Source: Leptolyngbya sp. DLM2.Bin15 | GTDB lineage: Bacteria > Cyanobacteriota > Cyanobacteriia > RECH01 | Direction: 5' to 3' | Length of the DNA stretch: 45,060 nt | Assembly: GCA_007694125.1 (NCBI GenBank) | Contig: RECH01000280.1 | Location: 1-45,060, forward strand | Part shown: positions 1-45,060 of the stretch, in pieces | Layout of the letters: each line of letters starts with the position of its first letter | Position numbering within the stretch: the first letter of the stretch is position 1 | Translations under genes and position numbers: made by a program | Notes under the pieces: model-generated | Databases searched by the model: none | What the model saw: the letters and a program-made list of their open reading frames with translations, nothing else | What the model was told of the DNA's origin: nothing

Positions 1-137
1 CCAACGGAATCTAAGCTGGTACTGGGTTTGACGTTGCTCAACCTAGCCTAAGCAACAAGATTTGTCAGTCAACCAGGTGCCTACGACATCGTGATCATCC
101 TCCTGGGCGATCGCCCCTAGTTCTTCTTGTGTGAGCC

Positions 138-758
138 ATGGTGAATCCAGATCCCGAAATTCGTCGGTTGCTCGATCTCATGCCAGCCTCTGGGCGCATG
201 GTTACCAAACTGGTCAGCCGCCCGGAACAAGCCGCGGTGGTGGACGTGACCTTTCCCCTGCCTTGGCACCGCACCCGTCCGATCAACGTGAACTTTGATC
301 TATGGGGACAGCTTTCTCGACCCCAGCGGGATTTAATGCTGTTGCGTACTGTTGCTTGGCTGACGTCCATTCGCTGGTTTCAGCCCAGCATCTACCAAGG
401 ACTTGTGCTGGCGGGCGTTGTGGGTACGTTGATTGAACTGAGCCAGGGTGATGCTATCGGTGCGGTGACGGCCGGGGGCTTAACGGCCTTGGCTGGCACG
501 CAAATTTGGCGGGGGAGTCGCAGTCCCCAGTTGGAACTGGAGGCGGATGAAGCTGCCTTGCGGGTGGCCCAGCGCCGAGGCTATACGGAACCGGAGGCCG
601 CCCGCCATTTGCTAGATGCCATTGAGGTGGTGGCCGCTATCGAACGCCGTCCAGGGTTGGACTTTACTGAGCTGCTGCGCTGCCAAAATCTGCGGGCGAT
701 CGCTGGTAGTTCGTCCATGGGCGTTCCTGACCCCATGCGGCGATCGCTCAACCGTTAA
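138..758 (+). CDS. DUF3318 family conserved cyanobacterial protein
   Basis: 206 residues starting MVNPDPEIRRLLDLMPASGR. I recognise this N-terminus as typical of the cyanobacterial DUF3318 family, whose function is unknown. The N-terminal third is mixed and polar. A hydrophobic stretch at about residues 82-122 (tyrosine-glycine-leucine then glycine/alanine-rich) looks like one or two membrane-associated helices. The C-terminal half is charged and helical, with many Glu, Ala and Arg. No catalytic motif is visible. Its last 11 bases overlap the 3' end of miaA on the opposite strand, so the two transcripts converge. The family call comes from remembered sequence character, not a search. Confidence 0.75.
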   Translation: MVNPDPEIRRLLDLMPASGRMVTKLVSRPEQAAVVDVTFPLPWHRTRPINVNFDLWGQLSRPQRDLMLLRTVAWLTSIRWFQPSIYQGLVLAGVVGTLIELSQGDAIGAVTAGGLTALAGTQIWRGSRSPQLELEADEAALRVAQRRGYTEPEAARHLLDAIEVVAAIERRPGLDFTELLRCQNLRAIAGSSSMGVPDPMRRSLNR

Positions 759-1692
759 CTGGCTGTAGAGTATCGGCGTGATCAAAAAAGTTAACCTGGA
801 GATCCCGCCAGACCTGATCGAGCAAATCCGGTGCATCGCTGTCAAACCAATGAATGCGCTGATCGGCCCGAAACCAGGTGCGCTGCCGTTTGGCAAACTG
901 GCGGGTGTGCAGCGCAATGAGCTGCTGAGCTTCTGGGAGAGAGGTGGTTCCTGCGAGGTAGGTTTTAATCTCTTGATAGCCCAGGGTGTTGAGCAAGGGT
1001 AGATCGCTGCCGTAGCGCTCGCATAGACCTGCCACTTCCTCCACCAAGCCTTGCTCCAGCATCTGGGCCGTGCGTTGCTCAATCCGCTGCTGGAGGCGAT
1101 TGCTCTCGGCTAGGCAATCCAGACCAATCTGATACACAGGATAGGTGGGCGGCTGCTCACCCTGCTGGGATGAGAGGGGAATGCCCGTGGTGTAGAACAC
1201 TTCTAGGGCGCGGATGGTGCGGGTTTGGTCATGGGCATGGATGCGTTGGCTAGCGATCGCGTCCACTTGGCGTAACATCGCATAACATTGAGATTGCCCT
1301 AGCGCTTGGAGTTGCGATCGCAGGTCAGGATTGGGAGCCACTCGGGGAATGAGTAGACCATTGACGATGGCTTTGATGTACAGCCCCGAGCCGCCCACCA
1401 GTAGGGGAACTCTTGCCCATCCATGGGTGGAGCGATGGATCTGGTTAATCACGGCGGTTGCCCGCTCTTGGTAGCCTGCCAAGGTCAGGGTCTCGGTGGG
1501 ATCGCAAATATCCAGCAGGTGGTGGGGCACCCGCCGCTGATCAGCCTTGGATGGCTTTGCGGTTCCAATATCCAACTCTCGGTAAACCTGCCGCGAATCG
1601 GCATTGATGATGCAATTCTGCATCCGCTGGGCCAGCTCTACCGCCAACCCCGACTTGCCCGTCGCGGTTGGGCCACAGACTACAATTAACAT
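748..1692 (-). CDS. miaA: tRNA dimethylallyltransferase
   Basis: 314 residues, normal length for MiaA, which transfers a dimethylallyl group to N6 of A37 in tRNAs reading UNN codons. The P-loop GPTATGKSGLA lies at residues 7-17 and is followed by the family's NADSRQVYRELDIGTAKP segment, which binds substrate tRNA and DMAPP. The motifs VPHHLLDICDP and LVGGSGLYIKA are also present. The C-terminal half has the helical tRNA-binding region with TLGYQEI and RQFAKRQRTWFR. The ATG at 1692 directly precedes the strand that enters the P-loop, so the start is secure. The gene is divergent from gyrB and converges on the DUF3318 gene. Confidence 0.97.
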   Translation of the reverse strand: MLIVVCGPTATGKSGLAVELAQRMQNCIINADSRQVYRELDIGTAKPSKADQRRVPHHLLDICDPTETLTLAGYQERATAVINQIHRSTHGWARVPLLVGGSGLYIKAIVNGLLIPRVAPNPDLRSQLQALGQSQCYAMLRQVDAIASQRIHAHDQTRTIRALEVFYTTGIPLSSQQGEQPPTYPVYQIGLDCLAESNRLQQRIEQRTAQMLEQGLVEEVAGLCERYGSDLPLLNTLGYQEIKTYLAGTTSLPEAQQLIALHTRQFAKRQRTWFRADQRIHWFDSDAPDLLDQVWRDLQVNFFDHADTLQPVNG

Positions 1693-1880
1693 GTCAGTAC
1701 AAATGTATTAATTAACCCATTCGTTGATATACTAGGGATAGGCAGGTGATTTGCCACCGTCTCAGGCGATCGCTGCATCTTCCACCAATCCCCTTCAGGT
1801 AAGTCTTGAACCACCCCCGCAGTAAAACTTATCTGAAATCCATCTAAAATCGCCCTCAAGCCTTTTGTGTTAAAATTTAG

Positions 1881-3878
<1,998 letters not shown>

Positions 3879-3917
3879 GCATCCAGCGAGCCTGGGCTGT
3901 ACTGGTAGACCCATAAT

Positions 3918-3961
3918 CGATCGCGTTCCTGTGGAACCTGTCTATCCTAGGAACGCGATCG
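3918..3961 (+). terminator. Inverted repeat after gyrB, possible terminator
   Basis: A perfect 13-bp inverted repeat (CGATCGCGTTCCT at 3918-3930 and its complement at 3949-3961) flanks an 18-base loop, 40 bases after the gyrB stop. It is in the position of a transcription terminator between the converging gyrB and the gene at 3997-4428. There is no T-run on either side, so intrinsic termination is not proven. It may instead be a HIP1-containing palindromic element. Confidence 0.5.
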
Positions 3962-3996
3962 CTCTATCTACCTGCTAGAGAAGGGTCGGCAGACTA

Positions 3997-4428
3997 TTAC
4001 ACAGAATTGAAGCGGGGATGGTCGCGTAGGGTACTGGGCTCAAATTCATGCACCCAGCGCACAAAGGATTGGGATACGCCGCGCAGATCGTTTTGACGAA
4101 CCAGCAGGGCGATGTAATTGGCTTTTTGCTTCACCACGATGGCAAAGTAGCCGCTGCCGTGAATAATGGCGTGGCTAAATCCTTCTAGCCGCAGCGATGA
4201 CATCAGCAGCGATCGCAGCCCTAGGGCCTGGAAGATGGTTTGCACCCAGCCAATATCGCCACTTTCTGGGGTTGTAAAATACTCTTTCGGCAGCCCGCTG
4301 GGGTCGAAAATAGCGGCACCGATCACCGAATCTGCGTAGGTGTCAGGCGGGGATGTACCTGGGCTCATAGGGGGTAAGGACATAGTCAACGGGTCATCAG
4401 AATTCAGCAACATGGTAGGGTCACCCAT
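3997..4428 (-). CDS. Roadblock/LC7-like small protein (tentative)
   Basis: 143 residues, not confidently recognised. Residues 1-35 are low-complexity and rich in Pro, Ser, Asp and Thr. The remainder reads as a compact alpha/beta domain: GAAIFDPSGLPKEYF, a helix containing WVQTIFQALGLRSLL, then strands with AIIHGSGYFAIVVKQ and ANYIALLVR. This order (strand, helix, paired strands) resembles Roadblock/LC7 proteins, small dimeric regulators of GTPases. That assignment is by pattern only. ATG codons at 4428 and 4413 are both possible starts. It converges on gyrB and has no partner GTPase nearby. Confidence 0.6.
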   Translation of the reverse strand: MGDPTMLLNSDDPLTMSLPPMSPGTSPPDTYADSVIGAAIFDPSGLPKEYFTTPESGDIGWVQTIFQALGLRSLLMSSLRLEGFSHAIIHGSGYFAIVVKQKANYIALLVRQNDLRGVSQSFVRWVHEFEPSTLRDHPRFNSV

Positions 4429-4977
4429 ATCAGCCAGTTATGTACACCAGAGAAATCATGTGCTTGTCAACGATACCCGACGCGACACGATTACTCTCCT
4501 CGAAATACGACCTACCCATGTTGACGATGAAGCCGAGTTGCTTCTCCATGGTTAGTGCTGAGTCGTACAGTCTAATCCCATTGTCTCGTATTTCGATCGG
4601 AGTTGTAATCTTTCCATTGGCTAGCTATGGCTAACCTGCGCCTCATAAATGTTCAAAAAAAGTTTGAAGAGCGCTGTCTTTGTCGCCGTTAGGGTAACGC
4701 ACCATGCTAGAAATCTCTGCGACGTGATTCACATGAGTGGTGCAATCTGGCTGATCTACTGGCGGTGGCGTCCAGATCCTACCGATTACACCCTCATTCA
4801 TGTCCTTATAGATGGCTCACTCGCTTCATCGCCATCCACAACCAAAGCTATCTCCCTGACTCTACTAGTCTAGGCAGGGGCGATCGCCTCCGACGACCGT
4901 GAAAATGCTTGGTCTAGCATGGCGCTCTATAAATCTTTCATAAACATGCTTGGCTATGGCTCTAGGTTTATGGCTAG
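4429..4977. other. Gene-free region, 549 bp
   Basis: No convincing gene here. Short open frames such as 4649-4873 lack family character and a good ribosome binding site. A 10-bp perfect inverted repeat (CGAAATACGA at 4501-4510, complement at 4586-4595) brackets 75 bases. A fragment TAACGCACC near 4695 resembles half of the interspersed palindrome found at 8370-8404. No other structure was seen. Confidence 0.5.
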
Positions 4978-6162
4978 CTAAGAAGGTGGCTGCTGCTGCC
5001 AATATAAGTAGGCGCTGTAGGCCAGGGTAACCACGCCGGTGACGATCGCCATCTCATTCACCTGAAACTGCGGGTGGTGCAGCGGGTAATTGGCCTGATC
5101 GCCATAGCCCACACCAAGGCGGAACATGGTGCCGGGGGCATGTTCTAGGTATAGGGCAAAGTCTTCTGCCCCCAGAGAAGGTTCATCTAAGCGCTGAATG
5201 CGATCGCTGCCCCAGGCCTCTTGGGCGGCAACTTCAACCAGTTGGGTGAGGGACGGGTCATTTTGCACCGAGGGTACCCCCCGCCGATAGTTGACGGTGT
5301 AGCGCGCTCCATACATTTGGCAGACACCATCAACAATGGACTCCACCCACCCCGGCAATTCTGCGCTGGTTTCGGGATGGAGCGATCGCACCGTACCCAC
5401 CAGCCGCACCTGATCGGCGATGACATTGGGGGCCCGGCCGCCGCTAATTTGCCCAATGGTTAACACCACGGGTCGGAGAGGATTATGGGTGCGGCTAATG
5501 GCCTGCTGCAGCGTGGTGATCACCTGGGCCGCAATCCAAATGGCGTCAATGGCCTCATGGGGGCGAGCGCCATGGCCAGACTCTCCCAAAATGACAATTT
5601 CTAGATCATCCGCCGCCGCCGTCAGCGCTCCATAGCGAATACCGACGCAGCCGCCCAAGATCGATGGAAACGTATGCACCCCGAGAATGGCGTTCACATG
5701 ATGCATGGCCCCATCCCGGATCATCCAAGAGGCTCCCTGGGCCGTTTCCTCGGCGGGTTGGAACAAGAAGCGCACGCGTCCGGGGAGAGGATCGAGCTGG
5801 GAAAGCACCATAGCAGTACCTAGACCCACCGTAGTATGAACATCGTGACCGCAGGCGTGCATCATGCCTTTAAATCGCGAGGTATAGGCTAGATTGGTGC
5901 GCTCTTGGATGGGCAGGGCATCCATATCGGTGCGAATGGCTAGTAGACGATCGTCTTGCCCTATGCCCTCTAGTTCACCAATCACCCCGGTTTTGCCCAC
6001 CAGTTCCTGGACGGAGAGCCCACAGGATGACAGCACTCCGGCCACATAGGCCGCTGTTTGATATTCCTGTCCGCTCAGTTCTGGGTGGGCATGAATGTGG
6101 CGACGAATCTCAATTAACCGAGGAGCCAGTGTTTCTGCAATTTCTTTGATGCGACTTAACAT
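4978..6162 (-). CDS. M20D family amidohydrolase / aminoacylase-like
   Basis: 394 residues, the usual length for M20D peptidase-like amidohydrolases (hippurate, N-acyl amino acid or IAA-conjugate hydrolases). The N-terminus has RRHIHAHPELSGQE. The metal site is complete in outline: MHACGHDVHTT (Cys104 and His106), QPAEE near residues 135-139, GVHTFP with His163, and a C-terminal HHPQF histidine. The dimerisation domain lies between about residues 185 and 300. Substrate cannot be read from the sequence. No signal peptide is seen, so it should be cytoplasmic. It stands alone, divergent from the nuclease gene at 6484. Confidence 0.93.
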   Translation of the reverse strand: MLSRIKEIAETLAPRLIEIRRHIHAHPELSGQEYQTAAYVAGVLSSCGLSVQELVGKTGVIGELEGIGQDDRLLAIRTDMDALPIQERTNLAYTSRFKGMMHACGHDVHTTVGLGTAMVLSQLDPLPGRVRFLFQPAEETAQGASWMIRDGAMHHVNAILGVHTFPSILGGCVGIRYGALTAAADDLEIVILGESGHGARPHEAIDAIWIAAQVITTLQQAISRTHNPLRPVVLTIGQISGGRAPNVIADQVRLVGTVRSLHPETSAELPGWVESIVDGVCQMYGARYTVNYRRGVPSVQNDPSLTQLVEVAAQEAWGSDRIQRLDEPSLGAEDFALYLEHAPGTMFRLGVGYGDQANYPLHHPQFQVNEMAIVTGVVTLAYSAYLYWQQQPPS

Positions 6163-6483
6163 GAATACCCTTCACTCGTTCACCAGATGTAGCATTTTTC
6201 CCGCGATCGCCTCGTTCACAGCGCTCGGTATTAACGCATGATGTCTCTAGTATTCCATTCGCGTTGGAGTTGTGCCATTCAGGGCGATCGCTTCCGCCTG
6301 GGCGCAATACCCTAGAGATAGAGATCGCGCTAGATGTAGACAGCCCAGATACAGATGAACCTATGCGAATCCTAGGCGTAGTGCCATCATAGAGAAAGAC
6401 TGCATGGTGCTTTCATCCCGGCTAACCAGTATGCGATCGCCTACTCATGTTTCCATCCACCCTGCGTTGGCTGCCGTCAAGCT
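6163..6483. other. Divergent intergenic region, 321 bp
   Basis: Must hold the promoters of the M20 amidohydrolase (leftward) and the nuclease (rightward). Several HIP1 octamers are present. I could not assign clear -35/-10 boxes, and saw no RNA gene or repeat beyond HIP1. Confidence 0.4.
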
Positions 6484-7278
6484 ATGACCTATCCTCTCTC
6501 CGCAGCTAAGCTTCAGTGCTACGATCGCTGCCCGAAATCCTACTATTTTCGCTATGAACGGAAGCTGCCGGGGACGGCTTTCTATGGGTCGGCTGCGTTG
6601 GGAACATCCCTCCACCAGGCCTTGGCGCAGATTTATCGAGATTGGCACTACCAAGATTCTCTGCCGAACCTAGAGTGGATTGAGCATTGTTGGAACCAGC
6701 AGAGCAATGGTCTAAGCAGCAAGCAGCTTGAAGAGGGGCGGGCGATTCTGCGGCGGTACTACCATGAATTTATTATGGCGGAAGCAGCCATGCGGCGGCC
6801 GTTGGCGGTGGAAGGACGCATTCAAGGAACGCTGCAGGTTGAGAATTTAGAATTTTCGCTGTCGGGGCGCTATGACCGGATTGACTATTTAGATGATGGG
6901 CTAGAGCTGATTGACTACAAGTCCACCAAAGAGGTCAATCTGGGCGAATCCGATGAACTTGACCTGCAAATGGGGTTGTACTACCTTGCTCTAGAGCAAC
7001 ATTACCAGCAGAGTTTGAAGCAACTGAGCCTCATCTACCTGCGTACGGGCGATAAGGTGAGTTTTGAGGTGACGCCCTTTCACCGAGAGCGGGTGACGGC
7101 CTTAATCAGTGATCTGGCCTTGGAACTGCGCCATGATCGCCGCTGGCAGCCGTTTGCCGGAGAGCAATGCGATCGCTGCGCCTATTCCAAATACTGCTCT
7201 GCTGCCTGTGCCTGCCCCGAACCTCTGCCCGATACGGCTAAGCCCGAACCCCAACTCCAGCTTGTGCTGGGGCTCTAG
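6484..7278 (+). CDS. PD-(D/E)XK nuclease, Cas4/RecB-like with Fe-S cysteines
   Basis: 264 residues. The core of a RecB/Cas4-type exonuclease is clear: an N-terminal LSAAKLQCYDRCPKSYYFRY block, a helix with LHQAL (His44), then SGRYDRIDYL with catalytic Asp131 and LIDYKS with Asp144 and Lys146. The C-terminus has CDRCAYSKYC (Cys229, Cys232, Cys238). With the N-terminal Cys16 these make the one-plus-three cysteine pattern that binds a 4Fe-4S cluster in Cas4, AddB and related nucleases. No CRISPR array or cas gene lies nearby, so a housekeeping DNA-repair role is more likely than adaptation. It is a stand-alone gene with a weak ribosome binding site. Confidence 0.9.
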   Translation: MTYPLSAAKLQCYDRCPKSYYFRYERKLPGTAFYGSAALGTSLHQALAQIYRDWHYQDSLPNLEWIEHCWNQQSNGLSSKQLEEGRAILRRYYHEFIMAEAAMRRPLAVEGRIQGTLQVENLEFSLSGRYDRIDYLDDGLELIDYKSTKEVNLGESDELDLQMGLYYLALEQHYQQSLKQLSLIYLRTGDKVSFEVTPFHRERVTALISDLALELRHDRRWQPFAGEQCDRCAYSKYCSAACACPEPLPDTAKPEPQLQLVLGL

Positions 7279-7493
7279 GACTCCGAGGCGTAAGTAATCC
7301 GCCTATTTGCTGAGGCGGGAAACCGTGAGTGTCCTGGAATTCCTTTTCGTTTTTCTATCTTCGTTCTTCTGTCTTGCGGTACTAGGACTCCATCGAGGTG
7401 GCCTCATCGGGGATTGCTACTGTAGGCTAAGCTGACGGTAGACTTGGATGGCGCGCAAGGCTTCAGGACTAACGCAATATCACGATAACCATC

Positions 7494-8300
7494 ATGCAGA
7501 CTTGGCAATGGACAACCTGGGGCGATCGCCGTTATCTCACCTGTAGCCTGTTGGCCCCATGGCGGCATGGATTTTTTACCCAACAGTTTTGGCCCCAGCT
7601 TCCCCAGGATCTGGTGCAGGTGTTTCATCCCCATGCCCAGGTGAACCGGGTGAAGCAGGTGCATGGCAATCGGGTGCTGACTCCGAGCGAACTCCAACAG
7701 CCGGTTGATGCGCAAGACGATACCCTACATGCTGCGGATGGGCTGGTTTCTGATGGCGATACTCAGTCTCTCTGGGTCTGTAGTGCTGACTGTGTGCCGG
7801 TGTTGATTGGCGATCGCCACACGGGACAGGTGGCGGCCATTCATGCTGGTTGGCGCGGTACGGCGGCGCGAATTGTGCCCCAAGCGATCGCCCGCCTGCA
7901 GGCTCAGGGTAGCCGTCTGGCAGATTTGCAGGTGGCCATGGGGCCAGCGATCGCTGGCGAGGTGTATCAAGTGTCTAAAACCGTGGCGGCGGAGCTGGGC
8001 GAAAGCTTAACGGAGCAGCCCCAGAATTCGGCTACTGAATCCCCCGAGTTGATCGACAGCGTACTCCAGCGGCTGCAAGACTTGCCCACCTCGCCGATTC
8101 ACCCCGATGAGCATCCAGATCGGGTACGCATTGATGTGCGGCGCATTAACCAACTGCAGCTAGAGCATCTTGGGCTAGAGCCCCAACAGGTGGCGATCGC
8201 TCCCCACTGCACCTATCAAAGTCCCCAAGACTTCTTTTCCTACCGCCGCACGAAGCAAAAGCAGGTGCAATGGTCGGGGATTCTTAGCGCCTCTACGTAG
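7494..8300 (+). CDS. pgeF: Purine nucleoside phosphorylase / YfiH (laccase-domain) protein
   Basis: 268 residues, normal for the YfiH/DUF152 family. These proteins were once called multicopper polyphenol oxidases; family members act on adenosine and other purine nucleosides, and the E. coli member is linked to peptidoglycan editing. Signature elements are QVHGNRV, CSADCVPVL near residue 97, AIHAGWRGTAARI with the metal-binding His near 117, and HCTYQSPQDFFSYRR at the C-terminus. The His/Cys/His site is intact. It lies 215 bp after the nuclease gene and converges with nrdR. The older polyphenol-oxidase label should be treated with caution. Confidence 0.9.
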   Translation: MQTWQWTTWGDRRYLTCSLLAPWRHGFFTQQFWPQLPQDLVQVFHPHAQVNRVKQVHGNRVLTPSELQQPVDAQDDTLHAADGLVSDGDTQSLWVCSADCVPVLIGDRHTGQVAAIHAGWRGTAARIVPQAIARLQAQGSRLADLQVAMGPAIAGEVYQVSKTVAAELGESLTEQPQNSATESPELIDSVLQRLQDLPTSPIHPDEHPDRVRIDVRRINQLQLEHLGLEPQQVAIAPHCTYQSPQDFFSYRRTKQKQVQWSGILSAST

Positions 8301-8369
8301 ATCTGCTGGCCCTATGCCCGGTTTGGGGGAGCGATCGTAGACATGCACGCTCAAAGCCGTCGAAGACAG

Positions 8370-8404
8370 CGGTGCGTTACGGCTTCGCCTAACAGCACGC
8401 TACA
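8370..8404. repeat. Cyanobacterial interspersed palindromic repeat
   Basis: The segment reads GGTGCGTTACGGCTTCGCC followed by TAACAGCACGCTAC. This is a close match to a short palindromic repeat common in cyanobacterial genomes, in which TGCGTTA and TAACGCA arms enclose a CGGCTTCGCC-like centre. The right arm carries an extra A, so the palindrome is slightly decayed. It sits between the converging pgeF and nrdR genes. Confidence 0.6.
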
Positions 8405-8450
8405 ACGTGGTTGTTTAGATCCACCTGCTAGCTCGACGCCCTGACCACAG

Positions 8451-9017
8451 CTAGGACAGCAATTTTAGGGAAGGTGCCATGCCGTCTAAAGCGTCATCAA
8501 AGGGGGCCGCATCGTCTAGGGTTTCGCGGTGAGCCAAGGAAGATGACTGAGGAACGCGATCGCCCTGATGTTGCTGAAGATGATTGAGGGTATCAATGAA
8601 GTCTTGGATACCTTGAAACTGACGATATACGGAGGCAAAGCGAATATAGGCAACTTCGTTAAAACGCTGCAACCGTTGCAGCACTAGGTCACCGATTTCA
8701 GTGCTTAAGACTTCGCGGGCAGCTTGCAGTTGCAGTTCCGACTCTAGTTCATCAACGAAATTCTCGATTTGCTCTGCCGAGACGCCGGTTTTCTCGCAGG
8801 CATGGACAATACCCCGCAAGACTTTGGAACGGTCAAAGGATTCGCGATCGCCATCTCGCTTGACGACCGTAATAGGAACAAACTCAATGCGCTCATAGGT
8901 GGTAAAACGACGACCACAGCGTAAGCACTCCCGACGGCGGCGCACGCTTTGCCCCGACTCCGCTGCGCGGGACTCTAGCACGCGATTATTTGTGAACTGG
9001 CAAAAGGGACACCGCAT
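8451..9017 (-). CDS. nrdR: Transcriptional repressor NrdR
   Basis: 188 residues. NrdR senses ATP/dATP and represses ribonucleotide reductase genes. The N-terminal zinc ribbon has MRCPFCQ (Cys3, Cys6) and CLRCGRRF about 28 residues later, with the family's [19 protein letters not shown] between. The ATP-cone domain follows ([20 protein letters not shown], then FVDELESEL and [13 protein letters not shown]). The C-terminal tail, about 30 residues beyond the cone, is longer than in enterobacterial NrdR and probably disordered. It lies downstream of psbB-psbT on the same strand but is separated by a terminator, so it is probably a separate transcript. Confidence 0.96.
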
Positions 9018-9397
9018 AGTGAAGGCCTTAGATCAAGGTCAATGAGGTCGGCGGGCGATCGCCTAGGAAAAACCCTATCAGCAGATGGTCAGCCGAGAGT
9101 CATGTCGGAGCTATGGTCGCAAACTTAACCCATATCTGCAACTTGACTACCAGATACAAACCCTGACGAATCACCTCTCTTAAGAATACATCCAAGCTAC
9201 AAAAAGACTCAAATCTAACCCTTGCCCACTGTGGCTAGTGCTGATCAGTCCATGGGTGTAGCAAATCTAGATGGTGTACTGTTTCTGATCGACTGACGTT
9301 GATCCGTGTGGGTACGGCAGTAACAATACTTAACACCCATAGCCCGGTTTGTGAACTATCGGTGCCCTTGAAGACCGTCGCATACAAAGTCGCATAC
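9018..9397. other. Intergenic region upstream of nrdR, with a 12-bp tandem repeat
   Basis: The region between nrdR and the psbT terminator should hold the leftward nrdR promoter. A perfect 12-bp tandem repeat, GTCGCATACAAA twice at 9377-9400, abuts the terminator and supplies part of its T-run on the minus strand. I see no supported gene here. Confidence 0.5.
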
Positions 9398-9427
9398 AAA
9401 AAAGAGCCGCACCGGTGTGCAACTCTT
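9398..9427 (-). terminator. Rho-independent terminator of psbB-psbT
   Basis: Read on the minus strand, arms AAGAG and GCAC pair with GTGC and CTCTT around a short loop, with one internal 2x2 mismatch, and a run of T follows directly. It lies 67 bases after the psbT stop, so it should end the psbB-psbT transcript. Confidence 0.8.
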
Positions 9428-9494
9428 GGTAGACATGATGATTCATGTTGGACTAGGGGGCACAATGTTTGATCAACTCTGTGCCAGGTCTAGC

Positions 9495-9593
9495 CTAGTC
9501 TTTGGTAATACGAGGGGGTTCACGAAAGGCGATCGCAAAGAAAATTGTGCCGAGCGCCCCAATTAAAACCAGAATGTAAGCAACACTTTCCAT
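9495..9593 (-). CDS. psbT: Photosystem II reaction centre protein T
   Basis: 32 residues, [20 protein letters not shown] then [12 protein letters not shown]. This is the standard single-helix PsbT of photosystem II, which sits at the dimer interface next to CP47 and D1. The length and the REPPRI tail are typical. It lies 110 bp downstream of psbB on the same strand, the usual cyanobacterial and plastid order. Confidence 0.97.
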
Positions 9594-9703
9594 GGCTTGA
9601 CCTTCTCACTACATCTATCTTTAGTCTACAAACAAATCCAAGAAAGACCCAACCTGAAAGCCATCGACCTGCGATCGCCCTCGGTTGAGTCTTCTTTGCA
9701 TGA

Positions 9704-11236
9704 TTAGATTGCTTCTTTACGACGGGTAGATTTGTCACCCACCTTCTGGTAGAAGCCCCATTCCACTTGCTCTTCCGAGAGCTCAGGGTCAACCCCAGCA
9801 AACACATCCCGGAACAGAGTCCGCGAGCCATGCCAGATGTGACCGAAGAAGAACAGTAGCGCAAAGACAGCATGACCGTAGGTAAACCAGCCACGGGTGC
9901 TGGTACGGAATACCCCGTCAGAGTTCAGGGTTTCCCGGTCAAAGTCAAAGGGCTCACCCAACTGGGCTTTACGCGCAAAGCGCTTCACCGTTGCTGGATC
10001 GTCAAAGGTTTGACCGTTCAATTCCCCGCCAAGGAAGGAGACGGTTACGCCGGTTTGCTCGAAGCTATACTTCGACTCTGCCCGACGGAAAGGAATATCA
10101 GCCCGAATGACGCCATCTTGATCAACCAAGACCACTGGGAAGGTTTCAAAGAAGTTGGGTAGGCGGCGCACGGATAGCACCCGACCTTCAGCATCTGTGA
10201 ACGTTGGGTGACCCAGCCAGGTTTGGGCAATTCCGTCGCCCTTGTCCATAGCGCCAGTACGGAACAAACCACCTTTGGCGGGGCTGTTACCCACGTAGTC
10301 GTAGAAGGCTAGCTTCTCTGGAATTTGAGCCCAGGCTTGCTCTTCAGTTTGTCCAGCCGCAACGCCTGCCTGAACGCGGCGCTCGATTTCTTGCTGGAAG
10401 TAGCCACCATCCCACTGATAGCGGGTTGGCCCATAGAGTTCAATCGGAGTAGCTGCACTGCCATACCACATGGTTCCTGCAACCACGAAGGCGGCAAAGA
10501 ACACGGCGGCAATACTGCTCGACAATACAGTTTCGATGTTCCCCATCCGCAAGGCCTTAAACAGGCGCTCGGGAGGACGCACAGCAATATGAAAGAGTCC
10601 AGCGATAATTCCGACTACTCCGGCGGCAATGTGGTGGGCCACAATACCCCCAGGGTTGAATGGATCAAACCCTTCGGGGCCCCACGCCGGAGCCACAGGC
10701 TGAATGCTGCCCGTCACCCCGAAGGGGTCGGACACCCACATCCCAGGGCCAAAGAGACCCGTGAGGTGGAATGCACCAAAGCCAAAGCACAGTAGACCAG
10801 AAAGGAATAGATGAATCCCAAACATTTTAGGTAAGTCTAGTGCTGCTTCGCCCGTCCGAGGGTCTCTAAACAGCTCTAGATCCCAAAATACCCAGTGCCA
10901 ACAGGCAGCTAGGAATAGCAGACCAGAAAGAATGATATGGGCTGCTGCTACCCCTTCAAATGACCAAAACCCTGGATCAACACCCGTTTCACCGGTGATG
11001 CTCCATCCACCCCAAGAACCCGTAACCCCTAGGCGTGCCATGAAGGGCATGACGAACATGCCTTGCCGCCACATGGGGTTGAGAACTGGGTCGCTTGGAT
11101 CGAAGATCGCTAGCTCATACAGAGCCATCGATCCAGCCCAGCCTGCCACAAGAGCCGTATGCATCAAATGCACAGAAATCAGACGACCTGGATCGTTCAG
11201 GACGACTGTATGTACGCGGTACCAAGGTAGTCCCAT
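9704..11236 (-). CDS. psbB: Photosystem II CP47 chlorophyll apoprotein
   Basis: 510 residues, the normal CP47 length. CP47 is the inner antenna that passes energy to the photosystem II core. It begins [19 protein letters not shown] and has six hydrophobic helices carrying chlorophyll-binding histidines (for example [21 protein letters not shown] and [10 protein letters not shown]). A large lumenal loop separates helices 5 and 6, and the last helix has [19 protein letters not shown] strong AGGAGGAG ribosome binding site precedes the ATG. It is cotranscribed with psbT. Confidence 0.99.
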
Positions 11237-11285
11237 CGACTACGCTCCTCCTAATTCGTGTTTCAACGCTTCCTTCAGGTTTATC

Positions 11286-11326
11286 CTAATCGGTTTGCCG
11301 ATTGTGCTCACGCAGTACCTATTGTA
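11286..11326 (-). promoter_or_regulatory. Possible psbB promoter -10 and leader hairpin
   Basis: On the minus strand a TACAAT box lies at 11326-11321, about 85 bases before the psbB ATG. No well-spaced -35 is present. Just downstream, at 11288-11303, a 6-bp perfect hairpin (AATCGG, 4-base loop, CCGATT) would sit near the 5' end of the leader if this box is used. The start site is inferred only. Confidence 0.3.
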
Positions 11327-11787
11327 GGCATAGTGTGAACGTGCAATCGAGCAACCGGCATACCTGCCGGCTAGTTCTTGAAGCGACCTGCCCCAAGCTC
11401 TAAACCAGTTTGACAAGACGTTTGTGAAAATGAAAGTGTATAAAGAAGTGTTCCACAAATCGCCTCCATATGGCAAGGAGGAACATGCACCAAAGCAGAC
11501 TTATTCTAGGGTTTTCTACGATAGTGTCGGGGCGATCGCTTCTCTAACTGGCGGTAGTTCTCTTACCCACCCTAGGCTTGGGTAGTTATTGCCCCGTAGT
11601 TCCTGCTGCCTAATGTAGATTCTACGGAGTTTTCAGGATCCTGAACCTGGGTCGCTTTAGATCGTCTTTGAGGTGGCTCGGCAAGGGTGAGGTTTAGCTA
11701 AGTAAGTATATATCACTAGGCAATATGGGGTGTGAGTCGATGGATCCTCGGCAAAATCTGAATGAATGTTACTTAACTTAATAAAGA
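11327..11787. other. Gene-free region between psbB leader and the RemA fusion
   Basis: Contains a second small hairpin, CCGGCA-TACC-TGCCGG at 11355-11370, upstream of the putative psbB promoter. Otherwise it is ordinary intergenic DNA with one HIP1 site. No gene is supported. Confidence 0.4.
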
Positions 11788-11807
11788 CTGGGTTCGACTA
11801 GACCCAG
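11788..11807 (-). terminator. Weak hairpin after the tandem RemA gene
   Basis: CTGGGT at 11788-11793 pairs with ACCCAG at 11802-11807 across 8 bases. On the minus strand it is followed by TCTTTATTAAG. It lies just beyond the RemA-fusion stop at 11821 and is a plausible but weak terminator. Confidence 0.4.
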
Positions 11808-11820
11808 GCATGGGGGCAGG

Positions 11821-12438
11821 TCATAGATCTTTGGGAGCGGTATCTTTGGGGGTGACAAAGCGATTGGCGACGGTTTCCGGTTGGATGGCCGATAGGATAA
11901 CGTGCCCAAAATCCATGACGATCACGGCTCTTGTGCGGCGACCGTAGGTGGCATCGACCAACTGCCCTCGTTCCCGAGCGTCTGTAATTAAGCGTTTAAT
12001 GGGAGCCGATTCGGGGCTAACGATCGCCACCACTCGATTGGCAGAGACAATATTGCCAAATCCGATATTAATGAGCCGAATATCCATAGGGTTAGGTGGC
12101 TTGCTAGCCGATAGAGCAGAACGAGGCACATTCGGGTGCATGATCAGCCGATGGGTAATGGTTTCTGCCTGCAGTGCGGACAGGGTCAGATGCCATGTTC
12201 CGGGAGCTGGTGTGGTGCGATCGCAAATCTTGGGTGGGATGAGGGGCCAGGGCGCGAGCAGATGGCTGATGATCACAGTGCGAGGCGATCGCCCCTGGGT
12301 GGCATAGGTCAACTGAGCCTGATCACGGGCGTGATGGATGAGCCGCCGAATGGGAGCTGAGTCTGCATCGACAATGGCGATCAGTTGCCCTGCTGCCATT
12401 GTGTGATCAAATCCTAGGTTGATCAATTGTCCAGTCAT
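11821..12438 (-). CDS. Tandem RemA/DUF370 fusion protein
   Basis: 205 residues from the ATG at 12438; a GTG at 12447 is also in frame. It contains two RemA/DUF370 domains. The C-terminal copy (from about residue 118, [18 protein letters not shown]) is a canonical 88-residue RemA with the DNA-binding arginines at domain positions 18, 50 and 51 (SANR and YGRRTR). The N-terminal copy ([18 protein letters not shown]) aligns along its length, but position 18 is Gln and position 51 is Ser. It also has an insert of about 23 residues rich in Pro before [12 protein letters not shown]. RemA proteins are normally single-domain, ring-forming DNA-binding regulators (biofilm matrix genes in Bacillus). The aligned M at 12438 supports that start. 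The gene is divergent from the NFACT gene. Confidence 0.88.
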
Positions 12439-12639
12439 AGAAACCACATGATGTTGCCTGGTGGCTAGGGGATGGTGCTAGATGATGGCTTGACGGCTCC
12501 ACAACGATTGCCATACCCATGACCGCTGTGCTGCCATCGCGGCAGTGGGGACATGATTGAGGGGATAGGTCGCTTTAATCCAAGCTAGCCCTCAATATAA
12601 CCACATCCTACGGGCTAAAACGAATTTAGAATCCTAAAA

Positions 12640-12678
12640 AACAACAAAAATCCAGGATTCTCTTAGAAAATCCTGGAT
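12640..12678 (-). terminator. Orphan intrinsic terminator-like hairpin upstream of the RemA fusion
   Basis: A perfect 10-bp stem (ATCCAGGATT at 12650-12659, complement at 12669-12678) with a 9-base loop. Read on the minus strand it is followed by TTTTGTTGTTTTTT, a textbook intrinsic terminator. No gene ends just upstream on that strand, and the RemA fusion begins 200 bases downstream. It may be an attenuator in a long leader or the end of a small RNA encoded at about 12680-12916. The rest of the 12439-12916 gap holds a 10-bp tandem repeat (GCCCTAGGTG, then GCCCTAGGTG less precisely) and no gene. Confidence 0.6.
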
Positions 12679-12916
12679 CTCATAAACTTTTTATGGATTT
12701 CATAGGGTGTGGTCGTTGGGGCCCCGGGGGTGGCGATAGACTGGAGGCTGGGCGTGATGGCGCGAAACGCTGGGTCGTTGGCATGATGCTAGCTGGCTGC
12801 TTGGCTAGATGGTGGTTCACCCAAGCGTCGAGCCCTGGGTGATGGCTAGCTGCCGTGCCTCGGTGGGGTGCCCTAGGTGCCCTAGGTGACGGATAGAACT
12901 GACGAGGGATAGGGCT

Positions 12917-14662
12917 GTGCAACCGGTAGATTTGACGACATTGACGGCGGTTTGTGCTGAATTGCGAGATGGCTGGCTGCCGGCGCGCCTAGAGCAGGTT
13001 TATCAACGCGATCGCCACATGGTTTCCCTAGCCCTGCGCACCTTGGAGGGACGTAGTTGGCTGAACATTTGCTGGCATCCGCAGGCCGCCCACCTTTGCC
13101 TGGGTGGCCCACCGCCACGGACGCCGGATACCTTCACCTTCAGCCAGCAGCTTAAACATCAATTGGGTGGTTTGGCGTTGATTGCGGTTGACCTGATTCA
13201 TCCCTGGGAGCGGGTGGTGGATTTTCAGTTTGCCCAGCGTCCGGGGGAGCCGCCTCTATGGCATCTCTATGTGGAGATTATGGGCAAATATAGCAATGCC
13301 ATTTTGACCCATGCCGATCAAACCATTGTCACCGCTGCCCATCAGGTGAGTCGGCAACAGTCTAGCGTGCGTCCCATTCAAACCGGGCAGCCCTACGAGA
13401 TGCCGCCGCGCATGTTGGAAGATTCGCCGTCGCTGCAGGAATCCTTGGACGACTGGCGCGATCGCCTTTGTTTGATTCCCGGCACCCTCAAGCGCAATCT
13501 GATGAAGGTCTATTGTGGGCTGAGTTCTAATCTGGTGGTGTCGATGTTGGAGATGGCGGATCTGGCCCTAGACTGCACCACCGATGACCTGACGTCCGCC
13601 GATTGGCAGCGGCTGTATGAGCGATGGCAGGAATGGCTCCAGGCGTTGCGCCAGGAACGGTTTAAGCCAGGATGGCGATCGCAGGGTTATACAGTGATGG
13701 GCTGGGGGGTGGTGCAATCGGCCCGTAGTGTTCAGGCGTTGCTCGATCAGTACTATACCGATCAGCGCAATCAGCAAATCTTCGACCAACTACGCCATCA
13801 AATCTCCCAGCGGATCATCACGCTACAGAAAAAGCTCAACCATAAGGTGCAGGATTTCCAGGCTCGTCTGCTGCAGTCGGAGGAGGCCGATCGCGATCGC
13901 CTATGGGCTGATCTGCTGATGGCCTATGGGCATGAGTGGCAACCGGGCATGACCCAGATTCTTCTGCCTGATTTTGAAACCCATATACCGATCGCCATTC
14001 CCCTCAACCCGCAGAAAACCGGGGTGCAAAATGCCCAATTGCTCTACAAACGCCACCAAAAATTGAAGCGATCGCGGGATGCGATCGCGCCCCTGCTGGC
14101 GGAAGCTCAAGGCGAGGTGGCCTACCTCGATCAACTAGACGTAGCGATCGCTCAGTTAGATGCCTACCAGGAGCCTACGGATCTTAGTGCCCTGGAAGAC
14201 ATTTATGAAGAATTAAGCCAGCAAGGCTACATCAAGGATCCTCGCCGTCGCGATCGCCCTGCCACTGCCCCCGATCCCGAAAGCTTTCATCGCTACCGCA
14301 GCCCCAGCGGCTTTGAGGTGTTGGTGGGGCGCAATAATCGCCAAAACGATGACCTGACCAGCCGCATCGCTACTGACTATGATCTGTGGTTTCACACTCA
14401 GCAAATTCCCGGTAGCCATGTGCTTCTGCGCCTAGATGCGGGCAGAGTTGCCGATGATGCCGACCTGCAGTTTACCGCTAACATTGCGGCCTACTACAGC
14501 CGCGCTCGCCAGAGCGACCAAGCCCCGGTGGTCTACACGGCTCCCAAACATGTCTATAAGCCTAAAGGTGCCAAGCCCGGTACCGTGATCTACAAACATG
14601 AAACGGTGATCTGGGGCTATCCTCAACAGGTATTATCCTCAGCAATCGTCCGGATGCCGTGA
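12917..14662 (+). CDS. NFACT family protein (RqcH/Rqc2 homologue)
   Basis: 581 residues, GTG start with GAGG about 10 bases upstream. The family binds obstructed 50S ribosomes and, in bacteria, adds C-terminal alanine tails to stalled peptides; older annotations say fibronectin-binding protein. The NFACT-N domain spans about residues 1-180, with LPARLEQVYQ and RSWLNICWHPQ. Helix-hairpin-helix and coiled-coil regions fill the middle (about 270-420, with ILLPDFETHIPIAIPLNP and a long KRSRDAIAPLLAEA helix). The C-terminal NFACT-R domain has the signature GFEVLVGRNNRQND, then DLWFHTQQIPGSHVLLR. The usual Asp-Arg pair of NFACT-N is Glu98-Arg99 here. Confidence 0.93.
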   Translation: MQPVDLTTLTAVCAELRDGWLPARLEQVYQRDRHMVSLALRTLEGRSWLNICWHPQAAHLCLGGPPPRTPDTFTFSQQLKHQLGGLALIAVDLIHPWERVVDFQFAQRPGEPPLWHLYVEIMGKYSNAILTHADQTIVTAAHQVSRQQSSVRPIQTGQPYEMPPRMLEDSPSLQESLDDWRDRLCLIPGTLKRNLMKVYCGLSSNLVVSMLEMADLALDCTTDDLTSADWQRLYERWQEWLQALRQERFKPGWRSQGYTVMGWGVVQSARSVQALLDQYYTDQRNQQIFDQLRHQISQRIITLQKKLNHKVQDFQARLLQSEEADRDRLWADLLMAYGHEWQPGMTQILLPDFETHIPIAIPLNPQKTGVQNAQLLYKRHQKLKRSRDAIAPLLAEAQGEVAYLDQLDVAIAQLDAYQEPTDLSALEDIYEELSQQGYIKDPRRRDRPATAPDPESFHRYRSPSGFEVLVGRNNRQNDDLTSRIATDYDLWFHTQQIPGSHVLLRLDAGRVADDADLQFTANIAAYYSRARQSDQAPVVYTAPKHVYKPKGAKPGTVIYKHETVIWGYPQQVLSSAIVRMP

Positions 14663-15284
14663 GATGAATGGAGCTGTTAAGCTGTTGGGCGGCTTAGGTC
14701 TCACCCGGATCTCATCAGATTGAAAGAGTCATGGTGTTGGCTAATGCTTCTACAACCGGGGGTTGACGTACTACCACAACGGCTTAAAAAAATGGTGCTC
14801 TATGATGGCTTTTGTGGCTGAAATGGGAATCCTTTTCCCTAGTACCGTTGACCTACGATGGCTTCCTCCTTGCCTCGTTCAAGCAACACCATGGCCCCAC
14901 GATGGGCGCGATCGCCCCTGAGTAGACCTGCTGGATCACACGTTATAGGTTTCATTCATTCCCTTTTGATAGCCCCCGGCAACGCGGTAACGATTCGTTG
15001 CCCATTGAGATGACTAGCCAGCCAAGCGTCCCAGGCTGAAGACCATCCGTGAACTGCAGATGTTCAACCTATGGCGTTGAGGAGGTGAGGGGGCGATCGC
15101 CCCTATGACGTCAGATACTGAGTTGAGATATATGAATCCCATGTCATCCAGCAGGTATACGCTCTATTGGAGTAAATGAGATAGGTTGCAGGTGAAGAAT
15201 CCCTGAGTCCGCAACACATGCCCCTAGGGCAGCCATCAGTCAACGTTTAACGTCCTAGTCTAGCAAGGTTTAGAGGATATATTC
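14663..15284. other. Gene-free region, 622 bp
   Basis: No open frame with coding character. A 14-bp palindrome around a HIP1 site (GGGGCGATCGCCCC) lies near 15091-15104. The promoter of the following surface-protein gene should be in the last part. An AGAGGATAT segment about 10 bases before the ATG at 15285 can serve as its ribosome binding site. Confidence 0.45.
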
Positions 15285-18068
15285 ATGGCAGGAAATACGA
15301 TTCAAGATGCGGACACCAGCACATTTTCAAACATCCGCCCTCGGGCGACTCGTGTTCAGAATAATGTGGGTCCAGATGATCGAGATGATTTCTACCGCCT
15401 GCGCCTCACAGGGCGTACCAGCTTAGAAATTAATATGGATCGCTTGCAAGACAACGCGAACCTCCAACTGCTCAACCGTAGAGGGAATGTCATTGCTCGT
15501 TCGACCAGACCCGGGACAAGGGATGAAGACATCAACACAACCGTCAATCGAGGCACGTACTTTTTACGCGTTTTCACCCCCAACCGCCGCGCAGATACCC
15601 GCTATCGCCTCAACGTGAGTGGATATGACGACAATGCAGGGGATAACTTCAACCAGGCTCTAGCGATCGACCCCCAAGCTGGTAACGTTAATCTCCGAGA
15701 CTATGTGGGGCCAGCCGACAAAAACGACTTTTATAGCTTCAGCCTGGATTCCTTTGCTGAGGTCGATCTATCCTTGGCAACCCTTGGCAGTAATACGCGC
15801 ATGATTCTGTTCGATGGCGACAGAAATCGCATTACGGCTGATGCTCGGGGCAGTAGCGGCAACAGTGCTGGCATTACTGAGGCTCTGGCTCCAGGGGACT
15901 ACTTCGTGCGGGTGACGCCCGTAGGAAGGAATTCTGCAACGACCTATCGCTTCCGGGCAACGACGGGGCCCTTCCCGGATGGGGCAGGCGACACCTTTGA
16001 AGATGCCAACAACTTAGGGCAACTGCCCTCGCGCAGCTCCACCAGCCCTATTTCTACAATCGAAGAATTGCTGGATGTCAATGATACGGATGTGTATCGC
16101 TTCAGAACTGCTGCTAATCGAGGCGATGCCAATACCCTGCTCAACGTCAGCTTAAATATCAACACCGCTGGTCTTGATGTAGATCTAGAGCTCTTTGACT
16201 CTAGCTTCCAATCGGTCGCGTCGAACTCCGGCACCAATACGGTTGCACTCAGTGACGTGTCCTTGGCAGCAAATAGTATTTACTACATCCAAGTGTCTAA
16301 GGTTGATAATGCAGCCTTCAGTTTCTTCACCCTTGATCTAGACACAGAGCTAGACATTATCGACCAAGCTGGCAATACCCCTGCTGAAGCGTTCAATATC
16401 GACGATGAAGTATCTTGGGCACCGGTGAATGGTCGTCGCAGTTTCTCCATTGGCGACTTTGTCGGTGCAGATATCGATGAAGATGACTACTTCAGGTTCT
16501 CGCTCACCGAAGCCAGCTTCATTAATTTGAATGTACTTCCAGACTCTGATCCAGATGCAACTGCGGATATTCAAATCTTCCGGCAAGGGCCTGGGGGCAT
16601 TAACGATCTGATCCTGTTCGATACTGTGCGTCAAGAGGGTAACGTACCCGAGCAAGTTCAAGGGGTGTTTGATGCCGGCACCTATTTCATTCGGGTCTTC
16701 CCTGAGGCTGAGTCGTCGTTTGCCTTCTATGAGATGTCTTTGGAGGCTACGTCAGTTTCTCTGACCCCTGCTTTCATTAAGGACATTAACCCTGGCCCTG
16801 GCAGTTCTTCCAATGCTATTCAGCAGATGGCTGGCGTGGGCGGTAGTCTTTTCTTCGCCGCCAATGATGGTACTGGGGTAGCGCTCTGGAGCACGGATGG
16901 TACCTTTGATGGTACGCAAGAACTGAGGAAGTTCAACACCATTGGCGACATGGTGTCTGTGAATGGATTTGTCTATTTCACAGCCGCTGATGCAAGTCTT
17001 AACATTGGTCAAGAGCTCTGGCGTACAGATGGTACTGCTGTGGAGCTCGTCAAAGATATCTTCCCAGGGGAGCAATCATCTGGCATCAGCAACTTTACGG
17101 TGGTGGGAGATTTCCTCTACTTTACGGCGACTGATCAATCCAATCAGTTTGCTACCAATAACGAGGTTTGGGTCGTCGATACCAACTTTGTTGGCGGTAA
17201 CTTGGCGAATAGTGCCACCTTGTTAGATGTGACGGGTAATGACGCAGGCTCCAATCCATCCGGTCTGACGGCGGTGGGGAATTCGCTATACTTCTTCGCC
17301 GATGATCAGGACTTCGGTGAGCAGATCTTTAAGAGTACAGCTGGGGGTGCGCCAGTTGCGATCGATACGGGTCTTGTCGGGCCTTCGGGTGAGTTCGCTG
17401 AATTTAATGGAGCCCTCTATTTCACTGGACAAGATTTTGGTGGCGGCAACACCAATAACCTGTATCGCCTAGGGGCTAACGATATCGTAGAGGCCTTGGA
17501 TCCTATTGCAGGGCTGCAAGCTGCAAACTTTGGTAATTTGACCTCATCGGGTGGCAAGCTGTTCTTCACGGGCAGTACCACAGCAACGGGCGTTGAGCTC
17601 TATGCCTATGATCCAACTCGTGCTCAGGGTAGCCAAACCTATTTGGTGAAAGATATCAATGTTGAGCCTAACGCCGGTGCAAGCTCCAACCCGCAGCAAC
17701 TAACGTCAGCTAACGGTCTGCTGTACTTCACGGCTAATGATGATACCGGCCGTCATCTGTGGGTGAGTGATGGTACGGAAGAGGGAACAACGAAGGTTCT
17801 CTTTGAGGACAGTCCATTACTCAGTGCGGGGAACTTGACGGCTGTTGGCTCAACGCTGTACTTCACCGCTGATGATGGTGCCGCAGGAAGCGAGCTGTGG
17901 CGTATTTCTGTGGGTGGCCAAGTTGAACTCGTCGATATCGCTGGAGATGTAGCCTCCAACCCAGGCAACCTCACAGAGGTGAATGGACGTTTGTTCTTCC
18001 GAGCTAATACACCGGAAGCTGGACGTGAACTGTGGGTTGTGGGCTTACCAGAAGACCAAATCGTCTAG
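15285..18068 (+). CDS. Large PPC-domain and ELWxxDGT-repeat protein, probably extracellular
   Basis: 927 residues. Four PPC-like beta-sandwich domains occupy about residues 1-112, 113-230, 231-360 and 361-495, each with the DxDxYRF/DDFY strand and a GTYFLRVFxP or GDYFVRVTP ending. Residues about 500-927 form nine repeats of roughly 45 residues with the pattern YFTAxD...G.ELWRTDGT (ELWxxDGT repeats). These look like propeller blades. No protease domain accompanies the PPC units and no Sec signal peptide starts the protein; the N-terminus is MAGNTIQDADTS. Export by a type I-like route is an inference from its acidic, Asp/Asn/Gly-rich composition. It is a single-gene unit with its own terminator. 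Role unknown; adhesion or sheath structure is possible. Confidence 0.88.
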   Translation: MAGNTIQDADTSTFSNIRPRATRVQNNVGPDDRDDFYRLRLTGRTSLEINMDRLQDNANLQLLNRRGNVIARSTRPGTRDEDINTTVNRGTYFLRVFTPNRRADTRYRLNVSGYDDNAGDNFNQALAIDPQAGNVNLRDYVGPADKNDFYSFSLDSFAEVDLSLATLGSNTRMILFDGDRNRITADARGSSGNSAGITEALAPGDYFVRVTPVGRNSATTYRFRATTGPFPDGAGDTFEDANNLGQLPSRSSTSPISTIEELLDVNDTDVYRFRTAANRGDANTLLNVSLNINTAGLDVDLELFDSSFQSVASNSGTNTVALSDVSLAANSIYYIQVSKVDNAAFSFFTLDLDTELDIIDQAGNTPAEAFNIDDEVSWAPVNGRRSFSIGDFVGADIDEDDYFRFSLTEASFINLNVLPDSDPDATADIQIFRQGPGGINDLILFDTVRQEGNVPEQVQGVFDAGTYFIRVFPEAESSFAFYEMSLEATSVSLTPAFIKDINPGPGSSSNAIQQMAGVGGSLFFAANDGTGVALWSTDGTFDGTQELRKFNTIGDMVSVNGFVYFTAADASLNIGQELWRTDGTAVELVKDIFPGEQSSGISNFTVVGDFLYFTATDQSNQFATNNEVWVVDTNFVGGNLANSATLLDVTGNDAGSNPSGLTAVGNSLYFFADDQDFGEQIFKSTAGGAPVAIDTGLVGPSGEFAEFNGALYFTGQDFGGGNTNNLYRLGANDIVEALDPIAGLQAANFGNLTSSGGKLFFTGSTTATGVELYAYDPTRAQGSQTYLVKDINVEPNAGASSNPQQLTSANGLLYFTANDDTGRHLWVSDGTEEGTTKVLFEDSPLLSAGNLTAVGSTLYFTADDGAAGSELWRISVGGQVELVDIAGDVASNPGNLTEVNGRLFFRANTPEAGRELWVVGLPEDQIV

Positions 18069-18127
18069 GGTTTCTCGCCATAGCTAACCACAATATCGAA
18101 TGCGGGTAGGGGCTTGCTCCTACCCCA

Positions 18128-18152
18128 GCCGCCAGACCTCTGGCGGCTTTTT
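18128..18152 (+). terminator. Rho-independent terminator
   Basis: A perfect 8-bp GC-rich stem GCCGCCAG with CTGGCGGC and a 4-base loop, followed by five T. A smaller hairpin (GGGTAGG paired with CCTACCC) lies at about 18103-18125. Together they end the surface-protein transcript 60 bases after its stop. Confidence 0.85.
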
Positions 18153-18333
18153 GATGCATGGTGGGTGTTTGCGAGTGCTGGCCACCCCATAGACATGACA
18201 TTTCACTTCGACGATCGTTGTAGCCTCAAGCTTGATGATAAAATCAAAGGAGTTGATTCACCTTAATTCCGACCGAATTACCGGGGATAGTCAGCTTTAT
18301 CGTTTGTGCTCACTGATCTGTCGTTTGCGTCCC

Positions 18334-20256
18334 ATGGTCACCACTCCCATCCAATCGTCTGCTTCCGTCAAACGTTCGAAGGCTGAAGCGCTTAAAGAGC
18401 GTAGCCATGCCCTGCGAGAACCCGTTGCCACGGAGATTTTGCAAGATACCACTCATTTTTCTGAAGATGGCCTGCAGATTCTCAAGTTTCACGGTTCTTA
18501 CCAGCAAGATAATCGCGATAACCGGGTTAAGGGGCAGGAAAAAGATTATCAATTCATGCTGCGTACCCGTAATCCTGGCGGGTTCATTTCATCGCAGCTC
18601 TACCTCACCCTCGATCGCCTGGCGGAGGAGTATGGCAACCAAACTCTGCGGGCAACCACCCGTCAAGGTTTCCAGCTTCATGGTGTGTTGAAGCAAAACC
18701 TCAAAACCGTAATTGCAGAAATTGTCCGGAATATGGGGTCTACCCTAGGAGCCTGTGGCGACCTGAACCGGAATGTGATGGCTCCTCCAGCTCCCTACAA
18801 AAACCGTCCAGAGTATGTTTATGCTCAGGAGTATGCCAATCACATCGCTGACTTGCTGACGCCCCACACTGGTGCGTACTACGAAATTTGGCTGGATGGT
18901 GAAAAGGCGGTGACCTCGGAGGTGAATCCTGCGGTGGTGGCGGCACTCCAGCCCAAGGATGATGATGACACTGTCTTTGCTGAGGGCGAGGAGCCGATTT
19001 ATGGCACCCACTACATGCCTCGGAAGTTTAAGTGCTGTGTGACGGTGCCGGGGGATAACTCGGTTGATCTGTACTCCCAAGATGTCAGTCTTGTGGTGAT
19101 CATCAATGACCAAGGTGACCTAGAGGGGTTCAACGTGCTGGCGGGTGGCGGCATGGGGCGCACCCACAATAAGGAAGAAACCTTTGCCCGCTTGGCAGAT
19201 CCAATTTGCTATGTGGACAAGGATGATGTCTATGACTTGGTGAAGGCGATCGTGGCCACCCAGCGAGACTATGGCGATCGCTTCAATCGCCGCCATGCCC
19301 GCATGAAGTATTTGCTGCATGATTGGGGTGTGGAACGGTTTAGCCAAACCCTAGAGCAATACTTTGGCAAGTCGCTCCAGCCGTTTAAGCCCCTGCCTGA
19401 GTTTGAGTACAAAGACTATCTGGGCTGGCATGACCAAGGGGATGGCAAGCTATTTTTGGGCATCTCCATCGAGAATGGGCGGGTGCATGATACGCCTACC
19501 CTGCAGCTTAGAACGGCGCTGCGGGACATTGAGCAACGCTTTGCACTGCCGATGCTGCTGACGGCCAACCATAACTTGGTGCTGTATGACATTGATCTGG
19601 CGGCCAAGTCGGAGATTGATCAAGTTCTGCAGCGCTGTGGTGTGGTGCCGGTGGAAAACCTGGATCCTCTCACGCGCTATTCGATGGCCTGCCCGGCGTT
19701 GCCGACCTGCGGGCTGGCGATTACGGAATCGGAGCGGGTGCTGCCCAGCATTAACGATCGCATTCAGGCGGTGCTCAATCGGGTGGGGCTGCCGAACGAA
19801 AAAATAGTCATCCGCATGACCGGCTGTCCCAATGGCTGTGCTCGTCCCTACCTGGCGGAGCTGGGGTTTGTGGGTCAGGCGTCGGAGGCCTATCAAATCT
19901 GGCTGGGCGCTAGCCCTCACCAAACGCGGCTGTCTGAACCCTATATGGATCGCATGGCGATCGCTGACCTAGAGAAGACCCTAGAGCCGCTGTTCACCCA
20001 GTTCAAGCAACAGCGCCAGACGGGGGAAAGCTTTGGTGATTTTTGCCATCGGGTTGGCTTTGAAGCCCTACGGCAGTTTAGCGCCGCCTACAAGGCTAAA
20101 CCATCGCGATCGCCCAACCGCTCTCGCTATCGCATTGGTGTGGGTGATCAGATCTACGCCCAGCTCAAAACAGCGGCAGAACAGCAGGGACGCCCCATGA
20201 CCGAGTTGGCAACAGAAGCGATCGCTGCCTACCTGAAGACCGTCTCCGATTCCTAA
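18334..20256 (+). CDS. sir: Ferredoxin-sulfite reductase
   Basis: 640 residues. It reduces sulfite to sulfide with electrons from ferredoxin, using siroheme coupled to a 4Fe-4S cluster. The cluster and siroheme cysteines are Cys453 and Cys459 ([16 protein letters not shown]) and Cys498 and Cys502 ([12 protein letters not shown]). Upstream blocks [22 protein letters not shown] and [16 protein letters not shown] are typical of sulfite rather than nitrite reductase. An in-frame ATG at 18232 exists, but homologues begin shortly before the [15 protein letters not shown] block, so I chose 18334. The last 70 residues form an extension ending in a helix-rich segment ([20 protein letters not shown]) unlike the catalytic core. 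A small hlip gene follows 76 bp later. Confidence 0.95.
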
Positions 20257-20263
20257 GCCTCCC

Positions 20264-20318
20264 TTGACGATCGCACCAGAGTTCTCCACAATGGAGAAAG
20301 ACTGTAACGTTTTGTAAA
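20264..20318 (+). promoter_or_regulatory. Candidate hlip promoter with HLR1-like element
   Basis: TTGACG at 20264-20269 and CACAAT at 20287-20292 are spaced 17 bases. At 20301-20318 the reverse complement reads TTTACAAA-ac-GTTACAGT, two 8-base direct repeats spaced by 2 bases. This fits the cyanobacterial HLR1 consensus (G/T)TTACA(T/A)(T/A)-N2-repeat with one mismatch. HLR1 is bound by the response regulator RpaB, which controls high-light genes. A site overlapping or just after the start of transcription fits repression in low light. A 7-bp hairpin at 20282-20298 overlaps the -10 region. Confidence 0.6.
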
Positions 20319-20332
20319 CGGTTGTGCTGCTG

Positions 20333-20503
20333 ATGACTAACCCTCAACCTTCTGTGACCCCAGCTTTGACAGAGCCTAAATTTGGGTTCAACGACTATTC
20401 CGAGCGCCTAAACGGGCGGGCTGCCATGATTGGATTTGTCTTGACCTTGGTGATTGAGTACACGACAGGTCAGGGTCTCTTGGCTTGGTTGGGGCTGTAT
20501 TAA
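20333..20503 (+). CDS. High-light-inducible protein (one-helix LHC-like)
   Basis: 56 residues beginning MTNPQPSVTPALTEPKFGF. The single membrane helix has the chlorophyll-binding motif SERLNGRAAMIGF, followed by a hydrophobic stretch and the TTGQGLLAWLGL tail typical of Hlip/Scp proteins. Hlips bind chlorophyll and carotenoid in the thylakoid and quench excess energy, protecting chlorophyll synthesis and photosystem assembly. It lies between sir and the convergent psaJ, with an HLR1-like element just upstream and a strong terminator 29 bases after its stop. Confidence 0.95.
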   Translation: MTNPQPSVTPALTEPKFGFNDYSERLNGRAAMIGFVLTLVIEYTTGQGLLAWLGLY

Positions 20504-20531
20504 GCCAGCTCTAGGCATGAATTGAAGACAC

Positions 20532-20560
20532 AAAAAAACCGCCAACTTGGCGGTTTTTTT
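20532..20560. terminator. Bidirectional terminator between hlip and psaJ
   Basis: The stem ACCGCC/GGCGGT with loop AACTT is flanked by seven A on the left and seven T on the right. It can therefore act as an intrinsic terminator on both strands, ending the rightward hlip transcript and the leftward psaF-psaJ transcript. Confidence 0.9.
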
Positions 20561-20629
20561 GTACATGAGCAAGCATCTAGGGTGTTATCCCTTGGATCGG
20601 GACAGACCGTTTGGATCTGCTTGACAGGG

Positions 20630-20755
20630 TTAGAACGGTGTAAACAACAGGTCTGGGTAGAACCGGTTAAATTCAATCAAGATACCAGCTGTGACCAGCA
20701 TCCAGGCGGCTGCCAAGACTGGCGCGGTGGACAAATACTTCAAGAGATCCTGCAT
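20630..20755 (-). CDS. psaJ: Photosystem I subunit IX
   Basis: 41 residues, [20 protein letters not shown] then [21 protein letters not shown]. This is a standard PsaJ: one membrane helix with the conserved [12 protein letters not shown]-terminus. PsaJ packs next to PsaF at the edge of photosystem I. The ATG lies about 100 bp downstream of the psaF stop, on the same strand. Confidence 0.97.
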
Positions 20756-20856
20756 GAGCTAGACTCCAATCTCAACTTAGGAATAAATCAGTGGGCTCGA
20801 ACAAGGTGATCCGCTGGGCCAGGAGCGATCGCCCCTAACCTTACAGACAGATGTGC

Positions 20857-21342
20857 CTAGCGGGGAGAAACCGGAATTTCTGAATCCTTAACCACGAGTT
20901 CACCGCTCGAAAATTCTTTCAGAGCAGCCAACGGCCAAGCAAAGCCCGTTAGCATCACTTTGGTAGCTAGAGGAACATCGATGACGATTTCCTTCTCTTC
21001 GGCATTCTTTTCACCGCTAATGGCAATTAGGTAGGAACGGCCCACCCAACCAATCCAGCCAGCGATATAAAGGAACATCAGACCCGGAATCATAAATTCG
21101 CTGGCATGGCTCCAGCGACCATCAGCCACCAAGTGAGGCAACCCATCGGTGCCGCAGAGAAGGCTGGAATCAGCATATTTGGCAAAACGGGCTTTGGCTT
21201 GAGGCGTTGTAGCGGCAGCAGCGCGTTGCTGGAAGGCAGCAGACTCGCCACAGGGGGTTAGCCCAGCTACATCAGCGGAGGCTGGAGGAACAAAGCCAAT
21301 CCAAAGACTAATAACTAGAAGTAGAGCAAACAATCGTCTCAT
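20857..21342 (-). CDS. psaF: Photosystem I subunit III
   Basis: 161 residues. A Sec signal peptide ([17 protein letters not shown], then VPPASA) directs the N-terminal domain to the lumen. The mature part begins DVAGLTPC. Conserved lumenal features follow: the Cys pair in LTPCGES and [16 protein letters not shown], then [19 protein letters not shown] and the membrane helix [12 protein letters not shown]. In cyanobacteria PsaF is a peripheral membrane-spanning subunit near PsaJ; plant-type Lys-rich plastocyanin docking is absent. It forms an operon with psaJ. Confidence 0.97.
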
Positions 21343-22098
21343 TGGAATTGCTTCCCTTTATTACGAAAAACAAAGATTTTTGTACAAAAATGAAGCTGTG
21401 GATGCGTTTAGCAGTTGAACTTCAGAGCAATCATACTCTTCTGAATGGTCTCAGTAAAGCGCAACATTCCCGCTCATTTTCGTACCGTTTCAAGCATTGA
21501 AAATGTTTAGAGGTAAACCATCAGCAATGTCAATGGATCTGTGAGAGAACATCTCCAAATCTATCGCGATGTATCTATCGGTGTGCGATCGCCCAACCGC
21601 TTGATTTAACGGGCAAAGCGGTGGCACAGCTATGTCAACAGAGTCGATCTTAATCAGCCCGTAAGCTGAGTTTCAGAGTGGACTAGGTTGGACATAAACC
21701 TCAGAATTAGTATCTTCATGAACTGGGGCAGAGGTGTATAGTTCTTGATATTTGTTAACATTTAGAGCCGGGCGATCGCTCATTTTAAATGTCAGTCTGG
21801 ACTCCGATCGATTCTGTTAATCGCTGTTTCTTTACCAAACAGTGCAGCAAACGACGAACTCATGCTGTAAATCGTTACATTGAGTAGGTGGACTTCATTC
21901 AATGGATCTGCCGGGTTTCGACTCCGCTCAACCCTCTTTCCATAGGAACGGGTTTCGGCAGTGAAGGTTGTGAATGAGCGATCGCCTCCTGGGTAGCCGG
22001 TTCATCGTGTAGTCTGAGGGGATGTGGTGGGCAGGATGCCCTTCTCCTGTACTTCTTGCGTAACCTATTCTTCAGCGGCTCTAATTTTCTATCCCTGT
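21343..22098. other. Divergent region psaF/tsaD, 756 bp, with palindromes
   Basis: No gene is supported. A perfect 16-bp palindrome, ATTTTTGTACAAAAAT, lies at 21376-21391, about 34 bases before the psaF ATG, so it is in the leader or near the promoter. A second dyad, TTTCAA-GCA-TTGAAA, is near 21488-21502. TGTAA-ATCG-TTACA near 21865-21878 contains an HLR1-like half site GTTACATT. The leftward psaF promoter and the rightward tsaD promoter must lie here; boxes are not assigned. Confidence 0.5.
21913..21934. repeat. Interspersed repeat of the TTTCGACTCCGCTCAA type
   Basis: The core TTTCGACTCCGCTCAA is flanked by GGG and CCC. Sequences of this kind are dispersed in many cyanobacterial genomes, usually between genes. 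Assignment rests on remembered pattern; only one copy occurs in this window. Confidence 0.45.
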
Positions 22099-23139
22099 AT
22101 GGTAACAACCCTCGCTATTGAAACCAGTTGTGATGAAACGGCCGTCGCCATTGTGAGCGATCGCCAGGTGTTGAGCAGTGTGGTGTCGTCTCAGATCGAC
22201 ATTCACCGCCAGTATGGGGGCGTGGTGCCGGAGGTGGCGTCGCGGCAGCATGTGGAAACTGTCAACTGGGCGATCGCCCAAGCGCTGGATCAAGCAGATC
22301 TACCCTGGGATAGCATTGATGGCATTGCGGCTACGGTGGCTCCGGGCTTGGTGGGAGCGCTGCTGGTGGGTCTAAGTGCGGCTAAAACCCTGGCTCTGCT
22401 GCACCAAAAGCCGTTTCTGGGGGTTCATCATCTAGAGGGGCATATCTACGCCTCCTATCTCACGGAGCCGACCCTAGAGCCGCCCTTTCTCTGTCTTTTG
22501 GTGTCGGGGGGGCATACCAGCCTGCTGCATATTCAAGCCTGTGGGCATTACAGGACGTTGGGGCAAACCCACGACGATGCAGCCGGGGAAGCCTTTGATA
22601 AAGTTGCCCGTTTGCTAGATTTGGGCTATCCGGGTGGCCCGGCGATCGATCGCCTTGCGGCCCAAGGGAATTCCCAGGCCTATGCCTTGCCGGAGGGAAA
22701 AATTTCCCTGCCCCAAGGTGGCTATCATCCCTACGATTCCAGCTTTAGCGGTCTGAAAACGGCTGTTTTGCGGTTGACCCAGTCTCTGCAGGCGACAACC
22801 CCAGATCTACCGGTGGCAGATCTGGCCGCTAGCTTTCAAGCCACCGTGGCCCGATCGCTCACCAAACGGGCGATCGCCTGTGCCCTCGATCATCAACTCA
22901 GCACCATTGTGGTGGGTGGCGGGGTGGCGGCCAACAGCGGCTTGCGGCAGCATCTGACGGCGGCAGCGGCTGACAAGGGTCTGCGGGTGATTTTTCCGCC
23001 CCTGAAGTTCTGCACCGATAATGCCGCTATGATTGCCTGCGCGGCGGCGGATCATCTGGCCCACGGACGGCGATCGCCCCTATCGCTGGGAGTGCAGTCG
23101 CGCATGGCGGTGGAGGATGTCCTTAAGCTTTATGCATGA
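22099..23139 (+). CDS. tsaD: tRNA threonylcarbamoyladenosine synthesis protein TsaD
   Basis: 346 residues. TsaD, with TsaB and TsaE, transfers threonylcarbamoyl to A37 of ANN-reading tRNAs. The ASKHA-fold motifs are visible: [13 protein letters not shown] at the N-terminus, [12 protein letters not shown], the metal-binding HHLEGH (His111 and His115), [25 protein letters not shown], and [13 protein letters not shown] followed by CTDNAAMIA. An upstream in-frame start at 22024 is possible, but the family begins at [10 protein letters not shown], so I chose 22099. Its last 10 bases overlap the convergent hydrolase gene. It is divergent from psaF. Confidence 0.97.
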
Positions 23140-24074
23140 ACCGTCAAAATCTGGCGAATATACTGCGCCACAGCGTCGGGATGTTCGAGCATGGAGAGAT
23201 GCCCACAGTTAGGGAGCTGCAGAACATTGTGACCACAGCATTCAAACAGGGAATGGAAACTCGCCAGATGGTTCACATACTTGGGTTCCATCACGTCATC
23301 CTGGTCTCCTGCTAAGAAGTAGACCGGTTGTGATAGCCCTGCTACGAGACGTGGCAGATCATGAACCTCGGCTTCTGTGGTTGAGTCTAAGAGTGCGCCT
23401 AGGGCCGCGGTTGGATGGGCAGCAACCCAATCCATCAGGCGCTGGCGTGCCCACTGACGAGAAATCGGCTGGGCCACATTCATGCGGGCAAAGGGAACAT
23501 CGAGGAGCGGCACTTGGGGCAGCCAGCGGGGGCGGAGCTTGACGAGCTGAGTGCCAGCCATGCGAAACCGCTCAAATTCTTCTTTTAGATAAATTCCACC
23601 CCCCGAGTTCACGCAAACAACGCCAGCGATCGCACTGGGTGATTGATGGGCAGCCCAAAGGGCGATACTACCGCCGAGGGAATGGCCCACCAGCCAGGCA
23701 TTCTCAATGTTCAGGGTTTGCAGCAGTTGCAAGAGGTCTTCGGCGTAGGCGGCAGGGGTATGGGCATACTCCGACCTAGAGGTTGTGACCTCGCTTAACG
23801 GTCGGCTACAACTGGCTCCCACAGCGATCGCCTCTGAGCGCTGCTCTAGTGTTTGTGGATAAATTTTGTAATCGTCTACCGGCTGAGATTGCCCAAACCC
23901 TCGCAGGTCATAGGATAGGCATGGGTAGTCAGCCGATAGACGCTGAATTACAGGCTGCCAGTATGCATGACTGAGTAGCCACCCATGGACAAAAACCAGC
24001 ACTGTCGGCACTGCCGTTTCAGACGTTAAAGAATAGGCGTGGGGTAGACCACGAATGTCAACGCTTCTAACCAT
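23130..24074 (-). CDS. Alpha/beta hydrolase
   Basis: 314 residues. The alpha/beta hydrolase fold is clear: [13 protein letters not shown] with the oxyanion-hole HG near residue 30, [11 protein letters not shown], nucleophile elbow VGHSLGGS with Ser132, an acidic residue in [10 protein letters not shown], and the catalytic His in [11 protein letters not shown]. The substrate is unknown. Residues about 75-106 (from [15 protein letters not shown] on) form an insertion between the second and third core strands that is unlike the rest. The DNA there contains a hairpin-forming element at 23782-23812. The gene lies 226 bp after pstB on the same strand and ends in overlap with tsaD. Confidence 0.9.
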
Positions 24075-24119
24075 AGTTCTATACTATCCCGAAGTGCTCC
24101 TTCCCTGGAAACACTCCAG

Positions 24120-24154
24120 CCGTGATGCCTACAGCTATCCTGCAGGCATCACGG
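24120..24154. repeat. Hairpin between pstB and the hydrolase
   Basis: A perfect 11-bp inverted repeat (CCGTGATGCCT at 24120-24130, complement at 24144-24154) with a 13-base loop. It lies 147 bases after the pstB stop, and may terminate or stabilise the pst messenger. There is no T-run. Confidence 0.5.
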
Positions 24155-24300
24155 TAGAACATTCTGCATTAGGGACGTTCGATAACGGGACAGCAACAAA
24201 AGACACAACCGTTCAGGCTGAGCTTGTGAAAGCCCATCGCCAGGAGACGACAGCCATAGCCGTTGTCCTCATGGCGGTGGTGATTGCTAGAGAGGTGAGC

Positions 24301-25113
24301 TTAGCCGAAGCGACCGCTGACGTAGTCGAGGGTGTACTGTTCGCGGGGGGTATTGAAAATCATTTCAGTGGGGCCATATTCCACTAGGTAACCTACCCGG
24401 CGACCTTTTTCCACGGCTTCGGCATTGAAGAAAGCGGTGACGTCAGCCACCCGAGATGCCTGCTGCATGTTGTGGGTGACGATGACGATGGTGTACTTCT
24501 GCTTCAGCTCTTTGATTAGCTCCTCAATACGCAGGGTGGAAATTGGGTCAAGGGCGGAGCAGGGCTCGTCCATCAAGATGACTTCGGGCTGCACTGCGAT
24601 CGCCCGGGCAATGCAGAGCCGCTGCTGCTGACCACCCGACAGGGACAACCCGCTGTCCTTCAGCTTGTCTTTGACCTCATCCCACAGGGCGGCACCGCGC
24701 AGGGATTGCTCGACCACCTCATCCATGTTCACCTTCATGCCATTGACGCGCACCCCAAAGGCAATGTTTTCGTAAATCGACTTGGGGAAGGGGTTTGGCT
24801 TCTGGAATACCATGCCAATCTTGCGGCGCACCACCACGGGGTCTACCTTCTCACCGTAGAGGTTTGCGCCATGGTAAGTTACGTTGCCTTCAACTCGGGC
24901 TCCGGTGATCAGGTCATTCAGGCGGTTGAAGCAGCGCAGTAGGGTACTTTTACCACAGCCGGACGGGCCAATGAACGAGGTCACTTCGTGCTCCATGATG
25001 TCCATGTTCACGTCTCGCAGGGCAAGGTGCGGCCCATAGTAGACGTTGACGTTGTCCAGCTTGAAAACACGCTTAGTTTCGGTTTGGGTTTGATTATCCA
25101 CTTGAGTCTGCAT
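24301..25113 (-). CDS. pstB: Phosphate ABC transporter ATP-binding protein
   Basis: 270 residues. This is the ATPase of the high-affinity phosphate importer PstSCAB, on the cytoplasmic face. Walker A is GPSGCGKST (residues 49-57), the Q-loop [10 protein letters not shown] follows at about 101, the signature is LSGGQQQR (158-165), Walker B is VILMDEP (178-184), and the H-loop is IVTHNMQQA. The [13 protein letters not shown] segment is typical of PstB. It is the last gene of the pstS-C-A-B run, 75 bp after pstA. Confidence 0.97.
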
Positions 25114-25188
25114 GGTAATAACTAAGGGTCTAGGGTCAAGGTTTGGTCTAAATGAAGCGCTAGATTTCCAACTGGGACCAAGGTCTAA

Positions 25189-26094
25189 CTAGAACTTTTT
25201 GGCCCGGCTAAAGAAGCGAGCCAGCAAACTAGCCGTCAACACGATAATCAGGAGCACCACCGCCGCTGCCCAGGCCAGGTCTTGCTGAGGTTTGTAGGGA
25301 ATGATCGAAAAGAAGTAGATCAGTACCGGCAAGGTGGCGATAGGCCGCATTGGGTCTGTATTCCAAAAGCTGTTATTAAAGGCTGTAAACAGCAGTGGAG
25401 CAGCTTCCCCAGCGGCTCGGGCCAGAGACAGAATTAGGCCAGTCACAATCGCAGACATAGCAGCCGGGATAATGATGCGGGTGATGGTTTGGAACCGAGT
25501 TGCCCCAATACCTGTCGCAGCCTGTCGCATTTCATTAGGTACCAGTAGCAGTGCTTCTTCGGTTGAGCGAATCACAATTGGCAGCATCAGCACACCCAGG
25601 GCTACCCCGCCAGAAAACGCCGAAAAAGAGCCTAAGGGTCGCACCACAATGGTGTAGGCAAAGAGGCCAATCAGAATCGCCGGAACCCCCGTCAGCACGT
25701 TGGCAGAGAATTTGACCAAGTAAGCAATGCGGGTGCCCCGGCCAAATTCAGCCAAATAAACTGCCGCCAGCACCCCAACGGGAAAGCTGATGGCCGCCGC
25801 GATGCCAAGGGTCATTAGACTGCCAATGATTGCGTGACCAAAGCCGCCGTCTTCTAGTCCCGGCGGTGGCGGTAGCTCGGTGTACAGGTCAGTGTTGAAG
25901 AGTAGGGGCAAGCCCCGCCCCCCAACATCCCAGAGCACTAACAGAAGCGGGATGATGATGAAGGCGACAAAAACGCCGCTTACAATGGTGAGGATAGTAC
26001 CAACTCGGTTGCGGTTGCCGCTGACGGAACTACTAGTGAGATCTGGCATTCCAGATGGCGTTGTAGCGCCCGCCTGATCTTGAATACTGGTCAT
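25189..26094 (-). CDS. pstA: Phosphate ABC transporter permease PstA
   Basis: 301 residues. An inner-membrane permease with about six hydrophobic helices. After a polar 30-residue N-terminus, the first helix is in TILTIVSGVFVAFIIIPLLL. The permease coupling region reads PNEMRQAATGIGATRFQTI, which is the EAA-type loop that contacts PstB. The GVPAILIGLFAYT segment is typical of PstA. It lies 93 bp after pstC and 75 bp before pstB. Confidence 0.96.
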   Translation of the reverse strand: MTSIQDQAGATTPSGMPDLTSSSVSGNRNRVGTILTIVSGVFVAFIIIPLLLVLWDVGGRGLPLLFNTDLYTELPPPPGLEDGGFGHAIIGSLMTLGIAAAISFPVGVLAAVYLAEFGRGTRIAYLVKFSANVLTGVPAILIGLFAYTIVVRPLGSFSAFSGGVALGVLMLPIVIRSTEEALLLVPNEMRQAATGIGATRFQTITRIIIPAAMSAIVTGLILSLARAAGEAAPLLFTAFNNSFWNTDPMRPIATLPVLIYFFSIIPYKPQQDLAWAAAVVLLIIVLTASLLARFFSRAKKF

Positions 26095-26187
26095 GGGTCT
26101 CTACTCTCTAAGAATCCTGGGTTACTCCGGTCGGACTTATGCTCCAGCCCTAGCCAAGAAAATTGTGCTAAGGCAAGTACTAACGTA

Positions 26188-27174
26188 TTACTCAACGTTC
26201 TGGAAGCGGCGAATAATCATCTCAGCAAAGATGTTGACCACCAGGGCTAACACCATCAACACCACCCCGGCATACATCAAAGCAGACACCTGGGTGCGGC
26301 CTGCCTCGCCAAACTGAGAGGCAATCAAGCTAGTAATGGTTGACCCTGGCTGCAAAATTGACGCGCTGATTCGGTTGGCGTTGCCCACTAGCATGGCGGC
26401 TACCATGGTTTCTCCTAAAGCCCGCCCCATCGCTAGCATGACGGAACTAACAATCCCAGATAATCCAGCCGGAATTAACACCCGCAGGATGGTCTCCCAA
26501 CGGGTTGCCCCCAGGGCTAAGGATCCTTGGCGCAACTCTGGGGGGATAGATTCAAAGGTGCTTTTAGTAATTGAAATGATGATGGGGGAAATCATCACGG
26601 ACAGCACTAGGCCGACCAGCAGCAGGTTGTTGCCTCTGGGAGCATCCCCGCCAAAAATAGGAATCCAGCCCAGGGTGCTGTGCAGGAATTGAAAGAAGGG
26701 CCGAATCATCGGCACCAGGACAAAGATGCCCCACAGACCCAACACTACACTGGGGATGGCCACAATCAGCTCAATCGCAAAGCCAATCGGCGAACGAATA
26801 TAGCTGGGCACAAAGTCTTCAGTCAAAAAGATGGCGGTGCCAATGCCGACCGGAATCGCAATCACCAAGGCCACGAAGGAGGTAACCAGGGTGCCGTAGA
26901 TCTGCGGTAGGGCACCGTAGATGCCCGTCACAGGGCTCCAGGTGGTGTTGAAGATGAAGCCAAAGCCAAACAACTGCATGGCGGGCCAAGCTGCGATCGC
27001 AGCTTGAACGATGATCCAGGCTAGGCAAGCGCCACCAGCAAGGGCCAAGATTAGGGTCAAGCCCCGGAAGCCTGAATCTAGAACCCCGGCTGTGGTTACG
27101 CGCTTATCAATATCTACGAGTTGTCTGTTAGCTGTGGAGCTGCGATCGCCAGATCCACCAGTTACTGAAGTCAT
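26188..27174 (-). CDS. pstC: Phosphate ABC transporter permease PstC
   Basis: 328 residues, with about six membrane helices. Family features are FIFNTTWSPVTGIYGALPQI in the periplasmic loop, AIPSVVLGLWGIFVLVP, the coupling loop PPELRQGSLALGATRWETI, and GLSGIVSSVMLAMGRALGET. PstC and PstA together form the phosphate channel. It is 180 bp downstream of pstS, with a stem-loop in the gap. Confidence 0.96.
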   Translation of the reverse strand: MTSVTGGSGDRSSTANRQLVDIDKRVTTAGVLDSGFRGLTLILALAGGACLAWIIVQAAIAAWPAMQLFGFGFIFNTTWSPVTGIYGALPQIYGTLVTSFVALVIAIPVGIGTAIFLTEDFVPSYIRSPIGFAIELIVAIPSVVLGLWGIFVLVPMIRPFFQFLHSTLGWIPIFGGDAPRGNNLLLVGLVLSVMISPIIISITKSTFESIPPELRQGSLALGATRWETILRVLIPAGLSGIVSSVMLAMGRALGETMVAAMLVGNANRISASILQPGSTITSLIASQFGEAGRTQVSALMYAGVVLMVLALVVNIFAEMIIRRFQNVE

Positions 27175-27307
27175 ACTTGCCTCTGAGTTTTTTACGTACT
27201 TACAACAGCTGGGGTGAGCGGAAACGGGGCAGCTTAGATGAGATAGATCTTGTATTTAAGCAGCAAAGCTGTTTCAGCAGGAAATTCAAAGCGATGTCAA
27301 CGTGAAG

Positions 27308-27341
27308 CCCCGTGGCCCAGATGTTGACTTAGGCCACAGGG
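27308..27341 (-). promoter_or_regulatory. Intercistronic stem-loop pstS-pstC
   Basis: CCC-c-GTGGCC at 27308-27317 pairs with GGCCAC-a-GGG at 27332-27341 with one mismatch. It lies just after the pstS stop at 27355. A hairpin here can protect the pstS messenger end or attenuate readthrough, and so allow more PstS than permease. There is no T-run. Confidence 0.5.
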
Positions 27342-27354
27342 AAATCAGGTTCGC

Positions 27355-28464
27355 TTAGCCAGCAGAGATTTGGCTCAGCTCGTCCATAATCCGATCAATT
27401 ACGCTTTCGGGCATCGGCACGTAGAGCAGTTCATCGGTAATCGCTTGGCCTTCTTCGCTCTGTGTCCACTCCAGCAGACCTCGCAGGGCGTTCCAGGTGT
27501 CGGCGTCATCGTACTCCCGGTAAATCAGCACCCACACCAGACCGGCAATGGGGTAAGCATCGGGGTTCTGAGGATCGGGCACCAGCAGCGCAAAGTCTTC
27601 GGGAATTTCTTCCCCTTCAAAGGCCAGGGCCGCATTAGCTGGAACGGGTTCAGGGTAGTTACCCGCAGCATTTTCAATCCGCGCTACAGGAATGTCGTTC
27701 AGCTGAGCCACAGCGTAGGACAGGTAGCCAATAGCTCCTTCGTTTTGTTCAATGGCAGCAGCTACACCTTCGTTCCCTTGTCCACCAATCCCCACGGGCC
27801 AATCTACCGAGGTAGCGGCACCCGCAGGCCAGTTGGGGCAAACGGTGTCTAGGTGGTTGGTGAACACAAAGTTGGTGCCGGAACCATCAGAACGGTGCAC
27901 CCAGGTGATGGGTAGGTCGGGCAGGTCTAGCCCGTCATTATCGCCTGCGATGGTATCATCGCTCCAGTTGTCGATGGTGCCATCGACAATGCCGCAGTAG
28001 GTGTCGCGGGAGAGCCGTAGCTCATCATCGCCAACACCGGGAATGTTATGCGCAAAGACAACATACCCCCCAGCCACCGGCAGTTGCAGCGGCTCGTAGG
28101 GATAGGCAGCCTGGAAAGATGCCAGACGGTCGCCCTCAATAGGCGCTTCACTAGCACCGAAGTTCACAGTGCCGTTGATGTATTGCTCTAGACCAGCACC
28201 ACTACCCACGGACTGGTAGCTGACCTGAACGTCGGAGTCAACTTCGCGGTTGTAAGTCGTAAACCAACGCTGGAAGAGGGGGTCGGGGAAGGTTGCACCC
28301 GCGCCGCTAATCGCTACGACACCGCCGCCCCCATTTGCAGCTACTGGAGGAGCATCATCATCGCCACCCGCTACAGGAGGTTCGCCACCACCACCACAGG
28401 CAGCACTCAGTCCGGCCGTGATGGCCAAGATAGAACCGAGAAGAACACGTTGATTAAAGATCAT
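27355..28464 (-). CDS. pstS: Phosphate-binding periplasmic lipoprotein PstS
   Basis: 369 residues from the ATG at 28464. It captures phosphate outside the membrane and delivers it to PstCA. The N-terminus MIFNQRVLLGSILAITAG leads to LSAAC, a lipobox-like cleavage site, then a Gly/Pro/Asp linker. The binding-protein motifs are SGAGATFPDPLFQRWF, YQSVGSGAGLEQYINGT, FGASEAP and THRSDGSGTN-like HRSDGSGTNFVFT. An in-frame start at 28527 would add 21 residues that spoil the signal peptide, so I reject it. It is the first gene of pstSCAB. Confidence 0.96.
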   Translation of the reverse strand: MIFNQRVLLGSILAITAGLSAACGGGGEPPVAGGDDDAPPVAANGGGGVVAISGAGATFPDPLFQRWFTTYNREVDSDVQVSYQSVGSGAGLEQYINGTVNFGASEAPIEGDRLASFQAAYPYEPLQLPVAGGYVVFAHNIPGVGDDELRLSRDTYCGIVDGTIDNWSDDTIAGDNDGLDLPDLPITWVHRSDGSGTNFVFTNHLDTVCPNWPAGAATSVDWPVGIGGQGNEGVAAAIEQNEGAIGYLSYAVAQLNDIPVARIENAAGNYPEPVPANAALAFEGEEIPEDFALLVPDPQNPDAYPIAGLVWVLIYREYDDADTWNALRGLLEWTQSEEGQAITDELLYVPMPESVIDRIMDELSQISAG

Positions 28465-28791
28465 GTTGGGTAAAACCAATGCTTTTCCGTCTGTCAATTT
28501 CACGTAGCAAACGAGCTTGGTGATCAAGCCTGTTGTCAGGGCAGATCCTATAGCGCCTAGGTGAAGAACGGGTTAAGACGGAAGAGAAAATGGATACAAC
28601 TAAGGGGCGATCGCCCTTATTGCTCTAGGGTTTCAAGCCCGTTGCAAATTCTTAGACAGTCGAGGAAAGTAGCTGCTTGGCTAGGGGGCTCCTGCTGCTT
28701 GGCAGGGCAACGAGCATTGACGCGGCTCCCAAAATGAACCCAATGGATGGTATAATTTCTGTATAATTTAATGCATTTTGGAGGTGTATTT
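28465..28791. other. Divergent region between pstS and a small gene, 327 bp
   Basis: Holds the leftward pstS promoter with its Pho-box-like repeat, a HIP1-centred palindrome near 28605-28618, and on the right two TATAAT hexamers (28751-28756 and about 28762-28767) ahead of the small gene at 28792. No further gene was seen. Confidence 0.45.
28559..28577 (-). promoter_or_regulatory. Pho-box-like repeat upstream of pstS
   Basis: Read toward pstS the sequence is CTTAACCC-gtt-CTTCACCT: two 8-base direct repeats spaced by 3 bases, which matches the layout and the CTTAACCT-like consensus of cyanobacterial Pho boxes bound by SphR/PhoB. It lies about 95 bases before the pstS ATG. A third, poorer repeat may follow on either side. 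Confidence 0.55.
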
Positions 28792-28953
28792 ATGTTTTTT
28801 AATAGCTTAGCGGATACTATTTTTTCTCGCCCTAAGCGGTCTGATGTACCGAGAGAAGCAGAGCCTGTAGACACGACGCCGCAGCAAGTCCAGACTCAGG
28901 CTCATCGTAGTCAGCTCATGAACTGGTTTTCTTGGAAGCGTCCTTGCTCCTAG
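28792..28953 (+). CDS. Small hypothetical protein
   Basis: 53 residues, starting MFFNSLADTIFSRPKRSD and ending MNWFSWKRPCS. I do not recognise it. The N-terminal 14 residues and the C-terminal tryptophan-rich segment could each form an amphipathic helix; the middle is rich in Gln, Glu, Thr and Pro. Support for it being real comes from a strong GGAGGTG ribosome binding site 5 bases before the ATG and consensus TATAAT boxes 36-41 bases upstream. An alternative ATG at 28771 would place the ribosome binding site inside the gene, so 28792 is preferred. Confidence 0.55.
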   Translation: MFFNSLADTIFSRPKRSDVPREAEPVDTTPQQVQTQAHRSQLMNWFSWKRPCS

Positions 28954-29086
28954 GGTTGGATGGGGCTCATGGTTGATTGCCAGACAAAACGGTTAGTCTG
29001 CTGAAGGTGCCCCTATACTGGCGATAGTAAAATGAGCGGTGGGATCATAGCCCGATCGCCAGCCCGATCGCCATGGAGCGCAAGCG

Positions 29087-30583
29087 ATGACATTACTGTC
29101 CATTTTGTATGGCCTATTTCTGCTCAGCGTGCTGGGCCTGTACTGGATCGTTGAGAGGCGATCGCTCCGACTGTGGGTGTTGCTGCTAGCTAGCTTGGTG
29201 TTCTACAGTTCCCTGCAGCTTCAGTATGTGCCACTGCTGTTGGTGATCGCCCTGGTGACCTTCCGGATTGGGCTAGATCTGGGAGCCCCGCTCGACTGGC
29301 GGATTGACAATGTGGACTGGGACTTTGCCCAGCAAGACTGGGGCCGCCGCCGTTTTAGGTTGCTGTGGCTAGGCATTGTGGTGAATGTCTTGCTGCTCTT
29401 GGGCTTTAAGTATGTACCCTTTGTGCTGTCATCCCTGGGGCTTGTCTTTGCCTGGCCCGCTGCCCAAGCCTCGGCAAGTTGGGTCGCCACCCAGATTATG
29501 GCTCCCTTGGGCATTAGTTTTTTCTGTTTTGAATGTATTGCCTACCTGGTGGATGTCTATCGAGGTGCGCCTGCCAGCCAAAGTTTTCTGAAATTTGCCA
29601 CCTATAAGCTGTTTTTTCCTAAGCTCATCTCTGGGCCGATCACCCGTTTCCATCCGTTTATGCAAGAGGTGCAGGCAGCTCAGTTTCCTAGCACCGTCAA
29701 GATTGTGGACGCTCTATGGCTGATTGCCTGCGGGGCCGTGAAGAAGCTGCTGCTGGCGGATCATTTGGGCACGCTGGTGGATCTGAGTTTTGCCAACTTG
29801 GAGCGGGCGGGGAGTGGCGATCTGTGGCTGGCGGCGATCGCCTATGGGTTTCAGCTTTACCTAGATTTCAGCGGCTATGTGGATGTGGCGCGGGGTACGG
29901 CGATGCTCATGGGGTTCTCGCTGCCGCAAAACTTTGACTTTCCCTACCTGACGACCAACATCGCAGACTTTTGGCGGCGCTGGCATATGACCCTGGGGGA
30001 CTGGCTGCGCAACTATCTCTATTTTCCTTTGGGTGGATCGCGCCAGGGTCTGAGTCGCACCTGCCTCAACTTGCTGATCATTATGCTGATTGCCGGCATT
30101 TGGCATGGCGCGGCCTGGGGGTTTGTGGTGTGGGGGGCTGTCCATGGGGTAGCGCTGGTGGTGCATCGTCTCACCCATGCCTTATCAGAGCGATCGCCCC
30201 AGTTGGCTCAATGGTGGCAAAGTATTCCCGGTACAGTTGTGGCTTGGGGCGCGACCCAGTCGATGGTGTTCGTGGCCTGGATCTTTTTCCGACTGCCCAA
30301 TTTGCGAGATTCCTGGTGGGTGCTCACCCATCTATGGGGGCATTCGGCGGATGTGCAGTTTGGGCAAAAAATCTATGTGGAAACGCTGCAGATGGGCCGG
30401 ATAGAAATTGCTGTAATTCTAGGAGCGATCGCCCTGATCATGATTGCGATCTATGGCGTGCAGCGGGGGCTCAAGCTACAGCTCAATTGGCCGGTTAAAA
30501 TCCTGCTGGTGCCCATTTGCCTGTTTGCCGCTTGGCTCTTGGCTCCTAGCGAAAGTTCTCCCTATATTTACTTTGACTTTTAG
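29087..30583 (+). CDS. MBOAT family O-acyltransferase (AlgI-like)
   Basis: 498 residues with 10 or more hydrophobic segments. Members of this family move acyl groups across the membrane to polysaccharides, teichoic acids or other acceptors. Signature parts are LGISFFCFECIAYLVDVYRG, LFFPKLISGPITRF, the DFWRRWHMTLGDWLRNYLYF block (His300), and GIWHGAAWGF with the conserved His340. The closest match in character is the AlgI/DltB-type subgroup. The usual partner (an AlgJ/AlgX-like SGNH protein) does not follow; the next gene is a phycobilisome lyase, so the acceptor cannot be inferred. Confidence 0.93.
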   Translation: MTLLSILYGLFLLSVLGLYWIVERRSLRLWVLLLASLVFYSSLQLQYVPLLLVIALVTFRIGLDLGAPLDWRIDNVDWDFAQQDWGRRRFRLLWLGIVVNVLLLLGFKYVPFVLSSLGLVFAWPAAQASASWVATQIMAPLGISFFCFECIAYLVDVYRGAPASQSFLKFATYKLFFPKLISGPITRFHPFMQEVQAAQFPSTVKIVDALWLIACGAVKKLLLADHLGTLVDLSFANLERAGSGDLWLAAIAYGFQLYLDFSGYVDVARGTAMLMGFSLPQNFDFPYLTTNIADFWRRWHMTLGDWLRNYLYFPLGGSRQGLSRTCLNLLIIMLIAGIWHGAAWGFVVWGAVHGVALVVHRLTHALSERSPQLAQWWQSIPGTVVAWGATQSMVFVAWIFFRLPNLRDSWWVLTHLWGHSADVQFGQKIYVETLQMGRIEIAVILGAIALIMIAIYGVQRGLKLQLNWPVKILLVPICLFAAWLLAPSESSPYIYFDF

Positions 30584-30682
30584 GCAGAAGTGGGCGTTCA
30601 AAAGTCTCGTACAATGCAAGGGGTAGCGATCGCTGTCAGGGCTGTGACGATGACCTCGTAGGCTGTTGACGACAAAGCTTAA

Positions 30683-30731
30683 AGACCCTCACCCCAAACC
30701 CCTCTCCCAGGTCGGTAGAGGGGCTTTGAAA
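30683..30731. repeat. Interspersed repeat CCCTCACCCCAAACCCCTCTCCC
   Basis: The left part is the CTCACCCCAAACCCCTCTCC type repeat, and the right part gives its inverted arm. CCCCTCT at 30699-30705 pairs with AGAGGGG at 30717-30723. This element is common between genes in many cyanobacteria. It lies 100 bases after the MBOAT gene and may also act as its 3' stem-loop. Confidence 0.65.
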
Positions 30732-30818
30732 ACACCTGCACCTTAATCAGCCTGGTGGACTATGCCAAGGTAGGGCAGCGATCGCTCCCTGTGTTATTCA
30801 TCCGTTTAATATTCTGTC

Positions 30819-31409
30819 ATGACCCATTCTACAGATATCAAAACCCTAGCCCGCTGGATGGCGGCAGACTTTAGCAATCAGCCTCAGGCGTTCGAAAATC
30901 CACCCTTTTTTGCCCATATTCGTGTCTGTATGCGTCCCCTGCCGCCGGAGCAGTTATCGGGGATGAGCTTTCTGGTGGAACAGGCCTACGATATTAATTT
31001 AAATGCGCCGTACCGTCTGCGGGTGCTGAAGCTGCTAGACATGGGCGACCATATTGAAATTGAGAATTATCTTGTCGCGGATCAAGAAACGCTGTTTAAT
31101 GCTTCTCGCCACCCAGAGCGCCTTAAGGATTTGAGGAGCGATCGCCTCCAGAAAATGCCGGGCTGTAATATGGTGGTTCACTGGACGGGGACATCGTTCA
31201 AGGGTGTTGTTGAACCTGGGAAAGCCTGCATGGTGGAGCGCAAGGGACAGCTCACCTACCTGGATAGCGAATTTGAAATTGACGCCGATCGCTTTATTAG
31301 CCTCGATCGAGGGCGGGATCCCAAGACGGATGAACATCTGTGGGGCTCGATTGCGGGCCCGTTTCACTTTGTTCGCTGGGCTAGCTTTGCCGATGAAGTG
31401 ATGCTGTGA
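30819..31409 (+). CDS. cpcT: CpcT/CpeT-type phycobiliprotein lyase
   Basis: 196 residues, the normal size for T-type lyases, which attach phycocyanobilin to Cys-153 (or the equivalent) of beta-phycocyanin or related subunits. The N-terminus has LARWMAADFSNQPQAFENPP, followed by HIRVCMRPLP, FLVEQAYDINLNAPYRLRVL, PGCNMVVHWTGTSFKG and the tail WGSIAGPFHFVRWASF, all typical of CpcT/CpeT. The choice between CpcT and CpeT cannot be made here because no phycobiliprotein gene is adjacent; CpcT is given as the more general case. Confidence 0.88.
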   Translation: MTHSTDIKTLARWMAADFSNQPQAFENPPFFAHIRVCMRPLPPEQLSGMSFLVEQAYDINLNAPYRLRVLKLLDMGDHIEIENYLVADQETLFNASRHPERLKDLRSDRLQKMPGCNMVVHWTGTSFKGVVEPGKACMVERKGQLTYLDSEFEIDADRFISLDRGRDPKTDEHLWGSIAGPFHFVRWASFADEVML

Positions 31410-31590
31410 GCTGGCCCGGCCGCGATCGCCTGGATGCTAGAAGCTTGCTGCCTACGGGCTAGATTGTAGGATGGGTTGGGGTGAAGAGCATGGGGGGCGA
31501 TCGCAATGGGGCGATCGAGAAGGGTCGCATCATCAACGCCCCTTCCTCCCCGCTTCAAGACTGACAACAGGTGTGGCGATCGCCGGTTGG

Positions 31591-31770
31591 TTAGCGAAAC
31601 CGCCGCTTCCGTCGAGCCATCACCGCTTTCCGCTTCCGCTTTTCCTGCGGCGTTTCAAAGTGGCGATGGCTTTTGACATCTGCCAAAATGCCTGCCTTTG
31701 AGACCTGACGTTTAAAGCGACGCAGTGCTGACTCAATTCCTTCATTTTCCCCTAAGAGCACCTGGGTCAT
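31591..31770 (-). CDS. rpsU: 30S ribosomal protein S21
   Basis: 59 residues, [20 protein letters not shown] then [20 protein letters not shown] and a basic tail ending MARRKRRFR. The N-terminal [18 protein letters not shown] motif is diagnostic of S21. An AAGGAG ribosome binding site lies upstream on the minus strand. It follows cupB on the same strand after a 334-bp gap, so it probably has its own promoter. Confidence 0.97.
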
Positions 31771-32104
31771 GTATGACTACTCCTTCTAACTTAATCAACA
31801 ATTTCAGTCCATTTGTGGAACCCGCCCACCTGAAATCAGGATATGTGCGTTAGATCCACACAATCGTCCCGCCGTTTGCTGCGCTAGGTGCATTCACCAA
31901 AATCTTTCATGGGAAAAAAGCGTCAGGATACTTCAGTTCACCCAGATTGGATCAAACGGCATTTCATTAAATCATTTTCTATTTTAACCAAGGGGCTGAA
32001 CTCAGCACGATTTTTCCATCAAAAATCTGCTAAGAACCATAGCTATCCGGTAAATGTCTATCCCTCAATGGGGGCATGAGTCAAACCTAGCCTGACCTGT
32101 CTAG
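31771..32104. other. Gene-free region between cupB and rpsU, 334 bp
   Basis: Should carry the leftward rpsU promoter and the end of the cupB transcript. A weak 6-bp dyad TTTCAG/CTGAAA lies near 31801-31838. No gene or strong terminator was seen. Confidence 0.4.
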
Positions 32105-33235
32105 CTAGACTTGAACCTCTTGAATTCGTGATGTGACAAAGCGATTCATCCAGTTCTCTAAGTAGGCTCGATTGGCACGCTGTTCGTCTAAGGTGGTGGT
32201 GGATAGGGGGTAGGGCGCTAAGCCTTGAATGGCGGCAGTGGTGACGCAAAACATAGATTTCTGGAACGTTTCACAGATTTTCACCCGTAGATCATCTTCT
32301 TGACGGGTGCTCTGCTGGTAGAGTTCTCGCAGGTAGTCGGGCAAATAGTGGCGCATATCTTGCATCAGCAAGGTGGGAGGAATGCCGGAACCGCCGATAG
32401 GAAGCGGGTCGGCAAAGAGGGCACCGTAGGCGAAGTCTTGCTGGTAGAACGGAATTTGGTAAGCCTGCGCGTTGTAGGAAATGGTGCCGGGAAAGGGAGT
32501 GCCGCGAAAGAAAATGGCCTCGACGTAGGGTATGGCGGTGTCGGCGAGGAAGGTTAGGCCAACGGAGGGGGGAATGATCTCATGGGTGCGATCGCCCAGT
32601 TGGACGTTGTAGACAATCGGCTGGCTGGCCGCGGCCACAAGACCCTCGCGAATATGGCTAACCACGTCAGGAATGGTTTTGATCTCTCCCGCATCGTAGC
32701 GATCGGAGAGGGAGAGAAACATATCGCTCATGACTCGCCAGAACTGGCCAAGACCGCTGTAGTAGGCCATCATCCGCAGTTGTTCTGGCAAGAAATCGGG
32801 AAATAGGCGATGCAGCCCTAGCATGAATGGATTGGTCTTAAATTTATCGCGGATTAAGACCTCGGCTCGCTGACGAAAGTCTGGGGTATCGAGATAGGCA
32901 TCTAAGCCGCCGCCCCCATGCCAAAACATACCTTTCATGCAATATTCGGCATATTCGTAGTTAATGCGATCGTGCCACCAATGCTGAAGCAGCTTTGCGA
33001 ATGAAACTTGACCGTTGAAATATTTGAAGAAGGGCAGGATCACCAAACATTGGTGGTCGGCAATGTAGTTCAAATTGATGGAATAGGCATCCAGAACTAC
33101 CCCGTAGCTTTTGAGGATGCCGACAACTTCGGTGACGTGGATGGGGGAGTCGGGAAGCAGGGCCTGCCCCGATTCTAGCTGGTAAATATAGGCAGCAAGG
33201 GGATGCTTGGAGGGGTCTAGTTGGGTGCTCAGCAT
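32105..33235 (-). CDS. cupB: CO2 hydration protein of NDH-1MS' (CupB/ChpX)
   Basis: 376 residues. CupB is the soluble-side subunit that, with NdhF4/NdhD4, hydrates CO2 to bicarbonate, driven by photosynthetic electron flow. Features recognised are YAYQLESG-like AAYIYQLESGQALLPDS, LNYIADHQCLVILPFFKYFNG, and a His-rich segment (His85, His88, His106 in LLQHWWHDR and MFWHGGGGLDAYL). The zinc ligand reported for CupB proteins is a histidine in this region. It is the third gene after ndhF4 and ndhD4, 37 bp from ndhD4. No cupS gene is present, which favours the constitutive low-affinity CupB system over the inducible CupA one. Confidence 0.93.
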   Translation of the reverse strand: MLSTQLDPSKHPLAAYIYQLESGQALLPDSPIHVTEVVGILKSYGVVLDAYSINLNYIADHQCLVILPFFKYFNGQVSFAKLLQHWWHDRINYEYAEYCMKGMFWHGGGGLDAYLDTPDFRQRAEVLIRDKFKTNPFMLGLHRLFPDFLPEQLRMMAYYSGLGQFWRVMSDMFLSLSDRYDAGEIKTIPDVVSHIREGLVAAASQPIVYNVQLGDRTHEIIPPSVGLTFLADTAIPYVEAIFFRGTPFPGTISYNAQAYQIPFYQQDFAYGALFADPLPIGGSGIPPTLLMQDMRHYLPDYLRELYQQSTRQEDDLRVKICETFQKSMFCVTTAAIQGLAPYPLSTTTLDEQRANRAYLENWMNRFVTSRIQEVQV

Positions 33236-33272
33236 GGCAAACTGTGGGTGATGAATCGACGTATGTGAACCG

Positions 33273-34793
33273 CTATGGAAGCAGCCGGGCAGGCTCTATC
33301 TTGGCGGTGAGGGCTACGGGCGGTGGCGTCCTCATCGACATTCTGGTCAGGAGCATACCCGACTCAGATTCACTCCAGCGCACCAGCCAGTTGGGCTGGA
33401 GTCCTAGGACTAGAATGAAGGCTACCAACACGAGGGCTGGGATGCGATCGTTCCAGTTGACTTGGGGGAGTTTGTCAAAGGGATCCTCTAGACGCCCAAA
33501 GAAGACCCGATTGATCATCAGGAGAAAATAGACAGCGGTGAGCCCTGTTCCCACCATACACAGGAGGGTTTGAATCGGAAAGATGGGGAAGCTGCTGCGG
33601 AAGACCATAAATTCGGCAATAAAGCCCACCATGCCAGGAATGCCAGCGCTGGCCATGGCGGCTAGAATCATCAAACTGCCAATCAGGGGGAGCCCCCGCT
33701 CGGGATTTAAGAGCCCTCGCAGCACCTGCACGTCGCGGGTGCCGGTTTTCTTATACACCACACCCACTAGGAGAAAGAGCAGGGCAGAAATTAGCCCATG
33801 ACTAACCATTTGGGCGACAGCGGCGATCAGGCTGAGGCGAGTGGTGGCGGCGGTGGCTAGGAGGACAAAGGCCATGTGGGCGATGGAGGAGTAGGCAACC
33901 ACCTTTTTCATGTCCTGCTGGGCGATCGCACAACAGGCACCATAGAGGGCTCCCACGGCGGCCCAGGTGGCTAACCAGGGCGCTAGATAGGCCCAGGCAT
34001 CTAGGAACATCGACAGGCCAAAGCGCAGGAGACCATAGGTACCCAACTTCAGCAGCACGCCCGCTAGGAGTACCGAGACGGGGGTGGAGGCTTCCACGTG
34101 GGCATCGGGCAGCCAGGTATGGAGGGGAATGAAGGGTGTTTTAATGCCAAACCCTAGCAGGATGCCGGATAGGAGGAGAAGCTGAGTGCCAAGGGGGAGG
34201 AGCTGCGATCGCCCTGGATCGTAGGCAAAGCTGCTGGCTCCCGTAAACCAAACGGTGCCCAAAAAGACGGCAAGAATCACCACCCCTGATGCGGCGGTGT
34301 AAATCAAAAACTTGGTGGCGGCGTATCCGCGTTTCTGCCCTCCCCAGATGGCAATGAGGAAATAGAGGGGCAGAATTTCGATTTCGTAAAACAGGAAGAA
34401 CAGCAGTAGGTTTTGGGCTAGGAATGCACCAACCACGCCCACGTTCAAAACAAAAATCAGCGCGTAGTAGAAGCGAGAGCGGGGGATCTCTGGATCCGTG
34501 GCAGCGATCGCCACGACGTTGAGCAGCGCATTCAAAAACAACAGGGGCAACGATAGCCCATCTAACCCTAGGCTATAGTTCAACCCGATGGTATCGAGCC
34601 AAGGCAGCAATTCAGTAAACTGCATGTCGGTGGCCGTTAGGTCAAACTGGCTGCCAAGCACGATAGTCCAAACGAGTAAGATGATCGCGAGCACGAGACT
34701 CACACTGCGCACCGTGCGCGATGAGACGGTACTCGGAAAGCAGGAAATGACGATTGCCCCTAGGAGAGGTAGCCAAATCAAGGCACTCAGCAT
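33273..34793 (-). CDS. ndhD4: NDH-1 subunit D4 (CO2 uptake)
   Basis: 506 residues, a NuoM-like proton-pumping antiporter subunit with about 13-14 membrane helices. Diagnostic segments are LPLLGAIVISCFP, LNYSLGLDGLSLPLLFLN, FLFYEIEILPLYFLIAIWGG (the conserved Glu of helix 5), GFGIKTPFIPLHTWLPDAHVEA and the KKVVAYSSIAHMAFV lysine. The D4 assignment rests on position between ndhF4 and cupB. The ATG at 34793 is 73 bp after the ndhF4 stop. Confidence 0.93.
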   Translation of the reverse strand: MLSALIWLPLLGAIVISCFPSTVSSRTVRSVSLVLAIILLVWTIVLGSQFDLTATDMQFTELLPWLDTIGLNYSLGLDGLSLPLLFLNALLNVVAIAATDPEIPRSRFYYALIFVLNVGVVGAFLAQNLLLFFLFYEIEILPLYFLIAIWGGQKRGYAATKFLIYTAASGVVILAVFLGTVWFTGASSFAYDPGRSQLLPLGTQLLLLSGILLGFGIKTPFIPLHTWLPDAHVEASTPVSVLLAGVLLKLGTYGLLRFGLSMFLDAWAYLAPWLATWAAVGALYGACCAIAQQDMKKVVAYSSIAHMAFVLLATAATTRLSLIAAVAQMVSHGLISALLFLLVGVVYKKTGTRDVQVLRGLLNPERGLPLIGSLMILAAMASAGIPGMVGFIAEFMVFRSSFPIFPIQTLLCMVGTGLTAVYFLLMINRVFFGRLEDPFDKLPQVNWNDRIPALVLVAFILVLGLQPNWLVRWSESESGMLLTRMSMRTPPPVALTAKIEPARLLP

Positions 34794-34866
34794 CTGTTGT
34801 TGTTTTGCTCCCTACATCACTGCTCAATTGAATCGACTGGTGGATCGTTTGGGGTGCGGCATGGCA

Positions 34867-36726
34867 CTAAGACGGCAGGTTGACGGTGACCATCAACAGC
34901 AGCCCGACCCCCAGCAAAATGGTTAATACGTAGAATCGAAATTGTCCTGAGACGTTATAGCGCAACCCTTGTCCGCTAAAAATGGTTGCTAATCCCACTA
35001 GGTTGACTGCTCCATCAATGATGTAGCGATCGACCCAATCCGATAGCCGGGATAGCCCACTCACTGCGGCCACCACCGTGACGCTGTAGATCTTCTCGAT
35101 GTAAAAGTCGTAGGCGAGCAGATCTTGTAAAAAGCGCAGGGATATCTGGGCTGGTCGCGACCAGGCCCGCCGCAGTTCAATGGAAAACCCGATCACGCAG
35201 CCCACAAGACCGGCTGCCAACTCGATGGGCATAGCAATCTGCGCGAACAAGCTATTTTGAGCCATTAAGGGCGTCGTTGGACTCAGCCAAAATTGCCAGC
35301 CTTGGGGCACTGTATAGGCCAGTAGGGTGACGATGCTCAGGGTCACCATGGGAATGGCCATTGGCCAAGGCACCTCTGGAGCCCGGCGAGTTTTGGCTTG
35401 GGGTTGTCCTAAAAAGACGAGCCGAAAGACTCGGGTGAGGTTAATGGCGCTGAGCAGGTTGGCAAAGGCCAGCACGGCCAAGAGCCACCAAGAATCTGTC
35501 CAGGATCCATCGAGCCAGCGATGCATTGTCCAAAACATGCCAAAGGGCGTTACGGCTATTAGCCCGGCGGAGCCGACGACAAAGGCGGTGGCAGTAGCCG
35601 GCATCCGCGACCACAGCCCGCCCATTTCGGTGATGTTTTGGCCACTGGTGGTCATGATGATGCCCCCAGCACTCATAAAGAGCAGCGCCTTGGCGATCGC
35701 ATGACTAAAGAGAATCAGCAGGGCAATATCCACATGGCCCAACCCCACGGCAATGAACACCAGCCCGAGATAGGCACTGGTGGAGTGGGAGAGGGTGCGT
35801 TTAATGTCAATTTGAGCGATCGCCATCAGCGAGGCTCCAATGGCTGTGACGGTGCCAATCACGATCAGCGCGTCTGCCGAAACCGGTGAAAGGGTGAACA
35901 CGGGCTGCAGCTTGATCAAGACATAGGCTCCTGCCGACACCACCACAGAATTCCGCAAAATTCCGGCTGGATTGGGCCCTTCCATGGCTTCATCGAGCCA
36001 TAGATTAAGAGGGAATTGGGCGCATTTGCCCGTGGGTCCAGCAATCAGGGAAAGTCCTAAGACTGCCGCAACCCAGGGAACTAAGGGCGTGGCATCTGCC
36101 CAGTCTGCCAGCTCAGAAAAGTTGAGTCCTTCGCCATAGCTTGATAAGGCCACGAGCCCCATCAGCAAAATAATATCGCCCACCCGCTTGGTTAAAAAGG
36201 CATCTCGGGCGGCTGTGACCACAAGGGGCTGAGCATACCAAAACCCGACCAAGAGATAGGTAGACAGGGTCAGCATCTCCAGCAAGCCGTAGCTGAGGAA
36301 GAGGGAATCGCTCAAGGCAATGCCAGCCAGCGCTCCCTCAAAAAAGCCCATCAGCCCAAAGAATCGGGCTAACGACCAGTCTTTTTCCATGTAGCCCAGG
36401 GCATAAATCTGGGCCAGCAAGCTAATGCAGGTCACCAGCTCCATTGCTCCTAGGCTAATGGGAGAGACTTCAATGGTGAGGGCAATGTCTAGATCGGCTG
36501 CGTGGAGCCATTCCAGAGCCAGCTGCTGGGGCGGCTGCCCCCAAACTTGAATAAAGCCAATCGACCCATGCACAAAGGAGAGCAGGGTCATAAAAAGGTT
36601 AATATAAGCGCCCGGACGCGGCCCTGTGCGACGAACCATCCCCGCCGACCAGGGTATGGTCACCAGTGCTCCCACCACGCCATAAAACGGAACAAGCCAA
36701 ATTGTCTGCAGCAAAAACTGGGTCAT
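34867..36726 (-). CDS. ndhF4: NDH-1 subunit F4 (CO2 uptake)
   Basis: 619 residues from the ATG at 36726, a NuoL-like antiporter subunit. It begins MTQFLLQTIWLVPFYGVVGA. Conserved parts include SLGAMELVTCISLLAQIYALGYM, FEGALAGIALSDSLFLSYGLLEMLTL, the KCAQFPLNLWLDEAMEGPNP segment and IDIKRTLSHSTSAYLGLVFI. The LWLDEAMEGPNPAGIL block is characteristic of the F3/F4 forms. The in-frame start at 36804 would add 26 atypical residues. It is the first gene of the leftward CO2-uptake operon. Confidence 0.93.
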   Translation of the reverse strand: MTQFLLQTIWLVPFYGVVGALVTIPWSAGMVRRTGPRPGAYINLFMTLLSFVHGSIGFIQVWGQPPQQLALEWLHAADLDIALTIEVSPISLGAMELVTCISLLAQIYALGYMEKDWSLARFFGLMGFFEGALAGIALSDSLFLSYGLLEMLTLSTYLLVGFWYAQPLVVTAARDAFLTKRVGDIILLMGLVALSSYGEGLNFSELADWADATPLVPWVAAVLGLSLIAGPTGKCAQFPLNLWLDEAMEGPNPAGILRNSVVVSAGAYVLIKLQPVFTLSPVSADALIVIGTVTAIGASLMAIAQIDIKRTLSHSTSAYLGLVFIAVGLGHVDIALLILFSHAIAKALLFMSAGGIIMTTSGQNITEMGGLWSRMPATATAFVVGSAGLIAVTPFGMFWTMHRWLDGSWTDSWWLLAVLAFANLLSAINLTRVFRLVFLGQPQAKTRRAPEVPWPMAIPMVTLSIVTLLAYTVPQGWQFWLSPTTPLMAQNSLFAQIAMPIELAAGLVGCVIGFSIELRRAWSRPAQISLRFLQDLLAYDFYIEKIYSVTVVAAVSGLSRLSDWVDRYIIDGAVNLVGLATIFSGQGLRYNVSGQFRFYVLTILLGVGLLLMVTVNLPS

Positions 36727-38228
36727 TACAGGCGATAGAACAGTTCTACAAAGAAGTTTTAAAAAAGAGGCAAGTGCGGTTGAGATCCCAGGACCATGGG
36801 ACATGTTGTGGGCAGCAAAGCTCTAGAGCGATCGCTGCCGAGGCTGGATGAGCCTGCAGATCTCCTTCGACCTAAGCGTAGAGATTGCTCACGGCAACCA
36901 TGACCTCATGAATTATCTCAAATATTTGTGACTGTTATTAGAGACTTTTATGAGAGACGTTTCAGCAAGGATGCTTCCAAACATCATCCTGATTGTGACA
37001 TAAGACCTCCCCCTCACCGGGTGGCTTGCGCCTATCAACGTGATAAGAAACCGTTATGAACCGGCGATTCATGGGGAAGAGGCGAGTGGATACCCACGGC
37101 GATCGCTGGCCGTGCTCCTATTAATTGCGAATCATCGCAACCCTTGATGTCTAAGGTATGGAGGCTCTGGGATGCCGCCACTAGAGGGGTTCCTCTAGCC
37201 CGATTTAACCTGCCTGAGGGCTGGGATGAATGGGTGCGCCGGGATTTTCTAGGGATGCGATCGCTCCCCTAGAAAGCTTTCCTGGGTCGAGGCATAGCCC
37301 TGAAAAGATATATTTATTAACACTATTAAGCTGAAGCGATCGCTTATTTGTATAGATTTACAACTAAAAGCAACAAACAATGAATCAATCTAACCTAATG
37401 TTGAACCCACTTTTGAACGCAAGAAACCGGGGCAGAGGCTTGGTACTATTAGAGGCAGATCATCGGAGCTTGTGAGTTAAATGTCGTCTAATGGTTTTTC
37501 ACCTCTTAGATTGAGTTGAGTCCTTGCCTCCCAATGATCATCTTCTCATCGTTAGTTGCCTTAAAGGATGTTCAATTAGTGCTTAGATGATAAAGGCAGA
37601 CGTTAATCGCTGGGTGAAATGGTGAGCATAAAATGCATCTAATGAGCTTCATGCACCTTAGATGACTTTAATCTTCACAATTGGACAGTTTTGATAGTAA
37701 GGCTGGTGACAGGGCGATCGCAATCATACGAAGCCCCCCAATCTAAATGTGTGAATGTGTGAGCATCATAACCTCGCCTGTCTTCGGTGAAGCTTGATCG
37801 TTGACCCGTCATTCCTAAGTTTTAGTTTTCTTTTGCTTAGGCTAGCAGTTAGATGTACTCAACATGGTTTCTTGTTGAGGCGGTAGGTGCTGTTTAGCAT
37901 TCAGCGGGATATCAACAATGCAACTGGGCAGACCATGGCTCTATCGAAAGAAGGTCGGTTTGTCGAGGCATTGATCCCTCTTACCCCCTATCGCTTTGCC
38001 GGTCATCCCTGGTTCGTACATCCAAGAATGGCTGTATGATAAGTCTGGATTATTTTTCGCATAAACAAGAATCATTTTGCTTTATATTGTCAAACCTGAT
38101 CCGCCACCTGTATTCTTAATCTTGGGAATTTTAAGGTGCTTTTCTGAATAATTAAAATCGGCCATCCCGTCGATGATGTCAGAAAAAGTTTTGGAAGTTT
38201 TGTCAGTTTTCTTTGTGGGAGACAAGAG
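36727..38228. other. 1.5-kb gene-free divergent region between CO2-uptake and carboxysome operons
   Basis: No coding frame is supported on either strand. Contents seen: a perfect 7-bp, 4-loop hairpin CTAGAGG-GGTT-CCTCTAG at 37181-37198; a 9-bp dyad TTTCTAGGG/CCCTAGAAA at 37246-37275 around a HIP1 site; an ATTAA-N5-TTAAG sequence at 37316-37330, close to the ATTA(G/A)-N5-(C/T)TAAT motif reported for RbcR; and two related TCTAA...TTAGA dyads at 37481-37515 and 37632-37667. From about 37300 to 38228 the DNA becomes AT-rich. The ccmK2 leader ends with GGGAGACAAGAG before the ATG. Both operon promoters must lie here. Confidence 0.6.
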
Positions 38229-38537
38229 ATGCCAATCGCAGTCGGAATGATTGAAACCAGGGGATTTCCCGCTGTCGTGGAAGCGGCTGATGCCATGGTC
38301 AAAGCGGCGCGTGTCACTCTAGTCGGCTATGAAAAAATTGGCAGTGGGCGTGTCACCGTCATTGTGCGCGGCGATGTCTCTGAAGTACAGGCGTCTATAT
38401 CAGCAGGGATTGACTGTACAAAGCGGGTCAATGGGGGTGAAGTTCTCTCCACCCATATCATTGCTCGCCCCCACGAGAACTTAGAGTACGTGCTGCCCAT
38501 TCGCTATACCGAAGCCGTTGAGCAGTTCCGGACTTAA
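38229..38537 (+). CDS. ccmK2: Carboxysome shell protein CcmK2
   Basis: 102 residues, one BMC domain that forms the major hexamers of the beta-carboxysome facets. It contains [20 protein letters not shown], the pore loop [18 protein letters not shown], and [16 protein letters not shown]. The short C-terminus (after YTEAVEQF) matches CcmK2 rather than CcmK1. Residues [15 protein letters not shown] differ from the commoner SVAAGVE pattern and add a cysteine. It is the first gene of the ccm operon, 144 bp before ccmK1. Confidence 0.93.
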
Positions 38538-38681
38538 AAGATTCTCGTTGTTGGTGTTTGCATCAGCACCCTTGGTTTGTCTCCAGATGTGCCTTAAGGT
38601 GTCATTCTGAAGGTAGGCAGGGAACGAGTGCCACGATACAAAAGTTTGTTTATTACGTTAACTGGAAGGGAGTAAGGTCTC

Positions 38682-39023
38682 ATGTCAATTGCAGTTGGAA
38701 TGGTAGAAACGCTAGGTTTCCCCGCTGTTGTGGAAGCCGCTGATGCGATGGTCAAGGCTGCTCGGGTCACCTTGGTGGGCTACGAAAAGATTGGTAGCGG
38801 TCGCGTGACCGTGATTGTGCGGGGCGACGTCTCTGAAGTGCAAGCGTCTGTGGCTGCCGGTATCGAGAATGTGAAGCGCGTCAATGGCGGTCAAGTTCTC
38901 TCCACCCACATCATTGCTCGTCCTCACGAAAACCTAGAGTATGTGTTGCCGATTCGCTACACCGAAGCGGTGGAAGCATTCCGGGAGAGCGTCACCGGTA
39001 TCCGTCCGATGAACCGTCCATAG
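38682..39023 (+). CDS. ccmK1: Carboxysome shell protein CcmK1
   Basis: 113 residues, a second BMC paralogue nearly identical in the core to the first gene, with the same KIGSG pore and [16 protein letters not shown] block. The extra 11-residue C-terminal tail ([12 protein letters not shown]) is the usual mark of CcmK1. A GGAAGGGAG ribosome binding site lies upstream. Facets are likely mixed with CcmK2. The order K2-K1-L-M-N matches Synechocystis. Confidence 0.93.
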
Positions 39024-39031
39024 ACCTAACA

Positions 39032-39082
39032 CAGCTTATTAAGGTGTGTGGGATGGTAGTCAGCGCTCAAAAAGATCCGAGG
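39032..39082 (+). pseudogene. Decayed copy of the ccmL 5' end
   Basis: The 51 bases between ccmK1 and ccmL repeat the first codons of ccmL at an offset of 58 bases (compare 39090-39140). Over 39041-39082 I count 35 of 42 identical positions, and most differences fall on third codon positions of the ccmL frame. The copy would encode KVCGMVVSAQKDP, where ccmL has KVCGTVVSTQKDP. Its start codon is lost, and because 58 is not a multiple of three it is out of frame with ccmL. It looks like a remnant of a second ccmL or of a partial duplication. Confidence 0.75.
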
Positions 39083-39086
39083 TTCG

Positions 39087-39389
39087 ATGCAGATTGCGAA
39101 GGTGTGCGGTACGGTCGTCAGCACTCAAAAAGATCCAAGTTTAACTGGGGTCAAGTTCTTGTTGCTCCAATTGCTCGATGAACAGGGAAACCCGTTACCC
39201 GAGTATGAGGTGGCTGCAGATACGGTGGGTGCTGGGGTTGATGAATGGGTGTTGGTGAGCCGAGGCAGTGCTGCTCGACAGGTGAGCGGCAGCGAATCGC
39301 GTCCACTGGATGCCTTAGTCATTGGCATTATCGATACCGTGAGCCTAGACAATCGCTTGTTTTACAGTAAACGCGACTCGGATCGCTGA
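39087..39389 (+). CDS. ccmL: Carboxysome vertex protein CcmL
   Basis: 100 residues. CcmL forms pentamers that close the twelve vertices of the icosahedral shell. Typical parts are MQIAKVCGTVVSTQKDPSL, GVKFLLLQLLDEQG and GAGVDEWVLVSRGSAAR, then DALVIGIIDTVSLDNR. The usual Arg at position 7 (KVRGTVV in many relatives) is Cys here. It starts 63 bp after ccmK1, with a decayed copy of its own 5' end in between. Confidence 0.96.
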   Translation: MQIAKVCGTVVSTQKDPSLTGVKFLLLQLLDEQGNPLPEYEVAADTVGAGVDEWVLVSRGSAARQVSGSESRPLDALVIGIIDTVSLDNRLFYSKRDSDR

Positions 39390-39577
39390 CGTCTAGGATG
39401 CAGATGGAAGGGCGATCGCTTGTGGTCGCCCTTGCTCTAGGATGAAGGGCTGGGGGTGAAGTCTAAAGGACAGCGATCGCTGCATCCAGCTAGGGATGTT
39501 GAGATTGCCGTTTGGAGTTTAGGCAAGGGAAGCATCGCCCTAGCTTACTGGTTTGTATTGCTTAAAAGGGAATGCTT

Positions 39578-41593
39578 ATGGTAGCTCATTACTCCGCTAC
39601 TCCCCCAACACCATGGTCTAAAAGTTTGGCACAGCCTCAAATTCACGACACGGCCTACGTTCATTCATTCGCCAATATCATTGGTGATGTTTGTATTGGA
39701 GCTGGCGTAGTGGTCGCTCCAGGGACCTCCATCCGGGCGGATGAAGGGCACCCATTTTTTATTGGTGAGGGCAGTCGTGTTCAAGATGGTGCGGTCATTC
39801 ATGGCTTAGATCAGGGTCAAGTGGTGGGAGATAATGACCGCTCCTACTCCGTTTGGATTGGGCAACGAGTCACCCTTACTCACATGGCGCTGATCCATGG
39901 CCCAGCCTATGTTGGGGATGATTGTTTTATCGGATTTCGTTCCACCCTGTTCAATGCTCGCATTGGTCAAGGCTGCATCATCATGATGCATGTGTTGATT
40001 CAAGACGTGGAAATTCCCCCAGGAAAATTTGTGCCATCTGGTTCTGTGATCACGACTCAGCAGCAAGCCGATCAGTTACCGGATGTGCAAGAAGCCGATA
40101 GTCGCTTTGTTCAACATGTGGTGGGTGTCCATGAATCCGTGCGATCGCATCCCCATCAAGCGGAGAAAGCCGTGCAGGTATCTACCCTGCGCCGTGAGTT
40201 AGAGCAGGTATACCAAGCAAGTGGTGATAGTGCTGACAGGGTCAATGATAGCGATGGGCAGGTACAACGTATGAAATTGAGTCCAGAAGTAGTAGAGCAG
40301 GTGCATCAACTGTTGACTCAGGGCTATCGCATTAGCACTGAGTTTGCCGATGCGCGTCGATATCGGATTAGTTCGTGGAAGACAGGGCCGTCGATTTCTG
40401 CCGGACAGCGATCGGAGGTGATTGCTGCCCTAGAGCGGTGTTTGGATGAGCATAGCCAAGAGTATGTTCGCATGATTGGCGTGGATACAGGCTCCAAGCG
40501 GCGAGTGGCAGAGGTGATGTTGCAGCGGCCGGGCGATCGCAATGGCAACTCCGCCCCTTCCCAAGATCGTCGCTCCACCTCCAACTATTCGCCCTATCAG
40601 TCTGGGCAGGCGATCGCTTCTCAGCCTTCCGCGCCCGTCTCTGGCGATATTGCTGAGCAGGTGCGTCAGCTCCTATCCCAGGGCTACCGGATTGGTATGG
40701 AGCATGTGGATGCTCGCCGTTTCCGCACCGGCACGTGGAAGAGCTGCGCCCCCATTCAGTCTACGCGCTTGAATGAGGTGATGGCTGGCTTGGAAGCCTG
40801 TATGGCAGACCATGCTGGGGAATATGTACGTCTGATTGGCATTGATACCCAATCTCGGCGACGGGTTTTGGAAACGGTGGTGCAGCGCCCCGGTGAGGCA
40901 CCGAAGTCGGTTGCCAGCGGCGGACAGCGCAGCAACGGTGCCAGCTATGCATCGGCACCCTCCGCAAGCAGTGCGGGCCTGAGCCGTGAAGTGGCCGATC
41001 AAGTCCATCAACTCTTGTCCCAGGGCTATCAGATTGGCACAGAGCATGTAGACGCTCGCCGCTTCCGTACAGGAACGTGGAAAAGCTGCTCGCCCATTGA
41101 AGCTACTCGTCCTAACGATGTGATCGCCGCATTGAACGCCTGCATGGTCGAACATGCTGGGGAATATGTGCGGATGATTGGTATTGATACTCGGTCGCGC
41201 CGCCGGGTGGCAGAGGTGATGATTCAACGGCCAGGCGATAGCGCTCCCAAGGCTTCTGCATCGAGCAGCAGCAGCTATACGACCCGATCCTCCTCGTCTT
41301 CCAATAGCTCGGCATCGCGGTCGTCGTCAACATCCGTAGGTGCTGATGTGGCGGATCAGGTGCGGCAGTTGCTGTCCCAGGGCTATCGAATTGGCATGGA
41401 GCATGTGGATGCTCGGCGCTTCCGCACGGGCACGTGGAAGAACTGCGCGCCAGTTCAATCTACCCGTCCTGATGATGTAATGTCAGCCCTGTCTGCCTGC
41501 ATGGCGGAGCATCAAGGTGAATATGTTCGCCTGATTGGGATTGATACCAAGTCTAAGAAACGGGTTGCTGAGATCATGGTTCAGCGTCCATAG
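39578..41593 (+). CDS. ccmM: Carboxysome assembly protein CcmM with four Rubisco small-subunit-like domains
   Basis: 671 residues. The N-terminal gamma-carbonic-anhydrase-like left-handed beta-helix spans about residues 20-190, with zinc-ligand positions His75, His102 and His107 retained. Four SSUL domains follow at about 232-318, 356-438, 470-552 and 589-671, joined by Ser/Pro/Gln linkers. SSULs bind and condense Rubisco. SSUL2, 3 and 4 each have the redox Cys pair spaced 18 residues (390/408, 504/522, 623/641); SSUL1 has Gly at the first position. I chose the ATG at 39578, because AAAAGGG is 7 bases upstream, over that at 39572. An internal ATG at 40271 after GGGCAGGT could give a short 440-residue form carrying only the SSULs. 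Confidence 0.95.
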
Positions 41594-41616
41594 CTGACCT
41601 CTGAATGACGTCTAGA

Positions 41617-41652
41617 ACCTGGTGGTTTAACGATGATGCTGAGCCGCCAGGT
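41617..41652 (+). promoter_or_regulatory. Intercistronic stem-loop ccmM-ccmN
   Basis: ACCTGGTGG at 41617-41625 pairs with CCGCCAGGT at 41644-41652 (one G-U pair) around an 18-base loop, 24 bases after the ccmM stop. A 3' stem-loop here could set the ratio of CcmM to the downstream products. No T-run follows. Confidence 0.5.
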
Positions 41653-41830
41653 CAGACTTGGTTCAATCCGTTGATCCAGTATCCTGTGCCAGATCTGTGA
41701 GACAAGAGGAAGCTAGGTGTTGACGTCTAGGGGCATCGCTCTGCTTAGGTGACCACGTCTGCTTCTAGATGATGCAGTTTTCATCGATCAAATTGTTTCA
41801 CGTTCCTGGTTTCCCCAACGAACTGAGTCC

Positions 41831-42637
41831 ATGAGTTTGCCACTCCTGCCACCCACCAATGACACCCATTTCATCCTCAGTGGCGATGTGACCCTGCATC
41901 CTGGAACAGCGATCGCTCCTGGCGTGGTGCTTCAGGCTGATCCAGGATGTCGCATTGTCATTGAAGCGGGAGTGTGTATTGGTATGGGTTCGGTGCTTCA
42001 TGCCTACCAGGGCACGGTGCATATTGAACAGGGAGCAATTCTGGGGTTGCAGGTGTTGGTGGTGGGTGCGGGGCGCGTGGGGCAACATGCCTGCCTTGGC
42101 TCAGGGGTGACCATTTTTGCCTGTGATGTGGCGGCAGGGACTGTGGTACCGGCGGGAACGCTCATGGGGCAGATGGGCCGTCAAGCGGTGGCCCAGGTTG
42201 GAGCACCATCATTTGTATCTAGCCCTGTGACCGCCTTACCGCAGGCGGTAGACCAGACCTTGGAGCAGGTTGTAGAGCAGATCGTGGAGCATACCGTAAG
42301 TGAGACACAGTTTAGGGCGGTAACCCTGACTGATCGAGAGCTCAGTGCGGATCCTTGGGAAGACGAAAGCAGTGTCTCTAATCTGGGGGCTGCCGCACCA
42401 GAGCTATCCCCAGAACCATCTAAGACCCATGCATCGGCAACCAACGCATCGGAGAACGGTGCAACGGGGGGCGATCGCTCCGATGATGATTCCCAGTCGT
42501 CCCAGCTCATCTCCCAGCCGACGATGCAGACCCCCGTCTATGGGCAAGCGTCGCTCGATCGCTTGATGGGTATGCTGTTCCCCCATCGGCAAGCGCTGCA
42601 ATCAGACTCGGACGAGCCGAATAAGCCTGACTCGTAG
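41831..42637 (+). CDS. ccmN: Carboxysome assembly protein CcmN
   Basis: 268 residues. CcmN bridges CcmM and the CcmK shell. Residues about 15-120 are hexapeptide repeats (for example VTLHPGTAIAPGVVL and VVGAGRVGQHACLGSGVTIF) that bind the CcmM beta-helix. A long, low-complexity acidic and Ser-rich linker follows. Near the C-terminus the amphipathic encapsulation peptide VYGQASLDRLMGMLFPHRQA (about 236-255) contacts CcmK. A short tail of 13 acidic residues trails it. It lies 237 bp after ccmM. Confidence 0.94.
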   Translation: MSLPLLPPTNDTHFILSGDVTLHPGTAIAPGVVLQADPGCRIVIEAGVCIGMGSVLHAYQGTVHIEQGAILGLQVLVVGAGRVGQHACLGSGVTIFACDVAAGTVVPAGTLMGQMGRQAVAQVGAPSFVSSPVTALPQAVDQTLEQVVEQIVEHTVSETQFRAVTLTDRELSADPWEDESSVSNLGAAAPELSPEPSKTHASATNASENGATGGDRSDDDSQSSQLISQPTMQTPVYGQASLDRLMGMLFPHRQALQSDSDEPNKPDS

Positions 42638-42730
42638 GGCACAGCCATGAATCTGCGAGATAGTTTTGAATAGCAGGCTAAGATAGAGCTAAGCAACATA
42701 TGTCGTCGGGTTAGTCTATGTTGGTTCAGC

Positions 42731-42782
42731 CGTTTCTGGCGGGTTGACCTTGCTAGAAAAAGCAAGAACAGTCCCAGAAACG
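42731..42782 (+). promoter_or_regulatory. Nested stem-loop ccmN-ccmO
   Basis: An outer 9-bp perfect stem (CGTTTCTGG at 42731-42739, complement at 42774-42782) encloses an inner 5-bp stem (CTTGC at 42749-42753, GCAAG at 42762-42766) with an A-rich loop. It lies in the 280-bp gap before ccmO and may control readthrough or stability of the ccmO part of the transcript. It has no T-run. Confidence 0.5.
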
Positions 42783-42917
42783 AGCGCTTGCCTCATGTCG
42801 TGACTCAATCCGGTCGTGGCTCAATCGTGGATGGTGAGGATCCGACGCTCGTATCATCATCTATTATGGTTCAGCACGCGGTGTAGATGCTCAACCACAG
42901 GACGCACGAGGGCAATC

Positions 42918-43790
42918 ATGGAGCTTCGTAATCCACCATCGAAATTTATTCAAGGGGCCGGGCGATCGATCGACTTCCGAGATCAGGCGCTTGGATTGGT
43001 TTCGACCCGCAGCTTTCCAGCGATCGTAGGCACCGCCGATATGATGCTCAAGTCGTCTGGTGTGCGGCTTGTGGGTTATGAAAAAATTGGCAGCGGCTAC
43101 TGCACGGCGGTGGTGCGAGGCAATCTATCGGACGTGCGCATTGCGGTGGAGGCTGGCGCTGAAACGGCGGAGCAATTTGGCCAGTTCATTTCAAAGCTGG
43201 TGATTTCTCGACCGTTGCCTAATCTTGATGCCGTGTTGCCCATTGGCAGTCGTCTAGCCAGCATCGTGGAGGGGCGTGGGTATAACCGGCTGAGTCATCA
43301 AGCGATTGGCTTGCTGGAAACCCGAGGCTTTCCAGCCATGGTAGGAGCCTGCGATGCCATGCTCAAGGCGGCGGATGTGCAGCTTGCTTCCTACGAAATG
43401 GTGGGGGCAGGGCTCTGTACGGCCATTATTCGGGGCCGGGTGGCAGATGTGGCGGTGGCGGTGGAAGCTGGGATGCATGAGGCGGAGCGCATCGGTGAAC
43501 TTCATGCCGTGATGATTATTCCTCGGCCGCTGGACGATCTGGAAGAAACGCTACCGGTGGCTAGTTGTTGGATTGATCAGCCTGAACCGCTGTCTATCCC
43601 CCTCGATCTCCAAGATCCTCAGGACGAAGAGTTGGTGGAACTACCCGATTTGCGATCGCTTCCCCAGTCTCAGGAAGAAGCCCTAGAACCTCCCATGCAG
43701 GAGGATGAGGTGCTAGAAGTTTTTGAGCCAGAAGTAGTACAGCATCCAGAACCTCTCTCCCAGGATTTGCCTGATCACGATCGAGGTTGA
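42918..43790 (+). CDS. ccmO: Carboxysome shell protein CcmO (tandem BMC)
   Basis: 290 residues with two BMC domains, at about 24-110 and 128-214, giving a pseudohexameric trimer at shell edges. The first has FPAIVGTADMMLKSS and pore loop KIGSGYCTAVVRG; the second has FPAMVGACDAMLKAA and MVGAGLCTAIIRG. Residues 215-290 form a long acidic, Pro-rich tail. An earlier in-frame ATG at 42816 adds 34 unlikely residues; GAGGG just before 42918 supports the later start. It is the last ccm gene and converges on the glycosyltransferase fragment 30 bp beyond. Confidence 0.94.
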   Translation: MELRNPPSKFIQGAGRSIDFRDQALGLVSTRSFPAIVGTADMMLKSSGVRLVGYEKIGSGYCTAVVRGNLSDVRIAVEAGAETAEQFGQFISKLVISRPLPNLDAVLPIGSRLASIVEGRGYNRLSHQAIGLLETRGFPAMVGACDAMLKAADVQLASYEMVGAGLCTAIIRGRVADVAVAVEAGMHEAERIGELHAVMIIPRPLDDLEETLPVASCWIDQPEPLSIPLDLQDPQDEELVELPDLRSLPQSQEEALEPPMQEDEVLEVFEPEVVQHPEPLSQDLPDHDRG

Positions 43791-43820
43791 ACAGGACAGA
43801 GATCTTGGATGCTGCCCGTA

Positions 43821-44486
43821 TTAGCTAACGGATTGGACGGCGAAAAACTCGCAGTGAAGTTGGTGGAGCAGGGAACGGTAAATCACATCCAGTTCATCGA
43901 CTGTCGCAGCTCCATCCGAGGCGATCGCTCCATGGTAGGATGATTCTCCTTCGGGATGAAGGGCAATCACTTGATCGGCTGCTTCTTGACAGGCTTTTTC
44001 GGTATTAATTTGGGCACTGGCCAACATAGGTACTGTCGTCGCATCATGATAGCGATCGCTTCCTAGGGCATGGTGCGTGTGAATTAATTTAATGAGCTGG
44101 CGTTGTTTAAGCTCTAGCCCGACCCAGCCCGATAGCCAGGAGTTCGTGTGAATCAGCGGGTAGAGAATACCCGATTTGCTTTGGTATTGAATAAATGCTT
44201 TGACAAAGTCTGGCAGTGCTTGATAGGTTTCATCAGCAGACAAGGGCGCTGCTTCTCCTGCCATGAGTCGAATGGTGCGACATCCATCGAGATGATCAAC
44301 CTCGGCAAGCTGTTCTGGGTCGGTATACCGAGTGAACATATCCACCTGCCAACCCACTTTGGCTAATCCTTCACCCAGCTTTTTTACATAAGCACTCTGA
44401 ACACTAGCGATACCGTTTGTTGCCAACGTCGCTGGATCAGCATGGACGGAAATTAAGGCAACATGGCCTCTTCGTTTCGCTAACAT
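43821..44486 (-). CDS. GT4-like glycosyltransferase, N-terminal domain only
   Basis: 221 residues. It begins MLAKRRGHVALISVHADPAT and continues with features of the acceptor-binding Rossmann half of GT-B glycosyltransferases: SAYVKKLGEGLAKVGWQVDMFTRY, LIHTNSWLSGWVGLELKQ, and KLIHTHHALGSDRYHDA. In full-length family members this is followed by a donor-binding second half with an EX7E motif. Here the protein stops at 43821, after a divergent tail (from about residue 175, QVIALHPEGESSYHG). No second half is found in the 30 bp before ccmO. It is therefore either a stand-alone domain or a truncated pseudogene. The nearest named families are sucrose-phosphate-synthase-like GT4 enzymes. Confidence 0.75.
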   Translation of the reverse strand: MLAKRRGHVALISVHADPATLATNGIASVQSAYVKKLGEGLAKVGWQVDMFTRYTDPEQLAEVDHLDGCRTIRLMAGEAAPLSADETYQALPDFVKAFIQYQSKSGILYPLIHTNSWLSGWVGLELKQRQLIKLIHTHHALGSDRYHDATTVPMLASAQINTEKACQEAADQVIALHPEGESSYHGAIASDGAATVDELDVIYRSLLHQLHCEFFAVQSVS

Positions 44487-44706
44487 AGTCTTTAAGTATG
44501 AATACTCACTAAGTTGAATCTACCTAAGCTTACGCTGCTCGGGGACAAAAGGCATCAACCTAGAGACCTACTCCTCAAAGGCATATTGACGATCTTTTGG
44601 AGCCAAGCGATGCCTTGAATGTGATTTTTCAGAGGCAGGTTAGGACGAGTGATGGTCTAGATGTTAGGAATATCACGCGCAGAATTACGGTGTGGGTAAA
44701 GGTACT

Positions 44707-45060
44707 CTAGTCCTTGGAATCCTTGGGAAATGAACATTCCACCGTAATCTTGAGATTTGCATCCGTCGTGCCCTTGGTGATATAAGGAACTCCGATTTCC
44801 CCAGCTACTTTCATGCCAAATTCGAGCGTCACCTTATCGACGTTAGCTCCGGCCATCTGTTTAAACGCGTTAAGGGTGTAGATAGTGTAGGCACGAATGC
44901 TACTCTGCATTGCCTGAAAACGCCGCATGACTTGTTCGCTGGCCCCTTTGGCGGTGCGGGTTGGTTCTTCAGGTGCCTCAGGCATCTCTGCAGGAAGATT
45001 GTCTATGCCGTCGGTCACCTCGATGTAAATGACGGTGCCATCATCCAGTGTTAAAGGGGT
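44707..45060 (-). CDS. Trypco1 / CU044_2847 family protein, 5' truncated by the window
   Basis: At least 117 residues are in frame; the start lies beyond base 45060. The visible N-terminal part reads TPLTLDDGTVIYIEVTDGID, the C-terminal part VDKVTLEFGMKVAGEIGVPY then a GTTDANLKITVECSF ending. A leading beta-hairpin around DDGTVIYIEV, a helix (about MRRFQAMQSSIRAYTIYTL) and a final LEFGMKV...NLKITVE strand pair fit the Trypco1 (trypsin-co-occurring) family. Such proteins are found beside trypsin-like proteases and NTP-dependent conflict systems in actinobacteria and cyanobacteria. The partner genes, if present, lie past the window edge. A GTG at 45018 could be an internal start, but the family's conserved strand lies before it. 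Confidence 0.75.
   Translation of the reverse strand, partial: TPLTLDDGTVIYIEVTDGIDNLPAEMPEAPEEPTRTAKGASEQVMRRFQAMQSSIRAYTIYTLNAFKQMAGANVDKVTLEFGMKVAGEIGVPYITKGTTDANLKITVECSFPKDSKD

Follow-up and report, generated by a model that had tools for sequence, protein, structure and literature searches.

Organization of the ccm locus

The window analysed here, a stretch of 45,060 nt from Leptolyngbya sp. DLM2.Bin15, carries genes in the order ccmK2-type (38229), ccmK1-type (38682-39023), ccmL (39087-39389), ccmM (39572), ccmN-like (41831) and double-BMC ccmO-like (42816). Beyond the Pfam families, the gene names at this locus are putative; the ccmN-like gene, which is without a Pfam match, presumably merits its name by its position. 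The ccmK1-type shell gene is an open reading frame on the forward strand that encodes a BMC domain (Pfam BMC, E 1.1e-28) and ends with a TAG stop codon at 39021-39023. Its downstream neighbour ccmL, on the same strand, is intact and encodes a carboxysome vertex protein of 100 aa (Pfam EutN_CcmL, E 4.9e-34). This gene is an ordinary full-length member of the CcmL/EutN pentamer family (PF03319); the protein shows no difference from that family, and the unusual part is the ccmL leader only. Further upstream, positions 38140-38219 gave a sub-threshold Rfam match to the pntA sRNA (28.2 bits, the gathering score being 54; E 0.13), which is probably due to chance.

The leader consists of 5 nt (39024-39028) that are a residue of the ancestral ccmK1-ccmL spacer, followed by 58 nt (39029-39086) in which the ccmL start is present a first time, in decayed form; the second copy is the beginning of the live gene (39087-39144). 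Two further features on the forward strand lie wholly or partly within the dead copy. One is the motif GAGGT (39079-39083), a candidate Shine-Dalgarno sequence from which the live ccmL could be translated. The other is an out-of-frame open reading frame of 42 codons plus stop (39053-39181), which overlaps ccmL, was opened by a T9M change in the dead copy and has an AAGG upstream of it (39041-39044 region); its function is putative.

A repeat of the ccmL start precedes ccmL

The initial annotation of this sequence had reported a match between 39041-39082 and 39099-39140, with 35 of 42 positions identical at an offset of 58 bases, and had taken the upstream stretch for a duplicate ccmL start that has decayed. 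Both the match and this reading hold. The repeat can be extended to 39032-39084 and 39090-39142 (42 of 53 identical) and, when counted from the start codon, to 39029-39086 against 39087-39144 (43 of 58 identical). A local alignment of the 63-nt spacer with nucleotides 1-100 of ccmL scored 31, as compared with a mean of 7.3 (sd 1.2) and a maximum of 15 among 5000 dinucleotide shuffles, and the similarity between the two adjacent, directly oriented copies is therefore well above chance. The second AAGGTGTG and the second AAAAAGATCC that had been noted near ccmL are indeed duplicated there. The concern that the contig might be misassembled can be set aside, as the repeat is present in three separate genome assemblies.

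The upstream copy occupies the ancestral position of the ccmL start

The reading frame of the dead copy starts at 39029, 5 nt past the ccmK1 stop codon. A ccmK-type gene was found upstream of ccmL in 108 of 109 distinct loci, and the spacer between the two genes in these 108 loci is exactly 6 nt in 60, at most 12 nt in 87 and more than 30 nt in only 11, three of which belong to the genus studied here. It is also 6 nt in G003, the sole other genome of the family that was examined, and the 5-nt residue in our leader is collinear with it. A DNA match to G003 (positions 3-132 of a query of 201) passes without interruption from ccmK1 to the remnant, so that it is the remnant, and not the live ccmL, that is collinear with the ccmL start of G003. 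Since the remnant lies at the usual position of the ccmL start and is collinear with that of G003, it is the original start of the gene, now dead, and the gene works from a new start, provided by the second copy. Among the loci with long spacers we note a separate case in family f19 (L024 and L027), where ccmK1 and ccmL are about 470 nt apart instead of the usual 6 nt and the spacer holds no trace of a ccmL duplicate.

Comparison of the spacer with sister genomes, suggested together with the original observation, revealed similarity in all of them: the same 63-nt spacer with the repeat is found in 3 of 3 genomes examined in the genus (loci L001, L002 and L003) and is absent from the one other family genome, G003, our family sample being four genomes in all. 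We also searched 388 genomes of the class with the remnant. Among the matches listed, only those in the three genus genomes were full-length or nearly so; the best one outside the genus (G096, E 1.7e-4) falls inside an ordinary ccmL start, as does the match in G272, and no donor lineage was found among the matches listed from these 388 genomes. A recurrent feature of the operon is ruled out as well, as 18 other spacer rows of at least 17 nt (some of them a single locus taken from two collections) contain no repeat of their own ccmL, the lowest unadjusted P being 0.037.

Decay of the upstream copy

The former start codon of the copy has become ACA in the present genome; both sister genomes have AAG instead. 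All three copies carry the changes I3L, T9M, T13A, S18R and L19F, with G8E in one of them and K15Q in two. Most of these changes affect residues that hardly vary in functional genes: among 93 distinct CcmL starts (126 loci), T9 is found in 92, T13 in 92, S18 in 85 and L19 in 89, position 3 is occupied by I in 77, by V in 15 and by L in 1, and the M9 and A13 of the copy occur in none. These counts are biased towards invariance, because the motif by which CcmL starts were recognized fixes some of the first 13 residues (positions 6 and 8, and loosely 3, 7, 11, 12 and 13); positions 9, 15, 18 and 19 are free. The collection comprised 154 loci, from which we excluded 25 without a start fitting the motif, namely 14 loci at which the remnant matches some other part of a genome (L115, L117, L118 and L120-L130) and 11 ccmL loci missed by the motif (L031, L037, L038, L059, L076, L099, L101, L132, L138, L140 and L152). 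L111-L113 were excluded as repeats of L001-L003.

A comparison of L001 with L003 shows differences at 8 of 63 positions in the spacer, 6 of 303 in ccmL (all of them third codon positions) and 13 of 342 in ccmK1. The changes in the copy between these two genomes fall on first, second and third codon positions in 2, 2 and 3 cases, a distribution without bias, but with few changes. We found no functional second ccmL in the four family genomes: the copy lacks a start codon, the remnant stops in codon 20, and each genome (4 of 4) has a single ccmL match. The loss of the start marks the copy as non-coding today, a reading to which the codon positions, with so few changes, add weakly. The view that the duplication is not a fresh one is borne out.

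Other patches of divergence among the sister genomes lie nearby. L002 and L003 are near-identical over most of 3.3 kb and yet show many differences in the 3' half of ccmK1 (38787-39023). The bases of ccmK1 that differ among the sisters agree with ccmK2 in some cases but not in others, a hint of paralogue conversion or local recombination. The three genomes also diverge more strongly at 40437-40886 in ccmM, within Rubisco-small-like repeats, which possibly reflects conversion among these repeats.

Origin of the copy

The simplest reading of the copy's origin is a tandem duplication in place. We propose, with a probability of about 0.8, that a tandem duplication of about 58 bp arose in an ancestor of the genus, presumably in a single step, and that later decay of the first copy left the ccmL start 58 bases downstream of its former position. 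The duplicated segment would have comprised the first 19 codons of ccmL and part of codon 20. Because 58 is not a multiple of 3, the first copy would have yielded only a frameshifted product and the intact ccmL frame would have started at the second copy; the first copy would then have lost its ATG and decayed neutrally. As in other short tandem duplications in which one copy decays to a pseudogene fragment, the copies are direct and adjacent, one of them intact and the other with a lost start and changes at invariant residues. The present case differs from the usual one in that the upstream copy, at the ancestral position, is the one that died, so that the start of the gene now lies 58 bp further downstream. 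What remains is an old scar, of the known type left by short duplication and decay, and not a new kind of system.

The codon positions of the differences bear on a second scenario, in which a tandem duplication covered all of ccmL and was followed by a deletion from codon 19-20 of the first copy to the second start codon. In this case the remnant would be the 5' end of a genuine second gene, possibly under protein selection for a time. The 15 differences between the two copies over 58 nt are distributed as 8 third, 4 first and 3 second positions, and by inspection 5 of the 7 differences within the 42-nt stretch are at third positions, one of these five being non-synonymous. The third-position bias described in the initial annotation is thus present. 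The past protein selection on the copy that was deduced from it is not required, because the live ccmL alone adds silent changes. Among the inferred ancestral differences, 7 of 10 are at third positions, as compared with about 4.5 expected under neutral decay of the copy together with silent change in the live gene; this excess is not significant (P about 0.06-0.08), and we regard it as suggestive, not decisive. It therefore keeps the whole-gene scenario alive, as an unlikely one: it needs two events, with a deletion that happens to end at the second start codon, and it sits poorly with the single ccmL match in each of the four family genomes and with the non-synonymous changes at invariant residues in the remnant.

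The remnant is most similar to the gene that it precedes. Of the ccmL genes compared, the one nearest to the 54 bases of the copy is its own, by small margins over the next best (12 versus 15 differences in L001, 13 versus 14 in L002 and 12 versus 13 in L003), and the proposal that the fragment might lie closer to the ccmL of another lineage was not borne out. The copy and its own ccmL also have in common the residue pair C7 and D16, which is found in only 2 of the 93 distinct CcmL starts, its own included. A CcmL tree of 52 loci places the genus together with G003 (support 97/90), and we thus found no conflict between the CcmL phylogeny and the placement of the organism of the kind that xenologous replacement would produce; the CcmK1 tree was too poorly resolved to add anything. 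A replacement in place, in which recombination immediately 3' of the native start brought in a foreign or divergent allele of ccmL and left that start as the remnant, would account for the location of the remnant at the native position and for a repeat that begins at the start codon, but is very improbable given the grouping with G003, the shared C7 and D16, and an M9 and A13 seen in 0 of 93 starts, and the earlier idea of a divergent second ccmL or of recombination between alleles is by the same evidence unsupported and not needed.

Translation of ccmL

A short tandem duplication, as favoured here, would also have altered the context in which ccmL is translated, and the region of the ccmL ribosome binding site has changed, as had been anticipated. 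One of the tetramers GGAG, GAGG or AGGA is found at -20 to -4 of ccmL in only 6 of 109 distinct loci, and three of these six are those of the genus. The GAGGT is present in 3 of 3 genus genomes and spans the S18R change of the dead copy. Its DtoStart, calculated by hand, is 12, which lies in the range of 11-21 that one study applied to Synechocystis (PMC6847405). Among 8 other distinct loci with a spacer of more than 30 nt, one of the three tetramers occurs in 1 only (L019). The last 15 nt of the spacer, at the junction, contain no changes, which is not significant (P = 0.07). A Shine-Dalgarno role for GAGGT is a post hoc claim and should be read as such.

The usual ccmK1-ccmL arrangement resembles that of operons with termination-reinitiation coupling, in that the distance is short, mostly 6 nt, and Shine-Dalgarno-like tetramers are rare there. 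In gene pairs of E. coli and Haloferax, one study found coupling by reinitiation to be near zero by about 20-38 nt (PMC10666635); the 63 nt in the present genomes exceed these distances. Among the open-licence papers searched, we found none that links ccmK, ccmL and translational coupling. It is possible that ccmL translation, formerly coupled to that of ccmK1 across a stop-start distance of about 6 nt, was replaced by independent initiation 63 nt downstream, from the GAGGT motif that would have arisen inside the dead copy. A fuller version of this scenario, which we hold to be doubtful, is that the frame-breaking duplication made a functional leader out of dead coding sequence and moved ccmL from termination-reinitiation to GAGGT-dependent initiation, possibly modulated by the overlapping frame, with a new vertex-to-facet protein ratio in the carboxysome as the result.

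The leader might, compatibly with the duplication, be a selected control element in which the AAGG-ATG frame (39053-39181) captures ribosomes and lowers the output of CcmL. All three genus genomes share the ATG, the AAGG and the length of 42 codons, and CcmL is a minor shell component, with 37 subunits per carboxysome in S. elongatus according to one report (PMC6635877). We nevertheless consider selection of this kind improbable, since the remainder of the copy evolves fast (8/63) and most of the frame, together with its stop, is inside ccmL and maintained by ccmL itself. A structured RNA regulator finds no more favour: the predicted fold of the leader, for which a folding analysis had been recommended, is no better than that of shuffled sequence (z = +1.12), and the spacer has no Rfam match up to E = 1.

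Significance for ccmL and the carboxysome

The ccmL leader of this genus provides a clear case, visible from sister genomes, of a start codon that was moved by partial duplication. If translation has in fact not changed, the repeat is a neutral scar. If it has, these genomes would allow the importance of close ccmK1-ccmL coupling for the pentamer/hexamer ratio of the carboxysome to be tested in a natural setting.
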